Positions 1 to 64,000 of a stretch of DNA of 64,000 bases are shown here, piece after piece; positions within the stretch are counted from its first letter, which is position 1, and the number at the start of each line of letters is the position of its first letter. This stretch comes from an uncultured Erythrobacter sp. (GTDB lineage Bacteria > Pseudomonadota > Alphaproteobacteria > Sphingomonadales > Sphingomonadaceae): contig CANNCZ010000001.1 of assembly GCA_947503275.1 (NCBI GenBank), positions 496,001 to 560,000 on the forward strand, in the 5' to 3' direction. The notes beneath the pieces are model-generated. The model had not been told where the DNA came from. It saw only the letters and a list, made by a program, of their open reading frames with translations, and made no database searches. Made by a program: the position numbers and the translations under genes.

Positions 1-15
1 GCGCAAGGGTGCGTC

Positions 16-597
16 TTAGGCCGCGCGAACTTCGGCAACCTCGGGCACATAGTGTTTCAGCAGGCTTTCGATGCCTTGCTTCAACGTCGCCGTGCTGGAC
101 GGACAGCCCGCACAGGCGCCTTGCAATGTGAGGTAGACCACGCCTTCGCTAAAGCCGCGATAGGCGATATCGCCGCCATCGCCTGCTACGGCTGGGCGCA
201 CGCGAGTTTCAAGCAATTCGTTGATCGAAGCGATGATCTCTGCGTCTTCTTCGCGGTCCTCGACCACCATGGCGATGCTGTCGTCAGGCACATTGATGCC
301 ATCGGCGCTGCTGCCTGCGAACAACGGAGCCTCGGACACGAAATGGTCGAGCAGGATCGTCACAACCTGCGACTTCAACGAACCCCAATCCGCACCCGGT
401 GCTGCGGTAACGGTCACAAAGTCCCAACCAAAGAACACATTGACCACTTCGCCAGTGTCAAAGATCGCCTGAGCAAGCGGGCTGATTTCGGCCGCTTCGG
501 GTGAGGCAAATTCGCGCGTGCCCGACGGCATAACCGTTTGGCCGGGGAGGAATTTCAGGCTCGACGGGTTGGGCGTCGTTTCGGTCTCAATAAACAT
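16..597 (-). CDS. NifU-family Fe-S cluster scaffold/carrier (Nfu type)
   Basis: A 193-residue protein with the two-domain Nfu layout. The N-terminal Nfu domain begins with the hallmark FIETETTPNPSSLKFLPG motif, and the C-terminal NifU-like domain carries Cys162 and Cys165 in ACAGCPSS. In this family the CxxC pair of a dimer holds a transient 4Fe-4S cluster that is passed to apo-proteins. The ATG at 597 is chosen because the conserved domain starts exactly there; the 17 codons upstream (to 648) look unlike the family. It is divergent from the M16 peptidase gene. No other Fe-S genes are adjacent in the window. Confidence 0.93.
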   Translation of the reverse strand: MFIETETTPNPSSLKFLPGQTVMPSGTREFASPEAAEISPLAQAIFDTGEVVNVFFGWDFVTVTAAPGADWGSLKSQVVTILLDHFVSEAPLFAGSSADGINVPDDSIAMVVEDREEDAEIIASINELLETRVRPAVAGDGGDIAYRGFSEGVVYLTLQGACAGCPSSTATLKQGIESLLKHYVPEVAEVRAA

Positions 598-705
598 GCC
601 CCATAGATAGGATGCCGCAGGCTTGCGGGCAAGTGAGCGCGGCTCCACTTATTGTTTGCACGCATTCACTGGTCCTTCATGGCTTCACTCCCTATAAATA
701 CAGCC

Positions 706-3700
706 ATGACCTTTTCTATCCGGGCGAGCTTTGCCCTTTCCCTTGCCGCCGCATCGGCTGCATTCGTCACACCTCTTGCCGCACAAGAGGCGGCAGCGGC
801 TCCGGAAATCCCCGCACCATCTGCATTGCAAGCCGAGGGCGAGACGCCTTGGCTCTACGAGGGCAGCAATGTTCCGGTCGATGCGGAATGGCTGTTCGGT
901 GAGATGGATAATGGCCTGCGCTATGCCGTGCGCCGCAATGGTGTGCCGCCCAACCAAATGTCGATCCGGGTGCGCGTTGATGCGGGTTCTCTGCATGAGG
1001 AAGACAGCGAACAGGGCTTTGCGCATTTGCTCGAACACATGCTGTTCCGCGAAAGCAAGTATCTGGGTCAAGCCGAAGCGATTGCCGCTTGGCAGCGTCT
1101 TGGCGCGACCTTTGGCAGCGATGCGAATGCTGAAACCAGCCCGACGCACACCGCCTATAAGCTCGACATTCCCGATATCGACACGGCCAAACTGTACGAG
1201 AGCTTCCGCCTGCTTTCGGGCATGATCCGTGAGCCGGTCTTGAGCGATGAGAATGTCGCGGCTGAGCTGCCCATCGTGCTTGCTGAGAAACGCGAGCGGG
1301 GCGGGGCAGCCGAACGGGTGAGCGCGATCACGCGCCGCACATTCTTTGCCGGACAACGCCTTGCAACCCGCAATCCGATTGGCACCGTTGAGACGTTGCA
1401 GGGCGCGACCGGTGACGCTGTGCAGGCGTTCTATGACCGCTGGTATCGCCCGGAAAACACCGTGATTGTGGTCGCCGGTGATGCGGACCCGATGGTTCTC
1501 GCTGGTCTGGTTGAGCAGTGGTTCGGCGATTGGGAGGGGACCGGCACACCCGGCACAGCGCCCGATTTTGGTGATCCGGTTGCACCCGATGGCGCAGCGA
1601 TTGCCGCTGGCACTGGTTTGCCTGTGGGCGAATTGGGCGTCGCGGTTGAGCCGGATCTGCCGCGCAGCCTAACCTATGCAATCATGCGTCCATGGCGCCA
1701 GGTGCAGGACACGATTGTCTATAATGAAGGGCTGCTGCTGGACTCGCTTTCCCAAGCGATCATCAACCGCCGGTTGGAAACACGGGCGAGGGCTGGTGGA
1801 TCATACCTCTATGCTCAAGTGCGCCAAGACGACGTGTCGCGTTCCACCGATGCGACATTCGTAACCGTCGCCCCGCTTTCGAATGATTGGGAGGCTGCGC
1901 TGGCCGATGTGCGCGGGGTGCTCGCCGATGCGATTGCCAATCCGCCGACGCAAGAAGAGATCGACCGCGAGGCAGCTGAATTCGACGTCGCATTCGCCAG
2001 TTCGGTGGAGCAGGCCCCCGTGCAAGCGGGACGGAACCTTGCTGATAATCTGATCAATGCGGTTGATATTCGCGAGACCGTCGCCGCCCCTCAAGTGGTG
2101 CTCGATGTGTTCCGTGGCATGCGGCAACGCTTGATCCCGTCCGAAGTTCACGCCCGCACGCGTGCTTTGTTTGAAGGCGATGTGATGCGTTCCGTCTATG
2201 TCACGCCCAGCACGGGTGAGGCGGATGAAGGCTCGCTGCAATTGGCGCTGTCTAGCGAAGCGGTCGTTGATGACACGGCGCGTCTGGCGGCTGCCACGAT
2301 CTCCTTTGATGAACTGCCTGCAATTGGTGCTCCGGGCACGATCACTCAAGAGGCTCCGCTCGGCATTCTTGAAGTTGAGAAGGTCGCATTCGGCAATGGC
2401 GTGAACGCTCTGTTGTGGGCCAACGATGCGGAGCCGGGTCGAGTGACCGTGCGCGTCCGCTTTGGCGCTGGCTATCGTGCGTTCGATGAAAGCACCGCTG
2501 TTTATGCGCCGATTGGCCAGATGGCTTTGGTTGGATCGGGTCTCGGCGAATTGGGCCAGAACGAGCTGGACCGGCTGTCTACGGGCCGCAGGCTTGGTTT
2601 TGACTTTGCGATTGATGATGCGGTGTTCACTTTCACCGCGCAAACCCGGTCGAGCGATGTGGCCGATCAGCTTTATCTGTTCGCAGCAAAGCTGGGCGAT
2701 CCGCGCTGGGATGCGGACCCTGTGATCCGCTCACGCGCTGCGGCAGAGCTGGCTTACAACACCTATTCGACCAGCCCCGGTGCCGTCCTCAATCGGGATC
2801 TCGAATTTCTGGCGACAGACCGCGATCCGCGCTTTGCAACGCCAACGCCCGACATGCTCGAAGGGGTAACTCCAGAGCGTTTCCGCGAAGTTTGGGAGCC
2901 ATTGTTGGCGCAGGGCCCGATTGAGGTTCTGGTCTTTGGCGAATTTGATCGTGATGAGATCGTGGAACAGCTGCGCGTGACATTTGGCGCTCTGCCAGAA
3001 CGCACCGCAATCGCTCCCGATGTGGCGGCGCGTGTGCCAGCTTTCCCGCAAAACCCCGGTGCGCCCACCGTGTTGACCCATCGCGGCGATGCGAACCAAG
3101 CCGCAGCGGTGATCGCATGGCCAAGCGGCGGCGGCATGGCGAGCATCCGCGAATCCCGCCAGCTCGAAATCCTCACGCAAATCTTCAACAACCGCGTGTT
3201 GGAGGCTCTGCGTGAGCGTGCAGGGGCCAGCTATTCACCGCAGGTATTCTCCAACTGGCCAACCGATATCTCCAGCGGTGGTCGGATTGTTGCGCTCGCT
3301 CAGTTGGAACCAGATTTTGTACCGATCTTCTTTGCTGAGGCGGAGCGGATTTCGCGCGATCTGGCTCTCAACCCGCCCACGCTGGATGAAATCAACCGGG
3401 TAACCGAACCTTTGAGCCAGCGTGTGCGTCGGGCTTCGACGGGCAATCAGTTCTGGCTCTATAACCTCGAAGGCGCGAGCCGCGATCCGCAGCGTGTGAA
3501 CCTGTTGCGCTCGCTCCTCTCGGATTATTCGCAGACCAGCCCGCAGATCATGCAGTTCCTCGCGGACCGCTACTTTGCGCAGCGTTCGCCGTTGAAGCTG
3601 GCGGTGATCCCCGAAGGGCAGGAATTGGCCGAGGCGCCACTGGGAGCCGTCCAAGGGCCATCCGATGGTTCGACAAGCCTCGTTCGCCCGATCCCGCAAG

Positions 3701-3714
3701 CTGTTGGACGCTGA
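706..3714 (+). CDS. M16 family zinc metallopeptidase, two-domain, secreted
   Basis: A 1002-residue pitrilysin/insulinase-type peptidase. A Sec signal peptide with a hydrophobic core ends near PLAAQ (about residue 27), so the enzyme is periplasmic or outer-membrane associated. The inverted zinc motif HxxEH is H107-L-L-E110-H111, and the likely third ligand is E187 in VAAELPIV, at the usual distance of about 76 residues. The second half repeats the M16 fold without HxxEH, as expected for the inactive half of the clam-shell. The ATG at 706 is preferred over upstream starts (652, 679) because it places the signal peptide at the N-terminus. Such enzymes degrade peptides; the substrate is unknown. 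Confidence 0.9.
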   Translation: MTFSIRASFALSLAAASAAFVTPLAAQEAAAAPEIPAPSALQAEGETPWLYEGSNVPVDAEWLFGEMDNGLRYAVRRNGVPPNQMSIRVRVDAGSLHEEDSEQGFAHLLEHMLFRESKYLGQAEAIAAWQRLGATFGSDANAETSPTHTAYKLDIPDIDTAKLYESFRLLSGMIREPVLSDENVAAELPIVLAEKRERGGAAERVSAITRRTFFAGQRLATRNPIGTVETLQGATGDAVQAFYDRWYRPENTVIVVAGDADPMVLAGLVEQWFGDWEGTGTPGTAPDFGDPVAPDGAAIAAGTGLPVGELGVAVEPDLPRSLTYAIMRPWRQVQDTIVYNEGLLLDSLSQAIINRRLETRARAGGSYLYAQVRQDDVSRSTDATFVTVAPLSNDWEAALADVRGVLADAIANPPTQEEIDREAAEFDVAFASSVEQAPVQAGRNLADNLINAVDIRETVAAPQVVLDVFRGMRQRLIPSEVHARTRALFEGDVMRSVYVTPSTGEADEGSLQLALSSEAVVDDTARLAAATISFDELPAIGAPGTITQEAPLGILEVEKVAFGNGVNALLWANDAEPGRVTVRVRFGAGYRAFDESTAVYAPIGQMALVGSGLGELGQNELDRLSTGRRLGFDFAIDDAVFTFTAQTRSSDVADQLYLFAAKLGDPRWDADPVIRSRAAAELAYNTYSTSPGAVLNRDLEFLATDRDPRFATPTPDMLEGVTPERFREVWEPLLAQGPIEVLVFGEFDRDEIVEQLRVTFGALPERTAIAPDVAARVPAFPQNPGAPTVLTHRGDANQAAAVIAWPSGGGMASIRESRQLEILTQIFNNRVLEALRERAGASYSPQVFSNWPTDISSGGRIVALAQLEPDFVPIFFAEAERISRDLALNPPTLDEINRVTEPLSQRVRRASTGNQFWLYNLEGASRDPQRVNLLRSLLSDYSQTSPQIMQFLADRYFAQRSPLKLAVIPEGQELAEAPLGAVQGPSDGSTSLVRPIPQAVGR

Positions 3715-3748
3715 TACACCTCGACGAGCGCTGCGAAATAATGTTGTC

Positions 3749-3770
3749 GTAAAGCGCCAATCGGCTTTAC
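3749..3770. promoter_or_regulatory. 7-bp dyad upstream of DAHP synthase
   Basis: GTAAAGC and GCTTTAC are separated by 8 nt in the 119-nt spacer upstream of the DAHP synthase start. It could be an operator for the aromatic-pathway gene or a weak RNA hairpin; no T-run follows. Function is inference. Confidence 0.25.
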
Positions 3771-3833
3771 AGATAGAACCGCGTCGCTAAGGCGCGCCCT
3801 GCACGTGATACATACCCCTGTTTGAAAAAGAGA

Positions 3834-5216
3834 ATGACTGTGGCCCAGAACTGGAACCCCACTAGCTGGAAAGAGCACGAAGCGCGGCATCTGCCGAATT
3901 ACGAAGATGCAGCCGAATTGGCCGCTGCTGAGGACACTTTGGCGCACTATCCGCCGCTGGTATTCGCCGGTGAAGCGCGCGCGTTGAAGGCGGACCTCGC
4001 TGATGTGGCCAATGGCAAAGCGTTCCTGTTGCAGGGCGGCGATTGTGCTGAAAGCTTTGCCGAGTTCCACCCCAACAATATCCGCGATACTTTCCGCGTG
4101 CTGCTGCAAATGGCGGTCGTGATGACCTTTGCGAGCAAGCGTCCCGTGATCAAGGTCGGGCGTATGGCAGGGCAATTCGCAAAGCCGCGCAGCTCGCCGA
4201 CCGAGACTATCGGCGATATGACATTGCCCAGCTATTTGGGCGACAACATCAACGGGATTGAGTTCGACCCGGAACAGCGCCGCAATGATCCAGAGCGCAT
4301 GGTTCGCGCCTATTCTCAGGCTGCATCGACGCTCAATCTGCTGCGTGCATTTGCAGGCGGTGGTTATGCGAATTTGCGTCAGGTCCACCAATGGACCCTC
4401 GACTTTATGGGTCGCACTCCATGGGCGAAGAAATTCTCTGAGACTGCGGATCGCATCGGCGAATCGCTCGATTTCATGGAGGCTTGCGGGATTGACCCGG
4501 CAACCGTCCCGCAATTGCAGGGCACCAGCTTCTACACCAGCCACGAAGGTCTGTTGCTCCCTTACGAGCAAGCCCTGACCCGGCAGGACTCGCTAACCGG
4601 TGATTGGTTCGCGACCAGCGCGCATATGCTGTGGATCGGCGATCGAACCCGCTTCCCCGGCAGCGCGCATATCGAATTTGCGCGCGGCATCGGCAATCCG
4701 CTGGGCATGAAGTGTGGGCCATCGTTGGAGCCGGACGCGCTGCTGCGTCTGCTCGATGAACTGAACCCTGCACGCGAGGCCGGACGGATCACTTTGATTA
4801 GCCGGTTTGGCCATGACAAAGTCGAAGACGGCCTGCCCAAACTTGTCCGCGCGGTTCAGCGTGAAGGGCATCCGGTGGTTTGGAGCTGTGATCCGATGCA
4901 CGGCAATGTTGTCAAATCGGACAGCGGTTTCAAAACCCGTCCATTCGACCGGATCCTGACCGAAGTGCGCGGCTTCTTTGCCGTGCACCGGGCGGAAGGT
5001 ACGCATCCCGGCGGCATCCATATTGAGATGACCGGGCAGGACGTGACCGAGTGCACAGGCGGCGCGGTGGCCATCACTGATGAGCGCCTCGGCGACCGCT
5101 ATCACACGCATTGCGACCCGCGTTTGAACGCGGAACAATCGCTTGAACTCGCGTTCTTGCTGGCAGAAATGCTGAACAGCGAAATGGGTGAACAACGGGC
5201 GGTCGACGCGGCGTAA
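3834..5216 (+). CDS. Class II 3-deoxy-7-phosphoheptulonate (DAHP) synthase
   Basis: A 460-residue plant/actinobacterial-type (class II) DAHP synthase. It condenses phosphoenolpyruvate and erythrose 4-phosphate, the first step of the shikimate pathway in the cytoplasm. Family signatures are visible: [11 protein letters not shown] near the N-terminus (metal Cys), [25 protein letters not shown] and the C-terminal [11 protein letters not shown], with the metal and PEP ligands. Length is normal. The ATG at 3834 is taken in place of a TTG four codons upstream. The next gene is an unrelated diguanylate cyclase 112 nt away, so it is probably monocistronic. Confidence 0.95.
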
Positions 5217-5257
5217 TCGCGTTTAGCGTTAACGGTTTATTCTCGGCGACTTAGGTG

Positions 5258-5278
5258 CCCTAGGTGTTTTTCCTAGGG
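5258..5278 (+). terminator. Small hairpin after DAHP synthase gene
   Basis: CCCTAGG and CCTAGGG form a perfect 7-bp stem around a U-rich 7-nt loop, about 40 nt past the DAHP synthase stop. There is no long T-run after it, so it is at best a weak terminator or a 3'-end stabiliser. Confidence 0.3.
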
Positions 5279-5328
5279 TGTTCGTCCTGCCATCGGTCAC
5301 GGCCCTACGCTTATTGGTGTAGGCCAAG

Positions 5329-6471
5329 ATGTCGATCACTATTCCCTTTGTTTACAGCGCCAACGCCGCGCCAGCTCCCATCGCAGCCGTGGCTGCTGAT
5401 CGTGGTTCTGCGCTGGGTGCGGCGGTTGGGTCGGACATTCTGGTTGTGGCTTGTATCGCGCTCGGATTGTTGGCGCTGTCCGCCTTTGCCAATGTCTGGA
5501 TTGCCCGGCGCGAAAGCCGCAATGCAGCAAGGCTCGCTCGTTCACGCGCCGCCGGAATGCACGACCTGCTGCGCACCATGCGCATGGCTGAAAGCATCGC
5601 CGGAATTGGCGTGTGGCAATACGATCCCAGGTCGGGAACACAGCAATGGTCCGACGGGTTAAAACGTTTGTTCGGCATCGATCCGCAAGAGGAATTTGTC
5701 GAAGGCGATGCCGAAACGCTGTTGTTCGCAAATGATATCGACCTGATTGGTAAGGTTAGAGAGCACGGCACGGAGACCGATCCCTACGCCTTGCAGTTCG
5801 ACATTTATGGCTTTGACGGGATCGCACGCTCTATCTCTGTGCATGCGTGCAATTTGATGAATGCGCAAAGCGAGATCCACCGCGTCGTTGCCGTGGTGCG
5901 CGACGCGACCGAGCAGGTGGAGCGCGAAAGGGAACTCAAATCCTCACGCGAAGAGGCGATCCATGAGGCGAAAGAAGCGCGCATTCTGGCAGAGACGGAT
6001 TCGCTGACAGGGCTTGCCAATCGCCGCCGCGTGATGGCGGAACTGGACCGGATGGTCATTGATGCGCGGGTCACATCGATGCCGCTGGTGCTGGTAATGT
6101 TCGACATTGATCGCTTCAAACGGGTCAATGACACATACGGCCACCCTGCAGGCGACGAGGTCCTGCAACAGGTCGCGCGAATAGCGGCAAGCCAAGCGCG
6201 CGACGATGATTTGATCGGGCGCGTGGGCGGCGAGGAATTCGTCTGGATCATTCCGGGTGCCTCGGACAACATGGCGCAGGTGATGAGTGAGCGCCTGCGC
6301 CAGGCAATCGCCAATAGCAGCGGCGTGGGCGCCGTTCCCAATGTCACGATCAGCGTCGGTTATACCTGCATCCAAGCGGGCGATACGGCCCTGTCACTGT
6401 TCGCCCGTGCGGACACCGCGCTTTATGACGCAAAGGATTCGGGCCGCAATCAGGTGCGCATGGCGGCCTGA
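5329..6471 (+). CDS. PAS-GGDEF diguanylate cyclase
   Basis: A 380-residue signalling protein that should make cyclic di-GMP from two GTP. It has a membrane segment at about residues 35-57, then a PAS/PAC-like sensor domain at about 80-205, a short charged coiled linker, and a GGDEF domain at about 215-380. The active-site loop is G300-G-E-E-F304, the common functional GGEEF form. R291-D-D-D294 sits exactly five residues before it and matches the RxxD inhibitory site, so product feedback is likely. DxLTGLxNRR is intact at the domain start. No EAL partner lies nearby and the PAS ligand is unknown. Confidence 0.92.
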   Translation: MSITIPFVYSANAAPAPIAAVAADRGSALGAAVGSDILVVACIALGLLALSAFANVWIARRESRNAARLARSRAAGMHDLLRTMRMAESIAGIGVWQYDPRSGTQQWSDGLKRLFGIDPQEEFVEGDAETLLFANDIDLIGKVREHGTETDPYALQFDIYGFDGIARSISVHACNLMNAQSEIHRVVAVVRDATEQVERERELKSSREEAIHEAKEARILAETDSLTGLANRRRVMAELDRMVIDARVTSMPLVLVMFDIDRFKRVNDTYGHPAGDEVLQQVARIAASQARDDDLIGRVGGEEFVWIIPGASDNMAQVMSERLRQAIANSSGVGAVPNVTISVGYTCIQAGDTALSLFARADTALYDAKDSGRNQVRMAA

Positions 6472-6585
6472 GGCTTGCAAAAAAGTCGGCGTTTGGTCGC
6501 GTACCATCTGCCTGATCTACCTTTTCATTGTCATCCAACTGCGCCATGCCCTTTCGCGAATTGAGCTGACTATGGGAGCGGCAAC

Positions 6586-7842
6586 TTGCCTCAGCGCGAC
6601 TTGCAGGAACTATCTGACACGCAAGAAAGCCTAACTGAGCAATTCGCGCGCACGCGGGCTTTGACAGAGGCGTTGGTCGAACCGCTTTCCGATGCGGATG
6701 CGACGATCCAGTCGATGGAGGATGCAAGCCCCGTCAAATGGCATCTGGCGCATACGACTTGGTTCTGGGAAACGTTCCTGCTGCGCGAATATGCGGCGGA
6801 TTATCGGCTGTATGATGAAAGCTGGCCGTTCCTGTTCAATTCTTATTATGAGGCGGAGGGCGCACGGATTGGGCGTTTTGCGCGCGGTATGCTGTCGCGA
6901 CCTACGCTGGATGAAGTGCTGGAATGGCGCGCACAGGTGAATGCAGCGATGGCGCCGTTGTTGGAAAGGCCCGAGTTATCTGACCTGATCGCGCTGGGCA
7001 TTGCGCATGAGCAGCAACATATCGAATTGCTCCTGACCGATATCAAACACGCTCTGTTCCAAAATCCGCTTGGCCCGGCGATGTGGGCGGCTGCTCCAAA
7101 CAAGACGCAACTGGCCGGAGAAATGGGATGGCATCCGCATCCCGGCGGTGTTGCATTGGTGGGGAATGATGGCGCGGGCTTTGCCTTCGATAATGAAGGG
7201 CCAAGTCACCGTGTTTTGCTTGAGCCATTTGCGCTCGCAGACCGGCTTGTGACCAACATCGAATGGGCTGAATTTATCGCCGATGGTGGCTATCGCACGC
7301 CGTCCTTTTGGCTCGCCGATGGGCTGGGCTGGGTGCGCGAACATGGCATTGATGCACCGCTTTATTGGCGTGATGATGAGCAGTTCACTCATGCTGGCTG
7401 GCAGCCGCGTGATCCGAATGCGCCGGTCACGCATATCTCCTATTACGAGGCTGATGCCTATGCGACTTGGGCCGGTGCGCGCCTACCAACCGAGTTTGAA
7501 TGGGAGGCGATTGCGCGCGGTCAGGAGGGTGCGGAGCCTGCGCACGATCCGTCAGCTGGCAGACAACTCGACCACCCTTGCGCCCCTATGCCAAGCGGCG
7601 GCGGTGAGTTGTTCGGCGATTGCTGGCAATTCACCCGCTCCGCCTATTTGCCATACCCCCGCTTCGCTCCAGAAGCAGGCGCGGTGGGCGAATATAATGG
7701 CAAGTTTATGAGCGGTCAGTTCGTGCTGAAAGGCGCGAGCTGCGCGACCGTGCGCGGCCATTCGCGCGCTTCCTATCGCAACTTCTTCTACCCCCATCAG
7801 CGTTGGCAGTTTACCGGACTGCGGCTCGCTAAGGACGTATAA
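6586..7842 (+). CDS. egtB: Ergothioneine biosynthesis sulfoxide synthase EgtB
   Basis: A 418-residue non-haem iron enzyme. It joins trimethylhistidine (hercynine) to a thiol donor (gamma-glutamylcysteine or cysteine) with oxygen to make the sulfoxide intermediate of ergothioneine. The N-terminal DinB-type domain shows VKWHLAHTTWFWE and HEQQHIELL, which supply the His iron ligands. The C-terminal FGE/sulfatase-modifying domain ends with the typical GASCATVRGHSRASYRNFF and RWQFTGLRLAKD. The start is a TTG at 6586 with GGGAG about 7 nt upstream; no in-frame ATG occurs before the conserved domain. The stop is 1 nt from the egtD start, indicating a coupled operon. Confidence 0.93.
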   Translation: MPQRDLQELSDTQESLTEQFARTRALTEALVEPLSDADATIQSMEDASPVKWHLAHTTWFWETFLLREYAADYRLYDESWPFLFNSYYEAEGARIGRFARGMLSRPTLDEVLEWRAQVNAAMAPLLERPELSDLIALGIAHEQQHIELLLTDIKHALFQNPLGPAMWAAAPNKTQLAGEMGWHPHPGGVALVGNDGAGFAFDNEGPSHRVLLEPFALADRLVTNIEWAEFIADGGYRTPSFWLADGLGWVREHGIDAPLYWRDDEQFTHAGWQPRDPNAPVTHISYYEADAYATWAGARLPTEFEWEAIARGQEGAEPAHDPSAGRQLDHPCAPMPSGGGELFGDCWQFTRSAYLPYPRFAPEAGAVGEYNGKFMSGQFVLKGASCATVRGHSRASYRNFFYPHQRWQFTGLRLAKDV

Positions 7843-7843
7843 A

Positions 7844-8830
7844 ATGAGCACCGAAAAAGGTCTGAAACTGGTTGATCGCGATGAGAGCGGGGTGGACACC
7901 GCGTTTCGCGCCGACGTGCTTGCCGGGTTGTCACAGCCACAAAAGGCGGTCCCTGCGCGCTGGCTCTATGACGATGCCGGATCTCAGCTGTTTGAGGATA
8001 TCACGCAGCTGCCCGAATATTATCCGACCCGCGCCGAAACTCAGATTTTGCGAGACCAAGGTGTGAGCTTTGCCGATATGATCGGGGAGGGGCGCGCGGT
8101 GGTTGAGTTCGGCTCAGGCTCTTCGGTCAAGACGCCGTTGTTGCTGTCTGCGATTGTGCCGGCTGCCTATGTGCCGCTGGATATCTCAGGCGATTTCCTG
8201 CGCGCTGCGGCGGCTGATTTGGCTCAGAAGTTTCCCGGTCTGCCCGTGTACCCGGTTGAAGCAGACTTTATGCGTCAGGTCGCATTGCCCAGCGATGTGG
8301 CTGACATGCCAAAGCTCGGCTTTTTTCCCGGCTCCACCATCGGCAATATGGTTGCGCGCACCGCCGTCGATTTGCTGCGCAACATGCGTGAGACTTTGGG
8401 CACCGGCGCGCAATTGTTGATCGGGATGGACTTGATCAAAGATGAGAACCTGCTGGTCGCCGCCTATGATGATGCCGCCGGCGTGACGGGGCAATTCAAC
8501 CTCAATCTAGCGCGCCGGATCAATCGTGAGCTGAACGGTGATATCCCGGTCGACGCTTTGGTTCACGAAGCGCGGTGGAATGATGACAATGCGCGGGTGG
8601 AAATGCATCTGGTCGCGACGGCAGATGTGCGCTTCACCGTTGATGGGCGCGCCTTTTCGATGACGAAAGGTGAGAGCATCCACACCGAAAACAGCCACAA
8701 ATTCAACCGTCGCACATCGAACATGCTGTTGCTTGCTGGAGGGTGGGAGCCGCAGGCGCGCTGGCTCGATAAAGAGGAGCGGTTTTCGCTTATCTTGGCA
8801 GAGGCGCGGCCACCGCGTTCGGCCCCTTAG
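7844..8830 (+). CDS. egtD: L-histidine N-alpha-methyltransferase EgtD
   Basis: A 328-residue SAM-dependent enzyme that trimethylates the alpha-amino group of histidine to hercynine, the first step of ergothioneine synthesis. Family marks include ARWLYDDAGSQLFEDITQLPEYYPTR near the N-terminus, the SAM loop VVEFGSGSSVKT, GFFPGSTIGN, LIGMDLIKD and the C-terminal ENSHKFN segment. It begins at an ATG immediately after the egtB stop, so the two are translated together. No EgtA, EgtC or EgtE lies adjacent, consistent with the short alphaproteobacterial EgtB/EgtD route in which the lyase is encoded elsewhere. Confidence 0.94.
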   Translation: MSTEKGLKLVDRDESGVDTAFRADVLAGLSQPQKAVPARWLYDDAGSQLFEDITQLPEYYPTRAETQILRDQGVSFADMIGEGRAVVEFGSGSSVKTPLLLSAIVPAAYVPLDISGDFLRAAAADLAQKFPGLPVYPVEADFMRQVALPSDVADMPKLGFFPGSTIGNMVARTAVDLLRNMRETLGTGAQLLIGMDLIKDENLLVAAYDDAAGVTGQFNLNLARRINRELNGDIPVDALVHEARWNDDNARVEMHLVATADVRFTVDGRAFSMTKGESIHTENSHKFNRRTSNMLLLAGGWEPQARWLDKEERFSLILAEARPPRSAP

Positions 8831-8862
8831 AAACCTGAGGCGAATTCACGCGTTGGGCGCAT

Positions 8863-10025
<1,163 letters not shown>

Positions 10026-10086
10026 GGGCTAGTGGACGCCGCGCGCTTCCCCGCCCAATCTCCCGCAGCAATTAGGGAGAGACCAC

Positions 10087-10851
10087 ATGCAAGACTTGTT
10101 CGACCTATCGGGCCAAACCGCCGTCATCACCGGGGCCGGTCGCGGCATTGGTGAGGGGATCGCACATCTGCTGGCCGAAGCGGGCGCAAATGTCGTGTGC
10201 GGGGCGCGCTCCTCCGATCAGATTGAGCGCGTGGCAGGCGACATCAACGCCAGCAATTCGTCAGGCCGCGCAGTGGCGCAAGCAACGGATGTGTCGAGTG
10301 CCGAGGATATGGACGCGCTCGCTCAGCGCGCAGTGGATGAGTTCGGGCGGCTCGATATCTGGATCAACAATGCGGGCGGCTCGCTCGTCTCCGCACCAAT
10401 CACGGAACTGGACCCGGCGGAGTGGGACAAAACGCTTGCGGTGAACCTCTCATCGGTGTTCTACGGCGTGCGCGCGGCGGCGCGGCATATGAAAGACGGC
10501 GGCAGCATCGTGAACACATCCAGCATGGCAGGCCGCGATCCCTTTCCCGGCAGCGGCCATTACAGCGCGGCAAAGGCGGGCGTGAACATGCTGACCAAGA
10601 CGCTGGCGCTGGAGCTGGGTCCGCAAAAGATTCGCGTGAATGCGATACTTCCCGGATTCGTACCGACTGACACGGTGAAAAAAGCGCTCAATATGAAGGA
10701 TGAGGATTTCGGCCCGCTGCTGGAGCAGTTGAACCTGCCCGCTGGCCGCTTAGGCACACCGCGCGATATTGCCGCGTGCGTGCTCTATTTGGTTGGGGAT
10801 TCGGGCGAGTGGGTCACAGGGCAAAACCTGTGTGTCGCGGGGACTGTCTGA
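10087..10851 (+). CDS. Short-chain dehydrogenase/reductase (classical SDR)
   Basis: A 254-residue Rossmann enzyme. The cofactor motif is TGAGRGIGEGIA near residue 17, followed by NNAGG. The catalytic set is Ser in NTSSMAG and Tyr-x3-Lys in HYSAAKAG. The end resembles the common VTGQNLCVAGT of FabG-like SDRs. Substrate cannot be told from sequence; family members reduce ketones or oxidise secondary alcohols with NAD(P)(H). An AGGGAGAGACCAC ribosome site precedes the ATG. It stands alone between the DUF5522 gene and a convergent tRNA gene. Confidence 0.88.
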   Translation: MQDLFDLSGQTAVITGAGRGIGEGIAHLLAEAGANVVCGARSSDQIERVAGDINASNSSGRAVAQATDVSSAEDMDALAQRAVDEFGRLDIWINNAGGSLVSAPITELDPAEWDKTLAVNLSSVFYGVRAAARHMKDGGSIVNTSSMAGRDPFPGSGHYSAAKAGVNMLTKTLALELGPQKIRVNAILPGFVPTDTVKKALNMKDEDFGPLLEQLNLPAGRLGTPRDIAACVLYLVGDSGEWVTGQNLCVAGTV

Positions 10852-10858
10852 AAATTCC

Positions 10859-10933
10859 TGGCTGGGGCGGCAGGGATCGAACCTGCGAATGCCGCTACCA
10901 AAAAGCGGTGCCTTACCACTTGGCGACGCCCCA
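10859..10933 (-). tRNA. tRNA-Gln (anticodon UUG)
   Basis: Read on the minus strand, a full cloverleaf is visible: acceptor TGGGGCG/CGCCCCA, D stem GCC/GGC, anticodon stem CCGCT/AGCGG with loop TTTTGGT (anticodon TTG), T arm GCAGG-TTCGATC-CCTGC, discriminator G, and an encoded 3' CCA at 10859-10861. No integrase or att duplication is seen beside it. Confidence 0.96.
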
Positions 10934-11020
10934 GCAGGAGAGCGCGATATAACGGCTTAATCGCGGATGTGAAGGGGCGGATGCGCAAAATGTGGTGCGC
11001 ACCCGCCCATCGCGCGATTC

Positions 11021-11887
11021 TTAGAAGGAAAAGTCGAGATTTTTGCCTTCGAAATCCGCTGCGGAATGGCGTGTCGGGACCTGTTGATCTTCATCGCCCC
11101 ACACTTTGTTGACTAAGCGGCCACGCTGAACACCGGGTCGCGCTGCAATCTCGCGCGCCCAGCGGGCAACGTTGGTGTATTCGTCGATCGATAGGAAGGT
11201 TTTCGCCTCATTATAGATCGTGCCTGCAACAAACGGCGCGAGCCATGGGAAATTCGCCATGTCCGCAATCGTGTATTCGTCGCCTGCCAAAAAGCGCGTT
11301 TTGCCAAGCTGCTTGTCCGCAACGTCGAAAATCCGTTTCGCTTCCATCGCATAGCGGTTGATCGGATACTCATATTTCTCCGGTGCATAGGCGTAGAAAT
11401 GGCCAAAGCCGCCGCCGATAAATGGCCCGGTGCCAACCTGCCAGAAAACCCAGCTGAGCACTTCTGCGCGCGCGGCGGGATCGGTTGGAAGGAATGCTCC
11501 GAATTTCTCGGCCAAGTGCACAAGGATCGCGCCAGATTCGAACACGCGGAATTCATTGTCGCCGCTCGCATCAATCAGAGCGGGAATCTTTGAGTTCGGG
11601 TTGATCCCGACAAAGCCGCTGGTGAATTGCTGACCATCGCCAATATTGACGGTGTAGGCGTCGTATTCTGCGCCTTTGTGGCCCAGCTCCAAAAGCTCCT
11701 CCAGCATCACCGTAACCTTCACACCGTTGGGCGTGGCGAGTGAATGCAGCTGAAACGGATTGTTACCGCGCGGCAGGTCTTTGTCCTCACGCGCGCCAGA
11801 GGTTGGGCGGTTGATACTGGCAAAGCGGCCACCGCTTTCCGTGTCAGTGCTCCAAACGGCGGGCGGGGTGTAAGTGGGATCGGCCAT
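11021..11887 (-). CDS. yghU: Glutathione S-transferase, YghU-like
   Basis: A 288-residue thioredoxin-fold transferase of the YghU/GstB nu class, longer than ordinary GSTs because of an N-terminal extension. Visible family features are NPFQLHSLATPNGVKVTVMLEEL, VGINPNSKIPAL (cis-Pro) and a C-terminal helical domain with WVFWQVGTGPFIGGGFGHF. Relatives bind two glutathiones and have disulfide-bond reductase activity. The start is the ATG at 11887 behind GGAG; upstream in-frame codons read out of family. Divergent from nadE across about 200 nt. Confidence 0.9.
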   Translation of the reverse strand: MADPTYTPPAVWSTDTESGGRFASINRPTSGAREDKDLPRGNNPFQLHSLATPNGVKVTVMLEELLELGHKGAEYDAYTVNIGDGQQFTSGFVGINPNSKIPALIDASGDNEFRVFESGAILVHLAEKFGAFLPTDPAARAEVLSWVFWQVGTGPFIGGGFGHFYAYAPEKYEYPINRYAMEAKRIFDVADKQLGKTRFLAGDEYTIADMANFPWLAPFVAGTIYNEAKTFLSIDEYTNVARWAREIAARPGVQRGRLVNKVWGDEDQQVPTRHSAADFEGKNLDFSF

Positions 11888-12083
11888 GATATGTGCTCCA
11901 TTGATGGGGAGATGATGTTTGACGAAAGAATTGGCCTCTTCACTGGCCAAGCGCAATGGCAAGTGCGCAAGCTTTCGCTGTTAGGCGCAAAAGACATCCT
12001 ATGCCGAGCAGTGAGGTGCGACTAGGAAGCGCGGTTTTTTCCCGCTAGAGCGTGGCGCGAGCAACAGCCGGAGCCTTTCGCGG

Positions 12084-14153
12084 ATGAGCGACACTTCACA
12101 TCCCTTTTACGACATGCACGCCCATGGATTTGTCCGTGTGGCGACCGCGACGCCGTGCCACCGCACCGCAGATGTTGCGTTTAACACGCGCGGCATTCTG
12201 TCAGAGGCGCAGAAGGGACACGATCAAAACGTTGACCTGATCGTCTATCCAGAACTGTGCGTGTCATCCTATGCGATTGACGATCTGCATTTGCAGAACG
12301 CGATGCTGGATGCGAGCGAGGCCGCGATTGGTGAGATTGTCGCTGCCAGCGCCGATCTGACGCCGGTTCTGGTGATCGGCGCACCTCTGCGTCGCAATGC
12401 AAAGCTCTACAATTGCGCGATTGTGATTGCGCGCGGCGAATTGCTGGGTGTGATCCCGAAGAGTTATCTGCCCAATTACCGCGAGTTTTATGAAAAGCGG
12501 CACTTTGCGCATGGTCGCAATTGTCAGGATTTGTGGATCGGGGTGAATGGTGAGGAAGTACCGTTTGGCACAGACCTCGTGTTCTCCGCCTCGAACCTGC
12601 CCGGTTTCACATTCGGCGTGGAGATCTGCGAGGATTTCTGGGCTCCCAATCCGCCGGGCACTTTGGCCGCGCTCGCAGGCGCGTTGATCCTGTGCAATCT
12701 CTCCGCATCGCCCATCACAATCGGGCGTGCGGATGATCGCCATTTGCATTGCCGCTCCAGCTCATCGCGCTCGATCTGCGCCTATGTCTATTCCGCCAGC
12801 GGGCATGGCGAGAGCACCACCGACCTCGCATGGGATGGGCAGGGCGTGATTTACGAAACGGGGGGATTGCTCGCGGAAAGCACGCGCTTCGACCTCGATC
12901 CTGAATTGTGCGTGGTCGATATCGACACGGATAAGATCGCAGGCGAACGTATGCGCAATCAGACATTTGCCGATGCCGCCGAAGCGCATGACCGGCCAGA
13001 GGATACGTTCCGCCGGATTGTGTTCGATCACGCGGTAGAGGGCGATATCGGCCTGACCCGTCCGGTGCGCCGTTTCCCATTCGTGCCGAACAATCAAAAG
13101 ACGCTGAACGAGGATTGCTACGAGGCGTTCAACATTCAGGTCGACGCTCTGATGCGCCGGATCACCGCGACGCATGCGAAATCGCTGATTATCGGTATTT
13201 CTGGCGGGTTGGACAGCACGCACGCTCTGATCGTGGCGAGCAAGGCCTGCGACCGGCTGGGCATGCCGCGCACTGCCATTCGCGGCTACACGATGCCCGG
13301 CTTTGGCACGTCGGATGATACCAAATCCAATGCGTGGCAATTGATGGAAGCGTTCGGCATCACCGCCGAGGAAATCGACATCAAACCCGCCGCCAGCCGG
13401 ATGTTGGAGGATATGGGGCATCCCTTCGCGAAGGGTGAGCCAGTTTATGATGTGACCTTTGAGAATGTCCAAGCGGGCCTGCGCACCGATTACCTGTTCC
13501 GCCTTGCGGGCCAGCATTCGGGCTTTGTCGTGGGCACGGGCGACCTGTCCGAACTCGCGCTGGGTTGGTGCACCTATGGCGTGGGCGATCATATGAGCCA
13601 TTATGGCGTCAATTCAGGCGTGCCAAAGACGCTGATCCGGTATCTTATCCGCTGGACGGTGGAGACCGAACAATTCAGCGCGGTTTGCGGTAAGATCCTG
13701 ATGGCGGTCTATGACACTGTGATCTCGCCAGAGCTTGTCCCCGCAGGCGAAGATGGCGCGATCCAGAACACTGAGGAGCAGGTCGGGCCGTATGAGTTGA
13801 ACGATTTCTTCCTCCACCACACGATCCGATATGGTCAGCGTCCAGGCAAAATCGCCTTCCTCGCATGGCATGCATGGCGCGATGCGGCGGCGGGTGAATG
13901 GCCCGCCGGTTTTCCCGAAGCGCGCAAGAACCAGTATGACCTCGGCGCGGTTGCGGGCTGGTTGGAGCTGTTCCTCAAACGCTTCTTTGGCTTCTCGCAA
14001 TTCAAACGCAGCGCCATGCCCAACGGACCCAAGGTCAGCTCGCAAGGTGCGTTGTCACCACGCGGCGATTGGCGCGCGCCGTCCGATGCCTCCGCGGATG
14101 TATGGGTGGCGCAGTTGGCTGAAGCTTTGCCAGACGGCACGCTTCCGAAATAA
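12084..14153 (+). CDS. nadE: Glutamine-dependent NAD(+) synthetase
   Basis: A 689-residue fusion of an N-terminal nitrilase-type glutaminase and a C-terminal NAD synthetase. The glutaminase shows E in VYPELCVSSY, K in IPKSYLPNYREFYE and the nucleophile C182 in GVEICEDFWAP. The ATP-pyrophosphatase loop is S373-G-G-L-D-S378. The enzyme amidates nicotinate adenine dinucleotide to NAD+, using ammonia channelled from glutamine. Length and order fit the long bacterial/eukaryotic type. No other NAD genes are adjacent. A bidirectional hairpin terminator follows directly. Confidence 0.96.
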   Translation: MSDTSHPFYDMHAHGFVRVATATPCHRTADVAFNTRGILSEAQKGHDQNVDLIVYPELCVSSYAIDDLHLQNAMLDASEAAIGEIVAASADLTPVLVIGAPLRRNAKLYNCAIVIARGELLGVIPKSYLPNYREFYEKRHFAHGRNCQDLWIGVNGEEVPFGTDLVFSASNLPGFTFGVEICEDFWAPNPPGTLAALAGALILCNLSASPITIGRADDRHLHCRSSSSRSICAYVYSASGHGESTTDLAWDGQGVIYETGGLLAESTRFDLDPELCVVDIDTDKIAGERMRNQTFADAAEAHDRPEDTFRRIVFDHAVEGDIGLTRPVRRFPFVPNNQKTLNEDCYEAFNIQVDALMRRITATHAKSLIIGISGGLDSTHALIVASKACDRLGMPRTAIRGYTMPGFGTSDDTKSNAWQLMEAFGITAEEIDIKPAASRMLEDMGHPFAKGEPVYDVTFENVQAGLRTDYLFRLAGQHSGFVVGTGDLSELALGWCTYGVGDHMSHYGVNSGVPKTLIRYLIRWTVETEQFSAVCGKILMAVYDTVISPELVPAGEDGAIQNTEEQVGPYELNDFFLHHTIRYGQRPGKIAFLAWHAWRDAAAGEWPAGFPEARKNQYDLGAVAGWLELFLKRFFGFSQFKRSAMPNGPKVSSQGALSPRGDWRAPSDASADVWVAQLAEALPDGTLPK

Positions 14154-14155
14154 AA

Positions 14156-14187
14156 TGGCCGGAGCGTCCGTTTGAACACTCCGGCCA
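14156..14187. terminator. Bidirectional terminator between nadE and doxX
   Basis: A perfect 9-bp stem TGGCCGGAG/CTCCGGCCA overlaps the end of nadE. An A-run lies on its left, which is a T-run for the minus-strand doxX transcript, so it best serves the pirin-azoR-doxX operon while also limiting nadE read-through. Confidence 0.75.
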
Positions 14188-14226
14188 ATTCGCGAGCCAT
14201 TTGAGTTTGGGTGAGAAAGACTGACC

Positions 14227-14655
14227 CTATTTACGGTCGATTGAGTAACCACCCGGCCCGAATGCGGCGACAGCGAACATTCCGCCAGCGATGGCGAGGT
14301 TCTTAAGGAACAGGGTCATCTCGATCTGCTGCGAAAAGTCGTTGTGGAAGATCACAGCGGTCAGGACCGTGAACACTCCAAGTGCAGCGGCGGCCGAGCG
14401 CGCTTTGAACCCAACGGCCAGCATCAGCCCGCCGATCACTTCAAGCGCCACGGTGCCGAAATAGACCACTTCGGGAAGCGGCAGGCCAACCGACGCGATG
14501 TAGCCAACGGTCCCCTCCATGCTGGTAGCTTTATTGAAGCCGGCGAGGATGAAGAGCGCGGCAAGTAGAAGCCGTCCAACAAGCGCCAATGTATTCTGCG
14601 ATGCGTTTGATGAGGCATTTGAGATGGCTGCGGTATCCTGAGTAAGAGTGTTCAT
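14227..14655 (-). CDS. DoxX family membrane protein
   Basis: A 142-residue protein with four predicted membrane segments, GRLLLAALFILAGFNK being the first and the DoxX hallmark. The ATG at 14655 is preceded by GAGGAGAA. Last gene of a probable pirin-azoR-doxX operon. DoxX-like proteins in bacteria are linked to thiol or redox stress and quinone biology, but biochemical roles are mostly unproven; the redox-enzyme neighbours fit that theme. Confidence 0.85.
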   Translation of the reverse strand: MNTLTQDTAAISNASSNASQNTLALVGRLLLAALFILAGFNKATSMEGTVGYIASVGLPLPEVVYFGTVALEVIGGLMLAVGFKARSAAAALGVFTVLTAVIFHNDFSQQIEMTLFLKNLAIAGGMFAVAAFGPGGYSIDRK

Positions 14656-14694
14656 CTGAGTTCTCCTCAAAAATGAGTTTGGTCTGCGCGGTGA

Positions 14695-15288
14695 CTACGC
14701 GGCGATTGCTTTTGCTTTATCATGTGCGGCGGCGATCTTGGCTTCGCCGTCACCACCCATAATTCCGTCGGCGGCGATTACCTCTACATCTTTGATGCCG
14801 AGAAAGCCGAGGAAAAAGGTAAGCCAGCTCGACATGAAATCCATGTCTGAGCCGACCGGCGTGCCGCCCGATGCGACGGTGATATACGCTTTCTTGCCCT
14901 CAAGCAGACCAGCAGGGCCGTTGGGTGTGTATTGGAACGTCGTCCCAGCGCGCGCCACCAAATCGGCCCATGCTTTGAGCGATGCAGGAACGCCGAAATT
15001 GTAGATCGGTGAGCTGACTACAATTGTGTCGGCTGCCATCAGTTCTGCGATCAAAGTGTCGGCAATCGCGGCAAGTTCGGCTTGTTCCGGGGTGCGTTCT
15101 GATGCCGGAGTGAGGTTTGCGGCAAATCGGTCCTCGCTCACGAAAGGCAGATCATTTGCGCTCAGATCGCGGGTGGTCAGCGTCCCTTGCGATTTTGCGG
15201 CAAGTGTCTCGACAAGAGTGTTGCCAATCGCGGTTGAAACGCTGTCGTCGTTGCGGATGCTGGCGGTGATATGAAGGATATTGGACAT
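14695..15288 (-). CDS. azoR: FMN-dependent NADH-azoreductase / quinone reductase
   Basis: A 197-residue flavodoxin-fold enzyme. Visible motifs include ILHITASIRNDDSVS (FMN phosphate loop), SSPIYNFGVPASLKAWADLVARAGTTF, the very typical AzoR core, and ITVASGGTP. Such enzymes use NADH to reduce azo dyes and, physiologically, quinones by two electrons, protecting against quinone stress. AGGAGAATTTCC precedes the ATG. It lies between the pirin and doxX genes on the same strand; a strong hairpin sits in the pirin-azoR spacer. Confidence 0.92.
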   Translation of the reverse strand: MSNILHITASIRNDDSVSTAIGNTLVETLAAKSQGTLTTRDLSANDLPFVSEDRFAANLTPASERTPEQAELAAIADTLIAELMAADTIVVSSPIYNFGVPASLKAWADLVARAGTTFQYTPNGPAGLLEGKKAYITVASGGTPVGSDMDFMSSWLTFFLGFLGIKDVEVIAADGIMGGDGEAKIAAAHDKAKAIAA

Positions 15289-15312
15289 GGAAATTCTCCT
15301 AGAATGAAGGGT

Positions 15313-15351
15313 GGGGCCGACCGTGGGGGGAGTGGGGATACGGTCGGCCCC
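15313..15351 (-). other. Intercistronic hairpin between pirin and azoR genes
   Basis: A perfect 12-bp inverted repeat GGGGCCGACCGT/ACGGTCGGCCCC with a G-rich 15-nt loop fills the 71-nt spacer. There is no T-run, so it is more likely an mRNA stability or processing element than a terminator, setting unequal expression of the operon genes. Confidence 0.55.
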
Positions 15352-15359
15352 GAGGGGGA

Positions 15360-16076
15360 TTAGGCAGCGTCAACCAAGACAATCTCACTGTCTTCGATGG
15401 CGGTGATGGTCACGCTTTCTTGCTGAGTTATGGCGACACCATCTCGGGCATTGGCCTCGACATCCTCAATCTGAATCTTGCCCGTGGCAGGTACTAGATA
15501 GAGATGCCGTCCAGCGTCACGCGGTGTGTAGGTCACGCTCTCACCCGCTTTGATGGTTGCGCCAAGGACGCTTGCATCGGTGCGAATGGGCAGGGCGTCA
15601 TCGTCATTTGCCCCTTGGGCAGAGGAAAGGCCGCTGGCGAGGGTCACGAACGCCCCGGCGCGATCACCTTTCGGAAAGGCGCGCGCGCCCCAGCTTGGCT
15701 TACCACCGCGCGTTTCCGGAATGATCCAGATTTGGAAGATCTGCGTGTCTTCGTCTTCGCGGTTATATTCCGAGTGTTGGATGCCGCTGCCGGCGCTCAT
15801 TACCTGAACATCACCCGCTTCAGTCCGACCTTCATTGCCCTGATTATCGCGGTGAGTGATTGCGCCTTTGCGGACGTAGGTAATGATTTCCATATCGTTG
15901 TGGGGATGCGGAGGGAAGCCTGTGCCCGGTGCGATTGTGTCATCATTCCAGACTCTTAGCGAACCCCAATTCATCCGAGCGGGATCTTGGTATCCACCAA
16001 AGGCAAAGTGATGATGTGCATCCAACCAACCGTGATTGGCAGCACCCAGAGTGTTAAAGGGACGAAAATCGATCAT
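15360..16076 (-). CDS. Pirin family protein (cupin, possible quercetinase)
   Basis: A 238-residue bicupin of the YhaK/pirin family. The N-terminal cupin carries the metal site: FPPHPHNDMEIITY (two His), GAITHRDN and GSGIQHSEYN (His and Glu). Family members bind iron or similar metals, and some oxidise quercetin. CAGGAGAG precedes the ATG. First gene of the azoR-doxX operon and divergent from a LysR gene across 126 nt, a standard layout for LysR control by a small redox or phenolic signal. Confidence 0.9.
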   Translation of the reverse strand: MIDFRPFNTLGAANHGWLDAHHHFAFGGYQDPARMNWGSLRVWNDDTIAPGTGFPPHPHNDMEIITYVRKGAITHRDNQGNEGRTEAGDVQVMSAGSGIQHSEYNREDEDTQIFQIWIIPETRGGKPSWGARAFPKGDRAGAFVTLASGLSSAQGANDDDALPIRTDASVLGATIKAGESVTYTPRDAGRHLYLVPATGKIQIEDVEANARDGVAITQQESVTITAIEDSEIVLVDAA

Positions 16077-16202
16077 GGTAACTCTCCTGCTGTTGGAGCG
16101 GTCCGAGAAGGAAGCTTGCTCCGTTGAAACAAGAGATAGGCGGGATTGTATGATGGTATAAGTGCGATTAAACTTGCCAAGATGTTCTGATTATCCGAAT
16201 AT

Positions 16203-17102
16203 ATGAAAATGAAACTCGGCGACCCAACTCTTGACCAATTGCGCATCTTTCTCGCCGTGGTGGAGGAGGGTAGCTTTGGCGGAGCGGCGCGTCGGATGGA
16301 CCGTGCGGTATCCGCCATCAGCTATGGCGTCGCGCAATTGGAGGCGCAGCTCGCCGTGACCGTGTTTGAGCGCGAGGGGTCACGCAAACCCACTTTGACC
16401 GATGCGGGTGAGGGGCTGTTGGCAGAGGCACGCAGCGTCACTGACCGCCTCGATGCGCTGCTGGCCAAAGCGCAAAGCCTGCATGCGGGGTTGGAAAGCT
16501 CGATTGGTCTGGTGATTGATGTGATGGTGCCCGGCGAGGTGACAGCGCGCGTCCTCCGCGATTTTCGCAATACGTTTCCGACTATCGCTTTGCGCCTAAG
16601 GGTTGAAGGGTTGGGCGCAGTCGCCGCGTGTTTGATTGAGGAAGACGCGCAGCTTGCAATCGGCGGGCCAGCAATCGACGACGCCCCGGACTTGGAACGG
16701 CAGGCTATCGGCAATATCGAGCTAATCCCCGTGGCCGCCCCGGATCACCCGCTCGCAAAGCCGAAGATCAAGCCGGGGAGCAGCCGAGAGCATTTGCAAT
16801 TGGTCCTGTCAGACCGGTCGACGCGCACACAAGGGCGCGAGTTCTCGGTGCTCAGTCCACTCACATGGCGGCTGGGTGATTTGGGAGCGAAGCATTCGCT
16901 TTTGAAAGAGGGGTTGGGCTGGGGCAATATGCCGCGCCATATGGTGGCGGATGATCTGGCAGATGGGCGATTGGTGGAGCTGGATTTGCCCGAAAAGCCG
17001 GGTGACACTTACACGCTATCTGCCCTGTGGCGGCGCAACACGCGGCTTGGACCAGCGACGCATTGGCTGATTGATGCCTTCTTCGATGAATTGAGCGCTT
17101 AG
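16203..17102 (+). CDS. LysR-type transcriptional regulator, divergent from pirin operon
   Basis: A 299-residue regulator with an N-terminal winged helix (LDQLRIFLAVVEEGSFGGAARRMDRAVSAISYGVAQLE) and a periplasmic-binding-like effector domain. It reads away from the pirin-azoR-doxX operon, so it most likely controls that operon and itself from the shared 126-bp spacer. There are two adjacent ATGs (16203, 16209) and no clear ribosome site. Its stop overlaps by 4 nt the stop of a convergent gene. Confidence 0.9.
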   Translation: MKMKLGDPTLDQLRIFLAVVEEGSFGGAARRMDRAVSAISYGVAQLEAQLAVTVFEREGSRKPTLTDAGEGLLAEARSVTDRLDALLAKAQSLHAGLESSIGLVIDVMVPGEVTARVLRDFRNTFPTIALRLRVEGLGAVAACLIEEDAQLAIGGPAIDDAPDLERQAIGNIELIPVAAPDHPLAKPKIKPGSSREHLQLVLSDRSTRTQGREFSVLSPLTWRLGDLGAKHSLLKEGLGWGNMPRHMVADDLADGRLVELDLPEKPGDTYTLSALWRRNTRLGPATHWLIDAFFDELSA

Positions 17103-17476
17103 TCGCGCAGCCAGTCTTGAGCAGTGCTTAGATCATCAAAGTACTCGACCGTCACACCTGCGCTAAGACGACGATACTGGATTTTCACCAATGCCGACGC
17201 TCCGACGACAGCAAGCCGCTTGAGTCCAAATTTTTGCGACATCAATAAATGATCGCGAATAGCATCACCGCTCGCGCGGTCCTGCGGTACGAAGTCGGTG
17301 AAATCGACCAAAGCGTAGATCGGCTTGCGGTTCTTCACCAATGGCAAGCAGGCCTCGTTCACCGCCTCAAAATAGGTCTGAAGCGTCTCGACATTCCAAA
17401 AGCCGCCAATCCTTGAGTGCACCTCGCAGTGCTGCTCATAGAAGGTGATGTCATGAAAGGGGGCCAGTGTTTCCAT
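17099..17476 (-). CDS. Conserved hypothetical, STAS/SpoIIAA-like fold suspected
   Basis: A 125-residue soluble protein that I do not recognise firmly. The alternating strand/helix pattern (ITFYEQHCEVHSRI, IYALVDFTDF, LKRLAVVGASALVKIQ, VTVEYFDDLSTAQDWL) resembles the small SpoIIAA/STAS-like proteins common in Alphaproteobacteria. There is no signal peptide or membrane segment. It overlaps the convergent LysR gene by 4 nt. Role unknown. Confidence 0.7.
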   Translation of the reverse strand: METLAPFHDITFYEQHCEVHSRIGGFWNVETLQTYFEAVNEACLPLVKNRKPIYALVDFTDFVPQDRASGDAIRDHLLMSQKFGLKRLAVVGASALVKIQYRRLSAGVTVEYFDDLSTAQDWLRD

Positions 17477-17688
17477 CCCCCCGGTCTAACCAATAATGGT
17501 GAAGACGAGGTAAATGGATATCCAATTTTGCAGCGTGATGGCTAAGCGAGGGCGCAACTACGCTCGCGGTCAGACGAGTGCGGTGCTCACGCGCGTGACA
17601 GAATAGGTCGGGGACAGGCTCTTCATGCTGAATGCCTTCCCAAACGGTCTTTAGATTCGGGTTGGTCGTGGTTCTAGTGTCCGGCGCT

Positions 17689-18354
17689 TCAGCCGGGACC
17701 AAACACTGTGATGTCATCGCCCGATTTCCACGGCTGGAATTTGGGCATAATCGCGGCGAACAGATCGGAGGCGAGATGCGCCTCCAGCCAAAGGTGGAGG
17801 TGCGGAAGGCCCTGTGCGTCAAACCATTCGCGGTCTGTGTTGGCGAATTGGCGGACGAACGGGAACAGCGCAATATCGGCAAGGGTCCGATGATCGCCGC
17901 ACAGATGATCGTTATCAGCCAGCCGTGTGTCGAGTTCTTGCAGGAATGCCAGCCCGTGAGCGCGATGATCCAACCGGAACGTGTCTTCATCGCCGCTCGC
18001 TTCATCGGGATAGCGGGTGGGATATTTGTAGCGGTCTAGGTGGCGTTTGAACGGGCCATCATTGCGCGCGATCAACGCCGTGTCATCGCCCTTTAGCCAC
18101 CCTTCGGGATCGTTTTGCGACAACGCCCAGCGCATGATTGCTATGCTTTCATCAATCACAGTTTCATTGGGGCCATCGGGCAGGACCATCACCGGGACGG
18201 TCGCTTTGGCAGAAGCCTCGGCCAATTCAGGCGGTTTGTCCGCCAGCTTTACCTCGCGCAGTTCCACCGTGATCGCTGTGATCCAAAGGGCCATCCGCGC
18301 ACGCATCGCATACGGACAACGGCGAAAGGAATAGAGGGTGGGACGCTGGCTCAT
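17689..18354 (-). CDS. Glutathione S-transferase family protein
   Basis: A 221-residue GST. The thioredoxin domain begins PTLYSFRRCPYAMRARMAL with a CPYA active-site-like motif, then KATVPVMVLPDG (cis-Pro), followed by an alpha-helical C-domain. The start is the ATG at 18354, 2 nt after the trhO stop, rather than an upstream TTG that overlaps trhO; the pair is clearly coupled. The glutaredoxin-like CPYA suggests a thiol-transfer role. It is the last gene of the ilvE-trhO minus-strand series. Confidence 0.87.
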   Translation of the reverse strand: MSQRPTLYSFRRCPYAMRARMALWITAITVELREVKLADKPPELAEASAKATVPVMVLPDGPNETVIDESIAIMRWALSQNDPEGWLKGDDTALIARNDGPFKRHLDRYKYPTRYPDEASGDEDTFRLDHRAHGLAFLQELDTRLADNDHLCGDHRTLADIALFPFVRQFANTDREWFDAQGLPHLHLWLEAHLASDLFAAIMPKFQPWKSGDDITVFGPG

Positions 18355-18356
18355 GA

Positions 18357-19379
18357 TCAATCTTCGTCAGAACCTTGCAAGAGACCCTTGGGGAAATTGG
18401 CTTCCCACGACCCGGTTGGCAGGTTCGGATTATCAGGTTCTGCTCGATCCAAGCTAGCGCCCACATGCGCTTCCCCGCGCTTTTTCGCGAGCTGCTGCTG
18501 TTTCTGTCGCTCGGCATAGCGGGCGCGTTGGGCCTCATCGCGCGCGTCGATGCAATGCGGGCAAGAGACACCGGGCGCGTAATCGGGGGACGCCATTTCC
18601 TCTTCACTCAATGGCATGCGGCAAGCAAAACACTGACCGTAGGAGCCGACTTCAAGGCCATGTTTCACCGATACGCGCTGATCGAACACGAAGCATTCGC
18701 CGTCGTAAAGGCTTTCGTCTTCGGGCACGGTTTCGAGGTACTTGAGGATGCCGCCTTTCAAATGAAAGACATCCTCAATCCCCTCAGAGCGCAGGAAGCT
18801 GGTCGATTTCTCACACCGAATGCCACCGGTGCAGAACATTGCGACCTTCTTTTTGCCTTCGAGCAGTTCGTCGCGATGTTCGCGAAACCATGCGGGGAAA
18901 TCGCGAAAGCTCGGTGTCTTGGGATCAATCGCCCCTTCGAAAGATCCGATGGCGACTTCATAATCATTGCGCGTGTCGATCACGAGCGTGTCGGGATCGG
19001 ATATAAGTGCGTTCCAATCCTGCGGCGCGACATAGCGCCCGACGCTGGCCGTGGGATCAATGCCCGGTTGCCCCATGGTGACGATCTCGCGTTTGAGACG
19101 GACTTTCATGCGGTTGAATGGGCGCTCATCTGCATGGGAGAATTTGACGTCAAATTCCGCGCAACCGGGCAGGGCACGAATGTGGCTCAGCACTTGTTCG
19201 ACGCCCTCGTGCGATCCGGCGATGGTTCCGTTGATGCCCTCAGGCGCAAGCAGGATGGTGCCGCAACTCCCCGCCTCTTCGCACACGGCTTGCAAAGGTG
19301 CCTGTAACGCCGCGTGATCGTCAAACGGGGCGAAGCAATAGAGCGCGGCGACTTGGATGGATGGTTCGTTTTTCGGCAT
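18357..19379 (-). CDS. trhO: tRNA uridine(34) hydroxylase TrhO (rhodanese-like)
   Basis: A 340-residue YceA/TrhO protein. It has an N-terminal acylphosphatase-like domain ([11 protein letters not shown]), a central rhodanese domain ([19 protein letters not shown]) with catalytic C183 in [12 protein letters not shown], and a C-terminal Cys-rich tail ([12 protein letters not shown], then VSCPHC). TrhO makes 5-hydroxyuridine at the tRNA wobble position independently of prephenate. The C-tail is longer than in E. coli, as in other alphaproteobacteria. It sits between a small membrane protein gene and a GST gene on the same strand. Confidence 0.92.
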
Positions 19380-19395
19380 AGTGGTGTTTTCAAAG

Positions 19396-19770
19396 TCAAA
19401 AAATCTCGGCCTGCTGGTCTGTCAGCATTTGAACATATAGCGCGAAGTCCTCGCTCTTCGCCTGTTCCATGACGCAATGGATAGCGAGATCGTTTTCCGG
19501 GACAATCTTGATGAGCGAATACGGCACTCCATCGACACCATTTGAGGGCTTGATGAAGAACTCCTTCGCTCCGCAATCTCGGAGCAATTCGCCGCTCGTC
19601 GACGCGATCTCTTCGATCCTCTCAATCTCTCCTTCCTTGTAAGGTCGCTCCGACACTGAGAGGTATGGGACCTTCTCGTCAGATCCCGAAATGAACCATC
19701 GCGGTAGAAGGACTGCGAACGAGGTTACCGCCACTCCAAGGGCGAACCAGACGAGTTTCTGACGCCTCAA
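19396..19770 (-). CDS. Small membrane-anchored hypothetical protein
   Basis: A 124-residue protein with one N-terminal membrane helix ([21 protein letters not shown]) and a charged C-terminal domain containing two cysteines ([20 protein letters not shown]). The start overlaps the ilvE stop by 4 nt (ATGA-type), so it is translationally coupled to ilvE. I recognise no family. Topology suggests a periplasmic domain with a possible disulfide. Confidence 0.7.
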
Positions 19771-20846
19771 ACCCGCATCACCCAGCCGTGCTTGTCCTCA
19801 ACCCGGCCATTTTGCACGCCGACCAGCTTCTCGCGCATCTTATTGGCCATCTGACCGATGCCGCCGGTGCCGATGGTGAACTCGCCCGATGGTGAGGCCA
19901 CTGTGCCCACCGGCGTCACAACCGCGGCCGTGCCGCAGGCCAGCGTTTCCAGTAGCTCGCCACTTTCCGCCTCTTCGCGCCATTGCTGGATCGAATAGGG
20001 TTCCTCGCGCACGTCTAGCCCCTCTTCGCGCAGCATCGCGATCAGGCTGTCGCGGGTGATGCCGGGCAGGATTGTTCCGGTAAGGGGCGGGGTGATGACG
20101 CTGCCATCCTTGCGGACAAAGAACAGGTTCATGCCCCCGAGTTCTTCGACCCATTTCTTCTCCACCGCGTCCAAGAACACGACCTGATCGCATCCTTTCT
20201 CGATGGCTTCCGCTTGTGGGACCAGCGATGCCGCATAATTGCCGCCGGTTTTCGCCGCGCCGGTGCCGCCGGGGGCCGCGCGGACATAGTCCTGACTGAC
20301 CCAGATTTTGACTGGGTTCACGCCGCCTTTGAAATAGCTGCCGGATGATACGAGGATCACGACGAATTTGTATTGTTTGGCCGGACGAACGCCGAGGAAC
20401 GCCTCAGATGCGAACATGAAGGGGCGGATATACAGAGAGCCGCCTTCGGTGGATGGCATCCACTTTGCGTCGGTCTTCACCGCAAGCTGCACCGCTTCGA
20501 GGAAAAGCTCTTCGGGAATTTCGGGCATCGACATGCGCCGCGCACTGGCGTTGAAGCGGGCCGCATTCGCCTCTGGCCGGAACATCGCAAGGCCGCCATC
20601 CTCATGCGCGAACGCCTTCATCCCTTCGAAGATTTCCTGCGCATAGTGCAAAACGCTGGCCGCCGGATCGAGCGCGATGGGTTCGCGCGGGCCGATCTGA
20701 GCGGAATGCCAGCCGCCTTTTGCCTCATCATAGTCGATGGTGACCATGTGATCGGTAAAGACAGTGCCAAAACCTGGATCGACAATGGCCGCTTCGCGAT
20801 CAGCATCGGGCGTGGGTGAAGGGTGAGGGATCGTCGTGAATTGCAT
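19767..20846 (-). CDS. ilvE: Branched-chain amino acid aminotransferase
   Basis: A 359-residue class IV PLP enzyme that interconverts Leu/Ile/Val and their 2-oxo acids with glutamate. It is of the long, eukaryote-like BCAT type: LHYAQEIFEGMKAF, FNASARRMSMPE, the PLP lysine in GAAKTGGNYAASLV and ELGGMNLFFV. The ATG at 20846 is preferred. An open frame extends 145 codons further upstream, but that stretch is low-complexity, overlaps the divergent lipoprotein gene and is unlike the family. Confidence 0.93.
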   Translation of the reverse strand: MQFTTIPHPSPTPDADREAAIVDPGFGTVFTDHMVTIDYDEAKGGWHSAQIGPREPIALDPAASVLHYAQEIFEGMKAFAHEDGGLAMFRPEANAARFNASARRMSMPEIPEELFLEAVQLAVKTDAKWMPSTEGGSLYIRPFMFASEAFLGVRPAKQYKFVVILVSSGSYFKGGVNPVKIWVSQDYVRAAPGGTGAAKTGGNYAASLVPQAEAIEKGCDQVVFLDAVEKKWVEELGGMNLFFVRKDGSVITPPLTGTILPGITRDSLIAMLREEGLDVREEPYSIQQWREEAESGELLETLACGTAAVVTPVGTVASPSGEFTIGTGGIGQMANKMREKLVGVQNGRVEDKHGWVMRV

Positions 20847-20994
20847 GGGAGGGGCGAATAAAGAGGCTGCGCGCGCTGGGCAAGGGCGGTGATGCGGCTT
20901 CCCGTTATGAGAGCGGGTCAGCTTGCATTTTCCAACAAGCGCGAAGATGCTCCGTCGGCGCGCGGGTTTTTGTGCGCGATCCGGGGGAATAACA

Positions 20995-21708
20995 ATGAAA
21001 CTGGCTGTTGCAGGGTTGATGGCGATGGGATTTGCTGGGGGCCTTGCAGGCTGCGCGGAAAGCGGTCCGCCTGAGGATAACGCGAATGATGGGCCGCAAA
21101 AAGAAACGTCTGTGGCTGCAGAGGTGCCCGAAGCGGACGGCGCTGGGCAGGATGCGACCACTACAGAGCCAGCGGCCAAGTCAGACGAAAACGCCGTGAC
21201 ATGCGAATATCCGGTCAAGGCAGACGACACCGCAAACACTCTTGTCCAAAGGTTAGAGAGCGCCGCATCGCGCGAGGACATTCACATCGGGGAGGGCTTT
21301 TTCATACCCGGTGTGGTTTTGTGGGGCGATGATCCCGCTCGCAGGATCGAGGTCGTATTTGCTGAGGAGGATGGGAGCGGAACAGCGACCTATCTTGAAT
21401 TTGCAGACGGCGCGAAATGGACCGTCGGCGGGATCGCAATCGGAGACAGCGCCGCACGGGTTCAGCAACTCAACGGAGCCGCTTTCGGCTTTTACGGCTT
21501 TGAATGGGATTACGGTGGCAGTCTGATCGACATGGGCGCCGGAAGCCTCCGCGATCTGGGCGGATGTGCGCCGCGTCTCAGCCTCGCTTATGATTACGAG
21601 GAGGTCACACTTGCCGACGACTTTATCGGCGATCAGGCCGTATCGTCGGACGCAGAGGGACTTCCGGTGGATACGCTGGAAGTTAATCGGCTGGGCATCG
21701 TCTTTTAG
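20995..21708 (+). CDS. Putative lipoprotein, DUF1131-like or unassigned
   Basis: A 237-residue protein with a lipoprotein signal (hydrophobic core, then GGLAGC lipobox at about residue 19) and a disordered, acidic linker to about residue 65. The C-terminal domain begins near VTCEYPVKADDTA and contains GEGFFIPGVVLWGDDPARRIEVVF. A GGGGGAAT site precedes the ATG at 20995. No family is recognised with certainty. It is divergent from ilvE and followed by a strong hairpin. Expected location is a membrane-anchored periplasmic lipoprotein. Confidence 0.7.
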   Translation: MKLAVAGLMAMGFAGGLAGCAESGPPEDNANDGPQKETSVAAEVPEADGAGQDATTTEPAAKSDENAVTCEYPVKADDTANTLVQRLESAASREDIHIGEGFFIPGVVLWGDDPARRIEVVFAEEDGSGTATYLEFADGAKWTVGGIAIGDSAARVQQLNGAAFGFYGFEWDYGGSLIDMGAGSLRDLGGCAPRLSLAYDYEEVTLADDFIGDQAVSSDAEGLPVDTLEVNRLGIVF

Positions 21709-21734
21709 GCACAGACCAAAAACCTCCCAGCAAC

Positions 21735-21774
21735 AAAAAAGGGCTGTCTCTGCATGTGCAGGAGACAGCCCTTT
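21735..21774 (-). terminator. Strong intrinsic terminator of a minus-strand transcript
   Basis: A perfect 13-bp stem AAAGGGCTGTCTC/GAGACAGCCCTTT with an 11-nt loop. On the minus strand it is followed by six T. It may also act on the plus strand after the lipoprotein gene, but there the T-run is only three. The minus-strand transcript ending here would carry the 18-codon ORF at 21826-21882. Confidence 0.85.
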
Positions 21775-21825
21775 CATGGTCAGCGGCCGGAAGCGCCGCT
21801 CACGAAACCTTACTCGGTAAGGACG

Positions 21826-21882
21826 TTACCGAATATGCTCCGTAGGGATCTTCACCGACCTCGCTACTGAACCATGAGACAT
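21826..21882 (-). CDS. 18-codon ORF behind an extreme Shine-Dalgarno
   Basis: On the minus strand, GAAAGGAGGTGATCC lies 1 nt before an ATG (7 nt from the GGAGG core), which opens MSHGSVARSVKIPTEHIR and then TAA. The ribosome site pairs with about 15 nt of the alphaproteobacterial 16S 3' tail, much longer than any other site in the window. Small dyads and a strong intrinsic terminator (21735-21774) follow. It could be a small protein, a leader-type peptide or an RNA that titrates ribosomes. No gene lies downstream on this strand to be attenuated. Confidence 0.5.
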   Translation of the reverse strand: MSHGSVARSVKIPTEHIR

Positions 21883-22179
21883 CGGATCACCTCCTTTCGT
21901 GCTTTTAAGCCAAGACTCCGCCGTTTCATGGGGGGAGCCGAGAGCCGCGTTAGTCGCTGGCCTCAAGCACGTTTGTGAATCATGTGGATGAAGCACACAA
22001 GTCTTGTAATTAGTTTTTCCGCCGTCATACTCACTCGCCTGTCCAAAACGGGACGAAGCGAAGGCGCCTAGGGAAACCGAGGCGCCTTTTTCCGATTCCG
22101 CTCTGATTCAGGGCGCGGCTGTGGACGACTTGTGAACAAGCCTGTGGATATTAATGTATAGAATCAGTGGGGAGTGGGC
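21883..22179. other. Non-coding stretch with possible small RNA
   Basis: About 300 nt lacks any credible long ORF. It holds the 5' region of the minus-strand 18-codon transcript and the plus-strand terminator at 22061-22093. The plus strand at 21884-21898 reads GGATCACCTCCTTTC, identical to the 3' end of alphaproteobacterial 16S rRNA; the flanks are not rRNA. Confidence 0.5.
22061..22093 (+). terminator. Intrinsic terminator with no obvious upstream gene
   Basis: AAGGCGCCT and AGGCGCCTT flank a 9-10 nt loop and run into TTTTT on the plus strand. The arms are themselves palindromic. No coding sequence precedes it within 350 nt on this strand, so it may end a small plus-strand RNA or long read-through from the lipoprotein gene. 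Confidence 0.65.
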
Positions 22180-22752
22180 CTAGCGGCAGTCCTCGATCAC
22201 GCGGCTGATCTCTACCCATGCGGGGACGTAGAGCGTGCGCTCGCCTTCAACGCCGATTGCGACGCGGCCTTTGGTGATGGCCATAGCATCCAAAATCGGA
22301 TCTCGCGGGTCCAGGATGGCCGCAACCAAGCGCAGATTGTTGTCAACCGGCGGCGCTTGAAGCTGGCGTGTCGTGGTCTCTGTCGTAATGCTCATCACTC
22401 GCGTTGCCCCGGTTTGTGAGCCTATCACCCGCCCGAGGCCAATCTGGCGCGTGCTTTTGTCGCATCGCATGATGAATTCGAAATTGTTGCCGACACCATA
22501 TGTCGCCAGCGTCTCATTGGGATCATTCGCATAGTTCCACGTGCCCGGCGTCTGAGGCGCATCGAGATAGCTGTCATATCGCGGCTCTTGCACAACCGGG
22601 GGCGGCGCAGGCGTTGGAGTGGGTGCAGGGGCAGGTGCCGGGCGAGCAACGGGTGCAGGCGCGGGAGTGGGCTGCGTCACACTGGGCACACAGGCGGCAA
22701 TTCCAAAGGTCAGCGCAACAGCGCCGGCGGCATGCAAATAGGTCGCTTTCAT
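22180..22752 (-). CDS. Putative lipoprotein with Pro/Ala linker
   Basis: A 190-residue protein with a lipoprotein signal ending GIAAC at about residue 20, then a Pro/Ala-rich wall-spanning linker (about residues 25-55), then a globular domain (TYGVGNNFEFIMRCDKSTRQIGLGRV onward). The ATG at 22752 starts the signal peptide; the 20 codons upstream do not fit. The domain has Cys in FIMRCDKS and a C-terminal EDCR, a possible disulfide. No family recognised. Divergent from tlyA with only 34 nt between starts. Confidence 0.72.
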   Translation of the reverse strand: MKATYLHAAGAVALTFGIAACVPSVTQPTPAPAPVARPAPAPAPTPTPAPPPVVQEPRYDSYLDAPQTPGTWNYANDPNETLATYGVGNNFEFIMRCDKSTRQIGLGRVIGSQTGATRVMSITTETTTRQLQAPPVDNNLRLVAAILDPRDPILDAMAITKGRVAIGVEGERTLYVPAWVEISRVIEDCR

Positions 22753-22786
22753 ACGTCTCCAATGCGCGCTAACGCATGACGCGTCC

Positions 22787-23542
22787 ATGACTAAACCTAC
22801 GAAATCCTCCAAAAAAAGACGCGTCGATCAATTGCTGGTCGAACGCGAGCTGGTCGAAAGCCGCACGCGCGCTCAGGCTCTGATTATGGCGGGCGTGGTG
22901 TTTGCGGGCGAGGCGAAGGTGGACAAGCCGGGCCAGCAGATCGCGGAGGATGCGGCGCTCGAAGTGCGCGGACGCGATCACCCTTGGGTCAGCCGCGGCG
23001 GAATAAAGCTTGCGCATGCTTTGGAGCACTTTGACCTTGATCCAACAGGCGCGGTGGCGATGGATATCGGTTCGTCCACTGGCGGATTTACCGATGTGCT
23101 GCTGACGCATGGGGCAGACCATGTTTTCGCCGTGGATAGCGGCACCAATCAGCTTGCTTGGAGATTGCGACAGGATGATCGGGTCAGCGTGCATGAGCAG
23201 ACCAGTGCTCGCATCATCACCGAAGAACAGATCAACCGCCCGTGCAATTGGGTGGTGTGCGATGCGAGCTTTATCGGGCTTTCCAAAGTGCTCGAACGAC
23301 CGCTGGAATTGGCGGCGAGAGAATGTCAGCTGGTCGCTCTGATCAAGCCGCAATTCGAGGTCGCAAAGGCCGAAGTGGGTAAAGGCGGCGTGATCCGAGA
23401 TACGGCCCTACACGAGCGGGTGTGCGGCGAAGTTCGCGAATGGTTGCAGGGGCTTGGTTGGGACATCGAAGGGATAGTGGAAAGCCCGATCACCGGCCCG
23501 CAAGGCAATGTTGAGTTCTTGGTGAGCGCAAAGAGAGGTTGA
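22787..23542 (+). CDS. tlyA: TlyA family rRNA 2'-O-methyltransferase
   Basis: A 251-residue protein with an N-terminal S4 RNA-binding domain (RVDQLLVERELVESRTRAQALIMAG) and an FtsJ-like methyltransferase (AMDIGSSTGGFTDVLLTHGA with the SAM loop, FAVDSGTNQLAW, CDASFIGLSKVL). TlyA enzymes methylate ribose of 16S/23S rRNA cytidines and affect capreomycin sensitivity; the haemolysin name is historical. Length is normal. A dispersed hairpin element starts 8 nt after its stop. Confidence 0.92.
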   Translation: MTKPTKSSKKRRVDQLLVERELVESRTRAQALIMAGVVFAGEAKVDKPGQQIAEDAALEVRGRDHPWVSRGGIKLAHALEHFDLDPTGAVAMDIGSSTGGFTDVLLTHGADHVFAVDSGTNQLAWRLRQDDRVSVHEQTSARIITEEQINRPCNWVVCDASFIGLSKVLERPLELAARECQLVALIKPQFEVAKAEVGKGGVIRDTALHERVCGEVREWLQGLGWDIEGIVESPITGPQGNVEFLVSAKRG

Positions 23543-23550
23543 GATGTGCA

Positions 23551-23600
23551 CGCCCATCTGGGCGCGCAGTCGCCCTTGCGGATGCCGAGCATCCGGGGGC
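23551..23600 (+). repeat. Hairpin element, ATCT-loop variant of the dispersed family
   Basis: CGCCC-ATCT-GGGCG starts 8 nt after the tlyA stop, followed by CGCAGTCGCCC (shared with the copy at about 44.55 kb) and a second stem GGATGC-CGA-GCATCC. Assignment to the same family as the ATCC-loop elements is probable but weaker than for the other copies. Confidence 0.5.
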
Positions 23601-23602
23601 AT

Positions 23603-24259
23603 CTACCCCAAATCCATTGATCCGATCTTGGCGTCCAGATCAATCGGGATCGATGACAGCACCTCTGCACCGCTAGCCTTTTCATAGGCTTTGTCTCCAT
23701 GTTCCGCGACCAGTGCTTCGTGCTGTTCATCGCGGGTCCGTAGCAGTTCGGCGATCTCGTCTTTGTACAGCGCGACCATCGCGGTGACGAAGCGGTTTAC
23801 GCAATCGTCCTCGGCAGTGTGATCGACGTCGAAATCATCGAGATGCGCGATCATTGTGTCGGCTGGATAGAGGAATTCGTTGGTCACATACCGGTTCACC
23901 GTGAACCATGAACGCGGAATGCCCAGCGTGTTGATCGACAGCGCGATCAGGTGGGTGACGTGTGCTTTGGCATCTTCCCGTTGGGGCGGCCAAACTTTCG
24001 GCTCCAAACCCTCTGGTAATTGGGTGCGGTGCAGGAACAGGTGGAAATGCCCGTGCTCATCCTCATCCCGGTCGCCGGGAGCGTGCACATGATAATACCA
24101 ACGCGATTTGCAGAATTTGTCGCGCGCATCCTTTAACGGATAGTGCGTCCAGAATTTCGCGCCATCCTCTGGCACAACGCGCAACATTAATGGGCGTTGT
24201 TCCTGCGCCATCTGAGTGATGGTTTCGATAACGGTGTGAGCGGCTTGAACAGGTGTCAT
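23603..24259 (-). CDS. Conserved hypothetical protein (DUF6969-like)
   Basis: A 218-residue soluble protein. It contains a His-rich strand YYHVHAPGDRDEDEHGHFHLFLHRTQLP, which could bind metal, and helical C-terminal sequence with RTRDEQHEALVAEHGDKAYEKA. I associate the pattern with alphaproteobacterial DUF6969 proteins but cannot verify this. No signal peptide. It stands alone, convergent with tlyA. Confidence 0.72.
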   Translation of the reverse strand: MTPVQAAHTVIETITQMAQEQRPLMLRVVPEDGAKFWTHYPLKDARDKFCKSRWYYHVHAPGDRDEDEHGHFHLFLHRTQLPEGLEPKVWPPQREDAKAHVTHLIALSINTLGIPRSWFTVNRYVTNEFLYPADTMIAHLDDFDVDHTAEDDCVNRFVTAMVALYKDEIAELLRTRDEQHEALVAEHGDKAYEKASGAEVLSSIPIDLDAKIGSMDLG

Positions 24260-24334
24260 GTTGGCGGGTTCTAGCGGACCGCGCGCAAAGTTACAGACTG
24301 AAAATTCGAACGTTTCGATACGGGAAGCCCGGAC

Positions 24335-24371
24335 ACAAAAAGGCCGATGGCAACGTGTGTCGCCATCGGCC
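24335..24371 (-). terminator. Terminator of the Cys-rich lipoprotein gene
   Basis: A perfect 10-bp stem GGCCGATGGC/GCCATCGGCC is followed on the minus strand by TTTTT, 28 nt beyond the stop codon of the Cys-rich lipoprotein gene. Confidence 0.85.
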
Positions 24372-24398
24372 CAATTGTCTTACGCAAATGCGTGAAGC

Positions 24399-24677
24399 TT
24401 AGGCAGCTTCACACGCCGCGGCGCAGCAGCCTTCAGCGGCGCAGCAACCAGCTGCACAGCAGCCTTCAGCGGCACAGCAAGCAGCTGCACAGCAACCTTC
24501 AGCAGCGCAACCTTCAGCGGCACAGCAGCCTGCTGCACAGCAGCCAGCGGCGCAATCAGCGACAGCAGTTGTGTCTGCGTCGGTTGCAGCTTCGTCAGCA
24601 GGAGCCGAGCAAGCAGCAGTTGCGAGAGCGAGACCACCAGAAACGGCGAGCATCGATGCAAAGTTTGTCTTTTTCAT
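24399..24677 (-). CDS. Cys-Cys repeat lipoprotein
   Basis: A 92-residue protein. The first 24 residues form a lipoprotein signal (MKKTNFASMLAVSGGLALATAAC), followed by a short acidic spacer. The remaining half is built almost only from Cys, Ala and Glu/Gly: about seventeen Cys, mostly as CC pairs spaced by AAG, AAEG or AAA. The DNA shows direct repeats of period 33 (11 residues) starting near 24430, 24463 and 24496. The ATG at 24677 starts the signal; upstream codons do not fit. Lipid anchoring plus dense CC pairs suggests extracytoplasmic metal binding or a thiol sink. Not a known metallothionein type to me. Confidence 0.8.
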   Translation of the reverse strand: MKKTNFASMLAVSGGLALATAACSAPADEAATDADTTAVADCAAGCCAAGCCAAEGCAAEGCCAAACCAAEGCCAAGCCAAEGCCAAACEAA

Positions 24678-25023
24678 AAATCTGTTTCCCTCATTGAACT
24701 CTGCCCACACAGCATAAGCTCAGTTGATAGAGTAAGGCGCGTGGACTTGTTTCTCACCATAAAGCGCCCCGAATCACGGCAAGAATGTGGCGACGCTATC
24801 ACAATGATTGCAAAGCGCACATGCCCTTATGTTGCATTTTGTGGATTCTTACCCGCAATCGCCCGAAAATGCGCCAATTGGGGGCACCGCTCGCATCAAA
24901 ATTTGCGCTCACCTGTCCCTAGTGTATCGCTTGCAACTGTGTGGTTAGCTTACGAATCACGCTTCGGGTTAGGGGCATAGATACGGGCGGTGAGGCAGTC
25001 GCCTTTACCGACCGGGAGAGACA
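24678..25023. other. Intergenic region, promoters only
   Basis: 346 nt between the divergent Cys-rich lipoprotein and tspO genes. No ORF, RNA fold or repeat stands out; it should hold the two promoters. Confidence 0.5.
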
Positions 25024-25572
25024 ATGAATTTTCTCGCTTCCAAAGCGCAATTGCGCGCAAGCTTTATCCGCTGGGCTCTGTTCCTGATCCCTTTGATCGT
25101 GCTGTTGGGCTTTACCGCCGGCCAATTGGGCAGTCCCAAGACGGTGTGGTTTGAAAGCCTGAACAAGCCGGATATTTTCCCGCCACCTGCTCTGTTCGGC
25201 ATCGTTTGGGGCATTCTCTATGTCGTGATCGGCGCGGCGCTTGCCTTAGTCGTCAGCGCATGGGGAGCGCGCGGGCGCGGAATTGCGATCATCGTGTTTG
25301 CGCTCCATTTCCTCGGCAATCTTGCATGGACGCCAGTGTTCTTTGGCATGCAGGATATGATGAGCGGGCTCTATGTCCTGTGCTATGTCGTCGTCAGCCT
25401 GATCGCGGTGATCGCCGTGTTTTGGCGTGTGCGGCGGATCGCGGGACTAATGCTGCTCCCTTACCTCGCATGGGCGATGTTTGCGACGGTGCTGAATTAC
25501 CAATTCATCCAGCAAAACCCCGATGGCGAGAATAGCGATGATAGCGGGGCCGCAGTAGAAGTAACGCTTTAG
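25024..25572 (+). CDS. tspO: TspO/MBR family membrane protein
   Basis: A 182-residue protein with five membrane helices. Family residues are visible: WFESLNKPDIFPPPALFGIVWGILYVVIGAALALV (the WxxxxKPxxxPP motif) and FALHFLGNLAWTPVFFG. TspO binds and photo-oxidises porphyrins and regulates tetrapyrrole or stress responses in alphaproteobacteria. A GGGAGAGACA site precedes the ATG. The C-terminus has a short acidic tail beyond the usual 160 residues. A dispersed hairpin element begins 11 nt after its stop. Confidence 0.92.
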   Translation: MNFLASKAQLRASFIRWALFLIPLIVLLGFTAGQLGSPKTVWFESLNKPDIFPPPALFGIVWGILYVVIGAALALVVSAWGARGRGIAIIVFALHFLGNLAWTPVFFGMQDMMSGLYVLCYVVVSLIAVIAVFWRVRRIAGLMLLPYLAWAMFATVLNYQFIQQNPDGENSDDSGAAVEVTL

Positions 25573-25582
25573 TCTGTGCGCA

Positions 25583-25642
25583 CGCTATCCAGCGCGCGAT
25601 TTCCTCGCTCACACGGCCTGAAGGCCGCGTCGCTGCGGGCGG
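25583..25642 (+). repeat. Dispersed ATCC-tetraloop hairpin element, copy A
   Basis: CGCT-ATCC-AGCG is followed by a 45-nt block (25596-25640) that differs from the copy at 36465-36509 by one base. It sits just after tspO and upstream of ubiK. The block contains its own dyad GGCC-TGAA-GGCC. Confidence 0.8.
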
Positions 25643-25717
25643 CTGGTCAGCCTTGCGACTGCAGTGCAGCCGAAATCTGAGCTAGACAAATTGCGCTTGC
25701 GTGACCATTTTAAGGCC

Positions 25718-25969
25718 ATGCAAAGTGAAAACCCGATCATCGCCGACTTCGTCAAAATCGCCAACAGCGCTGCTGGAACCATGGCCGGTATGGGCCGTGA
25801 AGCACGCGAAAGTGCTCGTGAGAGAATGCGTGAGGCCATGGGCGGCATGGATTTCGTCGCGCGCGAAGAGTTCGAGACGGTCAAAGCCATGGCGCAAAAA
25901 GCGCGTGAGCAAGCCGACGCTCTCGAAGCGCGCCTAGCCGAGCTGGAAGCCAAGCTCTCCAAGAAGTAA
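25718..25969 (+). CDS. ubiK: Accessory factor UbiK family protein
   Basis: An 83-residue coiled-coil protein of the BMFP/UbiK type: ENPIIADFVKIANSAAGTMAGMGREARE, then VAREEFETVKAMAQKAREQADALEARLAELE. UbiK assists the soluble ubiquinone-synthesis complex and binds lipids. The ATG at 25718 is used because the family begins there; 18 further codons upstream run into the repeat element. It is 20 nt before recO. Confidence 0.88.
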   Translation: MQSENPIIADFVKIANSAAGTMAGMGREARESARERMREAMGGMDFVAREEFETVKAMAQKAREQADALEARLAELEAKLSKK

Positions 25970-25989
25970 GCAGGGACGAGGGCGACGCC

Positions 25990-26592
25990 GTGAACTTACG
26001 CGCGCCCGCTATTCTGATCGCATCGCGAAGCCATGGCGAAACCGCGGTGATTGCGCGCGCTTTGACAGAGCAATATGGTTTGGTCGCGGGCTATGTTGCG
26101 GGCGGGCGAGGGCGTCAGCTGCGCCCCGTGGTAATTCCCGGCAATGCGGTTGCGCTTGATCTGCACTCCAAGTCTGACAGCCAGTTGCCCTTTATGCGGC
26201 TGGAACTCACCACCAGCCGCGCGCCGTGGATGACTGAGCCGTTGCCTGCTGCCGCTATTCAATGGGCATGCGCGTTAACTGCCGCGACCCTGCCTGAACG
26301 GCAATCTTACCCCAGCCTTTACACTGGCCTCGACGCGCTGCTCACCGCGATTTGCCATGCGCCTTCTGCGCGCGGCTGGCTGTCGGTTATGGTCACTTAT
26401 GAAGCGATGCTGCTGCGCGAGTTGGGCTATGGCGGGGAAAAGCCCGGTGCGAGCGAGGATTTCGCCGCCCAATTCGCTCTATTTCGTGCACTGCACGTGC
26501 CGATCCGCGACCACCTGCTTGCCGAGCGCTCTCGCGATGTTATGGCGGCGCGAACGGCGCTGGGCGAACGCCTCGCGCGGATGATGGAGTAA
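25990..26592 (+). CDS. recO: DNA repair protein RecO
   Basis: A 200-residue RecO with an N-terminal OB fold (PAILIASRSHGETAVIARALTEQYGLVAGYVAGGRG) and a helical C-terminal domain with LLRELGYG. It loads RecA with RecR at gaps. It lacks the four-Cys zinc site of some family members and is shorter than E. coli RecO, as usual in Sphingomonadales. GTG start with GAGGG upstream. Next gene leuB starts 8 nt after the stop. Confidence 0.9.
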   Translation: MNLRAPAILIASRSHGETAVIARALTEQYGLVAGYVAGGRGRQLRPVVIPGNAVALDLHSKSDSQLPFMRLELTTSRAPWMTEPLPAAAIQWACALTAATLPERQSYPSLYTGLDALLTAICHAPSARGWLSVMVTYEAMLLRELGYGGEKPGASEDFAAQFALFRALHVPIRDHLLAERSRDVMAARTALGERLARMME

Positions 26593-26600
26593 ACAGATCG

Positions 26601-27665
26601 ATGAAGATTGCCGTGCTGCCCGGAGATGGGATCGGTCCTGAAGTCACACGCGAAGCGTTGCGGGTTCTGAAGGCGCTTGATCTGCCGGGTCTGACATTGT
26701 TTGACGGCGACGTGGGCGGAATGGCGTATAAGCGCCACGGCCACCCGCTGCCGGACGAAACACTGACAATGGCGCGTGAGGCGGACGCGGTGCTGTTCGG
26801 CGCAGTTGGTGATCCTGACTGCGACGCGCTGGAACGGCATTTGCGGCCAGAACAGGCGATCCTGGGTTTGCGCAAAGAGCTCGATCTGTTCGCAAACCTG
26901 CGCCCTGCAAAGGTCTTTAAGGGGTTAGAGCACCTCTCGCCCTTGCAACCTGAAATCGCAGGTCAGCTCGATATGATGATCGTGCGCGAGCTAACGGGCG
27001 ACGTCTATTTCGGCGAAAAGGGCGAGCGCGTTGCGAATGATGGCAGCCGCGAGGGATGGGATATGATGTCCTATTGCGAAACCGAAGTGCGCCGTATCGC
27101 ACAGGTAGCGTTTCGCACCGCGCGCGGCGGCGATGACAAATTGCGCGTGACCAGCGTTGATAAAGCCAATGTGCTGGAGACCAGCCAAGTTTGGCGCGAT
27201 ACGGTGAAAGATGCAGCGATCGCGCACCCTGATATCGACCTTTCCCATATGTATGTCGACAACGCCGCGATGCAGATCATTAGCAATCCGGGCGACTTTG
27301 GTGTCATTCTGACCGGAAATCTGTTCGGCGATATTCTGTCTGATTTGGCCAGCGCGGCGGTCGGCTCCATCGGTCTGCTCGCGAGCGCCTCTATGGGCGA
27401 ACGGCAAACAGCGCACGGCACGTTCGGCCTCTACGAACCCATCCATGGTAGCGCGCCTGATATTGCGGGCGAGGGCAAAGCCAATCCGATGGCGACGATC
27501 CTGTCAGCGGCGATGATGCTACGCCATTCGTTTGGGTTGGAAGCGGAGGCCAAGCGTATCGAAGCGGCGGTTGAAGCGGCCCTGTCCGATGGCATTCGCG
27601 GCGGTGATCTGGGCGGATCGCATGGCACACAGGCTATTGGCGATGCGGTGCTAGAGCGGCTCTAG
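26601..27665 (+). CDS. leuB: 3-isopropylmalate dehydrogenase
   Basis: A 354-residue NAD-dependent decarboxylating dehydrogenase of leucine synthesis. Signatures are IAVLPGDGIGPEVT, the substrate Arg segment LRKELDLFANLRPAK, VRELTGDVYFGEKG and the IDH/IMDH signature NPGDFGVILTGNLFGDILSD, with C-terminal EPIHGSAPDIAGEGKANP. It follows recO by 8 nt and precedes the glycosyltransferase by 2 nt, so a recO-leuB-GT transcript is likely although the functions are unrelated. leuC/leuD are not in the window. Confidence 0.96.
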   Translation: MKIAVLPGDGIGPEVTREALRVLKALDLPGLTLFDGDVGGMAYKRHGHPLPDETLTMAREADAVLFGAVGDPDCDALERHLRPEQAILGLRKELDLFANLRPAKVFKGLEHLSPLQPEIAGQLDMMIVRELTGDVYFGEKGERVANDGSREGWDMMSYCETEVRRIAQVAFRTARGGDDKLRVTSVDKANVLETSQVWRDTVKDAAIAHPDIDLSHMYVDNAAMQIISNPGDFGVILTGNLFGDILSDLASAAVGSIGLLASASMGERQTAHGTFGLYEPIHGSAPDIAGEGKANPMATILSAAMMLRHSFGLEAEAKRIEAAVEAALSDGIRGGDLGGSHGTQAIGDAVLERL

Positions 27666-27667
27666 AC

Positions 27668-28759
27668 ATGCCTCTCAGTCTGGCGATCATTCTCCCCACG
27701 CTGAATGAGCGCGGCAATCTTGGCCCGCTATTGGAGCGTATCGAAAGCGCGCTGGGCGATGATGGCTGGGAAGTGCTGATTATCGACGATGATAGCAAGG
27801 ATGGCACAGCGGACGAGGCGCGCGAACTGGCGCTGAGCGATAGGCGGGTCCGGGTCATTCAACGGATCGGGCGGCGCGGATTGGCGAGCGCCGCGATTGA
27901 AGGGTTTTGCGCGACCGCCGCTCCCCATGTTGCCGTAATGGATGCCGACCACCAGCATGATCCGGCGCTCTTACCAAGGATGCTGGCGGCGTTGCAGGCC
28001 GACGAAGCAGAAATCTGCGTCGCCTCTCGTTTTGCCCCCGGCGCCAGCACCGCAGGTTGGGCTGAGCCTGAGCGTGAGAAACTGTCGGGTATGGCCAATG
28101 CGATGGCGCGCCGGTTGACTGGCGTTTCCTTGACCGACCCGATGAGCGGTTACTTCATGTTGCCCACCGCGACCGCCCGCGCAATGGTGCCGCGTCTGTC
28201 GGGCATCGGGTTCAAGATATTGCTCGACCTGCTCGCGACCTCGCCAGCACCGATGCAGGTCAAGGAATTCCCTCTCAATTTCACCGCCCGCCGCGAAGGA
28301 ACGAGCAAGCTGGACCGCGCGATCCTGCTCGATTTTTTGGCGGGGCTTTACGATAAGACGCTGGGCCGCGTGATCCCCACGCGCTTTGCTCTGTTTGGCA
28401 CAGTCGGCGCGCTGGGCGTGATTGTGCACATGGCGGTGCTGGCGGCTCTATTGGTCGGGATGGGAGAGGGATTTGTGTTCGCGCAAGCCATCGCCGTTTT
28501 GTGCGCGATGAGCTTTAACTTCTGGCTGAACAACTGGCTGACCTATCGCGATAAGCGCCTGATCGGCTGGGGCGCGGTCTTACGCGGATGGGCCGGGTTC
28601 TGCGCGACCTGTGCGGTGGGGGCCTTTGCCAATGTCGCGGTCGCCACCTTGCTGGAAAGCCAAGGGGTGTTCTGGGCGCTCGCTGCATTGGCGGGCATCG
28701 TGATCGGGTCCGTGTGGAACTACGCTCTATCCAGCCGCTTCGTCTGGGGAAGGTTTTGA
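27668..28759 (+). CDS. GT2 polyprenyl-phosphate glycosyltransferase with GtrA domain
   Basis: A 363-residue fusion. The N-terminal GT2 domain (LAIILPTLNERGNLGPLL, IIDDDSKDGTADEA, VMDADHQHDP) resembles dolichol-phosphate mannosyltransferase, which loads a sugar on an undecaprenyl-type carrier. From about residue 235 follow four helices of a GtrA domain (RFALFGTVGALGVIVHMAVLAALL, FNFWLNNWLTYRDKR), thought to flip the carrier. The convergent PMT-family gene downstream could be the transferase that uses the lipid-linked sugar. Confidence 0.9.
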   Translation: MPLSLAIILPTLNERGNLGPLLERIESALGDDGWEVLIIDDDSKDGTADEARELALSDRRVRVIQRIGRRGLASAAIEGFCATAAPHVAVMDADHQHDPALLPRMLAALQADEAEICVASRFAPGASTAGWAEPEREKLSGMANAMARRLTGVSLTDPMSGYFMLPTATARAMVPRLSGIGFKILLDLLATSPAPMQVKEFPLNFTARREGTSKLDRAILLDFLAGLYDKTLGRVIPTRFALFGTVGALGVIVHMAVLAALLVGMGEGFVFAQAIAVLCAMSFNFWLNNWLTYRDKRLIGWGAVLRGWAGFCATCAVGAFANVAVATLLESQGVFWALAALAGIVIGSVWNYALSSRFVWGRF

Positions 28760-28796
28760 CGGTGGCACAGCCGCCGCAAGGGCGCCCAAGAGACAA

Positions 28797-28870
28797 GGGC
28801 GCCCGCCCGCAGGTGCCCCGCAGCACAGTGGAGGGGTTAGCGCCGAGGACGCAGCCCCGGATGGGGCTGC
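28797..28870 (-). repeat. Dispersed ATCC-tetraloop hairpin element, copy D
   Basis: On the minus strand GCAGCCCC-ATCC-GGGGCTGC is followed by GTCCTCGGCGC and TGCGGGCGGGCGCCC, echoing the TCCTCGC and GCTGCGGGCGCCC parts of the other copies. It fills the spacer between the convergent GT2 and PMT genes. Confidence 0.65.
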
Positions 28871-28883
28871 GAAACACAAGAAA

Positions 28884-30227
28884 TCATCTCCAGCCGGCCA
28901 GCCATGCCCAATCGGCGAAGCTCATCGGTCCTTCCAAGGGCGCGGCGGTTAGGATCTTGAAAAACAGCGCGAAGAAGCCCGCACTGGCTGCCACTGCGCC
29001 ATAGGCCCAGTATTGATAACCGGCTCGTCGCACATCGCTCAAAGCCAGCGCCAGCGCCGCCAGCAGAAACAGGCTTGGCATCAGATAGTGGTAGTAAAAC
29101 TGCACCGGTTTTGGCGCGATCAACCATAGGCCGAGACTCACCCCATAGCCGACAACGACCGCGATTTTTGCCCAATCGCCGCGATACAGCCCCATGATCA
29201 GGCACCAGACAAGCGCTGGTAGACCCAGCAGCATGGTCAGCGGATTTCCGATCAGCAGAACCCCGCGCTGCGCCTCGTCGACAAAGTCATAAAGATACCA
29301 AATGCCGCGCGTGTTCAGCATCCATTGCGGCCAGGTGCTTTGATAGGAATGCGGAGCGAGCACCGATTGTTGCAGCTCCAGAATTTCGCTGTGCAGGCCG
29401 ATCAATCCCTTCTCTGATAGCGGCGAAGGGTTGAGCGGTGTGCCGAGCCAATATCCCGGCGCAAATGTCAGCGCATAGACCGCCAGTGGCACCGCTGCGA
29501 GCCATAGGAAAGCCTCGACCAAACTGATCCCCGGCACTGGCGCACCGCGTACGCTTAGCAACAATCGGCGACGTCCTGCGGCAAGGCGTGCGGCGAAAAA
29601 TGTGAGACCGAACGCCATTGCAATGGGCACCGCATTCCACTTTGACGCGAGCGCGCAGCCTATCGCGATGCCCGTCAAAGCCAGCCGCCAGCGCCCCGTT
29701 TCAGGCTCCCGAATAGCGGCAGCGAACTGCCATGCGGCCAGCGCCAGAAACGCGGCCATAAAGATATCGAGCATGGCGATCCGCGCATGGACGAACAGGT
29801 GAAATCCGGTCGCGAGCAGCACTCCGAACGCGATCACTGCAAACCGATCATAGCTGGTGTGCCACAGCGCGCGCATGCTCGCGCCAACAGCGATCGTGCC
29901 CGCGATCAGAGACATAATGCGCCAGCCCAGCGGGTTGTCGCCGAACATGGCAATGCCCAGCGCAATCAGCTCTTTGCCCAAAAGCGGGTGTTCGCGGTTG
30001 ATATATTCGCCCCTAAGCCCGTTCCACATCGACAGCAATTCCCGCGCTGCAGGGAGGTAATGGACTTCATCAAAAAAGGGCGTTGTGGGTGTCGTCAGGC
30101 GGATGCTGGCGAGGGCTGCGAAGATCGCCGGAATAATGAGGCACCACAGCCATGGATCGACCGGGTGCGGCGGAGCGCTTATCGCTTCTGCGTGATCGGG
30201 AAGGGGGGGAGAAATGGCCTCGGACAT
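28884..30227 (-). CDS. PMT-family (dolichyl-phosphate-mannose-type) glycosyltransferase
   Basis: A 447-residue polytopic membrane protein of the PMT/ArnT superfamily. The first loop has the acidic pair TTPFFDEVHYLPAARELL, followed by NREHPLLGKELIALGIAMFG, matching GT39 proteins that use polyprenyl-phosphate sugars. The ATG at 30227 (MSEAISPP) is preferred over one 13 codons upstream. It is convergent with the GT2-GtrA gene, which may supply its donor. Substrate could be a protein or a cell-surface lipid. Confidence 0.87.
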   Translation of the reverse strand: MSEAISPPLPDHAEAISAPPHPVDPWLWCLIIPAIFAALASIRLTTPTTPFFDEVHYLPAARELLSMWNGLRGEYINREHPLLGKELIALGIAMFGDNPLGWRIMSLIAGTIAVGASMRALWHTSYDRFAVIAFGVLLATGFHLFVHARIAMLDIFMAAFLALAAWQFAAAIREPETGRWRLALTGIAIGCALASKWNAVPIAMAFGLTFFAARLAAGRRRLLLSVRGAPVPGISLVEAFLWLAAVPLAVYALTFAPGYWLGTPLNPSPLSEKGLIGLHSEILELQQSVLAPHSYQSTWPQWMLNTRGIWYLYDFVDEAQRGVLLIGNPLTMLLGLPALVWCLIMGLYRGDWAKIAVVVGYGVSLGLWLIAPKPVQFYYHYLMPSLFLLAALALALSDVRRAGYQYWAYGAVAASAGFFALFFKILTAAPLEGPMSFADWAWLAGWR

Positions 30228-30278
30228 CGGGCGCAGACGCTTAAGGCTGCACCCGATGCGGGGCAAGGGGGATTGCGG

Positions 30279-30701
30279 TTAAGCGTCAGCGGTCTGTGCG
30301 TTTGAAGCCTCGTTCGACGTCTCTTTGGCTTGTTCCAACCAAAACAGCCGCGCGCACATAGCGAGCAGTCCGATACTGGCGGTCGTGGCAACAAACAGGC
30401 CCCATAGTGGCACGTTCATACCCGCGGCCCGAGCGCGCGGCGCAATCAGGAACAGACCGATCATCACGGTGATCACCAGATCCCACCACACCTGAACGCC
30501 GGTCAAATTGGTCGAATGGTTGGTCCAGAACATGACGATCCCGTCCTGCCATATCTGCACGGCGGTAAAGGCGGCGAATCCGGCTGATAGCATTGCAGCG
30601 AGCAGCGCACTGCCGATGGTGCGTTTGCCGACAAGAATGGTTATGAATGCGGCCAGTCCTGCGCCGAGTCCTGCGACAGTGAGAATTTCGGTGGGGGTCA
30701 T
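30279..30701 (-). CDS. Four-helix membrane protein, likely TetR target
   Basis: A 140-residue protein with four predicted helices (ILTVAGLGAGLAAFITILVG, TIGSALLAAMLSAGFAAFTAV, VWWDLVITVMIGLFLIAP, VPLWGLFVATTASIGLLAMCA). AGGAGAAAATCC precedes the ATG at 30701; 38 upstream codons read through the operator region and are rejected. No family name known to me. It is divergent from a TetR gene, with two palindromic operators in the 74-bp spacer, so repression by that TetR is likely. Confidence 0.75.
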   Translation of the reverse strand: MTPTEILTVAGLGAGLAAFITILVGKRTIGSALLAAMLSAGFAAFTAVQIWQDGIVMFWTNHSTNLTGVQVWWDLVITVMIGLFLIAPRARAAGMNVPLWGLFVATTASIGLLAMCARLFWLEQAKETSNEASNAQTADA

Positions 30702-30720
30702 GGATTTTCTCCTGAGATAC

Positions 30721-30734
30721 GTAGCGACTGCTAC
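30721..30734. promoter_or_regulatory. TetR operator site 1
   Basis: GTAGC-GACT-GCTAC is a perfect palindrome in the spacer between the membrane protein and TetR genes. The same arms recur at 30753-30766, centre to centre 32 bp (about three helical turns). Confidence 0.75.
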
Positions 30735-30752
30735 ACGGGTTGATAGCGATAT

Positions 30753-30766
30753 GTAGCAGGTGCTAC
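30753..30766. promoter_or_regulatory. TetR operator site 2
   Basis: GTAGC-AGGT-GCTAC is the second copy, extended by flanking T/A to 16 bp and placed 9 nt before the TetR start codon. That position fits autorepression. Confidence 0.75.
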
Positions 30767-30775
30767 AAGGATAAA

Positions 30776-31324
30776 ATGCAAAACACGCCTCTTTCCCGTG
30801 AATCGCTGCTCCCACCGCTCGCTGCGCATGTGCTCGAACACGGATTGGGCGGGGCGAGCTTGCGTCCTCTGGCGAAGGCTGCGGGGACCAGCGACCGGAT
30901 GCTGATCTATCATTTTGGCAATAAGGAGACGCTGATCTCCGACCTGCTCGAATACATCGCCGGCATCTATTCCGCCGGGTTGGATGCGGGAATGGGCACC
31001 GAGAGAGCCGCCACTCGTCAGGAGGTTCTGGCCAAAATTCTCGCTCAGGGCCGCGAGCCGATGATGCAGCCTTTTATGATCCTGTGGTGGGAAATTGTAG
31101 CGGGATCAGCGCGCGGATTGCCTGGCTATAAAGAGGCCGCGGGAGAAATGATGGAGCGTCAGCTGGCTTGGTTGGAGACCCAGATGCCCGTCGATGACCC
31201 CGATCCCATGGGCGGTGCGCGCTATCTCTTGACGCTGATTGAGGGGACTTTGATGCTCGGCGCGGTGGGCCATGCGCGGACAGCGCGTGAAGGTCTGCTT
31301 GCGAGTGACCTCTCAGGCGACTAA
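30776..31324 (+). CDS. TetR/AcrR family transcriptional regulator
   Basis: A 182-residue repressor. The N-terminal HTH is PLAAHVLEHGLGGASLRPLAKAAGTSDRMLIYHFGNKETLISDLL. The C-terminal domain is the ligand pocket, with RQLAWLETQMP and ARYLLTLIEGTLMLGAV. The ATG at 30776 is taken because the upstream start would include operator DNA. Two identical palindromes lie between it and the divergent membrane-protein gene. It precedes metZ by 11 nt; metZ may be read through from its promoter. Confidence 0.88.
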   Translation: MQNTPLSRESLLPPLAAHVLEHGLGGASLRPLAKAAGTSDRMLIYHFGNKETLISDLLEYIAGIYSAGLDAGMGTERAATRQEVLAKILAQGREPMMQPFMILWWEIVAGSARGLPGYKEAAGEMMERQLAWLETQMPVDDPDPMGGARYLLTLIEGTLMLGAVGHARTAREGLLASDLSGD

Positions 31325-31335
31325 TCGCGGGTGCC

Positions 31336-32553
31336 ATGAAAAAGACCACCGGAATGGATCGCGCAACAACGCGCAAATGGCGCCCTGCAACACAGGCGGT
31401 GCGCGGCGGCACTTGGCGCAGCGAGCATGGCGAGACGAGTGAGGCATTGTTCCTCACCTCGGGCTATACCTATGACGATGCGCAGACGGTTGCGGATCGC
31501 TTTGCAGGCGACGCGGATGGGATGACCTATTCGCGGCTGCAAAATCCGACCGTCGCCATGCTGGAGGAACGCATCGCACTGATGGAAGGTGCAGAGGCCT
31601 GTCGTGCTCAGGCGAGCGGAATGGCGGCGATGACGGCGGCGTTATTGTGCCAGCTTTCCGCAGGCGATCACTGCGTTGCCGCGCGCGCGGCGTTTGGATC
31701 GTGCCGCTGGCTCGTTGACAATCTCCTGCCCCGGTTCGGTATCGAAACCACCGTGATCGACAGCGCCGACAACGCCCAATGGGAAGCCGCGATTAAGCCC
31801 AACACAAAGGTGTTCTTTTTCGAGACCCCTGCCAATCCGACGCTGGATATTGTGGACCTGCAATTCGTGTGTGATCTGGCCCGCGCCCATGGCATCACCA
31901 CTGTGGTCGACAACGCCTTTGCCTCGCCCGCATTGCAGCGCCCGATGGAGTTTGGCGCAGACGTCGTGGCTTACTCTGCGACCAAGCTTATGGATGGACA
32001 GGGAAGGGTGCTTGCCGGGGCCGTGTGCGGAACCGAGGAATGGATCAACGAGACCCTGCTGCCGTTTCAGCGCAACACCGGCCCCAATATCGCGCCGTTC
32101 AATGCATGGGTTGTGCATAAGGGGCTGGAGACGCTGTCCCTTCGCGCGCACCAACAGAGCCGCAGCGCAGTGGCGCTGGGCGAATTCCTCGAACCGCGCG
32201 TCGTGAAAGCGGGCGGGGTGATGCAACATCCCGGCCTGCCCAGCCATCCCGGCCATAATCTCGCCACCACTCAGATGGAGGCAACGGGGCCGATCTTCGC
32301 CTTTGATGTCGGCACGCGGGAGCGGGCGTTCACGCTGCTCGATGCGCTGGAGCTGGTCGATATCTCCAACAATATCGGCGATTCCAAAAGCCTGATGTGC
32401 CACCCTGCATCCACCACCCACGCCAATATGGGCGAAGACGCGCGCGCCGCGATGGGCGTCACCGAAGGGCTGTTGAGGATCAATATCGGCTTGGAAGATC
32501 TTGCCGACATAACCGAGGATATGGATCAGGCGCTGGCAGCGGCTGGGATTTAG
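31336..32553 (+). CDS. metZ: O-succinylhomoserine sulfhydrylase
   Basis: A 405-residue Cys/Met-metabolism PLP enzyme. Alphaproteobacterial MetZ features include RPATQAVRGGTWRSEHGETSEALFLTSGYTYDDA, the PLP lysine K217 in YSATKLMDGQGR, and the C-terminal substrate loop LMCHPASTTHANM. It makes homocysteine from O-succinylhomoserine and sulfide. Cystathionine gamma-synthase or lyase is the main alternative, but the GQGR motif and the MetZ-like N-terminus favour MetZ. Only 11 nt separates it from the TetR gene. Confidence 0.9.
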   Translation: MKKTTGMDRATTRKWRPATQAVRGGTWRSEHGETSEALFLTSGYTYDDAQTVADRFAGDADGMTYSRLQNPTVAMLEERIALMEGAEACRAQASGMAAMTAALLCQLSAGDHCVAARAAFGSCRWLVDNLLPRFGIETTVIDSADNAQWEAAIKPNTKVFFFETPANPTLDIVDLQFVCDLARAHGITTVVDNAFASPALQRPMEFGADVVAYSATKLMDGQGRVLAGAVCGTEEWINETLLPFQRNTGPNIAPFNAWVVHKGLETLSLRAHQQSRSAVALGEFLEPRVVKAGGVMQHPGLPSHPGHNLATTQMEATGPIFAFDVGTRERAFTLLDALELVDISNNIGDSKSLMCHPASTTHANMGEDARAAMGVTEGLLRINIGLEDLADITEDMDQALAAAGI

Positions 32554-32660
32554 CAGGCGAAAGGGGTGGGGCCTGCCGGCCTAGTCTGGATCACAAACCA
32601 ATCACTGTTCGTAGTGAACCAACGCCGGCTCTTTTGATGACAAGATCCTCTTCGGGCCTT

Positions 32661-34358
32661 TTACGGTAAGTTCTGATTGACGATTACCATATTGCCATCG
32701 CCGGTTTGATTGACGTTCGACACATCTGCGCTGGCGTTTTGGTTGACTGTCGCGATGTTGCTTGTGCCGTGTTGGATGAGGACGCTTTCATTTAAGGTGC
32801 CGCGTTGATTGAGGGTGGCCTCGTTGGAGGTGCCTGATTGAGTAAGCCGAGAAATTCCGTCATTTCCCGACTGGCGAATGGTGCCCAAATTTTCAAGCCC
32901 GCCCGTATTCTGCGTCACAACAGAAGCATTTCGATCGCCAATTTGATTAACAACGGCTCGGCTATCTATTCCTGATTGAGTGACATCAGACTGATTGCTG
33001 TCACCTGTTTGTCTGACAGCGGTTAAATGTGTCGCAAAGCGCGTTGCATTGCCATCTTGGAATTGGGTTGCGCGGTTGAGGTCACCCTGTTGCGTCACAT
33101 CGCTAAAAGCCCCTGCGATATCGGCCAATACGCCCCCCGACTGCGTAACATCTGCCACGTTGGAAGTGCCGTTCTGTACGGTCGTACTGAAAGTGTTGAT
33201 GCCATCTTGAAGGATTGTCGCGCGGTTCGACGCTACACTTTGGGTTACACTGCTGTCGTTTGTGAAGCCTGTTTGGTCAATGTCGACGAACTGTCCGTCT
33301 CCGCTTTGAGTGACATTTGCAGCGGGCGTTGCCAGCTGTCTGCCAGCTGTAAGCGAGAAGCCTCGGCTAAGTGCAGATCCGACTTCGCCGCTTTGGAAGA
33401 TTTCGGAAGTGTTGGCTGATCCGCTTTGCTCAACCGATGCACCTGCAGAATCAAGCGCCGCAAAGCCATTGTCTGGCGATGTCTGGATGATGGTCGAGCT
33501 TTGCGCGGTGCCATCCTGTGTGACCAGCGCATAATTCTGACCCCCGGACTGATCGATTGTGCTCTGACTGTCTGATCCGCCTTGAATTACGCTCGCGTCT
33601 CCCTGCACTCCTGTCTGCGTGATGCGAGACAGGCTGTCCTGTCCTGTTTGCTCAGTTCCGGCGATATTTCTGGACCCGCTCTGGATCGCGACAAAGCTGT
33701 TACCAATGCCGCTTTGCGACAGGCTTGCAGTGTTCAACTCGTTTGACTGGATGACCTCAGAAAAATTGCCTTCCATCTGAAACACGCTCGCCTCCTGATC
33801 AAAGCCGGATTGCGTGATGAATGAACTTACCCCAGTGCCAAATTCCTGAATGACGGCCACTGAGCTGTTTTCACCGCTTTGATCTACAAAACTGACGGCA
33901 TTGACGCTGTCGAATTGAGCGACACCAACGGAACCGCTCGTGCCGGTTTGGGAGATAAATGAACCGGTGCCCGACCCAAAGCCGGAACCAACCCCGCTTT
34001 GAAAGACGGTCGCGGTATTACTCGCACCGCCACCAGCATTCACCTGAATTATCTCAGAATTCATTCGATCGCTTGTCGCGAATTGATCGACCGATGCGAA
34101 GTTGTCGCCCGTCTGGATGATCTCTGAAAATCCCTCGGTGCCAGCCTGTTCAACCGTCGCCTCGTTCGCGATCCCGTCAAAACCCGTCGCTGTGCCGTCT
34201 TGGCTTACGGTTGAACCGTTATCCGTGCCCGTCTGTGCGACAGTTGCTTCGTTGCCATTCCCAGATTGCATAACAGCGCTATCGTTGCTCTGCGCGAATA
34301 CAGGCACTGATAGAGTTAGAGCGATAACAGACGCGGCGACCGTTTTATTCAAAGTCAT
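32661..34358 (-). CDS. Large curlin-repeat (CsgA/CsgB-like) amyloid protein
   Basis: A 565-residue secreted protein. A Sec signal peptide ends ALTLSVPVFAQS (about residue 22). The rest is a degenerate tandem repeat of about 20-24 residues whose core is xVxQxGxxNxAxVxQxG, the curlin strand-turn-strand motif; some thirty Q-x-G or Q-S-G steps can be counted. Typical CsgA is about 150 residues with five repeats, so this is several times larger. It ends VNQNLP. No csgE/F/G or second curlin gene is in the window. The ATG at 34358 follows GGGGAAA. Expected role: surface fibre for biofilm or adhesion. Confidence 0.85.
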   Translation of the reverse strand: MTLNKTVAASVIALTLSVPVFAQSNDSAVMQSGNGNEATVAQTGTDNGSTVSQDGTATGFDGIANEATVEQAGTEGFSEIIQTGDNFASVDQFATSDRMNSEIIQVNAGGGASNTATVFQSGVGSGFGSGTGSFISQTGTSGSVGVAQFDSVNAVSFVDQSGENSSVAVIQEFGTGVSSFITQSGFDQEASVFQMEGNFSEVIQSNELNTASLSQSGIGNSFVAIQSGSRNIAGTEQTGQDSLSRITQTGVQGDASVIQGGSDSQSTIDQSGGQNYALVTQDGTAQSSTIIQTSPDNGFAALDSAGASVEQSGSANTSEIFQSGEVGSALSRGFSLTAGRQLATPAANVTQSGDGQFVDIDQTGFTNDSSVTQSVASNRATILQDGINTFSTTVQNGTSNVADVTQSGGVLADIAGAFSDVTQQGDLNRATQFQDGNATRFATHLTAVRQTGDSNQSDVTQSGIDSRAVVNQIGDRNASVVTQNTGGLENLGTIRQSGNDGISRLTQSGTSNEATLNQRGTLNESVLIQHGTSNIATVNQNASADVSNVNQTGDGNMVIVNQNLP

Positions 34359-34921
34359 GCAATTTCCCCAAATCAATGCCCGCATTGGCTAACAGGCTAA
34401 TAATCAGGAGCAAGTATAATTCTGACTTAAGCTCACTTTTCTGTTTGTTAGTAATGCTTATCCACGAAACGCTTGCGCAAATGTCAGCTTTCGCATTCCG
34501 ATGGCGCCGGTCGGAAGCCGATGCTCGCCAACAAAAAACCGGGGCAGCAAGCCATTGCTTGCCACCCCGATCTCTAAGCACATCCAACCCGTCAATTTGT
34601 CACCTTGCGGCGCTGGTCTCTCGGGGCCGTTTGGAACGACTATCAGGGTGAGCTGCGAGCGAAGGTCGCTCGCGCTGGATCACCGCCGATGTACAAAACT
34701 TTACAATTGGGTCCCTAAGAAAGACTCAGAAAACGGCGCTAACGTCGATTTAACCACGACCTCAGCGGGGCTAGGTATTGGTCCGGTTGTGCGCCCCTAT
34801 TGTGCCCACCTATTGTGCGATGCAGCATGTGCGCCTATGGGACGGCCAAGCATTTCATCGCAGGCGCGTTTTCTTACATGCGCGCGCCTGAGCAACTCCA
34901 ATTTCGGGCATTTTTGCAGCT
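34359..34921. other. Non-coding region with orphan terminator
   Basis: 563 nt between the curlin-repeat gene and SulP. Left part: AT-rich promoter zone of the curlin gene. Middle: minus-strand terminator at 34533-34569. Right part (34570-34921): no convincing ORF on the minus strand, and the plus-strand open frame lacks coding character. A minus-strand small RNA of up to about 300 nt would explain the terminator. Confidence 0.5.
34533..34569 (-). terminator. Intrinsic terminator of an unassigned minus-strand transcript
   Basis: Stem CGGGG/CCCCG plus GCAAGC/GCTTGC around a CATT loop, followed on the minus strand by six T. No gene precedes it on that strand back to the divergent SulP start. 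Confidence 0.75.
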
Positions 34922-36439
34922 ATGACGACACAAACCCGCTCCTTTGCGGCCACTTTGCGGCACGATTGGCTCGCACAGCCGCGCGCTGATATTTTGGCGG
35001 GCATCGTTGTCGCTTTGGCTTTGATCCCAGAGGCAATCGGCTTTGCTCTGATCGCGGGTGTTGATCCCAGCGTCGGGCTGTATGCCAGTGTCGCGATTGC
35101 GATGGTGATTGCGCTGACCGGCGGGCGTCCGGGCATGATCTCGGCAGCAACGGCGGCTGTGGCCGTGGTGGTGATCCCGCTGGTTCGCGATCACGGCGTT
35201 GAATATCTGTTTGCGGCAACGATCCTGATGGGCATTATTCAGGGTATCGCGGCGCTCCTGCGGCTCGACCTGCTGATGCAATTCGTCAGTCGGTCCGTCA
35301 TCACAGGCTTCGTCAACGCGCTCGCGATCCTGATTTTCATGGCGCAAATCCCGCAGCTTATGCCGGGTAACGAAGGCGTTGGTCCGTGGACATGGGCGAT
35401 GGTGCTGGGCGGTCTTGCGATCATTTACGGCTTTCCGCGCATTACCAAAGTTGTGCCCAGCCCGCTGGTCGCGATTGTCCTGCTGACGGCGGCGACGATC
35501 TACTGGGGCCTGCCGGTCAATAATGTCGCAGGCGAAGGTGAGCTACCCAATGGCTTGCCGTCATTTGCGCTGCCGAATGTGCCGCTGACGTGGGAGACGT
35601 TTCAGATCATCCTGCCTTATTCGCTGACCATGGCGGCGGTTGGCTTGCTCGAAAGCTTGCTCACCGCGCAGATCGTCGATGATATGACGCACACAGAGAG
35701 CAACAAGCAGCGCGAGAGCGCGGGCCAAGGGATCGCCAATGTGGTTGCGGCGTGCTTTGGCGGCATGGGCGGTTGTGCGATGATCGGTCAGTCGGTGATC
35801 AACGTCGCATCTGGCGGTCGCGGGCGATTGTCTACCTTTACCGCTGGCGCGTTTTTGCTGTTTCTGTTGACTGTGCTCGGTTCCTATGTGGGTCAAGTGC
35901 CTATGCCGGCGCTGGTCGCGGTGATGATTATGGTCAGCATCGGCACGTTCAGCTGGAACTCAATCCCCAATTTGCGCCGTCATCCTCCATCCAGTTCGGT
36001 GGTGATGGTGGCGACCGTTGTGGTGGTTGTCTGGACGCATGATCTGGCTATGGGCGTGCTGATTGGCGTGCTGCTCTCGGGCATCTTCTTCGCCAACAAA
36101 GTGCGCAACCTGTTTACAGTTGAACGCACGCGCCGCCCACACAGCGCGGTCTATGTGGTGACTGGCGAGATTTTCTTCGCCAGCGTTGATAAGTTCATCG
36201 AAAGCCTTGGCCCGGAAAGCCAATATGAAGACGCCGCGCACAATGTCGTGATCGACGTATCGCGCGCGCATTTCTGGGATATCTCGGCCATCGGCGCACT
36301 TGAAAAAGTGGTCGATCGGATGCGACGCAATGGCCGCCACACCCGCATTGTAGGGCTGAACGCGGCAAGCGCAGACCTGTTCGACAAGTTTGCCTTGGAG
36401 GACCGCACGGGCCTCGAAACGGGCCTCGCACCGCATTGA
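34922..36439 (+). CDS. SulP family inorganic anion transporter with STAS domain
   Basis: A 505-residue SLC26/SulP permease. The N-terminal core [34 protein letters not shown] is diagnostic, about 10-14 helices follow, and a cytoplasmic STAS domain covers about residues 400-500 ([26 protein letters not shown]). Substrates in the family include sulfate, bicarbonate and dicarboxylates; which one cannot be read here. No carbonic anhydrase or sulfate genes adjoin. The ATG at 34922 has no clear ribosome site. Confidence 0.9.
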
Positions 36440-36449
36440 TTTTTGCGCG

Positions 36450-36527
36450 CCTGCATCCGCAGGTGCGATTTCCTCGCTCACACGGCCTGAAGGCCCCGTC
36501 GCTGCGGGCGCCCATTCGGGCTTGCGG
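36450..36527 (+). repeat. Dispersed ATCC-tetraloop hairpin element, copy B
   Basis: CCTGC-ATCC-GCAGG is followed by the 45-nt block at 36465-36509 (one mismatch to copy A) and then GCGCCCATTCGGGCTTGCGG, which is shared with copy C. It lies 10 nt after the SulP stop. Confidence 0.8.
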
Positions 36528-36599
36528 ACCTTCGGCCCGAGGCTATTGCCAATCCGGTTTTGCCGTGCAACCTTTCTCCGCCAAAGGGAGAGACTACAC

Positions 36600-37220
36600 A
36601 TGGCCAACCGCATTGAGCTGATCTTCGATTTTGTCAGCCCCAACGCTTATCTGATCTGGTGGCCGCTGCGCGACGTGGTGAAGCGCACCGGGGCTGAGCT
36701 GGATGTGACGCCGGTCTTTCTGGGCGGAATGCACAAGATGACGGGCAATGCTCCGCCAATGATCCGCGATGCTGATGTGAAGGGCAAAGTCGAATATTCG
36801 ATGCTGGAGATGCGCCGTTTTATCGAGCAGCACCAACTGTCGAAATACAAACTGCACCCCAAATTCCCGTTCAATTCGATCACCTTGCAACGCATGTGCT
36901 TTGCCGCCGATCAAGACGGGCGCGGGGTCCAATTTGTCGAGGGATTGTTGCCTGCGATCTGGGAGGAAGGCGTCGACATCACCGATCCAGAGGCTCTGGG
37001 CGCGGCTGTGACCGCCGCCGGTTTCGACGCCGCCGACCTGTTTGCGCGCTCGCAGACCGATGAGGTAAAGCAGGGCCTTGTCGCCAACACCGATCACGCG
37101 ATTGAGCGCGGCGCATTTGGCATCCCCACAATGTTCACCGGACCAAAAGGCGGCGATACGGAAATGTTCTTTGGCAAAGAGCGTCTTGCCCAGATCGAGG
37201 CGGAGTTGGAGAAGGGGTAA
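36600..37220 (+). CDS. 2-hydroxychromene-2-carboxylate isomerase (DsbA-like/kappa GST)
   Basis: A 206-residue DsbA-fold enzyme. IELIFDFVSPNAYLIWWPL includes the Ser13-Pro pair that replaces the CxxC of DsbA in HCCA isomerases; FPFNSITLQRMCFAA and AFGIPTMFTGPK (cis-Pro) complete the fold. Known members isomerise a glutathione-dependent intermediate of naphthalene degradation. Here it heads a cassette with a phosphotransferase (8 nt later) and an unknown lipocalin-like protein, so another glutathione-linked isomerisation is possible. GGGAGAG precedes the ATG at 36600. Confidence 0.88.
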   Translation: MANRIELIFDFVSPNAYLIWWPLRDVVKRTGAELDVTPVFLGGMHKMTGNAPPMIRDADVKGKVEYSMLEMRRFIEQHQLSKYKLHPKFPFNSITLQRMCFAADQDGRGVQFVEGLLPAIWEEGVDITDPEALGAAVTAAGFDAADLFARSQTDEVKQGLVANTDHAIERGAFGIPTMFTGPKGGDTEMFFGKERLAQIEAELEKG

Positions 37221-37228
37221 CCGGGGCG

Positions 37229-38302
37229 ATGTTCCCCTTTCCCGCGCATCCCGATGCAGTGTCCGCCGAATGGCTGAACGCGGTTTTGGCGGGCACGCCG
37301 GTCGCGGATCATGGCGCGGTCGAACGGGTCACTTGGGAGCCCATCGGAACCGGGCAAGTTGGCGACAGCGTGCGCTTTCACCTGAGCCATTTGGGCGGCG
37401 GCACTACGACACTCGCCGCGAAATTCCCCGCCGCCGATGAAAAGAGCCGAGGGACCGCCGCGATGCTGGGCCTCTATGCCAAAGAGGTGCGCTTTTATCA
37501 GCACAACGCAGCAAGCCTCGCCCTGCGCACACCCAAGGCTTATCAGGCCGAAATGAACGAGGCGGGCACCGATTTCATCCTGCTTTTCGAAGACCTTGGC
37601 CCAGCGCGCATTGGCAATCAGCTCGACGGCTGCTCCATCGACGACGCACGCGCCGCGATTGTTCAAGCCGCCGCATTGCACGGATCAAGCTGGCAAGACC
37701 CCGCAATCATCGAGGCGGATTGGCTGCGTACACCCGAGGCTGTGGTGGCGCAGATTAACGCTCTCTACCCGCAAGCGCATGCCGTGTTCCGCGAAAGATA
37801 CGCCGACACGCTGGATTCGGAATATATGGCTCTGTGTGAGGCTGTGGCGGCGCTTCCCGATCTATCAGCCGCGCGCTTGTCGCCGCCGCAATGCGCAGTC
37901 CACGGCGACTTCCGGCTCGACAATATGCTGTTCGATATAAAGGGCGGCGCCGAACCCATTGCCGTGCTCGATTGGCAGACCGTGACCGCAGGCCGCGCGA
38001 TGACCGATATCGGATACTTCATGGGCACTGGTATCGGCGACAATCTGCGCCGCGCGCATGAGGATGAGCTGCTCGACCTTTATTGCGCGGAAATGGCCCA
38101 ACACGGCGTTCCGTTCACCCGCGCAGACATCGCCCGCGAATATCGCATTGGTGCACTTCACGGCCTGACTACTGCCGTATTCAGTGCGGCCTTTGTTGAA
38201 CGCACTGACAGGGGGGACGCCAACTTCCTATCCATGGCGCGCGGGGCTTGTGCTTTGGCGCTTGAGCACAATTCATTGGCCGCAATTGAAGAAAAGGCGT
38301 GA
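37229..38302 (+). CDS. Phosphotransferase family protein (APH/ecdysteroid-kinase-like)
   Basis: A 357-residue kinase-fold protein. The Brenner motif CAVHGDFRLDNMLFD (H225-G-D227) and the metal motif AVLDWQTVTAGRAMTDIGYFMG are intact, so it should transfer phosphate from ATP. The hydrophobic, long form resembles the ecdysteroid-kinase-like/DUF1679 proteins frequent in sphingomonads and actinobacteria, often near lipid or steroid degradation genes, rather than antibiotic kinases. Its stop is 4 nt before the next start. Confidence 0.85.
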   Translation: MFPFPAHPDAVSAEWLNAVLAGTPVADHGAVERVTWEPIGTGQVGDSVRFHLSHLGGGTTTLAAKFPAADEKSRGTAAMLGLYAKEVRFYQHNAASLALRTPKAYQAEMNEAGTDFILLFEDLGPARIGNQLDGCSIDDARAAIVQAAALHGSSWQDPAIIEADWLRTPEAVVAQINALYPQAHAVFRERYADTLDSEYMALCEAVAALPDLSAARLSPPQCAVHGDFRLDNMLFDIKGGAEPIAVLDWQTVTAGRAMTDIGYFMGTGIGDNLRRAHEDELLDLYCAEMAQHGVPFTRADIAREYRIGALHGLTTAVFSAAFVERTDRGDANFLSMARGACALALEHNSLAAIEEKA

Positions 38303-38306
38303 GATC

Positions 38307-39374
38307 ATGCTGACCAAAGCTGACGAATATCCGATCCACCAAACGCCCGAACCCATCGCGTTTTCGGGCACCGATCGCAATTTCTACGACCGCTATTTCT
38401 TCAACGGTTACGCGCCCGATGGCAGCGGCTTTTTCGGCCTGGCGTTTGGCGTCTATCCGCATCTGGACGTGATGGATGCGCATTTCAGCTTTATCCGCGA
38501 TGGCCGCCAACACTCTCTCCACGCCAGCACCGAGTTGAATATGGAGCGTATGGCGATGCGCGTCGGTCCGATTGCGATTGAGGTGATGGAACCGCTGCAA
38601 CAGCTGAAGGTCACGATTGACGAAACCGACGGTATTGCGGGCGAGTTTCTGTTCGATGGACGCGCCTTTCCTATAGCCGAGCCGCGCTTCATCCACCGCA
38701 TCGGCCCACGCGCGTTCATGGACTATTCGCGGATGACGCAGAACGGCGATTACACCGGTTGGATTTCGCTCGACGGCGCGCGCGAGGATATGGACCCCGG
38801 CACCAAGGGAACGCGTGACCGCAGCTGGGGTGTGCGGCCCATCGGCGCGCGTGATCAACAGGGTATGCCCGGCCATCCACTCCCCACATTCTTCTGGCAA
38901 TGGACGCCGCTTAATCTCGAAGGCGGATCGCTGTTCTTCCACATCAACGCCGACCCGCAAGGCAATGCGTGGAACACCCGCGCCGTGTGGGCACCCGATG
39001 GCGCGGCGCAAGATGAATTGGTGGAGGGCGAGGGCACGCTCACCTGCGATCTGCACTCCGGATCACGCTGGCCGAACACGGCGAAACTCGCTCTGAACAT
39101 CCCTGGCGCGCCCGCATCGCTTACGCTCACATCAAAGGGCCGCTTTCAAATGAAGGGGCTGGGCTACACGCACCCAGTATGGGGCCACGGCATCTATCAT
39201 GGCGGTCCGAAGATAGAGCGCGAGGAGTTTGACCTCGCCGCATTGGACCCGGCACAAATGGACAATCGCCATGTGCAGATGATTTGCGAGGTGGATGGCG
39301 ATGCAAAGGGGCTTGGCATTTTTGAACAGCTAGTGCTTGGTCCCTATGCGCCACTGGGGCTGTCGGATTTTTGA
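38307..39374 (+). CDS. Conserved hypothetical (DUF7064/AttH-CrtC-like)
   Basis: A 355-residue soluble protein with no signal peptide. Segments such as GFFGLAFGVYPHLDVMDAHFSF, GTRDRSWGVRPIG and FFWQWTPLNLEGGSLFFH recall the beta-rich AttH/carotenoid-hydratase-like proteins and what I remember as DUF7064. The RSWGxRP stretch may form the pocket. The ATG at 38307 lies 4 nt after the kinase stop; an upstream in-frame start would overlap that gene by over 100 nt. Always finding it with a phosphotransferase would suggest one pathway; function unknown. Confidence 0.75.
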   Translation: MLTKADEYPIHQTPEPIAFSGTDRNFYDRYFFNGYAPDGSGFFGLAFGVYPHLDVMDAHFSFIRDGRQHSLHASTELNMERMAMRVGPIAIEVMEPLQQLKVTIDETDGIAGEFLFDGRAFPIAEPRFIHRIGPRAFMDYSRMTQNGDYTGWISLDGAREDMDPGTKGTRDRSWGVRPIGARDQQGMPGHPLPTFFWQWTPLNLEGGSLFFHINADPQGNAWNTRAVWAPDGAAQDELVEGEGTLTCDLHSGSRWPNTAKLALNIPGAPASLTLTSKGRFQMKGLGYTHPVWGHGIYHGGPKIEREEFDLAALDPAQMDNRHVQMICEVDGDAKGLGIFEQLVLGPYAPLGLSDF

Positions 39375-39511
39375 GCATCGTTGGACGCAGTCACACGCAA
39401 AGCGACTGAACCGGATCGGGTCAGTGTTAAAACTCGCCTCGACCGCTTGCTATTGTCTCGCGCCTGCTTAGCTTTGCGAGCACTTGGAATTTCGGGGACT
39501 TGGGGCACACA

Positions 39512-41611
39512 ATGATTGGGATGCGACGAGTAGCGATGCTGCTTTTGGTGTTCGTCGGATGTTTTTCCGCATTTTCGGTATATCCACTCGCCGCGCAAGA
39601 TGCGGATGCAGCGCCGCTAACTGCTCCAGCCGCAGCCGAACCGCGGTCCTTTGTGCCCACTCGCATTGCCGATCTCGCTTTGGAGGTTGAGCCAGCGAGG
39701 CCCGATGCCATCCCGACACAGCACTTCGCTGCGCGCAGCGCCTATCGCAGTTTTAGCATGTCGCCCGATGGACGCCATCTGGTCGTCGAACATGTTCTTG
39801 ATGGCAAAACCAGTTTGCGGTTGCTCGATGCCGCAACTCAGACCGCGATTAAACAATTCAGCCTCGCCGACAGCCAACGTCTCGATTGGTTCCGATGGGC
39901 CGGCAATGACAAGCTGATCATGTCAGTATCCACGCTCGGCGAATTTTATGACGTACCTGTCCGGCTCAACCGATTGGTGGTCCGCAATATCGTCAACGAT
40001 CAAACGTTTATGTTGGAAGTCCAAGGGCGCCTATTGTGGGGCGGTGATCTTATTCATGTTGATGATGATGGCGAATATGCGCTTGTTTCTGTCCAACGAT
40101 CATTGCGCAGTGATCCATCGGTCTATCGCTACGAACTCGTCCCTGATGGCGAACGAGAGCGGGTCGTGCGTCCCAAAGGCGGCGTGTGGAATTGGTATGC
40201 CGATGATGCAGGCGTGGTGCGGCTCGGCACAGGCTGGCGCAATGGACGACTGCGGATATACTACCGCGAGGATAGCGAGGGCGATTTTGAACTGGTCGAT
40301 CAATTACGGCGCAATGATGACCGGGCCCGCTATTGGAATGTGGTGCAGATCGTCTCTGGCAGTGATCAGGGATATGTTCTGGAAGAAGACGAGAATGGCC
40401 GAATTGGCGTCAGGTTGTTCGATTACAGCACGGGCGAGACGCTAGAGACTTACTACCAGAACGAAGACTGGGATGTGAATGAGTTGTGGTTGAACCGCGA
40501 CGGCACGCCTCTGGCCGCGCTTTACACCGATGATCGCGATCAGATCGAATGGTTCAACCCGGACATGGCGACGCTCTATCGCCAATTGGGTGACGCTCTG
40601 GGCCTAGAGCAGTTGAGGATTGTTTCGCGATCCCGCAACAATGAACGGATGCTGGTATGGGGCGGCAGCGAGGCCGATCCGGGTGCGCTCTACATGTTCT
40701 CACCACAAGAACGACGGCTCGACTTGATCGGAAACTATCGGCCAGAGCTTGATTTCACTCAGCTCGCACGCCCTGTTCCGGTGCGCTATCAGGCGCGCGA
40801 TGGGTTGGCGATTTCGGCCTATCTCACGTTGCCCCGCGGGGTTGAGCCGCGCCGTTTGCCGCTTATCATCATGCCTCATGGTGGTCCGTTCGGCGTGCGT
40901 GATAAGCTGGAATACAACGACGAAGTGCAGTTGCTTGCCAATCGCGGATACGCCGTGTTGCAGCCGAACTTTCGCGGCAGCGGCGGTTATGGAGAGAGCT
41001 TTTTCGAGGCGGGCCGGGGCCAGGTTGGGCGCGCGATGCAAGATGACATTGATGATGCGATGGATTGGGCCGTGGGCGAAGGGTTGGCCGATCCAGACAG
41101 GGTTTGCGTCGTCGGCGGCTCGTACGGCGGCTTTGCCGCTTTATGGGCGGTGATGCGCAATCCAGAACGCTATGCCTGCGCTGCGAGTTGGGCGGGGGTC
41201 ACCGATTGGGACCGTCTCATGAGCTATGACCGGCGTTATCTGGGCCGCGAAGATGCACGCGAGTTTCGCGGCCGGATCGAGAGTGAAGAATTCGATCTCG
41301 ACCAAGTCTCACCCGTCAATCACACGGCCAATTTGAACCGGCCGGTTCTGTTGGCGCATGGCAGCCGGGATCGCCGTGTTCCGGTATCGCAATATAACAG
41401 TTTTGAAAGCGCCAGCAGGGATTCTCCGGTTCGACCTGTAACTCTCCTTATCGAAGGCGAGGGGCACAGCTTCTCCAAAGCGGAAAATGAGCAGCAATGG
41501 TATGATGCGCTGATTGCTTTTCTAGCTCAGCACAATCCACCTGACCCGCTCGCAGCCGCAGACGCGCACGCCGAGAGCGGCCAAGCGATTGATCAGCCGG
41601 TCACGCCCTAA
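39512..41611 (+). CDS. S9 family prolyl-oligopeptidase-type serine peptidase
   Basis: A 699-residue exported peptidase. A signal peptide (MLLLVFVGCFSAFSVYPLAAQ) precedes an N-terminal beta-propeller (about residues 60-420) and a C-terminal alpha/beta-hydrolase. The catalytic triad is visible: S537 in GGSYGG, D620 in HGSRDRR and H652 in EGEGHSF. Family members cleave short peptides, often as dipeptidyl or acylaminoacyl peptidases. The ATG at 39512 is chosen over an upstream codon because it opens the signal peptide. It is monocistronic by context. Confidence 0.9.
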   Translation: MIGMRRVAMLLLVFVGCFSAFSVYPLAAQDADAAPLTAPAAAEPRSFVPTRIADLALEVEPARPDAIPTQHFAARSAYRSFSMSPDGRHLVVEHVLDGKTSLRLLDAATQTAIKQFSLADSQRLDWFRWAGNDKLIMSVSTLGEFYDVPVRLNRLVVRNIVNDQTFMLEVQGRLLWGGDLIHVDDDGEYALVSVQRSLRSDPSVYRYELVPDGERERVVRPKGGVWNWYADDAGVVRLGTGWRNGRLRIYYREDSEGDFELVDQLRRNDDRARYWNVVQIVSGSDQGYVLEEDENGRIGVRLFDYSTGETLETYYQNEDWDVNELWLNRDGTPLAALYTDDRDQIEWFNPDMATLYRQLGDALGLEQLRIVSRSRNNERMLVWGGSEADPGALYMFSPQERRLDLIGNYRPELDFTQLARPVPVRYQARDGLAISAYLTLPRGVEPRRLPLIIMPHGGPFGVRDKLEYNDEVQLLANRGYAVLQPNFRGSGGYGESFFEAGRGQVGRAMQDDIDDAMDWAVGEGLADPDRVCVVGGSYGGFAALWAVMRNPERYACAASWAGVTDWDRLMSYDRRYLGREDAREFRGRIESEEFDLDQVSPVNHTANLNRPVLLAHGSRDRRVPVSQYNSFESASRDSPVRPVTLLIEGEGHSFSKAENEQQWYDALIAFLAQHNPPDPLAAADAHAESGQAIDQPVTP

Positions 41612-41875
41612 ATGGGTGGCCACGCCATCCACTTCATCACAGCGGGTCAGGGTCGCTAACAATGTCGCTGGCCCGCAGAATGTTAATCCAAGGGCGCGCA
41701 TTCTGCTAAAATTCATGATCGGTCGATATCTCTGAAAGAGATGAGAAAATCACCGTCTCGCGCTGGCGATATGGTGCAAACACGCATCGCCTTGGAAAAG
41801 AACGTGGGAAACATGGAGGGTTAACCGCGTTGAGCCTCTTGTAGGTGCAGTCATTATTGTTACCTTGGGATCGAT

Positions 41876-42289
41876 ATGAAAGAGCTGTTCGAACACGCTG
41901 CCACAACCGAAGGGGTCACCGTCCGTGTGGCCGTTAACTTCCTGCCTGAACAATCGCACCCGGAGGCGGGTAAGTGGTTTTGGGTCTATCACATCCGCAT
42001 CGAAAATGGCTCGCATGACACGATCCAGCTGCGCACGCGGCATTGGCGGATCACGGACGCGCGCGGCATGGTGAACCATGTTGATGGCGAGGGTGTTGTC
42101 GGTGAAAACCCGCGCCTTGCTCCGGGCGAAAGCCACGATTACGTCTCTGGCTGTCCGCTGACGACGCCGCATGGTTCGATGGAAGGGTTCTACACGTTCC
42201 TGACCGGCGATGGCTCCCCGTTGGAGGTGCGTATTCCGTTCTTCCCACTGGCCGCGCCAGAGACCGCTGACGGAAAGTCGTCCGCTTAA
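41876..42289 (+). CDS. apaG: ApaG family protein
   Basis: A 137-residue ApaG, an immunoglobulin-like beta-sandwich: VTVRVAVNFLPEQSHPEAGKWFWVYHIRIEN, LRTRHWRITDARG, GEGVVGENPRLAPGESHDYVSG, and MEGFYTF. The protein is linked to cobalt/magnesium resistance and binds nucleotides; the exact role is unsettled. ATG at 41876. A spacer of 264 nt upstream shows nothing else. Confidence 0.93.
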   Translation: MKELFEHAATTEGVTVRVAVNFLPEQSHPEAGKWFWVYHIRIENGSHDTIQLRTRHWRITDARGMVNHVDGEGVVGENPRLAPGESHDYVSGCPLTTPHGSMEGFYTFLTGDGSPLEVRIPFFPLAAPETADGKSSA

Positions 42290-42378
42290 TCTGTATTCGA
42301 TGAGGGTGAGGCGCTAGTTTTCGCGCCCCAAACGCAACTATCTTGCGGTGCGACGCTGGCGCGACTAATCCGCAAATC

Positions 42379-43170
42379 GTGAAACGCACTCATCTCCCTT
42401 TGAACGCTCTGCGCGTCTATGACGCAGCGGCGCGCCACCTCTCCTTTACCCGCGCAGCAGACGAGCTCGCAGTGACCCCTGCGGCCGTGGGCCAACAGAT
42501 CCGCGCATTGGAGGATCACCTTGGTGTGGTCTTGTTCCGCCGCACGTCGAAGGGGCTGGAGCTGACGCCAGAGGGATGCGCGGGGCTTGATCCTTTGCGA
42601 GAGGGGTTTTTGCGGTTCGAGGAAAGCGTTGCTGCGATGCAGGCAGGTCAGGCCTCTGACCGATACACGATTGCTGCGCCGCGCGAATTCTATGCCGAAT
42701 GGCTCGCGCCGCGGCTGGCGACATTTCAGGCGGGGACGCCGGGAGTGGTCTATTCGATCATCGCCGATGAGAGCGCCGATTTCACCGAGGCCAACCTCGA
42801 CCTTGCGATCCGGCTGGTCGATGGGCCGGGCGAATTGGAGGGCATCCAGCTCGCTGATGCGCAGCGTGTGACGGTGGTTGCGAAGGACGCGCGCGAGGCG
42901 TGGATTGATTGGCCGGGCGCGGCTCTACCCGATGGCGTTCTCCCCTGCATCAAAGCGGGCAGCGCCGGACAGGCTCTCTCCAGCGCGCTGGCTGGCATGG
43001 GCAAAACCGTGCTGCCGATGTCGCTGGTCGAAGGCGCGATTGAGCGCGGTGAACTGAGCGTGATCGATGGCCCGACTGACAGCCGCCGTTCCTATTGGCT
43101 CGTCGCGCCAGTCCCGCAATGGCGCAGCAAGAAGGTGAAGGCGCTCGTTGCGTTTCTCACCGGTGATTGA
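42379..43170 (+). CDS. LysR-type regulator, GcvA-like
   Basis: A 263-residue regulator. The HTH LPLNALRVYDAAARHLSFTRAADELAVTPAAVGQQIRALEDHLG is the GcvA/AmpR subgroup signature. The start is uncertain: GTG at 42379 (VKRTHLPLN) fits the family best, and an earlier start at 42343 is possible. Its end overlaps the downstream GNAT start, implying coupled translation; the usual divergent target gene is absent. Confidence 0.85.
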   Translation: MKRTHLPLNALRVYDAAARHLSFTRAADELAVTPAAVGQQIRALEDHLGVVLFRRTSKGLELTPEGCAGLDPLREGFLRFEESVAAMQAGQASDRYTIAAPREFYAEWLAPRLATFQAGTPGVVYSIIADESADFTEANLDLAIRLVDGPGELEGIQLADAQRVTVVAKDAREAWIDWPGAALPDGVLPCIKAGSAGQALSSALAGMGKTVLPMSLVEGAIERGELSVIDGPTDSRRSYWLVAPVPQWRSKKVKALVAFLTGD

Positions 43171-43699
43171 GGTCCCGACCCTTACCACTGACCGGTTCAC
43201 CCTGCGCCCATTGCAGCGGGGGGATGAGACGGCTTTGTTCCCCACGCTCTCCGACCCCGATCAATGCCGCTATCTCTCACATCCGCCCTTTGCCTCACCA
43301 GAGGAGCTGTGGGGATGGCTGGCTGAGCCCGATTGGCCGGGGCGCAGTTGGATTGCGGTGGATGCCAGCGGACCGAATGAAGGCAGCGTAGCGGGCCGTT
43401 TTGTCGCAATACCGGGGCATGAGAAAGGCATTGAGGAGCTGGGCTATATCGTGTGCACCCACCGCCACCGCGAAGGGATTGCCCGCGAATGCACCCGCGC
43501 CCTGATCGAGCATCTATGGCAAGAGGGCGCCCGCAAACTCACCGCCGAAGTCGACACGCGCAACGCCCCATCCATGCAATTGCTGGAGAGTTTCGGCTTC
43601 ACCCGCGAGGCCACATTCCGCGAGCATGAGACATCCCATATCGGCCTGTGCGATGTGCATTGGTATGGCCTACTCCGACGTGAGTGGCCCGCTTCCTAA
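43163..43699 (+). CDS. GNAT family N-acetyltransferase (RimJ/RimL-like)
   Basis: A 178-residue acetyltransferase. It opens IEVPTLTTDRFTLRPLQRGDETALFPTLSD, the standard start for this class, and has the acetyl-CoA loop ELGYIVCTHRHREGIARECTRALIEH and NAPSMQLLESFGFTREATFREH. The GTG at 43163 overlaps the LysR stop; a TTG five codons earlier is the alternative. The target (antibiotic, ribosomal protein or small molecule) is not evident. Its end overlaps a convergent gene by 30 nt. Confidence 0.87.
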   Translation: MIEVPTLTTDRFTLRPLQRGDETALFPTLSDPDQCRYLSHPPFASPEELWGWLAEPDWPGRSWIAVDASGPNEGSVAGRFVAIPGHEKGIEELGYIVCTHRHREGIARECTRALIEHLWQEGARKLTAEVDTRNAPSMQLLESFGFTREATFREHETSHIGLCDVHWYGLLRREWPAS

Positions 43700-44362
43700 C
43701 ACCCGCGCCGACGCCGCATTGGCGCACGCCTCCGCCTCCCAATCGGCCCGCCAGCGCGCTTTCAAATCGGCAAAGAACGCCTCATTCGCCGCGCGGTTTT
43801 CGGGCGTCTGGCGCTCTGCATATTTCTCCTCCTCCCACTCCGCGCGCAGCCGCTCCACCAGCGCATCGTAATCGGGATGGCCCGGCTCCAACGCCGCCGC
43901 CTCACCCTTTCCGCCATACCGCGAAGGCAAGCGATTGCGCAGGAAGAACATCACCAGCGCCTCATTATGCCGCACCTCTGTGCCCATGAACTTGCCAGAG
44001 GAGACGACCATGCGCTCCTCCCCCGCAATCGCCCGAGCCAGCGCCCCATCCTCCAACCGCGCCACCCCGCGATCCACCGCCGCATCCCACGCCTCCCGAA
44101 ACCCCTCAGCCCCCGGACGACTGCGCAATTTGTAGATTGCTTCCAAAGACTTACCAATATGCCGCGCGGCCTGAGAGACGATGCCGGTTGCCGCCAGATG
44201 CGCGATAAAGTCGCGTTGCAGATCAGCGGTAATCGAGTTGCGGCGAGGGGCCTTGTGCGGGACCGGAGTGAAGGCGAGCAGCGGATCATCAGGCGCGGGC
44301 AGGGCGGCCCGATGAGCGACGGCACTGGTGGCTTGGCGAGGCGTGGCGCGGGTGTTGGTCAT
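43670..44362 (-). CDS. HTH / terminase-small-subunit-like protein
   Basis: A 230-residue basic protein. The central part, LQRDFIAHLAATGIVSQAARHIGKSLEAIYKLRSRPGAEGFREAWDAAVDRG, reads as a helix-turn-helix like phage terminase small subunits. It is followed by a highly charged helical tail rich in E, R and A. No other phage genes adjoin, so it is probably a domesticated or lineage-wide protein. The ATG at 44362 has a weak ribosome site. It overlaps the GNAT gene end by 30 nt. Confidence 0.75.
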   Translation of the reverse strand: MTNTRATPRQATSAVAHRAALPAPDDPLLAFTPVPHKAPRRNSITADLQRDFIAHLAATGIVSQAARHIGKSLEAIYKLRSRPGAEGFREAWDAAVDRGVARLEDGALARAIAGEERMVVSSGKFMGTEVRHNEALVMFFLRNRLPSRYGGKGEAAALEPGHPDYDALVERLRAEWEEEKYAERQTPENRAANEAFFADLKARWRADWEAEACANAASARVLGSGPLTSE

Positions 44363-44387
44363 GGGTGGGGGAGATTCCTTTCTGTCC

Positions 44388-44452
44388 GCACCCCATCCGG
44401 GGTGCGAAATCCTCGCGCCTTTGGCGCTGCGGGCGCCCGGTCGGGCTTGCGG
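44388..44452 (+). repeat. Dispersed ATCC-tetraloop hairpin element, copy C
   Basis: GCACCCC-ATCC-GGGGTGC runs into GCGAAATCCTCGC, then GCTGCGGGCGCCCGG and TCGGGCTTGCGG, matching copy B in order. It lies just upstream of the terminase-like gene start (that gene reads away). Confidence 0.78.
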
Positions 44453-44588
44453 CGGCTTCGCCGCCGAACCAGCGCAACAGAGCTAACTGCCACTTAGGTT
44501 CTGGGCGCTACGACGATGGGGATCACTGATGCGAGCCGCAGGCGAGCCAGCGGGCGACTGCCCGCCTCCGCTTATGCGGCGTAGCCAA

Positions 44589-44604
44589 GGGGCCGGATGG
44601 CCCC
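44589..44604 (-). repeat. Dispersed ATCC-tetraloop hairpin element, copy E
   Basis: On the minus strand GGGGCC-ATCC-GGCCCC, followed by GC-rich dyads (GGCGGGCAGTCGCCCGC) down to about 44520. The GCAGTCGCCC part recurs at 23565-23575. Confidence 0.65.
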
Positions 44605-44632
44605 GCCGGCGCTTGAGGCGAAACAAAAAGCA

Positions 44633-44848
44633 TCACACCTTCCCACGCAACACCGTCTCATTGCGCGCGCGGCGGGCGGCGATGGCGGAGTCTGTGGGAA
44701 GGCGATTTCCGATTAGACCTGCGTCCACAAGCGCCTGCCACTGGCGGACATGGAGAAGGTCGGCGGGAGCATTGTGCGCATCATGCCACCCCATCGGCGG
44801 CATGCCGGGGGGAAGGGGCTTTCGCGGATTGTAGGTCAGGTTGCGCAA
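44633..44848 (-). CDS. Small hypothetical protein
   Basis: A 71-residue basic protein starting at TTG 44848 with AAAGGA 7 nt upstream, a good ribosome site that supports the unusual start. Composition (NPRKPLPPGMPPMGWHD, then HVRQWQALVDAGLIGNRLP) looks protein-like rather than random. No family recognised. It reads in the same direction as the terminase-like gene, with repeat DNA between them. Confidence 0.5.
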   Translation of the reverse strand: MRNLTYNPRKPLPPGMPPMGWHDAHNAPADLLHVRQWQALVDAGLIGNRLPTDSAIAARRARNETVLRGKV

Positions 44849-45119
44849 GTGATGGTCCTTTCGCGTTGGTATCGGTCGGCGTCAGCCAACCGCAAGCGCG
44901 GAGTCACAGCCGAAGGCGCAGACGGCCAAAGGCCACCTGCAGGCGCGCCCGAGCTTACGCGAGGAAAGCCAAGTGAGCGGATGCGAACGCCGGCGCTTGG
45001 AGTCGGAGACGGCACGAAGTGCCAGCCGAAACAAAGAATGGACTGGGGGATTAAGCAGGTTTTTGTCGTGTAGGAAAATGGAGTTTCAATTGCCAAATTC
45101 TATTTTGACCACAAATCAT
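44849..45119. other. GC-rich spacer with dyads, left edge of AT-rich segment
   Basis: Short hairpins such as GGCAC-GAA-GTGCC and repeated GCCGGCGCTT (also near 44.61 kb) fill this stretch. At about 45065 composition changes abruptly to AT-richer DNA that continues through the NTPase gene. Confidence 0.45.
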
Positions 45120-46622
45120 CTAATTGATTTCCATTTCTCGCAAGAAGCTAATGTGCTCACGGTACTTTGATGCGAATGACGACGGCACTCGCCATCCTTC
45201 TGGTTTTTCATAGAGTTTCCTAGCAACTTGAAACTCTTCAGAAAACACAAGACGAATGTAATCCGCAGCAAAGTGGCCTCGTTCAGGACCGTGACTCGAA
45301 TGTTGGAGAGACCTTCCTGCGGCCTCATTTAGTCCTCGAAAAAGCTCAGCCATATCAGCTCCGCTTACGTGCTCGAACCAAGGTGAACTATGATTGACCA
45401 TCGTTCCAGAAAGATTGGTGGTGTTGAAACCTTCACCTCTCACTTTTGAAAGTAGCAGAGGAATCGCCAGCGTCAGCTCGACCTTCGCAGGGTACGGCCA
45501 AGTATCCACAAACAAGGAGAGATTTTGGATTGTAGCTTTTGTTTCGCGCGCACTGGCTTCTAAGGCACTGAGAACCCTCGAGATATGTCGGGCGTGATCG
45601 CTCCAAGTGTTTTCGCTATCTCTTTCACCTGGCGGTGACCGGAGGCTTTCTTTTTCGATTGCGTGCTCAAGGCACTGATCCTCGATCAACTCCTCAAAAG
45701 ACTTTTCAACTAAACCTAAGGAAAAATCGAAAAAGCGCCTCAGATATTCGCCGCTTTCAAATTCTGTGCCGTAGACTGCCTTTATGCTCCGAGCCAATTG
45801 CTCGCGGTTGATTGCGAGTACAAAAGCAACTCCTGGTACATCAAAGAAATGCTTAATTTCTTCCAAAACCTTTATCGCGTAGTCGGGCCGGCATCTGTCT
45901 AGTTCATCAACGATTACAACAAGAGGGCTATCCACATTGCCATCTCGTTTCGACAACGAACGAATTAGTTCGGCCATTGATAGCTTGAATGACTCTCTAG
46001 AGTTCTTTCTCTTTCGATAGTCAGCTATCATCCCTTTCGCATGCTGGTCGGCCAACTCGGTCAATGCTGATCCGATCGCGTCAACCGCCGCTTCAGCTCC
46101 GTCCGCTCCTGCTTCCGCTTCTACAGATTGAACTGCCTCATCATCATTGAGTGTAGCGGGGTCAGATTGCTCTACGAGTAGCTCGGCGAGTTCCTCCTTC
46201 ACTGCCTCACCAACATAGCGCGCAATTGCCTTCGACAATGCTCCACCGGCGCCCTTAGCCACAATTGGCAAGATGTTTCGTCGAACTGCCCCGAACTTCT
46301 CTCGAATTTTCTTGCCAACCTTCTCATCGAAAAAGGGCTCAAGAGTCTCTTCGATTGCTGCCATAATTGATACGGTCGGCTCATTCCCTGTGTCGTCGGC
46401 CCACGCATCCACGCGTGCGACCGGGTGGTCCGCGCCTAATTTGGTGCTGAGTAGATCGAGCATGAACGATTTGCCAGCTCCGTATTTCGCATCGAGGGCA
46501 AGTACAAATGAATGTTCAGTCCGTTTGGCGCTCTGACTCTTGATTAGTGAGGTGATGACTTCAATTTCGCGGGTGCGGCCGAGTCGGTCGAATTTCTGCG
46601 GTGAATTTTCTTCAGTCTTCAT
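45120..46622 (-). CDS. KAP family P-loop NTPase
   Basis: A 500-residue STAND-like NTPase of the KAP group. The Walker A loop KYGAGKS lies at about residues 46-52 and Walker B is LVVIVDELDRCRP, the KAP VDELDRC hallmark; FVLAINREQLARSIKAVYG follows as sensor region. An inserted Ala/Glu-rich helical segment separates A and B. No clear membrane helices are seen, unlike classical KAP proteins. The DNA is visibly AT-richer and codon use differs from all neighbours, implying transfer. KAP proteins include the phage-excluding PifA, so a defence role is possible. ATG at 46622 (a GTG directly before it is an alternative). Confidence 0.87.
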   Translation of the reverse strand: MKTEENSPQKFDRLGRTREIEVITSLIKSQSAKRTEHSFVLALDAKYGAGKSFMLDLLSTKLGADHPVARVDAWADDTGNEPTVSIMAAIEETLEPFFDEKVGKKIREKFGAVRRNILPIVAKGAGGALSKAIARYVGEAVKEELAELLVEQSDPATLNDDEAVQSVEAEAGADGAEAAVDAIGSALTELADQHAKGMIADYRKRKNSRESFKLSMAELIRSLSKRDGNVDSPLVVIVDELDRCRPDYAIKVLEEIKHFFDVPGVAFVLAINREQLARSIKAVYGTEFESGEYLRRFFDFSLGLVEKSFEELIEDQCLEHAIEKESLRSPPGERDSENTWSDHARHISRVLSALEASARETKATIQNLSLFVDTWPYPAKVELTLAIPLLLSKVRGEGFNTTNLSGTMVNHSSPWFEHVSGADMAELFRGLNEAAGRSLQHSSHGPERGHFAADYIRLVFSEEFQVARKLYEKPEGWRVPSSFASKYREHISFLREMEIN

Positions 46623-47161
46623 CACCCAATACTAGCGGACGGGTAACAATCAGTAGAGTCCACTGTCCACAACTTTACTTCGCGAGCTCAATTATCAGAG
46701 TTGGCACAAGCGGAGTGTATATGTCGTGCAAAATTTGGCAAACCACTTCAACCATTGGTAGCTTACTCAACGTAAATCTACTCAGCTGTCCGATTTAGGT
46801 TCACACCCTTGACCCACCCCCCACACTCCCCTAAGCGCGCCCAATCCAACAGGTCTCTTACGAGTCCCGCTGGGCAATAGAGCTGAACATTGCCGGCCTT
46901 GTCATGCGAGGTCTTGCGAACCTGATTATCCGGGCGAGCAGGGCCTTTTCTATTGGGGCGAACCTTCACAGGATCGCCTAAGCAGGGCAGCCGTCAAAGT
47001 AACCCGGTGGCCGAAGGGCCGATTTGGGTGGAGTGATTCAGCTTGGCTTTGCGCCCCATGCATTTGCGATACGCGGATGCAGGTGAGGGCGCTTTGAGCC
47101 AAGCGTCATTCCATACAGATTGACCCAAGTTGTCGCCATCCACACGGTGAAGTGAGAAACT
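46623..47161. other. Region upstream of rpsL; right edge of the AT-rich segment
   Basis: 46623-46800 is AT-rich and should contain the NTPase promoter. 46801-47161 returns to host composition. A 63-codon minus-strand frame (46778-46969, GTG start) crosses the junction and may be a truncated gene, but I cannot support it. The str operon promoter must lie in the right part; no textbook -35/-10 pair is convincing. Confidence 0.5.
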
Positions 47162-47533
47162 ATGCCTACGATTAACCAGCTGGTCCGCAAGGGCCGCACC
47201 CCGCAGAAGGCCAAGTCCAAGGTCCCTGCGATGGAAGCGAACCCGCAAAAGCGCGGCGTTTGCACACGCGTTTATACAACGACGCCAAAGAAGCCGAACT
47301 CCGCTCTTCGTAAAGTCGCCAAGGTGCGTCTGACGAACCAGCGCGAAGTCATCTCCTACATTCCGGGTGAAGGCCACAACCTGCAAGAGCACTCTGTTGT
47401 TCTGATCCGTGGTGGTCGTGTTCGCGATCTTCCCGGCGTTCGTTACCACGTCCTGCGCGGCGTTCTCGATACGCAAGGGGTCAAGGACCGCAAGCAGTCC
47501 CGTTCGAAGTACGGCGCCAAGCGTCCGAAGTAA
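47162..47533 (+). CDS. rpsL: 30S ribosomal protein S12
   Basis: A 123-residue uS12, part of the decoding centre. [12 protein letters not shown] starts the protein and the streptomycin-determining loops [15 protein letters not shown] and [14 protein letters not shown] are wild type in form (K of PKKPNS present). First gene of the str operon. It is separated from rpsG by a spacer holding a large perfect inverted repeat. Confidence 0.98.
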
Positions 47534-47552
47534 TTGAGGCGCGGCGACGGTT

Positions 47553-47609
47553 CTCTCCCCCGCCCTTCCACCCATACGGATAATTTCCGGGTGGAAGGGC
47601 GGGGGAGAG
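47553..47609 (+). repeat. 21-bp perfect inverted repeat between rpsL and rpsG
   Basis: The arms 47553-47573 and 47589-47609 are exact reverse complements, C-rich then G-rich (core CCGCCCTTCCACCC/GGGTGGAAGGGCGG), around a 15-nt AT-rich loop. No T-run follows. In RNA it would be a very stable hairpin inside the str mRNA, 20 nt after the rpsL stop and 58 nt before rpsG. Confidence 0.9.
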
Positions 47610-47667
47610 GGCCGGTGCCGCTAGGCGGGCGCGGATGCGCACGCCGCACTCTGAAGGAGTTTTAAAC

Positions 47668-48138
47668 ATGTCACGTCGTCGTAGGCCCGAAAAGCGGGTA
47701 ATCCTTCCCGATCCCAAGTTTGGTGATCAGGTTCTGTCGAAATTCATGAACAACCTGATGCTGGATGGTAAGAAAGCCGTTGCAGAAGGCATCGTGTACA
47801 CCGCTCTTGATGCGGTTGAGGCGAAGGCCAAGACCGATCCGGTGCAGATGTTCCATGACGCGCTCACCAACGTTGCCCCTCAGGTTGAGGTCCGCAGCCG
47901 CCGTGTGGGTGGTGCCACCTATCAGGTGCCGGTCGAAGTTCGCCCCGAGCGTGCTCAGGCTCTCGCCATCCGCTGGTTGATTGGTGCCGCTCGCGGTCGT
48001 CCAGAAACCACCATGAGCGCTCGTTTGTCGGGTGAGCTGATGGATGCGGCCAACAATCGCGGCAATGCGGTTAAGAAGCGCGAAGATACGCACCGGATGG
48101 CCGATGCGAACCGCGCGTTCTCGCATTACCGCTGGTAA
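47668..48138 (+). CDS. rpsG: 30S ribosomal protein S7
   Basis: A 156-residue uS7, the primary 16S 3'-domain binder and, in enterobacteria, the translational repressor of the str operon. [20 protein letters not shown] opens the protein and [16 protein letters not shown]-type helix sequence closes it (here [21 protein letters not shown]). The ATG at 47668 follows AAGGAG; an upstream in-frame start at 47635 is rejected. fusA follows after 27 nt. Confidence 0.98.
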
Positions 48139-48165
48139 CAGTCCCCCCTCACGGAGAATACGAAC

Positions 48166-50295
<2,130 letters not shown>

Positions 50296-50313
50296 GCGAG
50301 CCAGCAAGGCTAG

Positions 50314-50344
50314 GGGCGGCGCCTGATTCAGCGGGCCGCCCTTT
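50314..50344 (+). terminator. Weak hairpin between fusA and tuf
   Basis: A 7-bp stem GGGCGGC/GCCGCCC with a 14-nt loop and TTT after it lies 18 nt past fusA. It may give partial termination or mRNA processing so that tuf is expressed separately. Confidence 0.4.
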
Positions 50345-50385
50345 CTCCCGCGAAAAGATCATTTTAAAAGAAGGTATATCGAGAA

Positions 50386-51561
50386 ATGGCGAAGGAAAAG
50401 TTTGAGCGTAATAAGCCGCACTGCAACGTCGGCACTATTGGTCACGTCGATCACGGCAAGACCACGCTGACGGCTGCGATCACGAAAGTGATGGGTTCGG
50501 CTGTTGATTTCGCAAACATCGACAAGGCTCCTGAGGAGCGCGAGCGCGGCATCACTATTTCGACAGCACACGTCGAATATGAAACCGACGCACGTCACTA
50601 TGCGCATGTCGATTGCCCAGGCCACGCTGACTATGTGAAAAACATGATCACGGGCGCGGCGCAAATGGACGGCGCGATCCTGGTGGTGAACTCGGCTGAT
50701 GGCCCAATGCCACAGACTCGTGAGCACATCCTGCTTGCACGTCAGGTCGGCGTTCCTGCACTGGTCGTTTACATGAACAAGGTTGACCAAGTCGACGATG
50801 AGGAAATCCTCGAGCTCGTCGAAATGGAAATCCGTGAGCTGCTCACTGAGTATGGCTTTGACGGCGACGAGATTCCGGTTGTTAAGGGTTCAGCTTTGGC
50901 TGCTCTCGAAGGCCGCGACGAAGAAATCGGCGAAAAGTCTATCCGTGAACTGATGGATGCGGTCGACACAGCGATCCCGCAACCAGAGCGTCCGGTTGAT
51001 CAAGACTTCCTGATGCCGATTGAGGACGTGTTCTCAATTTCAGGTCGCGGTACAGTTGTTACTGGCCGTGTTGAAACCGGCGTTGTGAACGTTGGCGACG
51101 AAGTTGAAATCGTCGGCATCAAAGACACTGGCAAGACCACGGTCACCGGCGTTGAAATGTTCCGCAAGCTGCTTGATCGCGGTGAAGCTGGCGACAACAT
51201 CGGTGCACTGGTTCGCGGTGTTGGCCGTGAAGACGTTGAGCGCGGTCAAGTTCTCGCGAAGCCCGGTTCGGTTAATCCGCACACCGAGTTCAGCGCAGAA
51301 GTTTACGTCCTTTCGAAGGACGAGGGCGGCCGTCACACGCCATTCTTCGCTAACTACCGTCCACAGTTCTACTTCCGTACAACTGACGTGACCGGCGAAG
51401 TGATCCTCCCTGAGGGCACTGAGATGGTTATGCCTGGCGACAACGTGACCATCGGCGTTAAGCTGATTGCACCGATCGCTATGGACGAAGGTCTGCGCTT
51501 CGCTATCCGCGAAGGTGGCCGCACCGTTGGTTCGGGCGTGGTTGCAAGCATCACTGCTTAA
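50386..51561 (+). CDS. tuf: Elongation factor Tu
   Basis: A 391-residue GTPase delivering aminoacyl-tRNA to the ribosome. [13 protein letters not shown], the switch I segment [32 protein letters not shown] and NKVDQVDD are intact, followed by domains II and III ([22 protein letters not shown]). Start ATG at 50386. Last gene of the str operon; a long hairpin follows. A second tuf copy elsewhere cannot be judged. Confidence 0.98.
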
Positions 51562-51585
51562 ATCGTTTGCTCTTTTGAGCAGCGT

Positions 51586-51630
51586 TAAATTCGGGGGCCG
51601 GTTCTCAAATGAGAGCCGGCCCCCAATTTA
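51586..51630 (+). terminator. str operon terminator after tuf
   Basis: TAAATT-(C)-GGGGGCCGGTTCTC pairs with GAGAGCCGGCCCCC-AATTTA around an AAAT loop, with only one G-U pair and one bulge: a 20-bp hairpin directly after tuf. The T-run is short, but stem length makes a transcript end here likely. Confidence 0.75.
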
Positions 51631-51710
51631 TGTGAGCTCCTTTTTCGTCGCCTTTCGGTGACAAGGCGGGGGCGCATTAGAAAGTGCGCAAAAATCGTGA
51701 CGGTTTGGGG

Positions 51711-51739
51711 TTGCCAGAATCCCAGCTCAAACGTATACG
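51711..51739 (+). promoter_or_regulatory. Predicted promoter of the S10 operon
   Basis: TTGCCA (51711-51716) and TATACG (51734-51739) are separated by exactly 17 nt, downstream of the tuf terminator and about 130 nt before rpsJ. Predicted from sequence only. Confidence 0.65.
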
Positions 51740-51784
51740 CGCGCCTTCAAGGCAAGGATTCGTTCTTGTTGGAGTAATTTTATA

Positions 51785-51829
51785 AGGCCACCCGCCACCG
51801 GTAATCTGGAGTGGGTCGGCCTTTTGTTT
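51785..51829 (+). promoter_or_regulatory. Terminator-like hairpin in the S10 leader (candidate attenuator)
   Basis: AAGGCC pairs with GGCCTT, and internal ACC/GGT and CAC/GTG pairs extend the stem; TTTTGTTTT follows. It lies between the predicted promoter and rpsJ, so part of the transcripts could stop here. Which factor would control it is unknown; L4-dependent attenuation is described in E. coli only. Confidence 0.5.
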
Positions 51830-51876
51830 TGGGAGAGGGTAACCTCTCTTTGGCTCTTTCGCATCGGTAGTAGGTA

Positions 51877-52188
51877 ATGGAAGCACAGAATATCCGTATT
51901 CGCCTTAAGGCGTTCGACCACCGCGTTCTCGACCAGGCAACTGGTGAAATCGCAGACACGGCACGTCGTACGGGTGCTCTTATCCGTGGTCCTATTCCCA
52001 TGCCAACGCGCATTGAAAAGTTCACCGTGAACCGCGGCCCGCACATCGACAAGAAGTCGCGCGAGCAGTTTGAGGTGCGCACATACAAACGTTTGCTGGA
52101 CATTGTTCAGCCAAACGCCCAGACGGTCGACGCGCTCATGAAGCTCGATCTGGCCGCTGGCGTAAATGTTGAGATCAAGCTCGCTTAA
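51877..52188 (+). CDS. rpsJ: 30S ribosomal protein S10
   Basis: A 103-residue uS10, also the NusE partner in antitermination. [50 protein letters not shown] are classical. First gene of the S10 operon. The next gene, rplC, is unusually far away (259 nt). Confidence 0.98.
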
Positions 52189-52447
52189 GGGCCCTTGGCA
52201 TTGTCCATTCGGTAGGACGTTAAACTGACCGAGAGTTTGGGGTTCCAATGACCCCGTCGCGGCGAAAGCCCGGCAAGACATCTGGATACCGCCGGTTAAG
52301 TCGCAAGACTTTGGCCGGGCCGCGTCCTCCGTCTCGCTCTACCGGCATTAGCCGCAAGAGCATTAGCCCGGACGGGGCGCAGCATAAAATTTGTTCACGC
52401 ACCCTCGGGATGGTCCCGGTGGTGCCTCTGTTAAGGAGTACACGACG
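52189..52447 (+). other. Long rpsJ-rplC intercistronic region
   Basis: 259 nt without an ORF of note inside an otherwise tightly packed operon. GC-rich dyads are present (for example ACCGGCATTAGCCGC... and CACCCTCGGGATGGTCCCGGTGGTG near 52391-52427, written here only in part), ending with AAGGAG before rplC. It may hold an internal promoter or an RNA regulatory fold. Confidence 0.45.
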
Positions 52448-53251
52448 ATGCGCACAGGCGTGATCGCAAAGAAGGTTGGGATGACCCGCCTCTTCCAAGA
52501 GGACGGACGGCATGTGCCGGTTACCGTTCTCGCATTGGAAGATTGCCAGGTTGTCTCACACCGCACCGCAGACAATGATGGCTATTTCGCCGTTCAATTG
52601 GGCGCTGGTGAAGCGAAACAGAAAAACGTGGCAAAGCCGCAACGCGAACATTTCGGCAAAGCCGGTGTTGGCTTGAAAGCGCGCGTTGCTGAATTCCGTG
52701 TTGATAGCGAAGAAGGTCTTGTGCCTGTTGGTTCGCTGATCAGCGCAGAGCATTTCGTTGCGGGTCAAAAAGTCGACATCACTGGGCACACCCAGGGTAA
52801 AGGCTTTGCGGGCGCTATGAAGCGTTGGGGTTTCGGCGGTCTGCGCGCGACGCACGGCGTTTCGATCTCTCACCGTTCGCACGGTTCAACGGGTAACCGT
52901 CAGGATCCGGGCCGGGTGTTTAAGGGTAAGAAGATGGCTGGTCACATGGGTGATCGCCAACGGACCCAACAAAACCTCGAAGTTGTCCGCACAGACGCAG
53001 AGCGCGGCCTGATCTTCATCAAGGGTTCGGTCCCTGGTGCAAAGAATGGCTGGATGATGATCCGCGACGCGGTCAAGCTGAAGATGCCTGATGATCTCCC
53101 ATTCCCCGGCGCTGTGGTTGATACCGCTGCTCCTGTGGCTGAAGAACCCGCTGCTCCTGCTCCAGTCGAAGAGACTGCTGTTGAAGCGGCTGCTGATACT
53201 CCTGCACCGGAAGCTACTGCTCCCGCTGCAGAAGAGAAGAAGGAAGACTAA
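52448..53251 (+). CDS. rplC: 50S ribosomal protein L3 with acidic C-terminal tail
   Basis: A 267-residue uL3. [16 protein letters not shown] opens it, and the family loop [49 protein letters not shown] is intact, including the Gln methylation site region. The usual protein ends near residue 215; here about 50 more residues of Ala, Pro, Val and Glu follow, ending EEKKED. The ATG at 52448 is fixed by AAGGAGTACACGACG; an upstream start at 52391 is rejected. rplD starts 3 nt after the stop. Confidence 0.97.
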
Positions 53252-53254
53252 GCC

Positions 53255-53878
53255 ATGAAGGTGAAGGTCCAAAAAATCGACGGGAAGGCGTCAGGCGACA
53301 TCGAGTTGAACGATGCCGTGTTCGGCGTTGAGCCGCGCGCCGACATCCTGCATCGCGTTGTCACATGGCAGCTCGAAAATCGCCGCGCTACTGCGCGTCC
53401 AACTCGCGAACGTTCCGACGTTGCCCGCACGGGTAAAAAGTTCGGTGCGCAAAAGGGTTCGGGCGGCGCTCGTCACGGTGCTCGCTCTGCTCCGATCTTT
53501 ATCGGTGGTGGTAAAGCGCACGGTGCTCGCAAGCGTGACTTTAATCAGTCGCTGAACAAGAAAATCCGCGCACTCGGCCTCAAAATGGCTCTGTCGACGA
53601 AGGCTAAGGATGGCCTCGTTGTTGTTGACAGCCTCGCTATGAAAGAAGCCAAGACGCAATTGCTCAAAGGTCAACTCGACAAGGCTGGCTATGCTGGCAA
53701 GGTTCTGGTGATCGACGGTGAGAGTGTTGACGCAGGCTTCCAAAAGGCCGCTGGCAACATTCCCGGTGTGAACGTGATGGCTGCTCAAGGCGCGAACGTT
53801 TACGATATCCTCAACCACGACACTTTGGTCCTGACCAAAGACGCGGTTGCGAAGCTGGAGGCCCGGTTCAATGGCTAA
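53255..53878 (+). CDS. rplD: 50S ribosomal protein L4
   Basis: A 207-residue uL4, lining the exit tunnel. The loop [39 protein letters not shown] is the conserved extended arm; [13 protein letters not shown] follows. In E. coli L4 represses its own operon; whether that holds here is unknown. It overlaps the rplW start by 8 nt. Confidence 0.98.
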
Positions 53879-54182
53879 AAAAGACAGCATCGACGCGCGG
53901 CACTATGACGTGATCCTCGCACCTCACATCACTGAGAAATCGACCATGGCGTCGGAGCATAATGCAGTGGTGTTCAAGGTAGCGAATGACGCGACCAAGC
54001 CGCAGATCAAAGAGGCAATCGAAGCGATCTACGAAAAGAAGGTCGTCTCGGTGAACACAATCCTCACCAAGGGAAAAACGAAGCGTTGGAAGGGTAAGCC
54101 TTACAAGCGCTCGGATTTCAAAAAGGCAATCGTTACGCTCGCCGAAGGTGAGATGATCGATATCACTGAAGGTGCGAGCTAA
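53871..54182 (+). CDS. rplW: 50S ribosomal protein L23
   Basis: A 103-residue uL23 at the tunnel exit, docking site for SRP and trigger factor. [27 protein letters not shown] and [16 protein letters not shown] are typical. The ATG at 53871 lies inside the rplD end; the longer frame start at 53847 is rejected. Its stop overlaps the rplB start by one base (TAATG). Confidence 0.97.
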
Positions 54183-55018
54183 TGGCACTCAAGAGTTATA
54201 AACCAACTAGCCCGGCTCGCCGTGGCCTTATCCTGATCGACAAGTCCGGCCTCCACAAAGGTGGTCCGGTCAAGTCGCTTACCGAAGGCAAGCGCAAGAC
54301 CGGTGGCCGCAACAACAAAGGTCACGTGACGTCACGCGGCATTGCTGGCGGTCACAAGCAGAAGTATCGCTTCATCGACTTCAAACGTCGCAAGTGGGAT
54401 GTCCCTGCGACTGTTGAGCGGATCGAATATGATCCCAATCGCACTGCGTTTATCGCATTGCTGAAGTACGAAGATGGCGACATCGCTTACATCATTTGCC
54501 CACAGCGTTTGGCTGTTGGTGATACGGTGTTGGCGGGAGAAAAGACCGACACGAAGCCTGGCAATGCCATGCTTCTGGCGCAGATGCCGGTCGGTACAAT
54601 CTGCCACAATGTTGAGATGAAGCCGGGCAAGGGCGGTCAAATCGCTCGTTCAGCTGGCACCTATGTTCAAGTCGTTGGTCGTGACCGCGGCATGGTCATG
54701 GTTCGCCTGAACTCTGGTGAACAGCGTTATGTCCGCGGTGATTGCATGGGTACGGTTGGTGCGGTTTCGAACCCTGACAACCAGAACCAGAACTTCGGCA
54801 AGGCCGGTCGCACCCGTTGGAAGGGCCGTCGCCCATTGACACGTGGTGTTGCGAAAAACCCGGTCGATCACCCGCATGGTGGTGGTGAAGGCCGCACCAG
54901 TGGTGGCCGTCATCCGGTTACCCCTTGGGGCAAGCCAACTAAGGGTGCTCGCACTCGCAAGAACAAGCAGACGGACAAGATGATCATCCGTTCGCGTCAC
55001 GCTAAGAAGAAGAGGTAA
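54182..55018 (+). CDS. rplB: 50S ribosomal protein L2
   Basis: A 278-residue uL2, needed for subunit joining and peptidyl transfer. [23 protein letters not shown] opens it and the essential [29 protein letters not shown] loop, with the catalytic-centre His, is intact. Start overlaps the rplW stop (TAATG); rpsS follows after 6 nt. Confidence 0.98.
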
Positions 55019-55024
55019 GGCACG

Positions 55025-55300
55025 ATGGCACGTTCCGTCTGGAAAGGTCCGTTTGTCGAACTCAGCCTGCTGAAAAAGGCAGAGGACGCACAGGAAAACA
55101 GCAGCAACAAGCCGATCAAGACTTGGTCGCGCCGCTCAACCATCCTGCCGCAGTTCGTTGGTCTGACGTTCAACGTTTACAACGGTCACAAATTCATTCC
55201 CGTCTCCGTCTCGGAAGAGATGGTTGGTCACAAGCTCGGCGAATTTTCGCCCACGCGCAGCTTTCCCGGCCATGCGGCTGACAAGAAGGGCAAGCGATAA
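55025..55300 (+). CDS. rpsS: 30S ribosomal protein S19
   Basis: A 91-residue uS19 of the 30S head. [12 protein letters not shown] opens it, and [30 protein letters not shown] and [23 protein letters not shown] close it; all conserved. Stop overlaps the rplV start by one base. Confidence 0.98.
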
Positions 55301-55686
55301 TGGGCAAGGAAAAATCTCCTCGCCGCGTTGGCGATAATGAGGCTCTGGCTGTCGGAACCACCATTCGTGGTTCCGCTCAAAAGCTGAACCTTGTTGCGCA
55401 ATTGATCCGCGGCAAGAAGGCCGAAGAGGCCATGAACATCCTCTCCTTTTCGAAAAAGGGTATGGCGCGCGACGCCAGCAAGGTGCTTGCTTCGGCAATC
55501 GCCAATGCGGAAAACAACCACGATCTCGACGTCGACGCTTTGGTCGTTGCAGAGGCTTCGGTGGGCAAGTCGATCACAATGAAGCGTTTCCACACACGTG
55601 GCCGCGGCAAATCGACACGCATCCTGAAACCGTTCAGCAAGCTGCGCATCGTGGTTCGTGAACAAGACGAAGACGAGGACGCGTAA
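55300..55686 (+). CDS. rplV: 50S ribosomal protein L22
   Basis: A 128-residue uL22 whose beta-hairpin reaches the tunnel constriction. [45 protein letters not shown] and the hairpin [25 protein letters not shown] are conserved. A short acidic end (EQDEDEDA) is unusual but minor. rpsC starts 1 nt after the stop. Confidence 0.97.
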
Positions 55687-55687
55687 G

Positions 55688-56383
55688 ATGGGTCAGAAGA
55701 GCAATCCGATCGGTCTGCGTCTGCAGATCAACCGCACTTGGGACAGCCGCTGGTACGCCGAAGGGCGCGATTATGCTGGTCTTCTCAAAGAAGACATCGA
55801 GATGCGTAAATACATCACCAAGAATCTGCCGCAGGCAGCGATTTCTAAGGTGGTGATTGAGCGTCCGGCCAAGCTGTGCCGTATCTCAATCTATGCTGCA
55901 CGTCCCGGCGTCATCATCGGTAAGAAGGGTGCAGACATCGAAAAGCTGCGCACGAAACTGTCGTCGATGACTAGCAGCGAAGTGAAGCTGAACATTGTCG
56001 AGATCCGCAAGCCGGAAATCGATGCCAAGCTCGTCGCACAAGGTGTCGCAGATCAGCTCGTTCGCCGTGTGGCTTTCCGTCGTGCGATGAAACGCGCTGT
56101 GCAATCAGCGCTGCGTCTGGGTGCTGAAGGCATCAAGATCGTATGCGGTGGCCGACTCGGCGGTGCTGAAATCGCCCGCGTTGAATGGTACCGCGAAGGT
56201 CGCGTGCCGCTTCACACACTGCGTGCCAACATCGATTACGCTGAAACCGAAGCTTTGACCGCTTACGGGATCATCGGGATCAAAGTGTGGATCTTCAAAG
56301 GCGAGATTCTCGCTCACGATCCAACCGCGCAAGACCGTTTGATGATGGAAGCTCAAACTTCCGGCGTCCGGCCTGCTCGTTGA
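55688..56383 (+). CDS. rpsC: 30S ribosomal protein S3
   Basis: A 231-residue uS3, part of the mRNA entry channel helicase. [24 protein letters not shown] opens it; the KH GxxG is [14 protein letters not shown] and the C-domain has [28 protein letters not shown]. The ATG at 55688 is used; a start at 55658 lies inside rplV. rplP follows after 11 nt. Confidence 0.98.
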
Positions 56384-56394
56384 GGTAGAAGACA

Positions 56395-56829
56395 ATGCTG
56401 CAACCGAAAAAAACCAAATATCGCAAGGCATTTAAGGGCCGGATCAAAGGCGATGCAAAGGGCGGCACTACGCTGAACTTTGGCGCTTACGGCCTGAAAG
56501 CTTTGGAGCCTGATCGCCTTACGGCACGCCAGATCGAAGCTGCGCGTCGTGCGATCACTCGCGCGATGAAGCGTCAGGGTCGTCTCTGGATCCGCGTTTT
56601 CCCAGACGTGCCAGTGTCCAAAAAGCCTGCGGAAGTCCGTCAGGGTAAGGGCAAGGGCTCAGTTGAATATTGGGCTGCACGGGTAAAACCGGGCCGCATC
56701 CTGTTCGAACTCGACGGTGTACCGGGTCCGGTCGCTGCTCTGGCATTCGAACGTGCGGCGATGAAGCTGCCGATCAAAACCAAGGTCGTCGCCCGTTTCG
56801 GTGACACCTCGCACCTCGGAGGCGAATGA
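56395..56829 (+). CDS. rplP: 50S ribosomal protein L16
   Basis: A 144-residue uL16 near the A-site tRNA elbow. [52 protein letters not shown] and [23 protein letters not shown] are all standard. Its stop overlaps the rpmC start (ATGATG region). Confidence 0.98.
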
Positions 56830-57053
56830 TGGCTACTAAGACCTCAAGCGCAGAAGACCTTCGCACCAAGACCGATGATCAGCTTTCCGCTGAACTGACC
56901 GATCTGAAGAAAGAGCAGTTCAACCTGCGCTTTCAGGCTGCGACTAACCAGCTCGAAAGGCCATCGCGTATTCGCGAAGTTCGCCGCTCGATTGCTCAGA
57001 TCAAGACGCTTCAAAATGAGCGGGTGGCGAAAGCCGCCGCTGATAAGGCGTAA
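56826..57053 (+). CDS. rpmC: 50S ribosomal protein L29
   Basis: A 75-residue uL29, a helical hairpin near the tunnel exit. [56 protein letters not shown]-type sequence is typical. Two ATGs (56826, 56829) are possible, the first overlapping the rplP stop by 4 nt. rpsQ follows after 10 nt. Confidence 0.95.
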
Positions 57054-57063
57054 GGAGTAGACA

Positions 57064-57354
57064 ATGCCGAAACGTATTCTGGTCGGGACTGTCACCTCTG
57101 ACAAGACTGACAAAACCGTGACCGTTCTGGTTGAGCGCAAGGTGAAGCACCCGCTTTATGCGAAGATCATTCGCCGCTCTAAGAAGTATCACGCGCATGA
57201 CGAAACCAACGAGTTTACTGTTGGTGATGTGGTGCGGATCGAAGAGACTAAACCGATCTCGAAAACCAAGACTTGGGCCGTGAAGGACCGGGTTGTCGCA
57301 GGCGGTGTACAAGCCGTTGAAGCAGACCTCGATGTTGAGGCTGCTGGGAATTAA
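57064..57354 (+). CDS. rpsQ: 30S ribosomal protein S17
   Basis: A 96-residue uS17 with the OB-fold motif [40 protein letters not shown] and [20 protein letters not shown] short extension after the family end ([16 protein letters not shown]) is lineage-typical. The spacer to rplN is 69 nt with a GGAACC-type ribosome site. Confidence 0.97.
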
Positions 57355-57423
57355 TTGACGCAGGAACTGCCGGGCACCCGATGAAAGGGGCGTCTCGGCA
57401 AGCCAAGAGAAGGAACCGGATCC

Positions 57424-57792
57424 ATGATCCAGATGCAATCCAATCTCGACGTCGCGGACAATAGCGGCGCAAAACGCGTCCAGTGCATTAAAGTACTGGG
57501 TGGGTCTAAGCGCCGGTTTGCCTCCGTTGGCGACGTGATCGTGGTTTCCGTCAAGGAAGCCCAGCCACGCGCAAAGGTGAAGAAGGGCGATGTCCATCGC
57601 GCTGTCATCGTTCGCACTCGCAAAGAAGTTCGCCGTGCAGACGGCAGCGTAATCCGCTTCGACAGCAATGCTGCTGTTCTGGTCAATAAGAGCGAAGAGC
57701 CAATCGGCACTCGTATCTTTGGCCCAGTGGTTCGCGAACTGCGCGGACGCGGCTTTATGAAGATTATCTCGCTCGCTCCGGAGGTGCTCTAA
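57424..57792 (+). CDS. rplN: 50S ribosomal protein L14
   Basis: A 122-residue uL14 at the subunit interface (bridge B8). [59 protein letters not shown] and [11 protein letters not shown] are conserved. rplX starts 2 nt after the stop. Confidence 0.98.
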
Positions 57793-57794
57793 TC

Positions 57795-58115
57795 ATGGGT
57801 GCTGCACGTATCAAAAAAGGCGATAGCGTCGTCGTGCTTTCGGGCAAGGATAAGGGCCGCACTGGCACCGTCCAACAGGTCATGCCGAAAGAAGGCAAGA
57901 TCCTGGTCGAAGGCGTCAATGTCGCAACTCGTCACCGCAAGCCAAGTCAGGCCAACCCACAAGGTGGCATCGATCGCACCCCTGCGCCGATGCATATGTC
58001 TAAGGTTGCTTTGGCTGATCCCAAAGATGGCAGCGCAACCCGCGTCCGTTTCGAAGTGAAGGACGGCAAGAAGGTTCGCGTCGCTGTAAAAAGTGGGGAG
58101 GTCATCAATGACTGA
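57795..58115 (+). CDS. rplX: 50S ribosomal protein L24
   Basis: A 106-residue uL24, an assembly initiator. The KOW motif [25 protein letters not shown] and [17 protein letters not shown] are typical. It overlaps the rplE start by 8 nt. Confidence 0.97.
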
Positions 58116-58689
58116 CACTTACGCACCGCGCCTCAAGGCGAAGTTCGAAGACGAAATCGTGAAAGCGATGACTGAAAAGTTCGGTTACACCAACCGTCTT
58201 CAGGTTCCGGCTCTGGAAAAAGTAACACTCAACATGGGTGTTGGCGAAGCCAGCCAAGACAAGAAGAAGGTTGCAATCGCAGCTGAAGAAATGGCGCTGA
58301 TCGCTGGTCAAAAGCCGGTCATCACCAAAGCCAAGAAATCGATTGCTCAGTTTAAGCTGCGCGAAGGCATGCCCATCGGTTGCAAGGTCACCTTGCGCCG
58401 TGACCGTATGTTCGAATTCATGGATCGTCTTGTCACTGTCGCAATGCCTCGCATTCGAGATTTCCGCGGTCTGAACGCTAAGTCGTTTGATGGCCGTGGC
58501 AATTACGCGATGGGTCTTAAGGAGCAGATTGTGTTCCCTGAGATCAGCTATGACAAAATCGACAAAGTGCGTGGGATGGACATTATCGTGACCACCACCG
58601 CGAACACCGACGAAGAGGCGCGTGAACTCCTGCGTTTGTTCGGCTTCCCATTCGAAGGCGAAGCTGACCAGAAAAAGGAAGCGGCGTAA
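58108..58689 (+). CDS. rplE: 50S ribosomal protein L5
   Basis: A 193-residue uL5 that binds 5S rRNA and contacts P-site t[53 protein letters not shown] and [28 protein letters not shown] are standard. The ATG at 58108 is used; an upstream frame start at 58093 lies in rplX. A longer C-terminal tail ([11 protein letters not shown]) is present. Confidence 0.98.
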
Positions 58690-58740
58690 GCCGCCGGCCA
58701 ATTCGATGAACACAACACAAGAGAAGAGAGCTTAAGTCCA

Positions 58741-59046
58741 ATGGCGAAACTGAGTTCGATCAACAAGAATGAGCGTCGCAAGAAGCTCGTTAAGAAGTAC
58801 GCAGCAAAGTACGAGAAGCTGAAGGCAATCGCAGATGACGAGAGCCTTGATGAAGGCGAGCGTTTGATGGCGCGCCTGAAAATGGCTGAGATCCCCCGTA
58901 ACGGGAATCCAACTCGCGTGCGCAATCGCTGTGCAACCACCGGCCGCCCACGCGGCTACTACCGCAAGTTCGGCATCAACCGCATCGAACTGCGTCAACT
59001 CGGCACCCGGGGCATGATCCCTGGTCTGACCAAGTCGAGCTGGTGA
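58741..59046 (+). CDS. rpsN: 30S ribosomal protein S14 (zinc-free type)
   Basis: A 101-residue uS14 of the long type without the CxxC zinc ribbon. [24 protein letters not shown] opens it, and [40 protein letters not shown] closes it. Spacing of 51 nt from rplE is typical. Confidence 0.98.
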
Positions 59047-59057
59047 GGACCTGATAG

Positions 59058-59453
59058 ATGGCTATGACCGATCCACTGGGTGATATGCTCACCCGCATCC
59101 GCAACGGCCAGCGTGCGAAAAAGGACAGCGTCCTTTCGCCCGCGTCAAAGCTGCGTGCGAACGTTCTCGAAGTTCTGACACGGGAAGGCTACATTCGTGG
59201 CTATTCCGAAGATGATACAGGTAAGCACGCTGCATTGCGCATTGAGCTGAAGTATTTCGAAGGCGAGCCGGCGATTAAGCATGTCGCGCGCGTCTCTAAG
59301 CCGGGCCGCCGCGTCTATTCGGGCTCGAAAGAGCTCCCGACTGTACGCAACGGCCTTGGCATTACCATCGTCTCGACCCCGCGTGGTGTCCTTTCGGACA
59401 ACGAAGCACGTGACAACAAGGTCGGCGGCGAAGTGCTTGCGGAGGTCTTCTGA
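59058..59453 (+). CDS. rpsH: 30S ribosomal protein S8
   Basis: A 131-residue uS8 binding 16S helix 21, and translational repressor of spc in E. coli. [60 protein letters not shown] and [10 protein letters not shown] are conserved. Stop overlaps rplF start (TGATGA). Confidence 0.98.
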
Positions 59454-59986
59454 TGAGCCGCATTGGTAAAAAGGCGGTCGCGATGCCAGCTGGTGTCACC
59501 GCGAACATCGACAATGGCACGCTCAGCGTGAAGGGGCCTAAGGGCACTCTTTCCATGGGTATGTCGGACCTGATCGACTACAACATCGGCGACGGTGAGA
59601 TTGCGGTCAAGCCGGCCAATGACAGCAAGCAAGCACGCGCCTTTTGGGGCATGCAACGCACTTTGGTGTCGAACCTGGTTGAAGGCGTGACTGAGGGCTT
59701 TTCCAAGACGCTTGAGATTTCAGGCGTTGGTTATCGTGCCAAGGCGCAGGGTAAGACATTGAAGCTGGAACTGGGTTTCAGCCACGATGTTGACCTTACC
59801 GTGCCAGAAGGCATCGAAGTAAAAACTCCCGATCAAACCACGGTTGAGATTTCGGGTATGGACAAACAGACCGTTGGTCAGTTTGCCGCAGAGATCCGCG
59901 AATGGCGCAAGCCTGAGCCTTACAAGGGCAAGGGCATTAAGTATCGCGGCGAGTATATCTTCCGCAAGGAAGGGAAGAAGAAGTAA
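59453..59986 (+). CDS. rplF: 50S ribosomal protein L6
   Basis: A 177-residue uL6 near the GTPase centre. [26 protein letters not shown] and the C-terminal [26 protein letters not shown] are standard. One nucleotide separates its stop from the rplR start. Confidence 0.98.
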
Positions 59987-59987
59987 G

Positions 59988-60332
59988 ATGGCAAAACTTT
60001 CTCTCTTTGAACGGCGTCGCCGCCGGGTCCGCACCGCGCTTCGCGCGCGTTCGGGCGATAAGCCGCGCCTGTCAGTGCACCGCACTGGCCGTCACATTTA
60101 CGCTCAGATCATCGATGATACGGCAGGTAAGACCGTTGCCGCAGCATCCACTCTGGGCGCAAAGGCAAGCGGCGCGAATGTCGATGCCGCTGTGCAGGTT
60201 GGCAAAGATATTGCCAGCGCTGCTAAGAAAGCTGGCGTGACCACTGTCGTGTTTGATCGCGGCGGGTTCTTGTTTCATGGTCGCGTCAAAGCGCTGGCCG
60301 ATGCCGCTCGTGAAGGCGGGCTGGAGTTCTGA
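59988..60332 (+). CDS. rplR: 50S ribosomal protein L18
   Basis: A 114-residue uL18 binding 5S r[71 protein letters not shown] are typical. The ATG at 59988 is used; a longer in-frame start at 59844 lies inside rplF. Stop overlaps the rpsE start. Confidence 0.98.
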
Positions 60333-61114
60333 TGATGGCTGACGACAACAAAACTGAAGAGAACGCCGTGCCGGCAGTAGCGGAGACTCCATCTCAGGCT
60401 GCTGACGCGCAATCACCGGCACAAGAGCCGATCGCACCGCCTGCGACTGCTCCTGCAGAGGAACAACGTCAGGGTCGTGGCCGTGGTCGCGGTGGCAACC
60501 GTGATGGTGGCCGTGACGGCAAGGGCCGTGGCCGCGGAGGCCGCGATGGCAACCGTGGGCGCCGCGAAGAAGAAGATGATGGCATCATCGAAAAGCTCGT
60601 GCACATCAATCGCGTCTCCAAGACGGTGAAGGGTGGTAAGCGCTTTGGCTTTGCCGCGCTCGTCGTGGTTGGCGATGGTCAGGGCCGCGTTGGCTTTGGT
60701 AAGGGTAAGGCACGCGAAGTGCCTGAAGCGATTACCAAGGCAACCGCTGCTGCACGCAAGAAGATGATTCGCGTTGCTCTCAAAGAAGGCCGCACGCTGC
60801 ACCATGATGGCAATGGCCGTTTTGGCGCTGGCAAGGTGACTGTTCGCACAGCGCCTCCGGGAACTGGCATCATTGCCGGTGGTCCGATGCGTGCTGTGTT
60901 TGAAAGCCTTGGCGTAGCCGACGTTGTGACCAAATCGGTTGGTTCGTCGAACCCGTATAACATGATCCGCGCCACCTTCGACGCGTTGACTGATCAGACT
61001 TCACCAAAGTCTGTGGCTCAGCGTCGCGGAAAGAAAGTCGCTGACCTCTTGGGTCGCGGCGGTCAGGTGAGCGAAGCCGAAGCAGCGGTCGATGCCGCTG
61101 CGATCGCAGAGTAA
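60332..61114 (+). CDS. rpsE: 30S ribosomal protein S5 with RG-rich N-terminal extension
   Basis: A 260-residue uS5; usual length is about 165. The conserved part starts near residue 85 ([45 protein letters not shown]) and has the [17 protein letters not shown] fidelity loop. Before it lies a low-complexity segment, first Ala/Pro/Glu-rich and then about 35 residues of RG, GGR and DGR repeats, like an RNA-binding RGG region. The C-terminus is also extended ([14 protein letters not shown]). ATG at 60332 overlaps the rplR stop; an ATG one codon later is the alternative. Confidence 0.97.
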
Positions 61115-61132
61115 AACAGGGGAGTACCTGAG

Positions 61133-61309
61133 ATGGCTACCGTCAAGATTAAGCAGATCGGTTCACCGATCCGCCGTCCCGAAAGCCAGCGCAAGATCCT
61201 CATTGGTCTTGGGTTGAACAAGATGCACAAAGTCGTCGAGCGTCAGGACACCCCTGAAGTTCGCGGCGCGATCGCCAAGATCCCGCATCTGGTTGAAGTT
61301 GTCGACTAA
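61133..61309 (+). CDS. rpmD: 50S ribosomal protein L30
   Basis: A 58-residue uL30. [50 protein letters not shown] is the complete family sequence in outline; it starts at ATG 61133, 18 nt after rpsE, and stops at 61309. It is followed by an intrinsic terminator rather than by rplO. Confidence 0.97.
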
Positions 61310-61331
61310 ACTCGGCGACGAATGATTTTAG

Positions 61332-61370
61332 AAAAGCCCGCTATGCGATCATCGCATTGCGGGCTTTTTT
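61332..61370 (+). terminator. Intrinsic terminator after rpmD
   Basis: AAAGCCCGC and GCGGGCTTT form a 9-bp stem around a 17-nt loop (itself ATGCGAT-rich), followed by TTTTTT. It closes the rpsJ-rpmD transcript ahead of the inserted gene. Confidence 0.9.
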
Positions 61371-61512
61371 GTGCCCAGTCGCGAAGTTCGTCGTAATTCT
61401 ACGGCCCTACCAAGCTGTCGTCTTCGTGCAATTTTTGGGGGTAGTCCGCTGCTACATAATCGCACGGTGGTAAGTGGTGGTGACACCAACCTATCTAGGG
61501 GGTACTATTTAA

Positions 61513-61968
61513 ATGACTGGAAAGATTAGAAAATACGGAATTGCAGGCGTGTGTGCGGCGGTGGTCGCGATGGGCGCTGCGGCACCAACGATTGCGCAAA
61601 GTTCATACGAACAGGAGGTAAACCGCCTCCTCAACCTGACACAGAACGTCGCCAATGGGCGCGGATTTTCATCCTCTCATTCGCGGTATAACGGTCAGCT
61701 CAACACCAATCGCGAAGACACAGTCACACTCGATCTGAATGCGGGCACCAGCTATATGATGGTGGCACAATGCGACCGCGATTGCTCGGATATCGACATG
61801 TGGCTCTATGACGAGAACGGCAATCTGATTGATTCAGATGTGCTGGTGGATGACACGCCGATCGTCGAAGTGACACCGCTCCGCAATGCGCGCTTCTCAC
61901 TGCGCACACGCATGATCACGTGCAGCGTTGAACCATGCTACTACGGCATCGGTGTCTACGCGCGCTAA
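61513..61968 (+). CDS. Secreted hypothetical protein inserted in the spc operon
   Basis: A 151-residue protein with a Sec signal peptide ending AAAPTIAQS (about residue 30). The mature part has a PPC-like beta motif, LDLNAGTSYMMVAQCDRDCSDIDMWLYDENGNLIDSD, and two Cys pairs (CDRDC; CSVEPC) that could form disulfides in the periplasm. AGGGGGT lies 10 nt before the ATG. It lies between rpmD and rplO and is bounded by terminators on both sides, so it is an independent unit. Family unknown to me; function unrelated to translation as far as sequence shows. Confidence 0.85.
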   Translation: MTGKIRKYGIAGVCAAVVAMGAAAPTIAQSSYEQEVNRLLNLTQNVANGRGFSSSHSRYNGQLNTNREDTVTLDLNAGTSYMMVAQCDRDCSDIDMWLYDENGNLIDSDVLVDDTPIVEVTPLRNARFSLRTRMITCSVEPCYYGIGVYAR

Positions 61969-61986
61969 GGGCAAGCCCAAGTTTTG

Positions 61987-62028
61987 AAAGGCGGGCAGTG
62001 CACCACGCGCGGCCCGCCTTTTGCTTTT
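61987..62028 (+). terminator. Intrinsic terminator after the inserted secreted-protein gene
   Basis: A perfect 10-bp stem AAAGGCGGGC/GCCCGCCTTT with a 15-nt loop and TTTTGCTTTT after it. Together with the one at 61332-61370 it isolates the inserted gene; rplO-secY therefore needs its own promoter between about 62029 and 62133. Confidence 0.88.
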
Positions 62029-62133
62029 CTCGGCATTGCGCCTTGCGCATATTGGCATCCTGAGCTATCGGCCCCGCTTCCAACAGCGCGCAGCTCCAAT
62101 TGGGGAGCCGTATGAAAGCGAAAGCGAGTGCAC

Positions 62134-62634
62134 ATGAAACTCAATGATATCCGTGACAATGAAGGTGCCCGTAAAGGGCGTATGCGCAAGGGCCGTGGTA
62201 TCGGTTCGGGCAAAGGCAAGACCGCTGCTCGCGGCCAGAAGGGCCAGAAGAGCCGTTCGGGTGTGTCGATCAACGGTTTTGGAGGCGGCCAGATGCCGCT
62301 TCACATGCGCCTTCCAAAGCGTGGCTTTAACAACCCATTCGGCAAAGATTATGCTGAAGTGAACATCGGTATGGTCCAAAAATGGATCGACGATAAAAAG
62401 CTCGACGGCAAAAAAGACATCACCGAGGCGGCTCTGCGTGAATGCGGGCTGGTTCGTGGCGGCAAAGACGGCGTCCGGTTGCTGGGTAAGGGCGAGATCA
62501 AGGCTAAGGCCAAGTTCGTCGTTACCGGCGCGACCAAAGGCGCAGTTGCTGCGGTTGAAAAAGCCGGCGGCAGCGTCGAAGTGACCGCTCCGACCAATGC
62601 TGAGCTGAAAGCAGCCAAAGCCGCTGCGAAATAA
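62134..62634 (+). CDS. rplO: 50S ribosomal protein L15
   Basis: A 166-residue uL15. [43 protein letters not shown], then [19 protein letters not shown], are conserved; the C-terminal half is typical if Ala-rich. The ATG at 62134 is used (a GTG two codons upstream is less likely). Upstream it is cut off from rpmD by two terminators and a foreign gene; secY follows after 160 nt. Confidence 0.97.
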
Positions 62635-62794
62635 GTCGCAGTTTTCACCTCTTGGGCGCGCCTAAACTGTTGGTGCGCGCCCCAGATGGTGGAATTGTGC
62701 AGGCGGGGGTTCGACAATCGGCCCTGCGGTTCCTATCTAGCCTTGCATGGTCGGATGATCCCGGCTCAAGATTCTAGGATCAACGAGAACACAA

Positions 62795-64000
62795 ATGGCA
62801 TCACGCGCCGATAATATCGCCAGCAATTTGAACCTGGGCAACTTTGCTCAGGCTACCGAACTGCGTCAGCGTATCTGGTTTACAGTCGGGGCACTGATCG
62901 TGTTCCGGTTCCTTAGCTTTGTTCCATTGCCGGGGATCAACCCGCTGGCTTTGGATCGACTTGCAGAGCAATCGCAGGGCACGATCGTGGACATGTTCAA
63001 CATGTTCACCGGCGGCGCGCTGGCGAATATGAGCCTGATCGCGTTGGGGGTGATGCCCTATATCACGGCTTCGATTGTTGTGCAGATGGCCTCGGCGCTG
63101 CACCCGACGCTCGCGGCGCTTAAGAAAGAGGGCGCGACGGGCCGGCAAAAGCTGAACCAATATACGCGCTATGGCACGGTGTTTCTGTGCGCGATTCAGG
63201 GCTGGTTCCTCGCCACGGGGCTTGAGACCTTCGCCAGCAATGCAGGCATCGCCGCTGTGGTTGAGCCTGGCTACATGTTCCGCGTAGGCGCCGTCATAAG
63301 CCTCGTTGGCGGCACAATGTTCCTGTTGTGGCTGGGTGAGCAGATTACCTCTCGCGGCATCGGCAATGGTGTTTCGCTGATCATTATGGCGGGCATTGTC
63401 GCTCAGTTCCCCGTCTTTGCGAGCAACATGTTTGAAGGCGGCCGTACCGGCTCCATCGCACCGGGCATCATCATCGGCTTTCTGATTATGGTCATCGTGC
63501 TGATTTTGCTGATCAGCTTTGTTGAGCGCGCACAGCGCCGCCTGCTGATCCAGTATCCTAAGCGTGCAACACAGCAGGGAATGATGCAGGCTGACCGCTC
63601 GCACCTTCCTTTGAAGCTGAACACCGCTGGCGTTATCCCACCGATCTTCGCCAGCTCGCTTTTGCTGCTGCCGCTTACCATCAGCTCATTCGCGGGCAAT
63701 TCGGTTGATACTGAATCGACCTTTGGCGCGACCATCGTGACGCTTAACCAATATCTCGCCCATGGTCAGCCGATCTACATGCTGCTTTATGCGCTGGGCA
63801 TTGTGTTCTTCTGTTTCTTCTACACTGCGGTCGTGTTCGATCCTGAGGAGACGGCGGATAACCTTAAGAAGAATGGCGGCTTCATCCCCGGCATTCGTCC
63901 GGGTAAGCGGACGTCGGATTATCTTGAGTATGTCCTCACCCGCATCACTGTGGTCGGTGCGATTTATCTGACTGTTGTGTGCGTGGTGCCAGAATATATG
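62795..64000 (+). CDS. secY: Preprotein translocase subunit SecY (truncated by window end)
   Basis: The first 402 codons of SecY, open to the last base of the window, so about 50 residues are missing. Helices are recognisable in order, with the plug-region FNMFTGGALANMSLIALGVMPYITASIVVQM, the cytoplasmic loop VERAQRRLLIQYPKR and DPEETADNLKKNGGFIPGIRPG. SecY forms the channel of the Sec translocon in the inner membrane. ATG at 62795 after an AACGAGAACACAA spacer; typical position after rplO. Confidence 0.97.
   Translation, partial: MASRADNIASNLNLGNFAQATELRQRIWFTVGALIVFRFLSFVPLPGINPLALDRLAEQSQGTIVDMFNMFTGGALANMSLIALGVMPYITASIVVQMASALHPTLAALKKEGATGRQKLNQYTRYGTVFLCAIQGWFLATGLETFASNAGIAAVVEPGYMFRVGAVISLVGGTMFLLWLGEQITSRGIGNGVSLIIMAGIVAQFPVFASNMFEGGRTGSIAPGIIIGFLIMVIVLILLISFVERAQRRLLIQYPKRATQQGMMQADRSHLPLKLNTAGVIPPIFASSLLLLPLTISSFAGNSVDTESTFGATIVTLNQYLAHGQPIYMLLYALGIVFFCFFYTAVVFDPEETADNLKKNGGFIPGIRPGKRTSDYLEYVLTRITVVGAIYLTVVCVVPEYM

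Follow-up and report, generated by a model that had tools for sequence, protein, structure and literature searches.

On the minus strand of the window, by which we mean the whole 64,000-nucleotide stretch of an uncultured Erythrobacter sp. analysed here, an open reading frame (ORF) of 18 codons stands behind a very strong Shine-Dalgarno (SD) sequence and is followed by a terminator. What could so short a frame be for? An earlier note had considered a new small protein, an RNA that captures 30S subunits, and a plus-strand RNA whose copy of the anti-SD sequesters ribosome sites. We compared the locus with its relatives in the genus, the family and the class. We propose that it encodes a stand-alone RNA that depends on ribosome loading and on short, bounded translation and not on the peptide, a reading to which we assign a probability of about 0.5.

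Layout of the locus and strength of the Shine-Dalgarno

The predicted RNA covers positions 21735..21966 of the minus strand (about 230 nt). Its 5' end was estimated from the alignment of the genus loci, and its 3' end was taken from the terminator. The SD GAAAGGAGGTGATCC (21884..21898, minus strand) is complementary to the whole single-stranded tail of the 16S rRNA and occurs class-wide. One G separates it from the ATG start codon (21882-21880), with which the ORF MSHGSVARSVKIPTEHIR-stop (21826..21882, minus strand) begins. The RNA ends in an intrinsic terminator (21735..21771, minus strand), a folded hairpin with its stem at 21741-21771 followed by six T (21735-21740), and a terminator is present in 110/118 class representatives. 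The minus-strand SD, ATG, 18-codon ORF and terminator described in the earlier note can thus all be read at 21735-21898. A scan of 21500-22300 for simple consensus motifs detected no promoter and no terminator; in the computed fold the terminator stem carries a one-base bulge, which may be why the scan missed it. Upstream of the SD lies a 5' domain (21899..21966, minus strand), which by eye is found in most of the family sequences seen and is absent from L036-L038, L043-L048 and the rest of the class. The RNA strand as a whole folds better than 200/200 shuffles (z -4.0).

Among the 6552 ATG, GTG and TTG sites in the window, the start of this ORF forms the strongest duplex with the 16S tail, at -28.8 kcal/mol. 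The next-best start that does not use the same SD reaches -17.3 kcal/mol. The 15-mer GAAAGGAGGTGATCC occurs once, at up to 1 mismatch, in the 3.4-Mb genome, a sequence that apparently lacks rRNA; a search of this sequence with the SSU rRNA families gave no match. The tail GGATCACCTCCTTTC was accordingly checked in alphaproteobacterial plasmid records. All 36 nt of a 16S end were matched in 40/40 records listed, of 535 with a match, and the plasmid records that carry it include Sphingomonas paeninsulae, Rhodobacter, Rhizobium and Azospirillum. The ranking of starts and the plasmid records together uphold the claim that the SD is the complement of the entire 16S tail. In the computed folds the SD is unpaired at a mean of 0.45, compared with 0.38 in a control with shuffled downstream sequence, and in the RNAalifold structure the SD and start region is partly paired. 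This modelled openness is only middling, a point against the proposed reading, and makes a weak argument for ribosome loading.

Relation to the Rfam family CC2171

We found that the window matches the Rfam family RF01867 (CC2171) on the same strand with 53.8 bits (E 2.3e-10), end to end over positions 1-159 of the 159 in the model. This score lies below the curated gathering score of 75, and Rfam at the gathering threshold finds only a tRNA in the window. The sole tRNA found there is tRNA-Gln (ttg), at 10859-10933 (minus strand). Since the match is full length and its score remains under the cut-off, the RNA is, as far as the letters allow a judgement, a divergent relative of RF01867 and not a formal member.

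When 20 relatives were scanned at a permissive threshold, all of them matched RF01867 (19 at E up to 0.025, L080 at 0.38), and 5/20 exceeded its cut-off. RF01867 was detected in 94/387 class genomes at E<=1e-3 and over the cut-off in 14/387; from 14 control genomes, Caulobacter vibrioides alone gave a match. These counts suggest that the curated family is narrower than the real one and that the gathering score of 75 hides most of it. CC2171 and the window RNA are alike in the layout of SD, start, closing helix and terminator, whereas the 5' domain is longer in the window RNA. Judged from these comparisons of sequence, the locus is a gene for a structured small RNA that resembles CC2171 of Caulobacter and has relatives across the Alphaproteobacteria.

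CC2171 reportedly goes back to tiling-array work by Landt et al. 2008. RF01867 is filed in Rfam as an sRNA, and the available part of the entry does not mention an ORF. In the literature excerpts examined, the Rfam 15 paper lists CC2171/RF01867 in a table, and an sRNA of this name is predicted for Mesorhizobium huakuii. According to the available text of Schrader et al. 2014 (PMC4117421), most Caulobacter intergenic ncRNAs are untranslated and two predicted ones are translated. The ORF is not described in the excerpts of work on sphingomonad and Caulobacter sRNAs, extended SDs and short-ORF sRNAs (including PMC4117421, PMC11005374 and PMC5988900), nor in those of PMC10117765, PMC12559287 and PMC7717549. 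Within these excerpts, translation of the CC2171 family would be previously undescribed, which is not certain, since the pair of translated ncRNAs in Schrader et al. could include CC2171.

Distribution across the Alphaproteobacteria

By blastn (E<=0.01), the locus was present in all 37 genus genomes searched (37/61 genomes in total) and in 0/24 genomes from other families of the order. These 24 genomes were searched by blastn, and the wider spread came from pattern and CM searches. The pattern GGAGGTGATCCGATGTCTCATGG (up to 3 mismatches) matched in 205/249 family genomes and 84/96 genera, and its reversed control had no match in the family-genome table. The 44/249 family genomes without a match to GGAGGTGATCCGATGTCTCATGG, like the class genomes without a match in the searches below and in the RF01867 search, may reflect loss or divergence. 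At the level of the class, AAAGGAGGTGATCCRRTGTCTCAT (up to 3 mismatches) matched in 51/289 genomes and the SD/start pattern GAAAGGAGGTGNTCNNNTGTC (up to 1 mismatch) in 105/387, with control matches in six genomes. A scan of named genomes returned at least 119 stretches; among the 80 titles listed, 77 name alphaproteobacteria, and the other three belong to MAGs with no label beyond Proteobacteria. The class counts, obtained by pattern searches and a strictly filtered CM search, are probably low.

The SD/start pair pointed out by the earlier note is therefore kept in relatives, as in the 205 family and 105 class genomes above, and a terminator retained without the SD/ATG pair was not found in the relatives compared. 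We also observed two SD/start pattern matches each in G150, G699 and G706; some genomes seem to carry two copies.

Conservation of the start and stop codons

A start codon follows the SD at constant spacing in 265/269 loci (ATG 163, GTG 97, TTG 5). The regular expression behind this count demanded NTG and restricted the inner SD base to A or G, and these columns are therefore not independent of it. When the inner SD base and the first base of the start were left free, the matches listed, inspected by eye, carried A or G at the inner position, one poor match (G680) excepted, and A, G or T at the first base of the start. The four loci missed by the expression (L036, L131, L132 and L145) carry close variants on inspection. 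L162 is truncated at the edge of its locus, and L081 and L270 are repeats of the window's own locus.

The stop is kept as well. The first in-frame stop falls within codons 14-36 in 118/120 representatives (identity below 70% over 75 nt), and never earlier. By comparison, the other frames have their first stop in this range in 34/119 and 39/120, and shuffles in 42 ± 5 (maximum 61 in 2000 shuffles). Loci from a pattern that ends at codon 2 gave a stop in range in 62/63, against 20 and 20 in the other frames, and the CM-hit loci gave 52/53, against 14/52 and 17/53. All three stop codons and three start codons are used among the loci. This conservation of the stop suggests that the ORF is translated.

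L062, L115 and L222 look like another gene, with 55-59 codons and a similar SD. Rows of 50 codons or more were retained in the stop-position counts and left out of the codon-position, synonymous, GANTC, P1, SD-openness/terminator and neighbour counts. The gene in these three loci has a signal-peptide-like start, a cysteine and a near-perfect SD.

The conserved stop bears first on a 30S trap, which survives best among the alternatives and is still unlikely. Here an SD pairing of 13-15 bp and the helix behind the start would hold non-productive 30S subunits and buffer the free pool. An SD complement spanning the whole 16S tail fits such a trap, and so does the helix P1 directly behind the start. 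Furthermore, the SD letters beyond GGAGG are kept, and the free inner base is A or G, both of which pair with U (matches listed, by eye, with one exception). A trap does not need a stop at 14-36 codons, yet this is what 118/120 representatives have. Since the stop is conserved, a pure 30S trap is insufficient as an explanation. In E. coli, rpsO/S15 is a case of translational entrapment. The locus resembles it in a reachable SD and in structure right behind this SD that would hinder accommodation. In rpsO/S15, however, the target of regulation is its own long gene and a protein ligand takes part, whereas no such ligand is known for the window RNA.

Ranked behind the trap, and doubtful too, is a sponge whose GGAGG would bind other sRNAs at their CCUCC cores, on the model of CrfA and SisA-D in Caulobacter. 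The available text of that work reports that the G/A-rich CrfA loop binds the alphaR8 core UUUCCUCCCU (PMC12559287), and the two cases would be alike in a class-wide pairing of SD-like and anti-SD-like RNAs (CrfA with alphaR8, SisA-D). AlphaR8 carries the anti-SD sense, whereas the window RNA carries the SD sense over the whole 16S tail, together with a start and a stop. The alphaR8 (SisA/MmgR) core, as given in the excerpt of PMC12559287, was not found on the window RNA strand. By eye, UUUCCUCCCU pairs with GGAGG only and not with the kept UGAUCC, and a sponge would require neither the start nor the stop.

Neutral drift of the encoded peptide

A micropeptide gene, with the 14-36-residue peptide as its product, would account for the conserved start and stop. 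It would also account for peptides that look alike within lineages, such as LERGVGT in Rhodobacterales. This likeness, seen by eye, lies at the nucleotide level and did not withstand the codon-position and neutral-expectation tests. Differences by codon position in the ORF were 149/156/121 (59 pairs), without an excess at the third position; in the ilvE control, drawn from the loci holding ilvE, they were 174/133/569 (29 pairs). Among the codons with a single change, counted from codon 4 on, 66 were synonymous and 164 nonsynonymous, and the neutral expectation is 68.1 synonymous. Pairs were taken within six groups and summed, and the synonymous counts equalled the neutral expectation in every large group.

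These counts give no sign of a peptide under selection, as a dual-function sRNA would have. The codon pattern raised by the earlier note divides into two parts: the start and stop are kept, and a synonymous excess is missing. On the substitutions compared, the amino acids of the peptide drift as if neutral, and the new small protein of the earlier note, understood as a selected peptide, has become improbable.

We also noticed, in L112, L124, L119, L129 and others, a recurring nucleotide motif similar to GGAGCAGCCTC close to the 3' end of the ORF. It reads EQPL or EQPS in the peptide and is a possible pairing site. In Bradyrhizobium and similar loci (L120, L191, L201) the ORF has 14 codons, and a tRNA gene lies within a few hundred bases.

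A comparable small RNA from the Alphaproteobacteria is rnTrpL/peTrpL of Sinorhizobium meliloti, in which a very short frame is translated. In the available text on it (PMC10117765), rnTrpL is leaderless, begins at AUG, derives from the trp attenuator and encodes a peptide with a function of its own. In contrast, the SD of the window RNA is maximal, the gene downstream of this RNA is not fixed, and its peptide shows no sign of selection.

Genomic neighbours and the upstream block

Many family loci are ordered lipoprotein gene, RNA, ilvE, and the RNA could then act on a downstream gene (ilvE in the family) as its leader or attenuator. The ilvE motif lies downstream on the same strand in 55/89 Sphingomonadaceae loci with enough sequence, but was not found within 1.5 kb in 34/89. 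In the window a convergent gene (20923-21708, plus strand) comes next downstream. It intervenes before the next same-strand gene, an ilvE-like aminotransferase ORF at 19767-21281 (minus strand) whose real start by eye lies at about 20.85 kb. The remark that no downstream gene exists is thus right for the window, where the convergent gene comes next, and wrong for the 55/89 family loci with a same-strand ilvE motif. Across 54 class loci the neighbours differ, the downstream gene being on the plus strand in 29/53 and on the minus strand in 24/53. The terminator, found in 110/118, stands after the RNA. We found no fixed same-strand downstream gene, which a leader or attenuator would have. Varied neighbours on either strand argue for a stand-alone unit and make a leader very improbable.

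The window also holds a small lipoprotein-like ORF at 24399-24710 (minus strand), with cysteine-rich CCAAEG/CCAAG repeats.

Upstream of the RNA, the aligned genus loci share a conserved block (21977..22007, minus strand), which is a putative promoter. The block contains the palindrome ACAAG-N-CTTGT (21997-22007, minus strand) and a GANTC site (21977-21981, minus strand), and both are kept across much of the Sphingomonadaceae. GANTC was found upstream in 43/53 Sphingomonadaceae representatives (shuffle mean 18, maximum 27). Outside the Sphingomonadaceae it occurs at -110..-10 in 55/137, which is not significant against a shuffle mean of 44 (maximum 58), and in the control stretch at -500..-400 in 13/134. 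GANTC is the CcrM methylation site, and CcrM/GcrA-type, cell-cycle-timed transcription of the RNA is therefore a possible lead, not a result.

Farther upstream of the RNA, a terminator-like hairpin with a T run at about 22065-22093 (plus strand) is partly kept in genus relatives and could serve to end antisense transcripts. This hairpin is overlapped by a weak sX12 match (E 0.069), which falls well short of its cut-off.

Secondary structure and the strand of the RNA

The closing helix P1 spans a long range. Its 5' arm (21867..21876, minus strand) covers codons 3-6 and starts three nucleotides past the start codon, and its 3' arm (21775..21783, minus strand) lies just ahead of the terminator; both arms are invariant in the 37 family sequences. 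P2 (5' arm 21855..21860, 3' arm 21785..21790, minus strand) is weakly supported, with 93.7% of cells paired and no two-sided changes. The P3/P4 hairpin (21801..21844, minus strand), which has the stop codon near its top, covaries, with two-sided changes in 12/16 pairs among the 37 family sequences. The whole structure beats 500/500 shuffles on all five measures. It has 96% of its cells paired, compared with 30-45% in slid versions.

P1 hardly varies within the family and so carries no covariation signal there. Among 94 class representatives, the own strands of P1 have a pairing advantage of 2.1 kcal/mol over exchanged strands (z -8.7), and 0/5000 permutations were as low. RNAalifold proposes other pairs in the invariant part, including the P2 region and part of the SD. 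The structure alignment comprised the 37 sequences of similar length out of 56 references kept, and five Sphingomonadaceae loci without GACCATG (L182, L217, L246, L249 and L263) were left out of it.

Read on the minus strand, the covarying helix contains numerous G-U pairs. These would be C/A mismatches on the plus strand, which indicates that the minus strand is the RNA strand. A plus-strand RNA carrying the anti-SD copy, in favour of which the hairpin with its T run at about 22065-22093 could be cited, is hardly credible, since the G-U pairs fit the minus strand, the conserved start and stop are read there only, and the Rfam match lies there as well.

Proposed mechanism and significance

What the comparisons show to be kept is a maximal SD, a start, a stop 14-36 codons on, a long-range closing helix and a terminator. 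For the stand-alone RNA that we propose, these parts would work together as follows. The 30S subunits would load at the SD, and P1 would have to open for a subunit to settle on the start. The elongating ribosome would unwind P1, P2 and the 5' arm of P3/P4, and would halt near the top of P3/P4, ahead of the terminator. Translation would thereby toggle the RNA between two folds, one closed and the other open and occupied by a ribosome. The RNA may in this way read the initiation capacity of the cell, with the peptide as a by-product. The acting agent would be the open form or the ribosome on it, and candidate outputs are the stability of the RNA or the pairing of released strands with other RNAs.

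We put forward more tentatively, as a possibility somewhat less secure than bounded translation itself, that the act of translation is the working part, and that the locus is a class-wide sensor of initiation capacity that has been filed as a narrow sRNA family. In a plainer version, the kept stop may do no more than prevent ribosomes from reaching the 3' structure and the terminator.

If the proposal is true, a family listed as a Caulobacter sRNA would be far wider, reaching across the Alphaproteobacteria, and would be translated. The locus would offer a natural case of a start and a stop under selection without selection on the peptide. It would also make testable whether moving a ribosome through a short frame can be the function of a stand-alone RNA.
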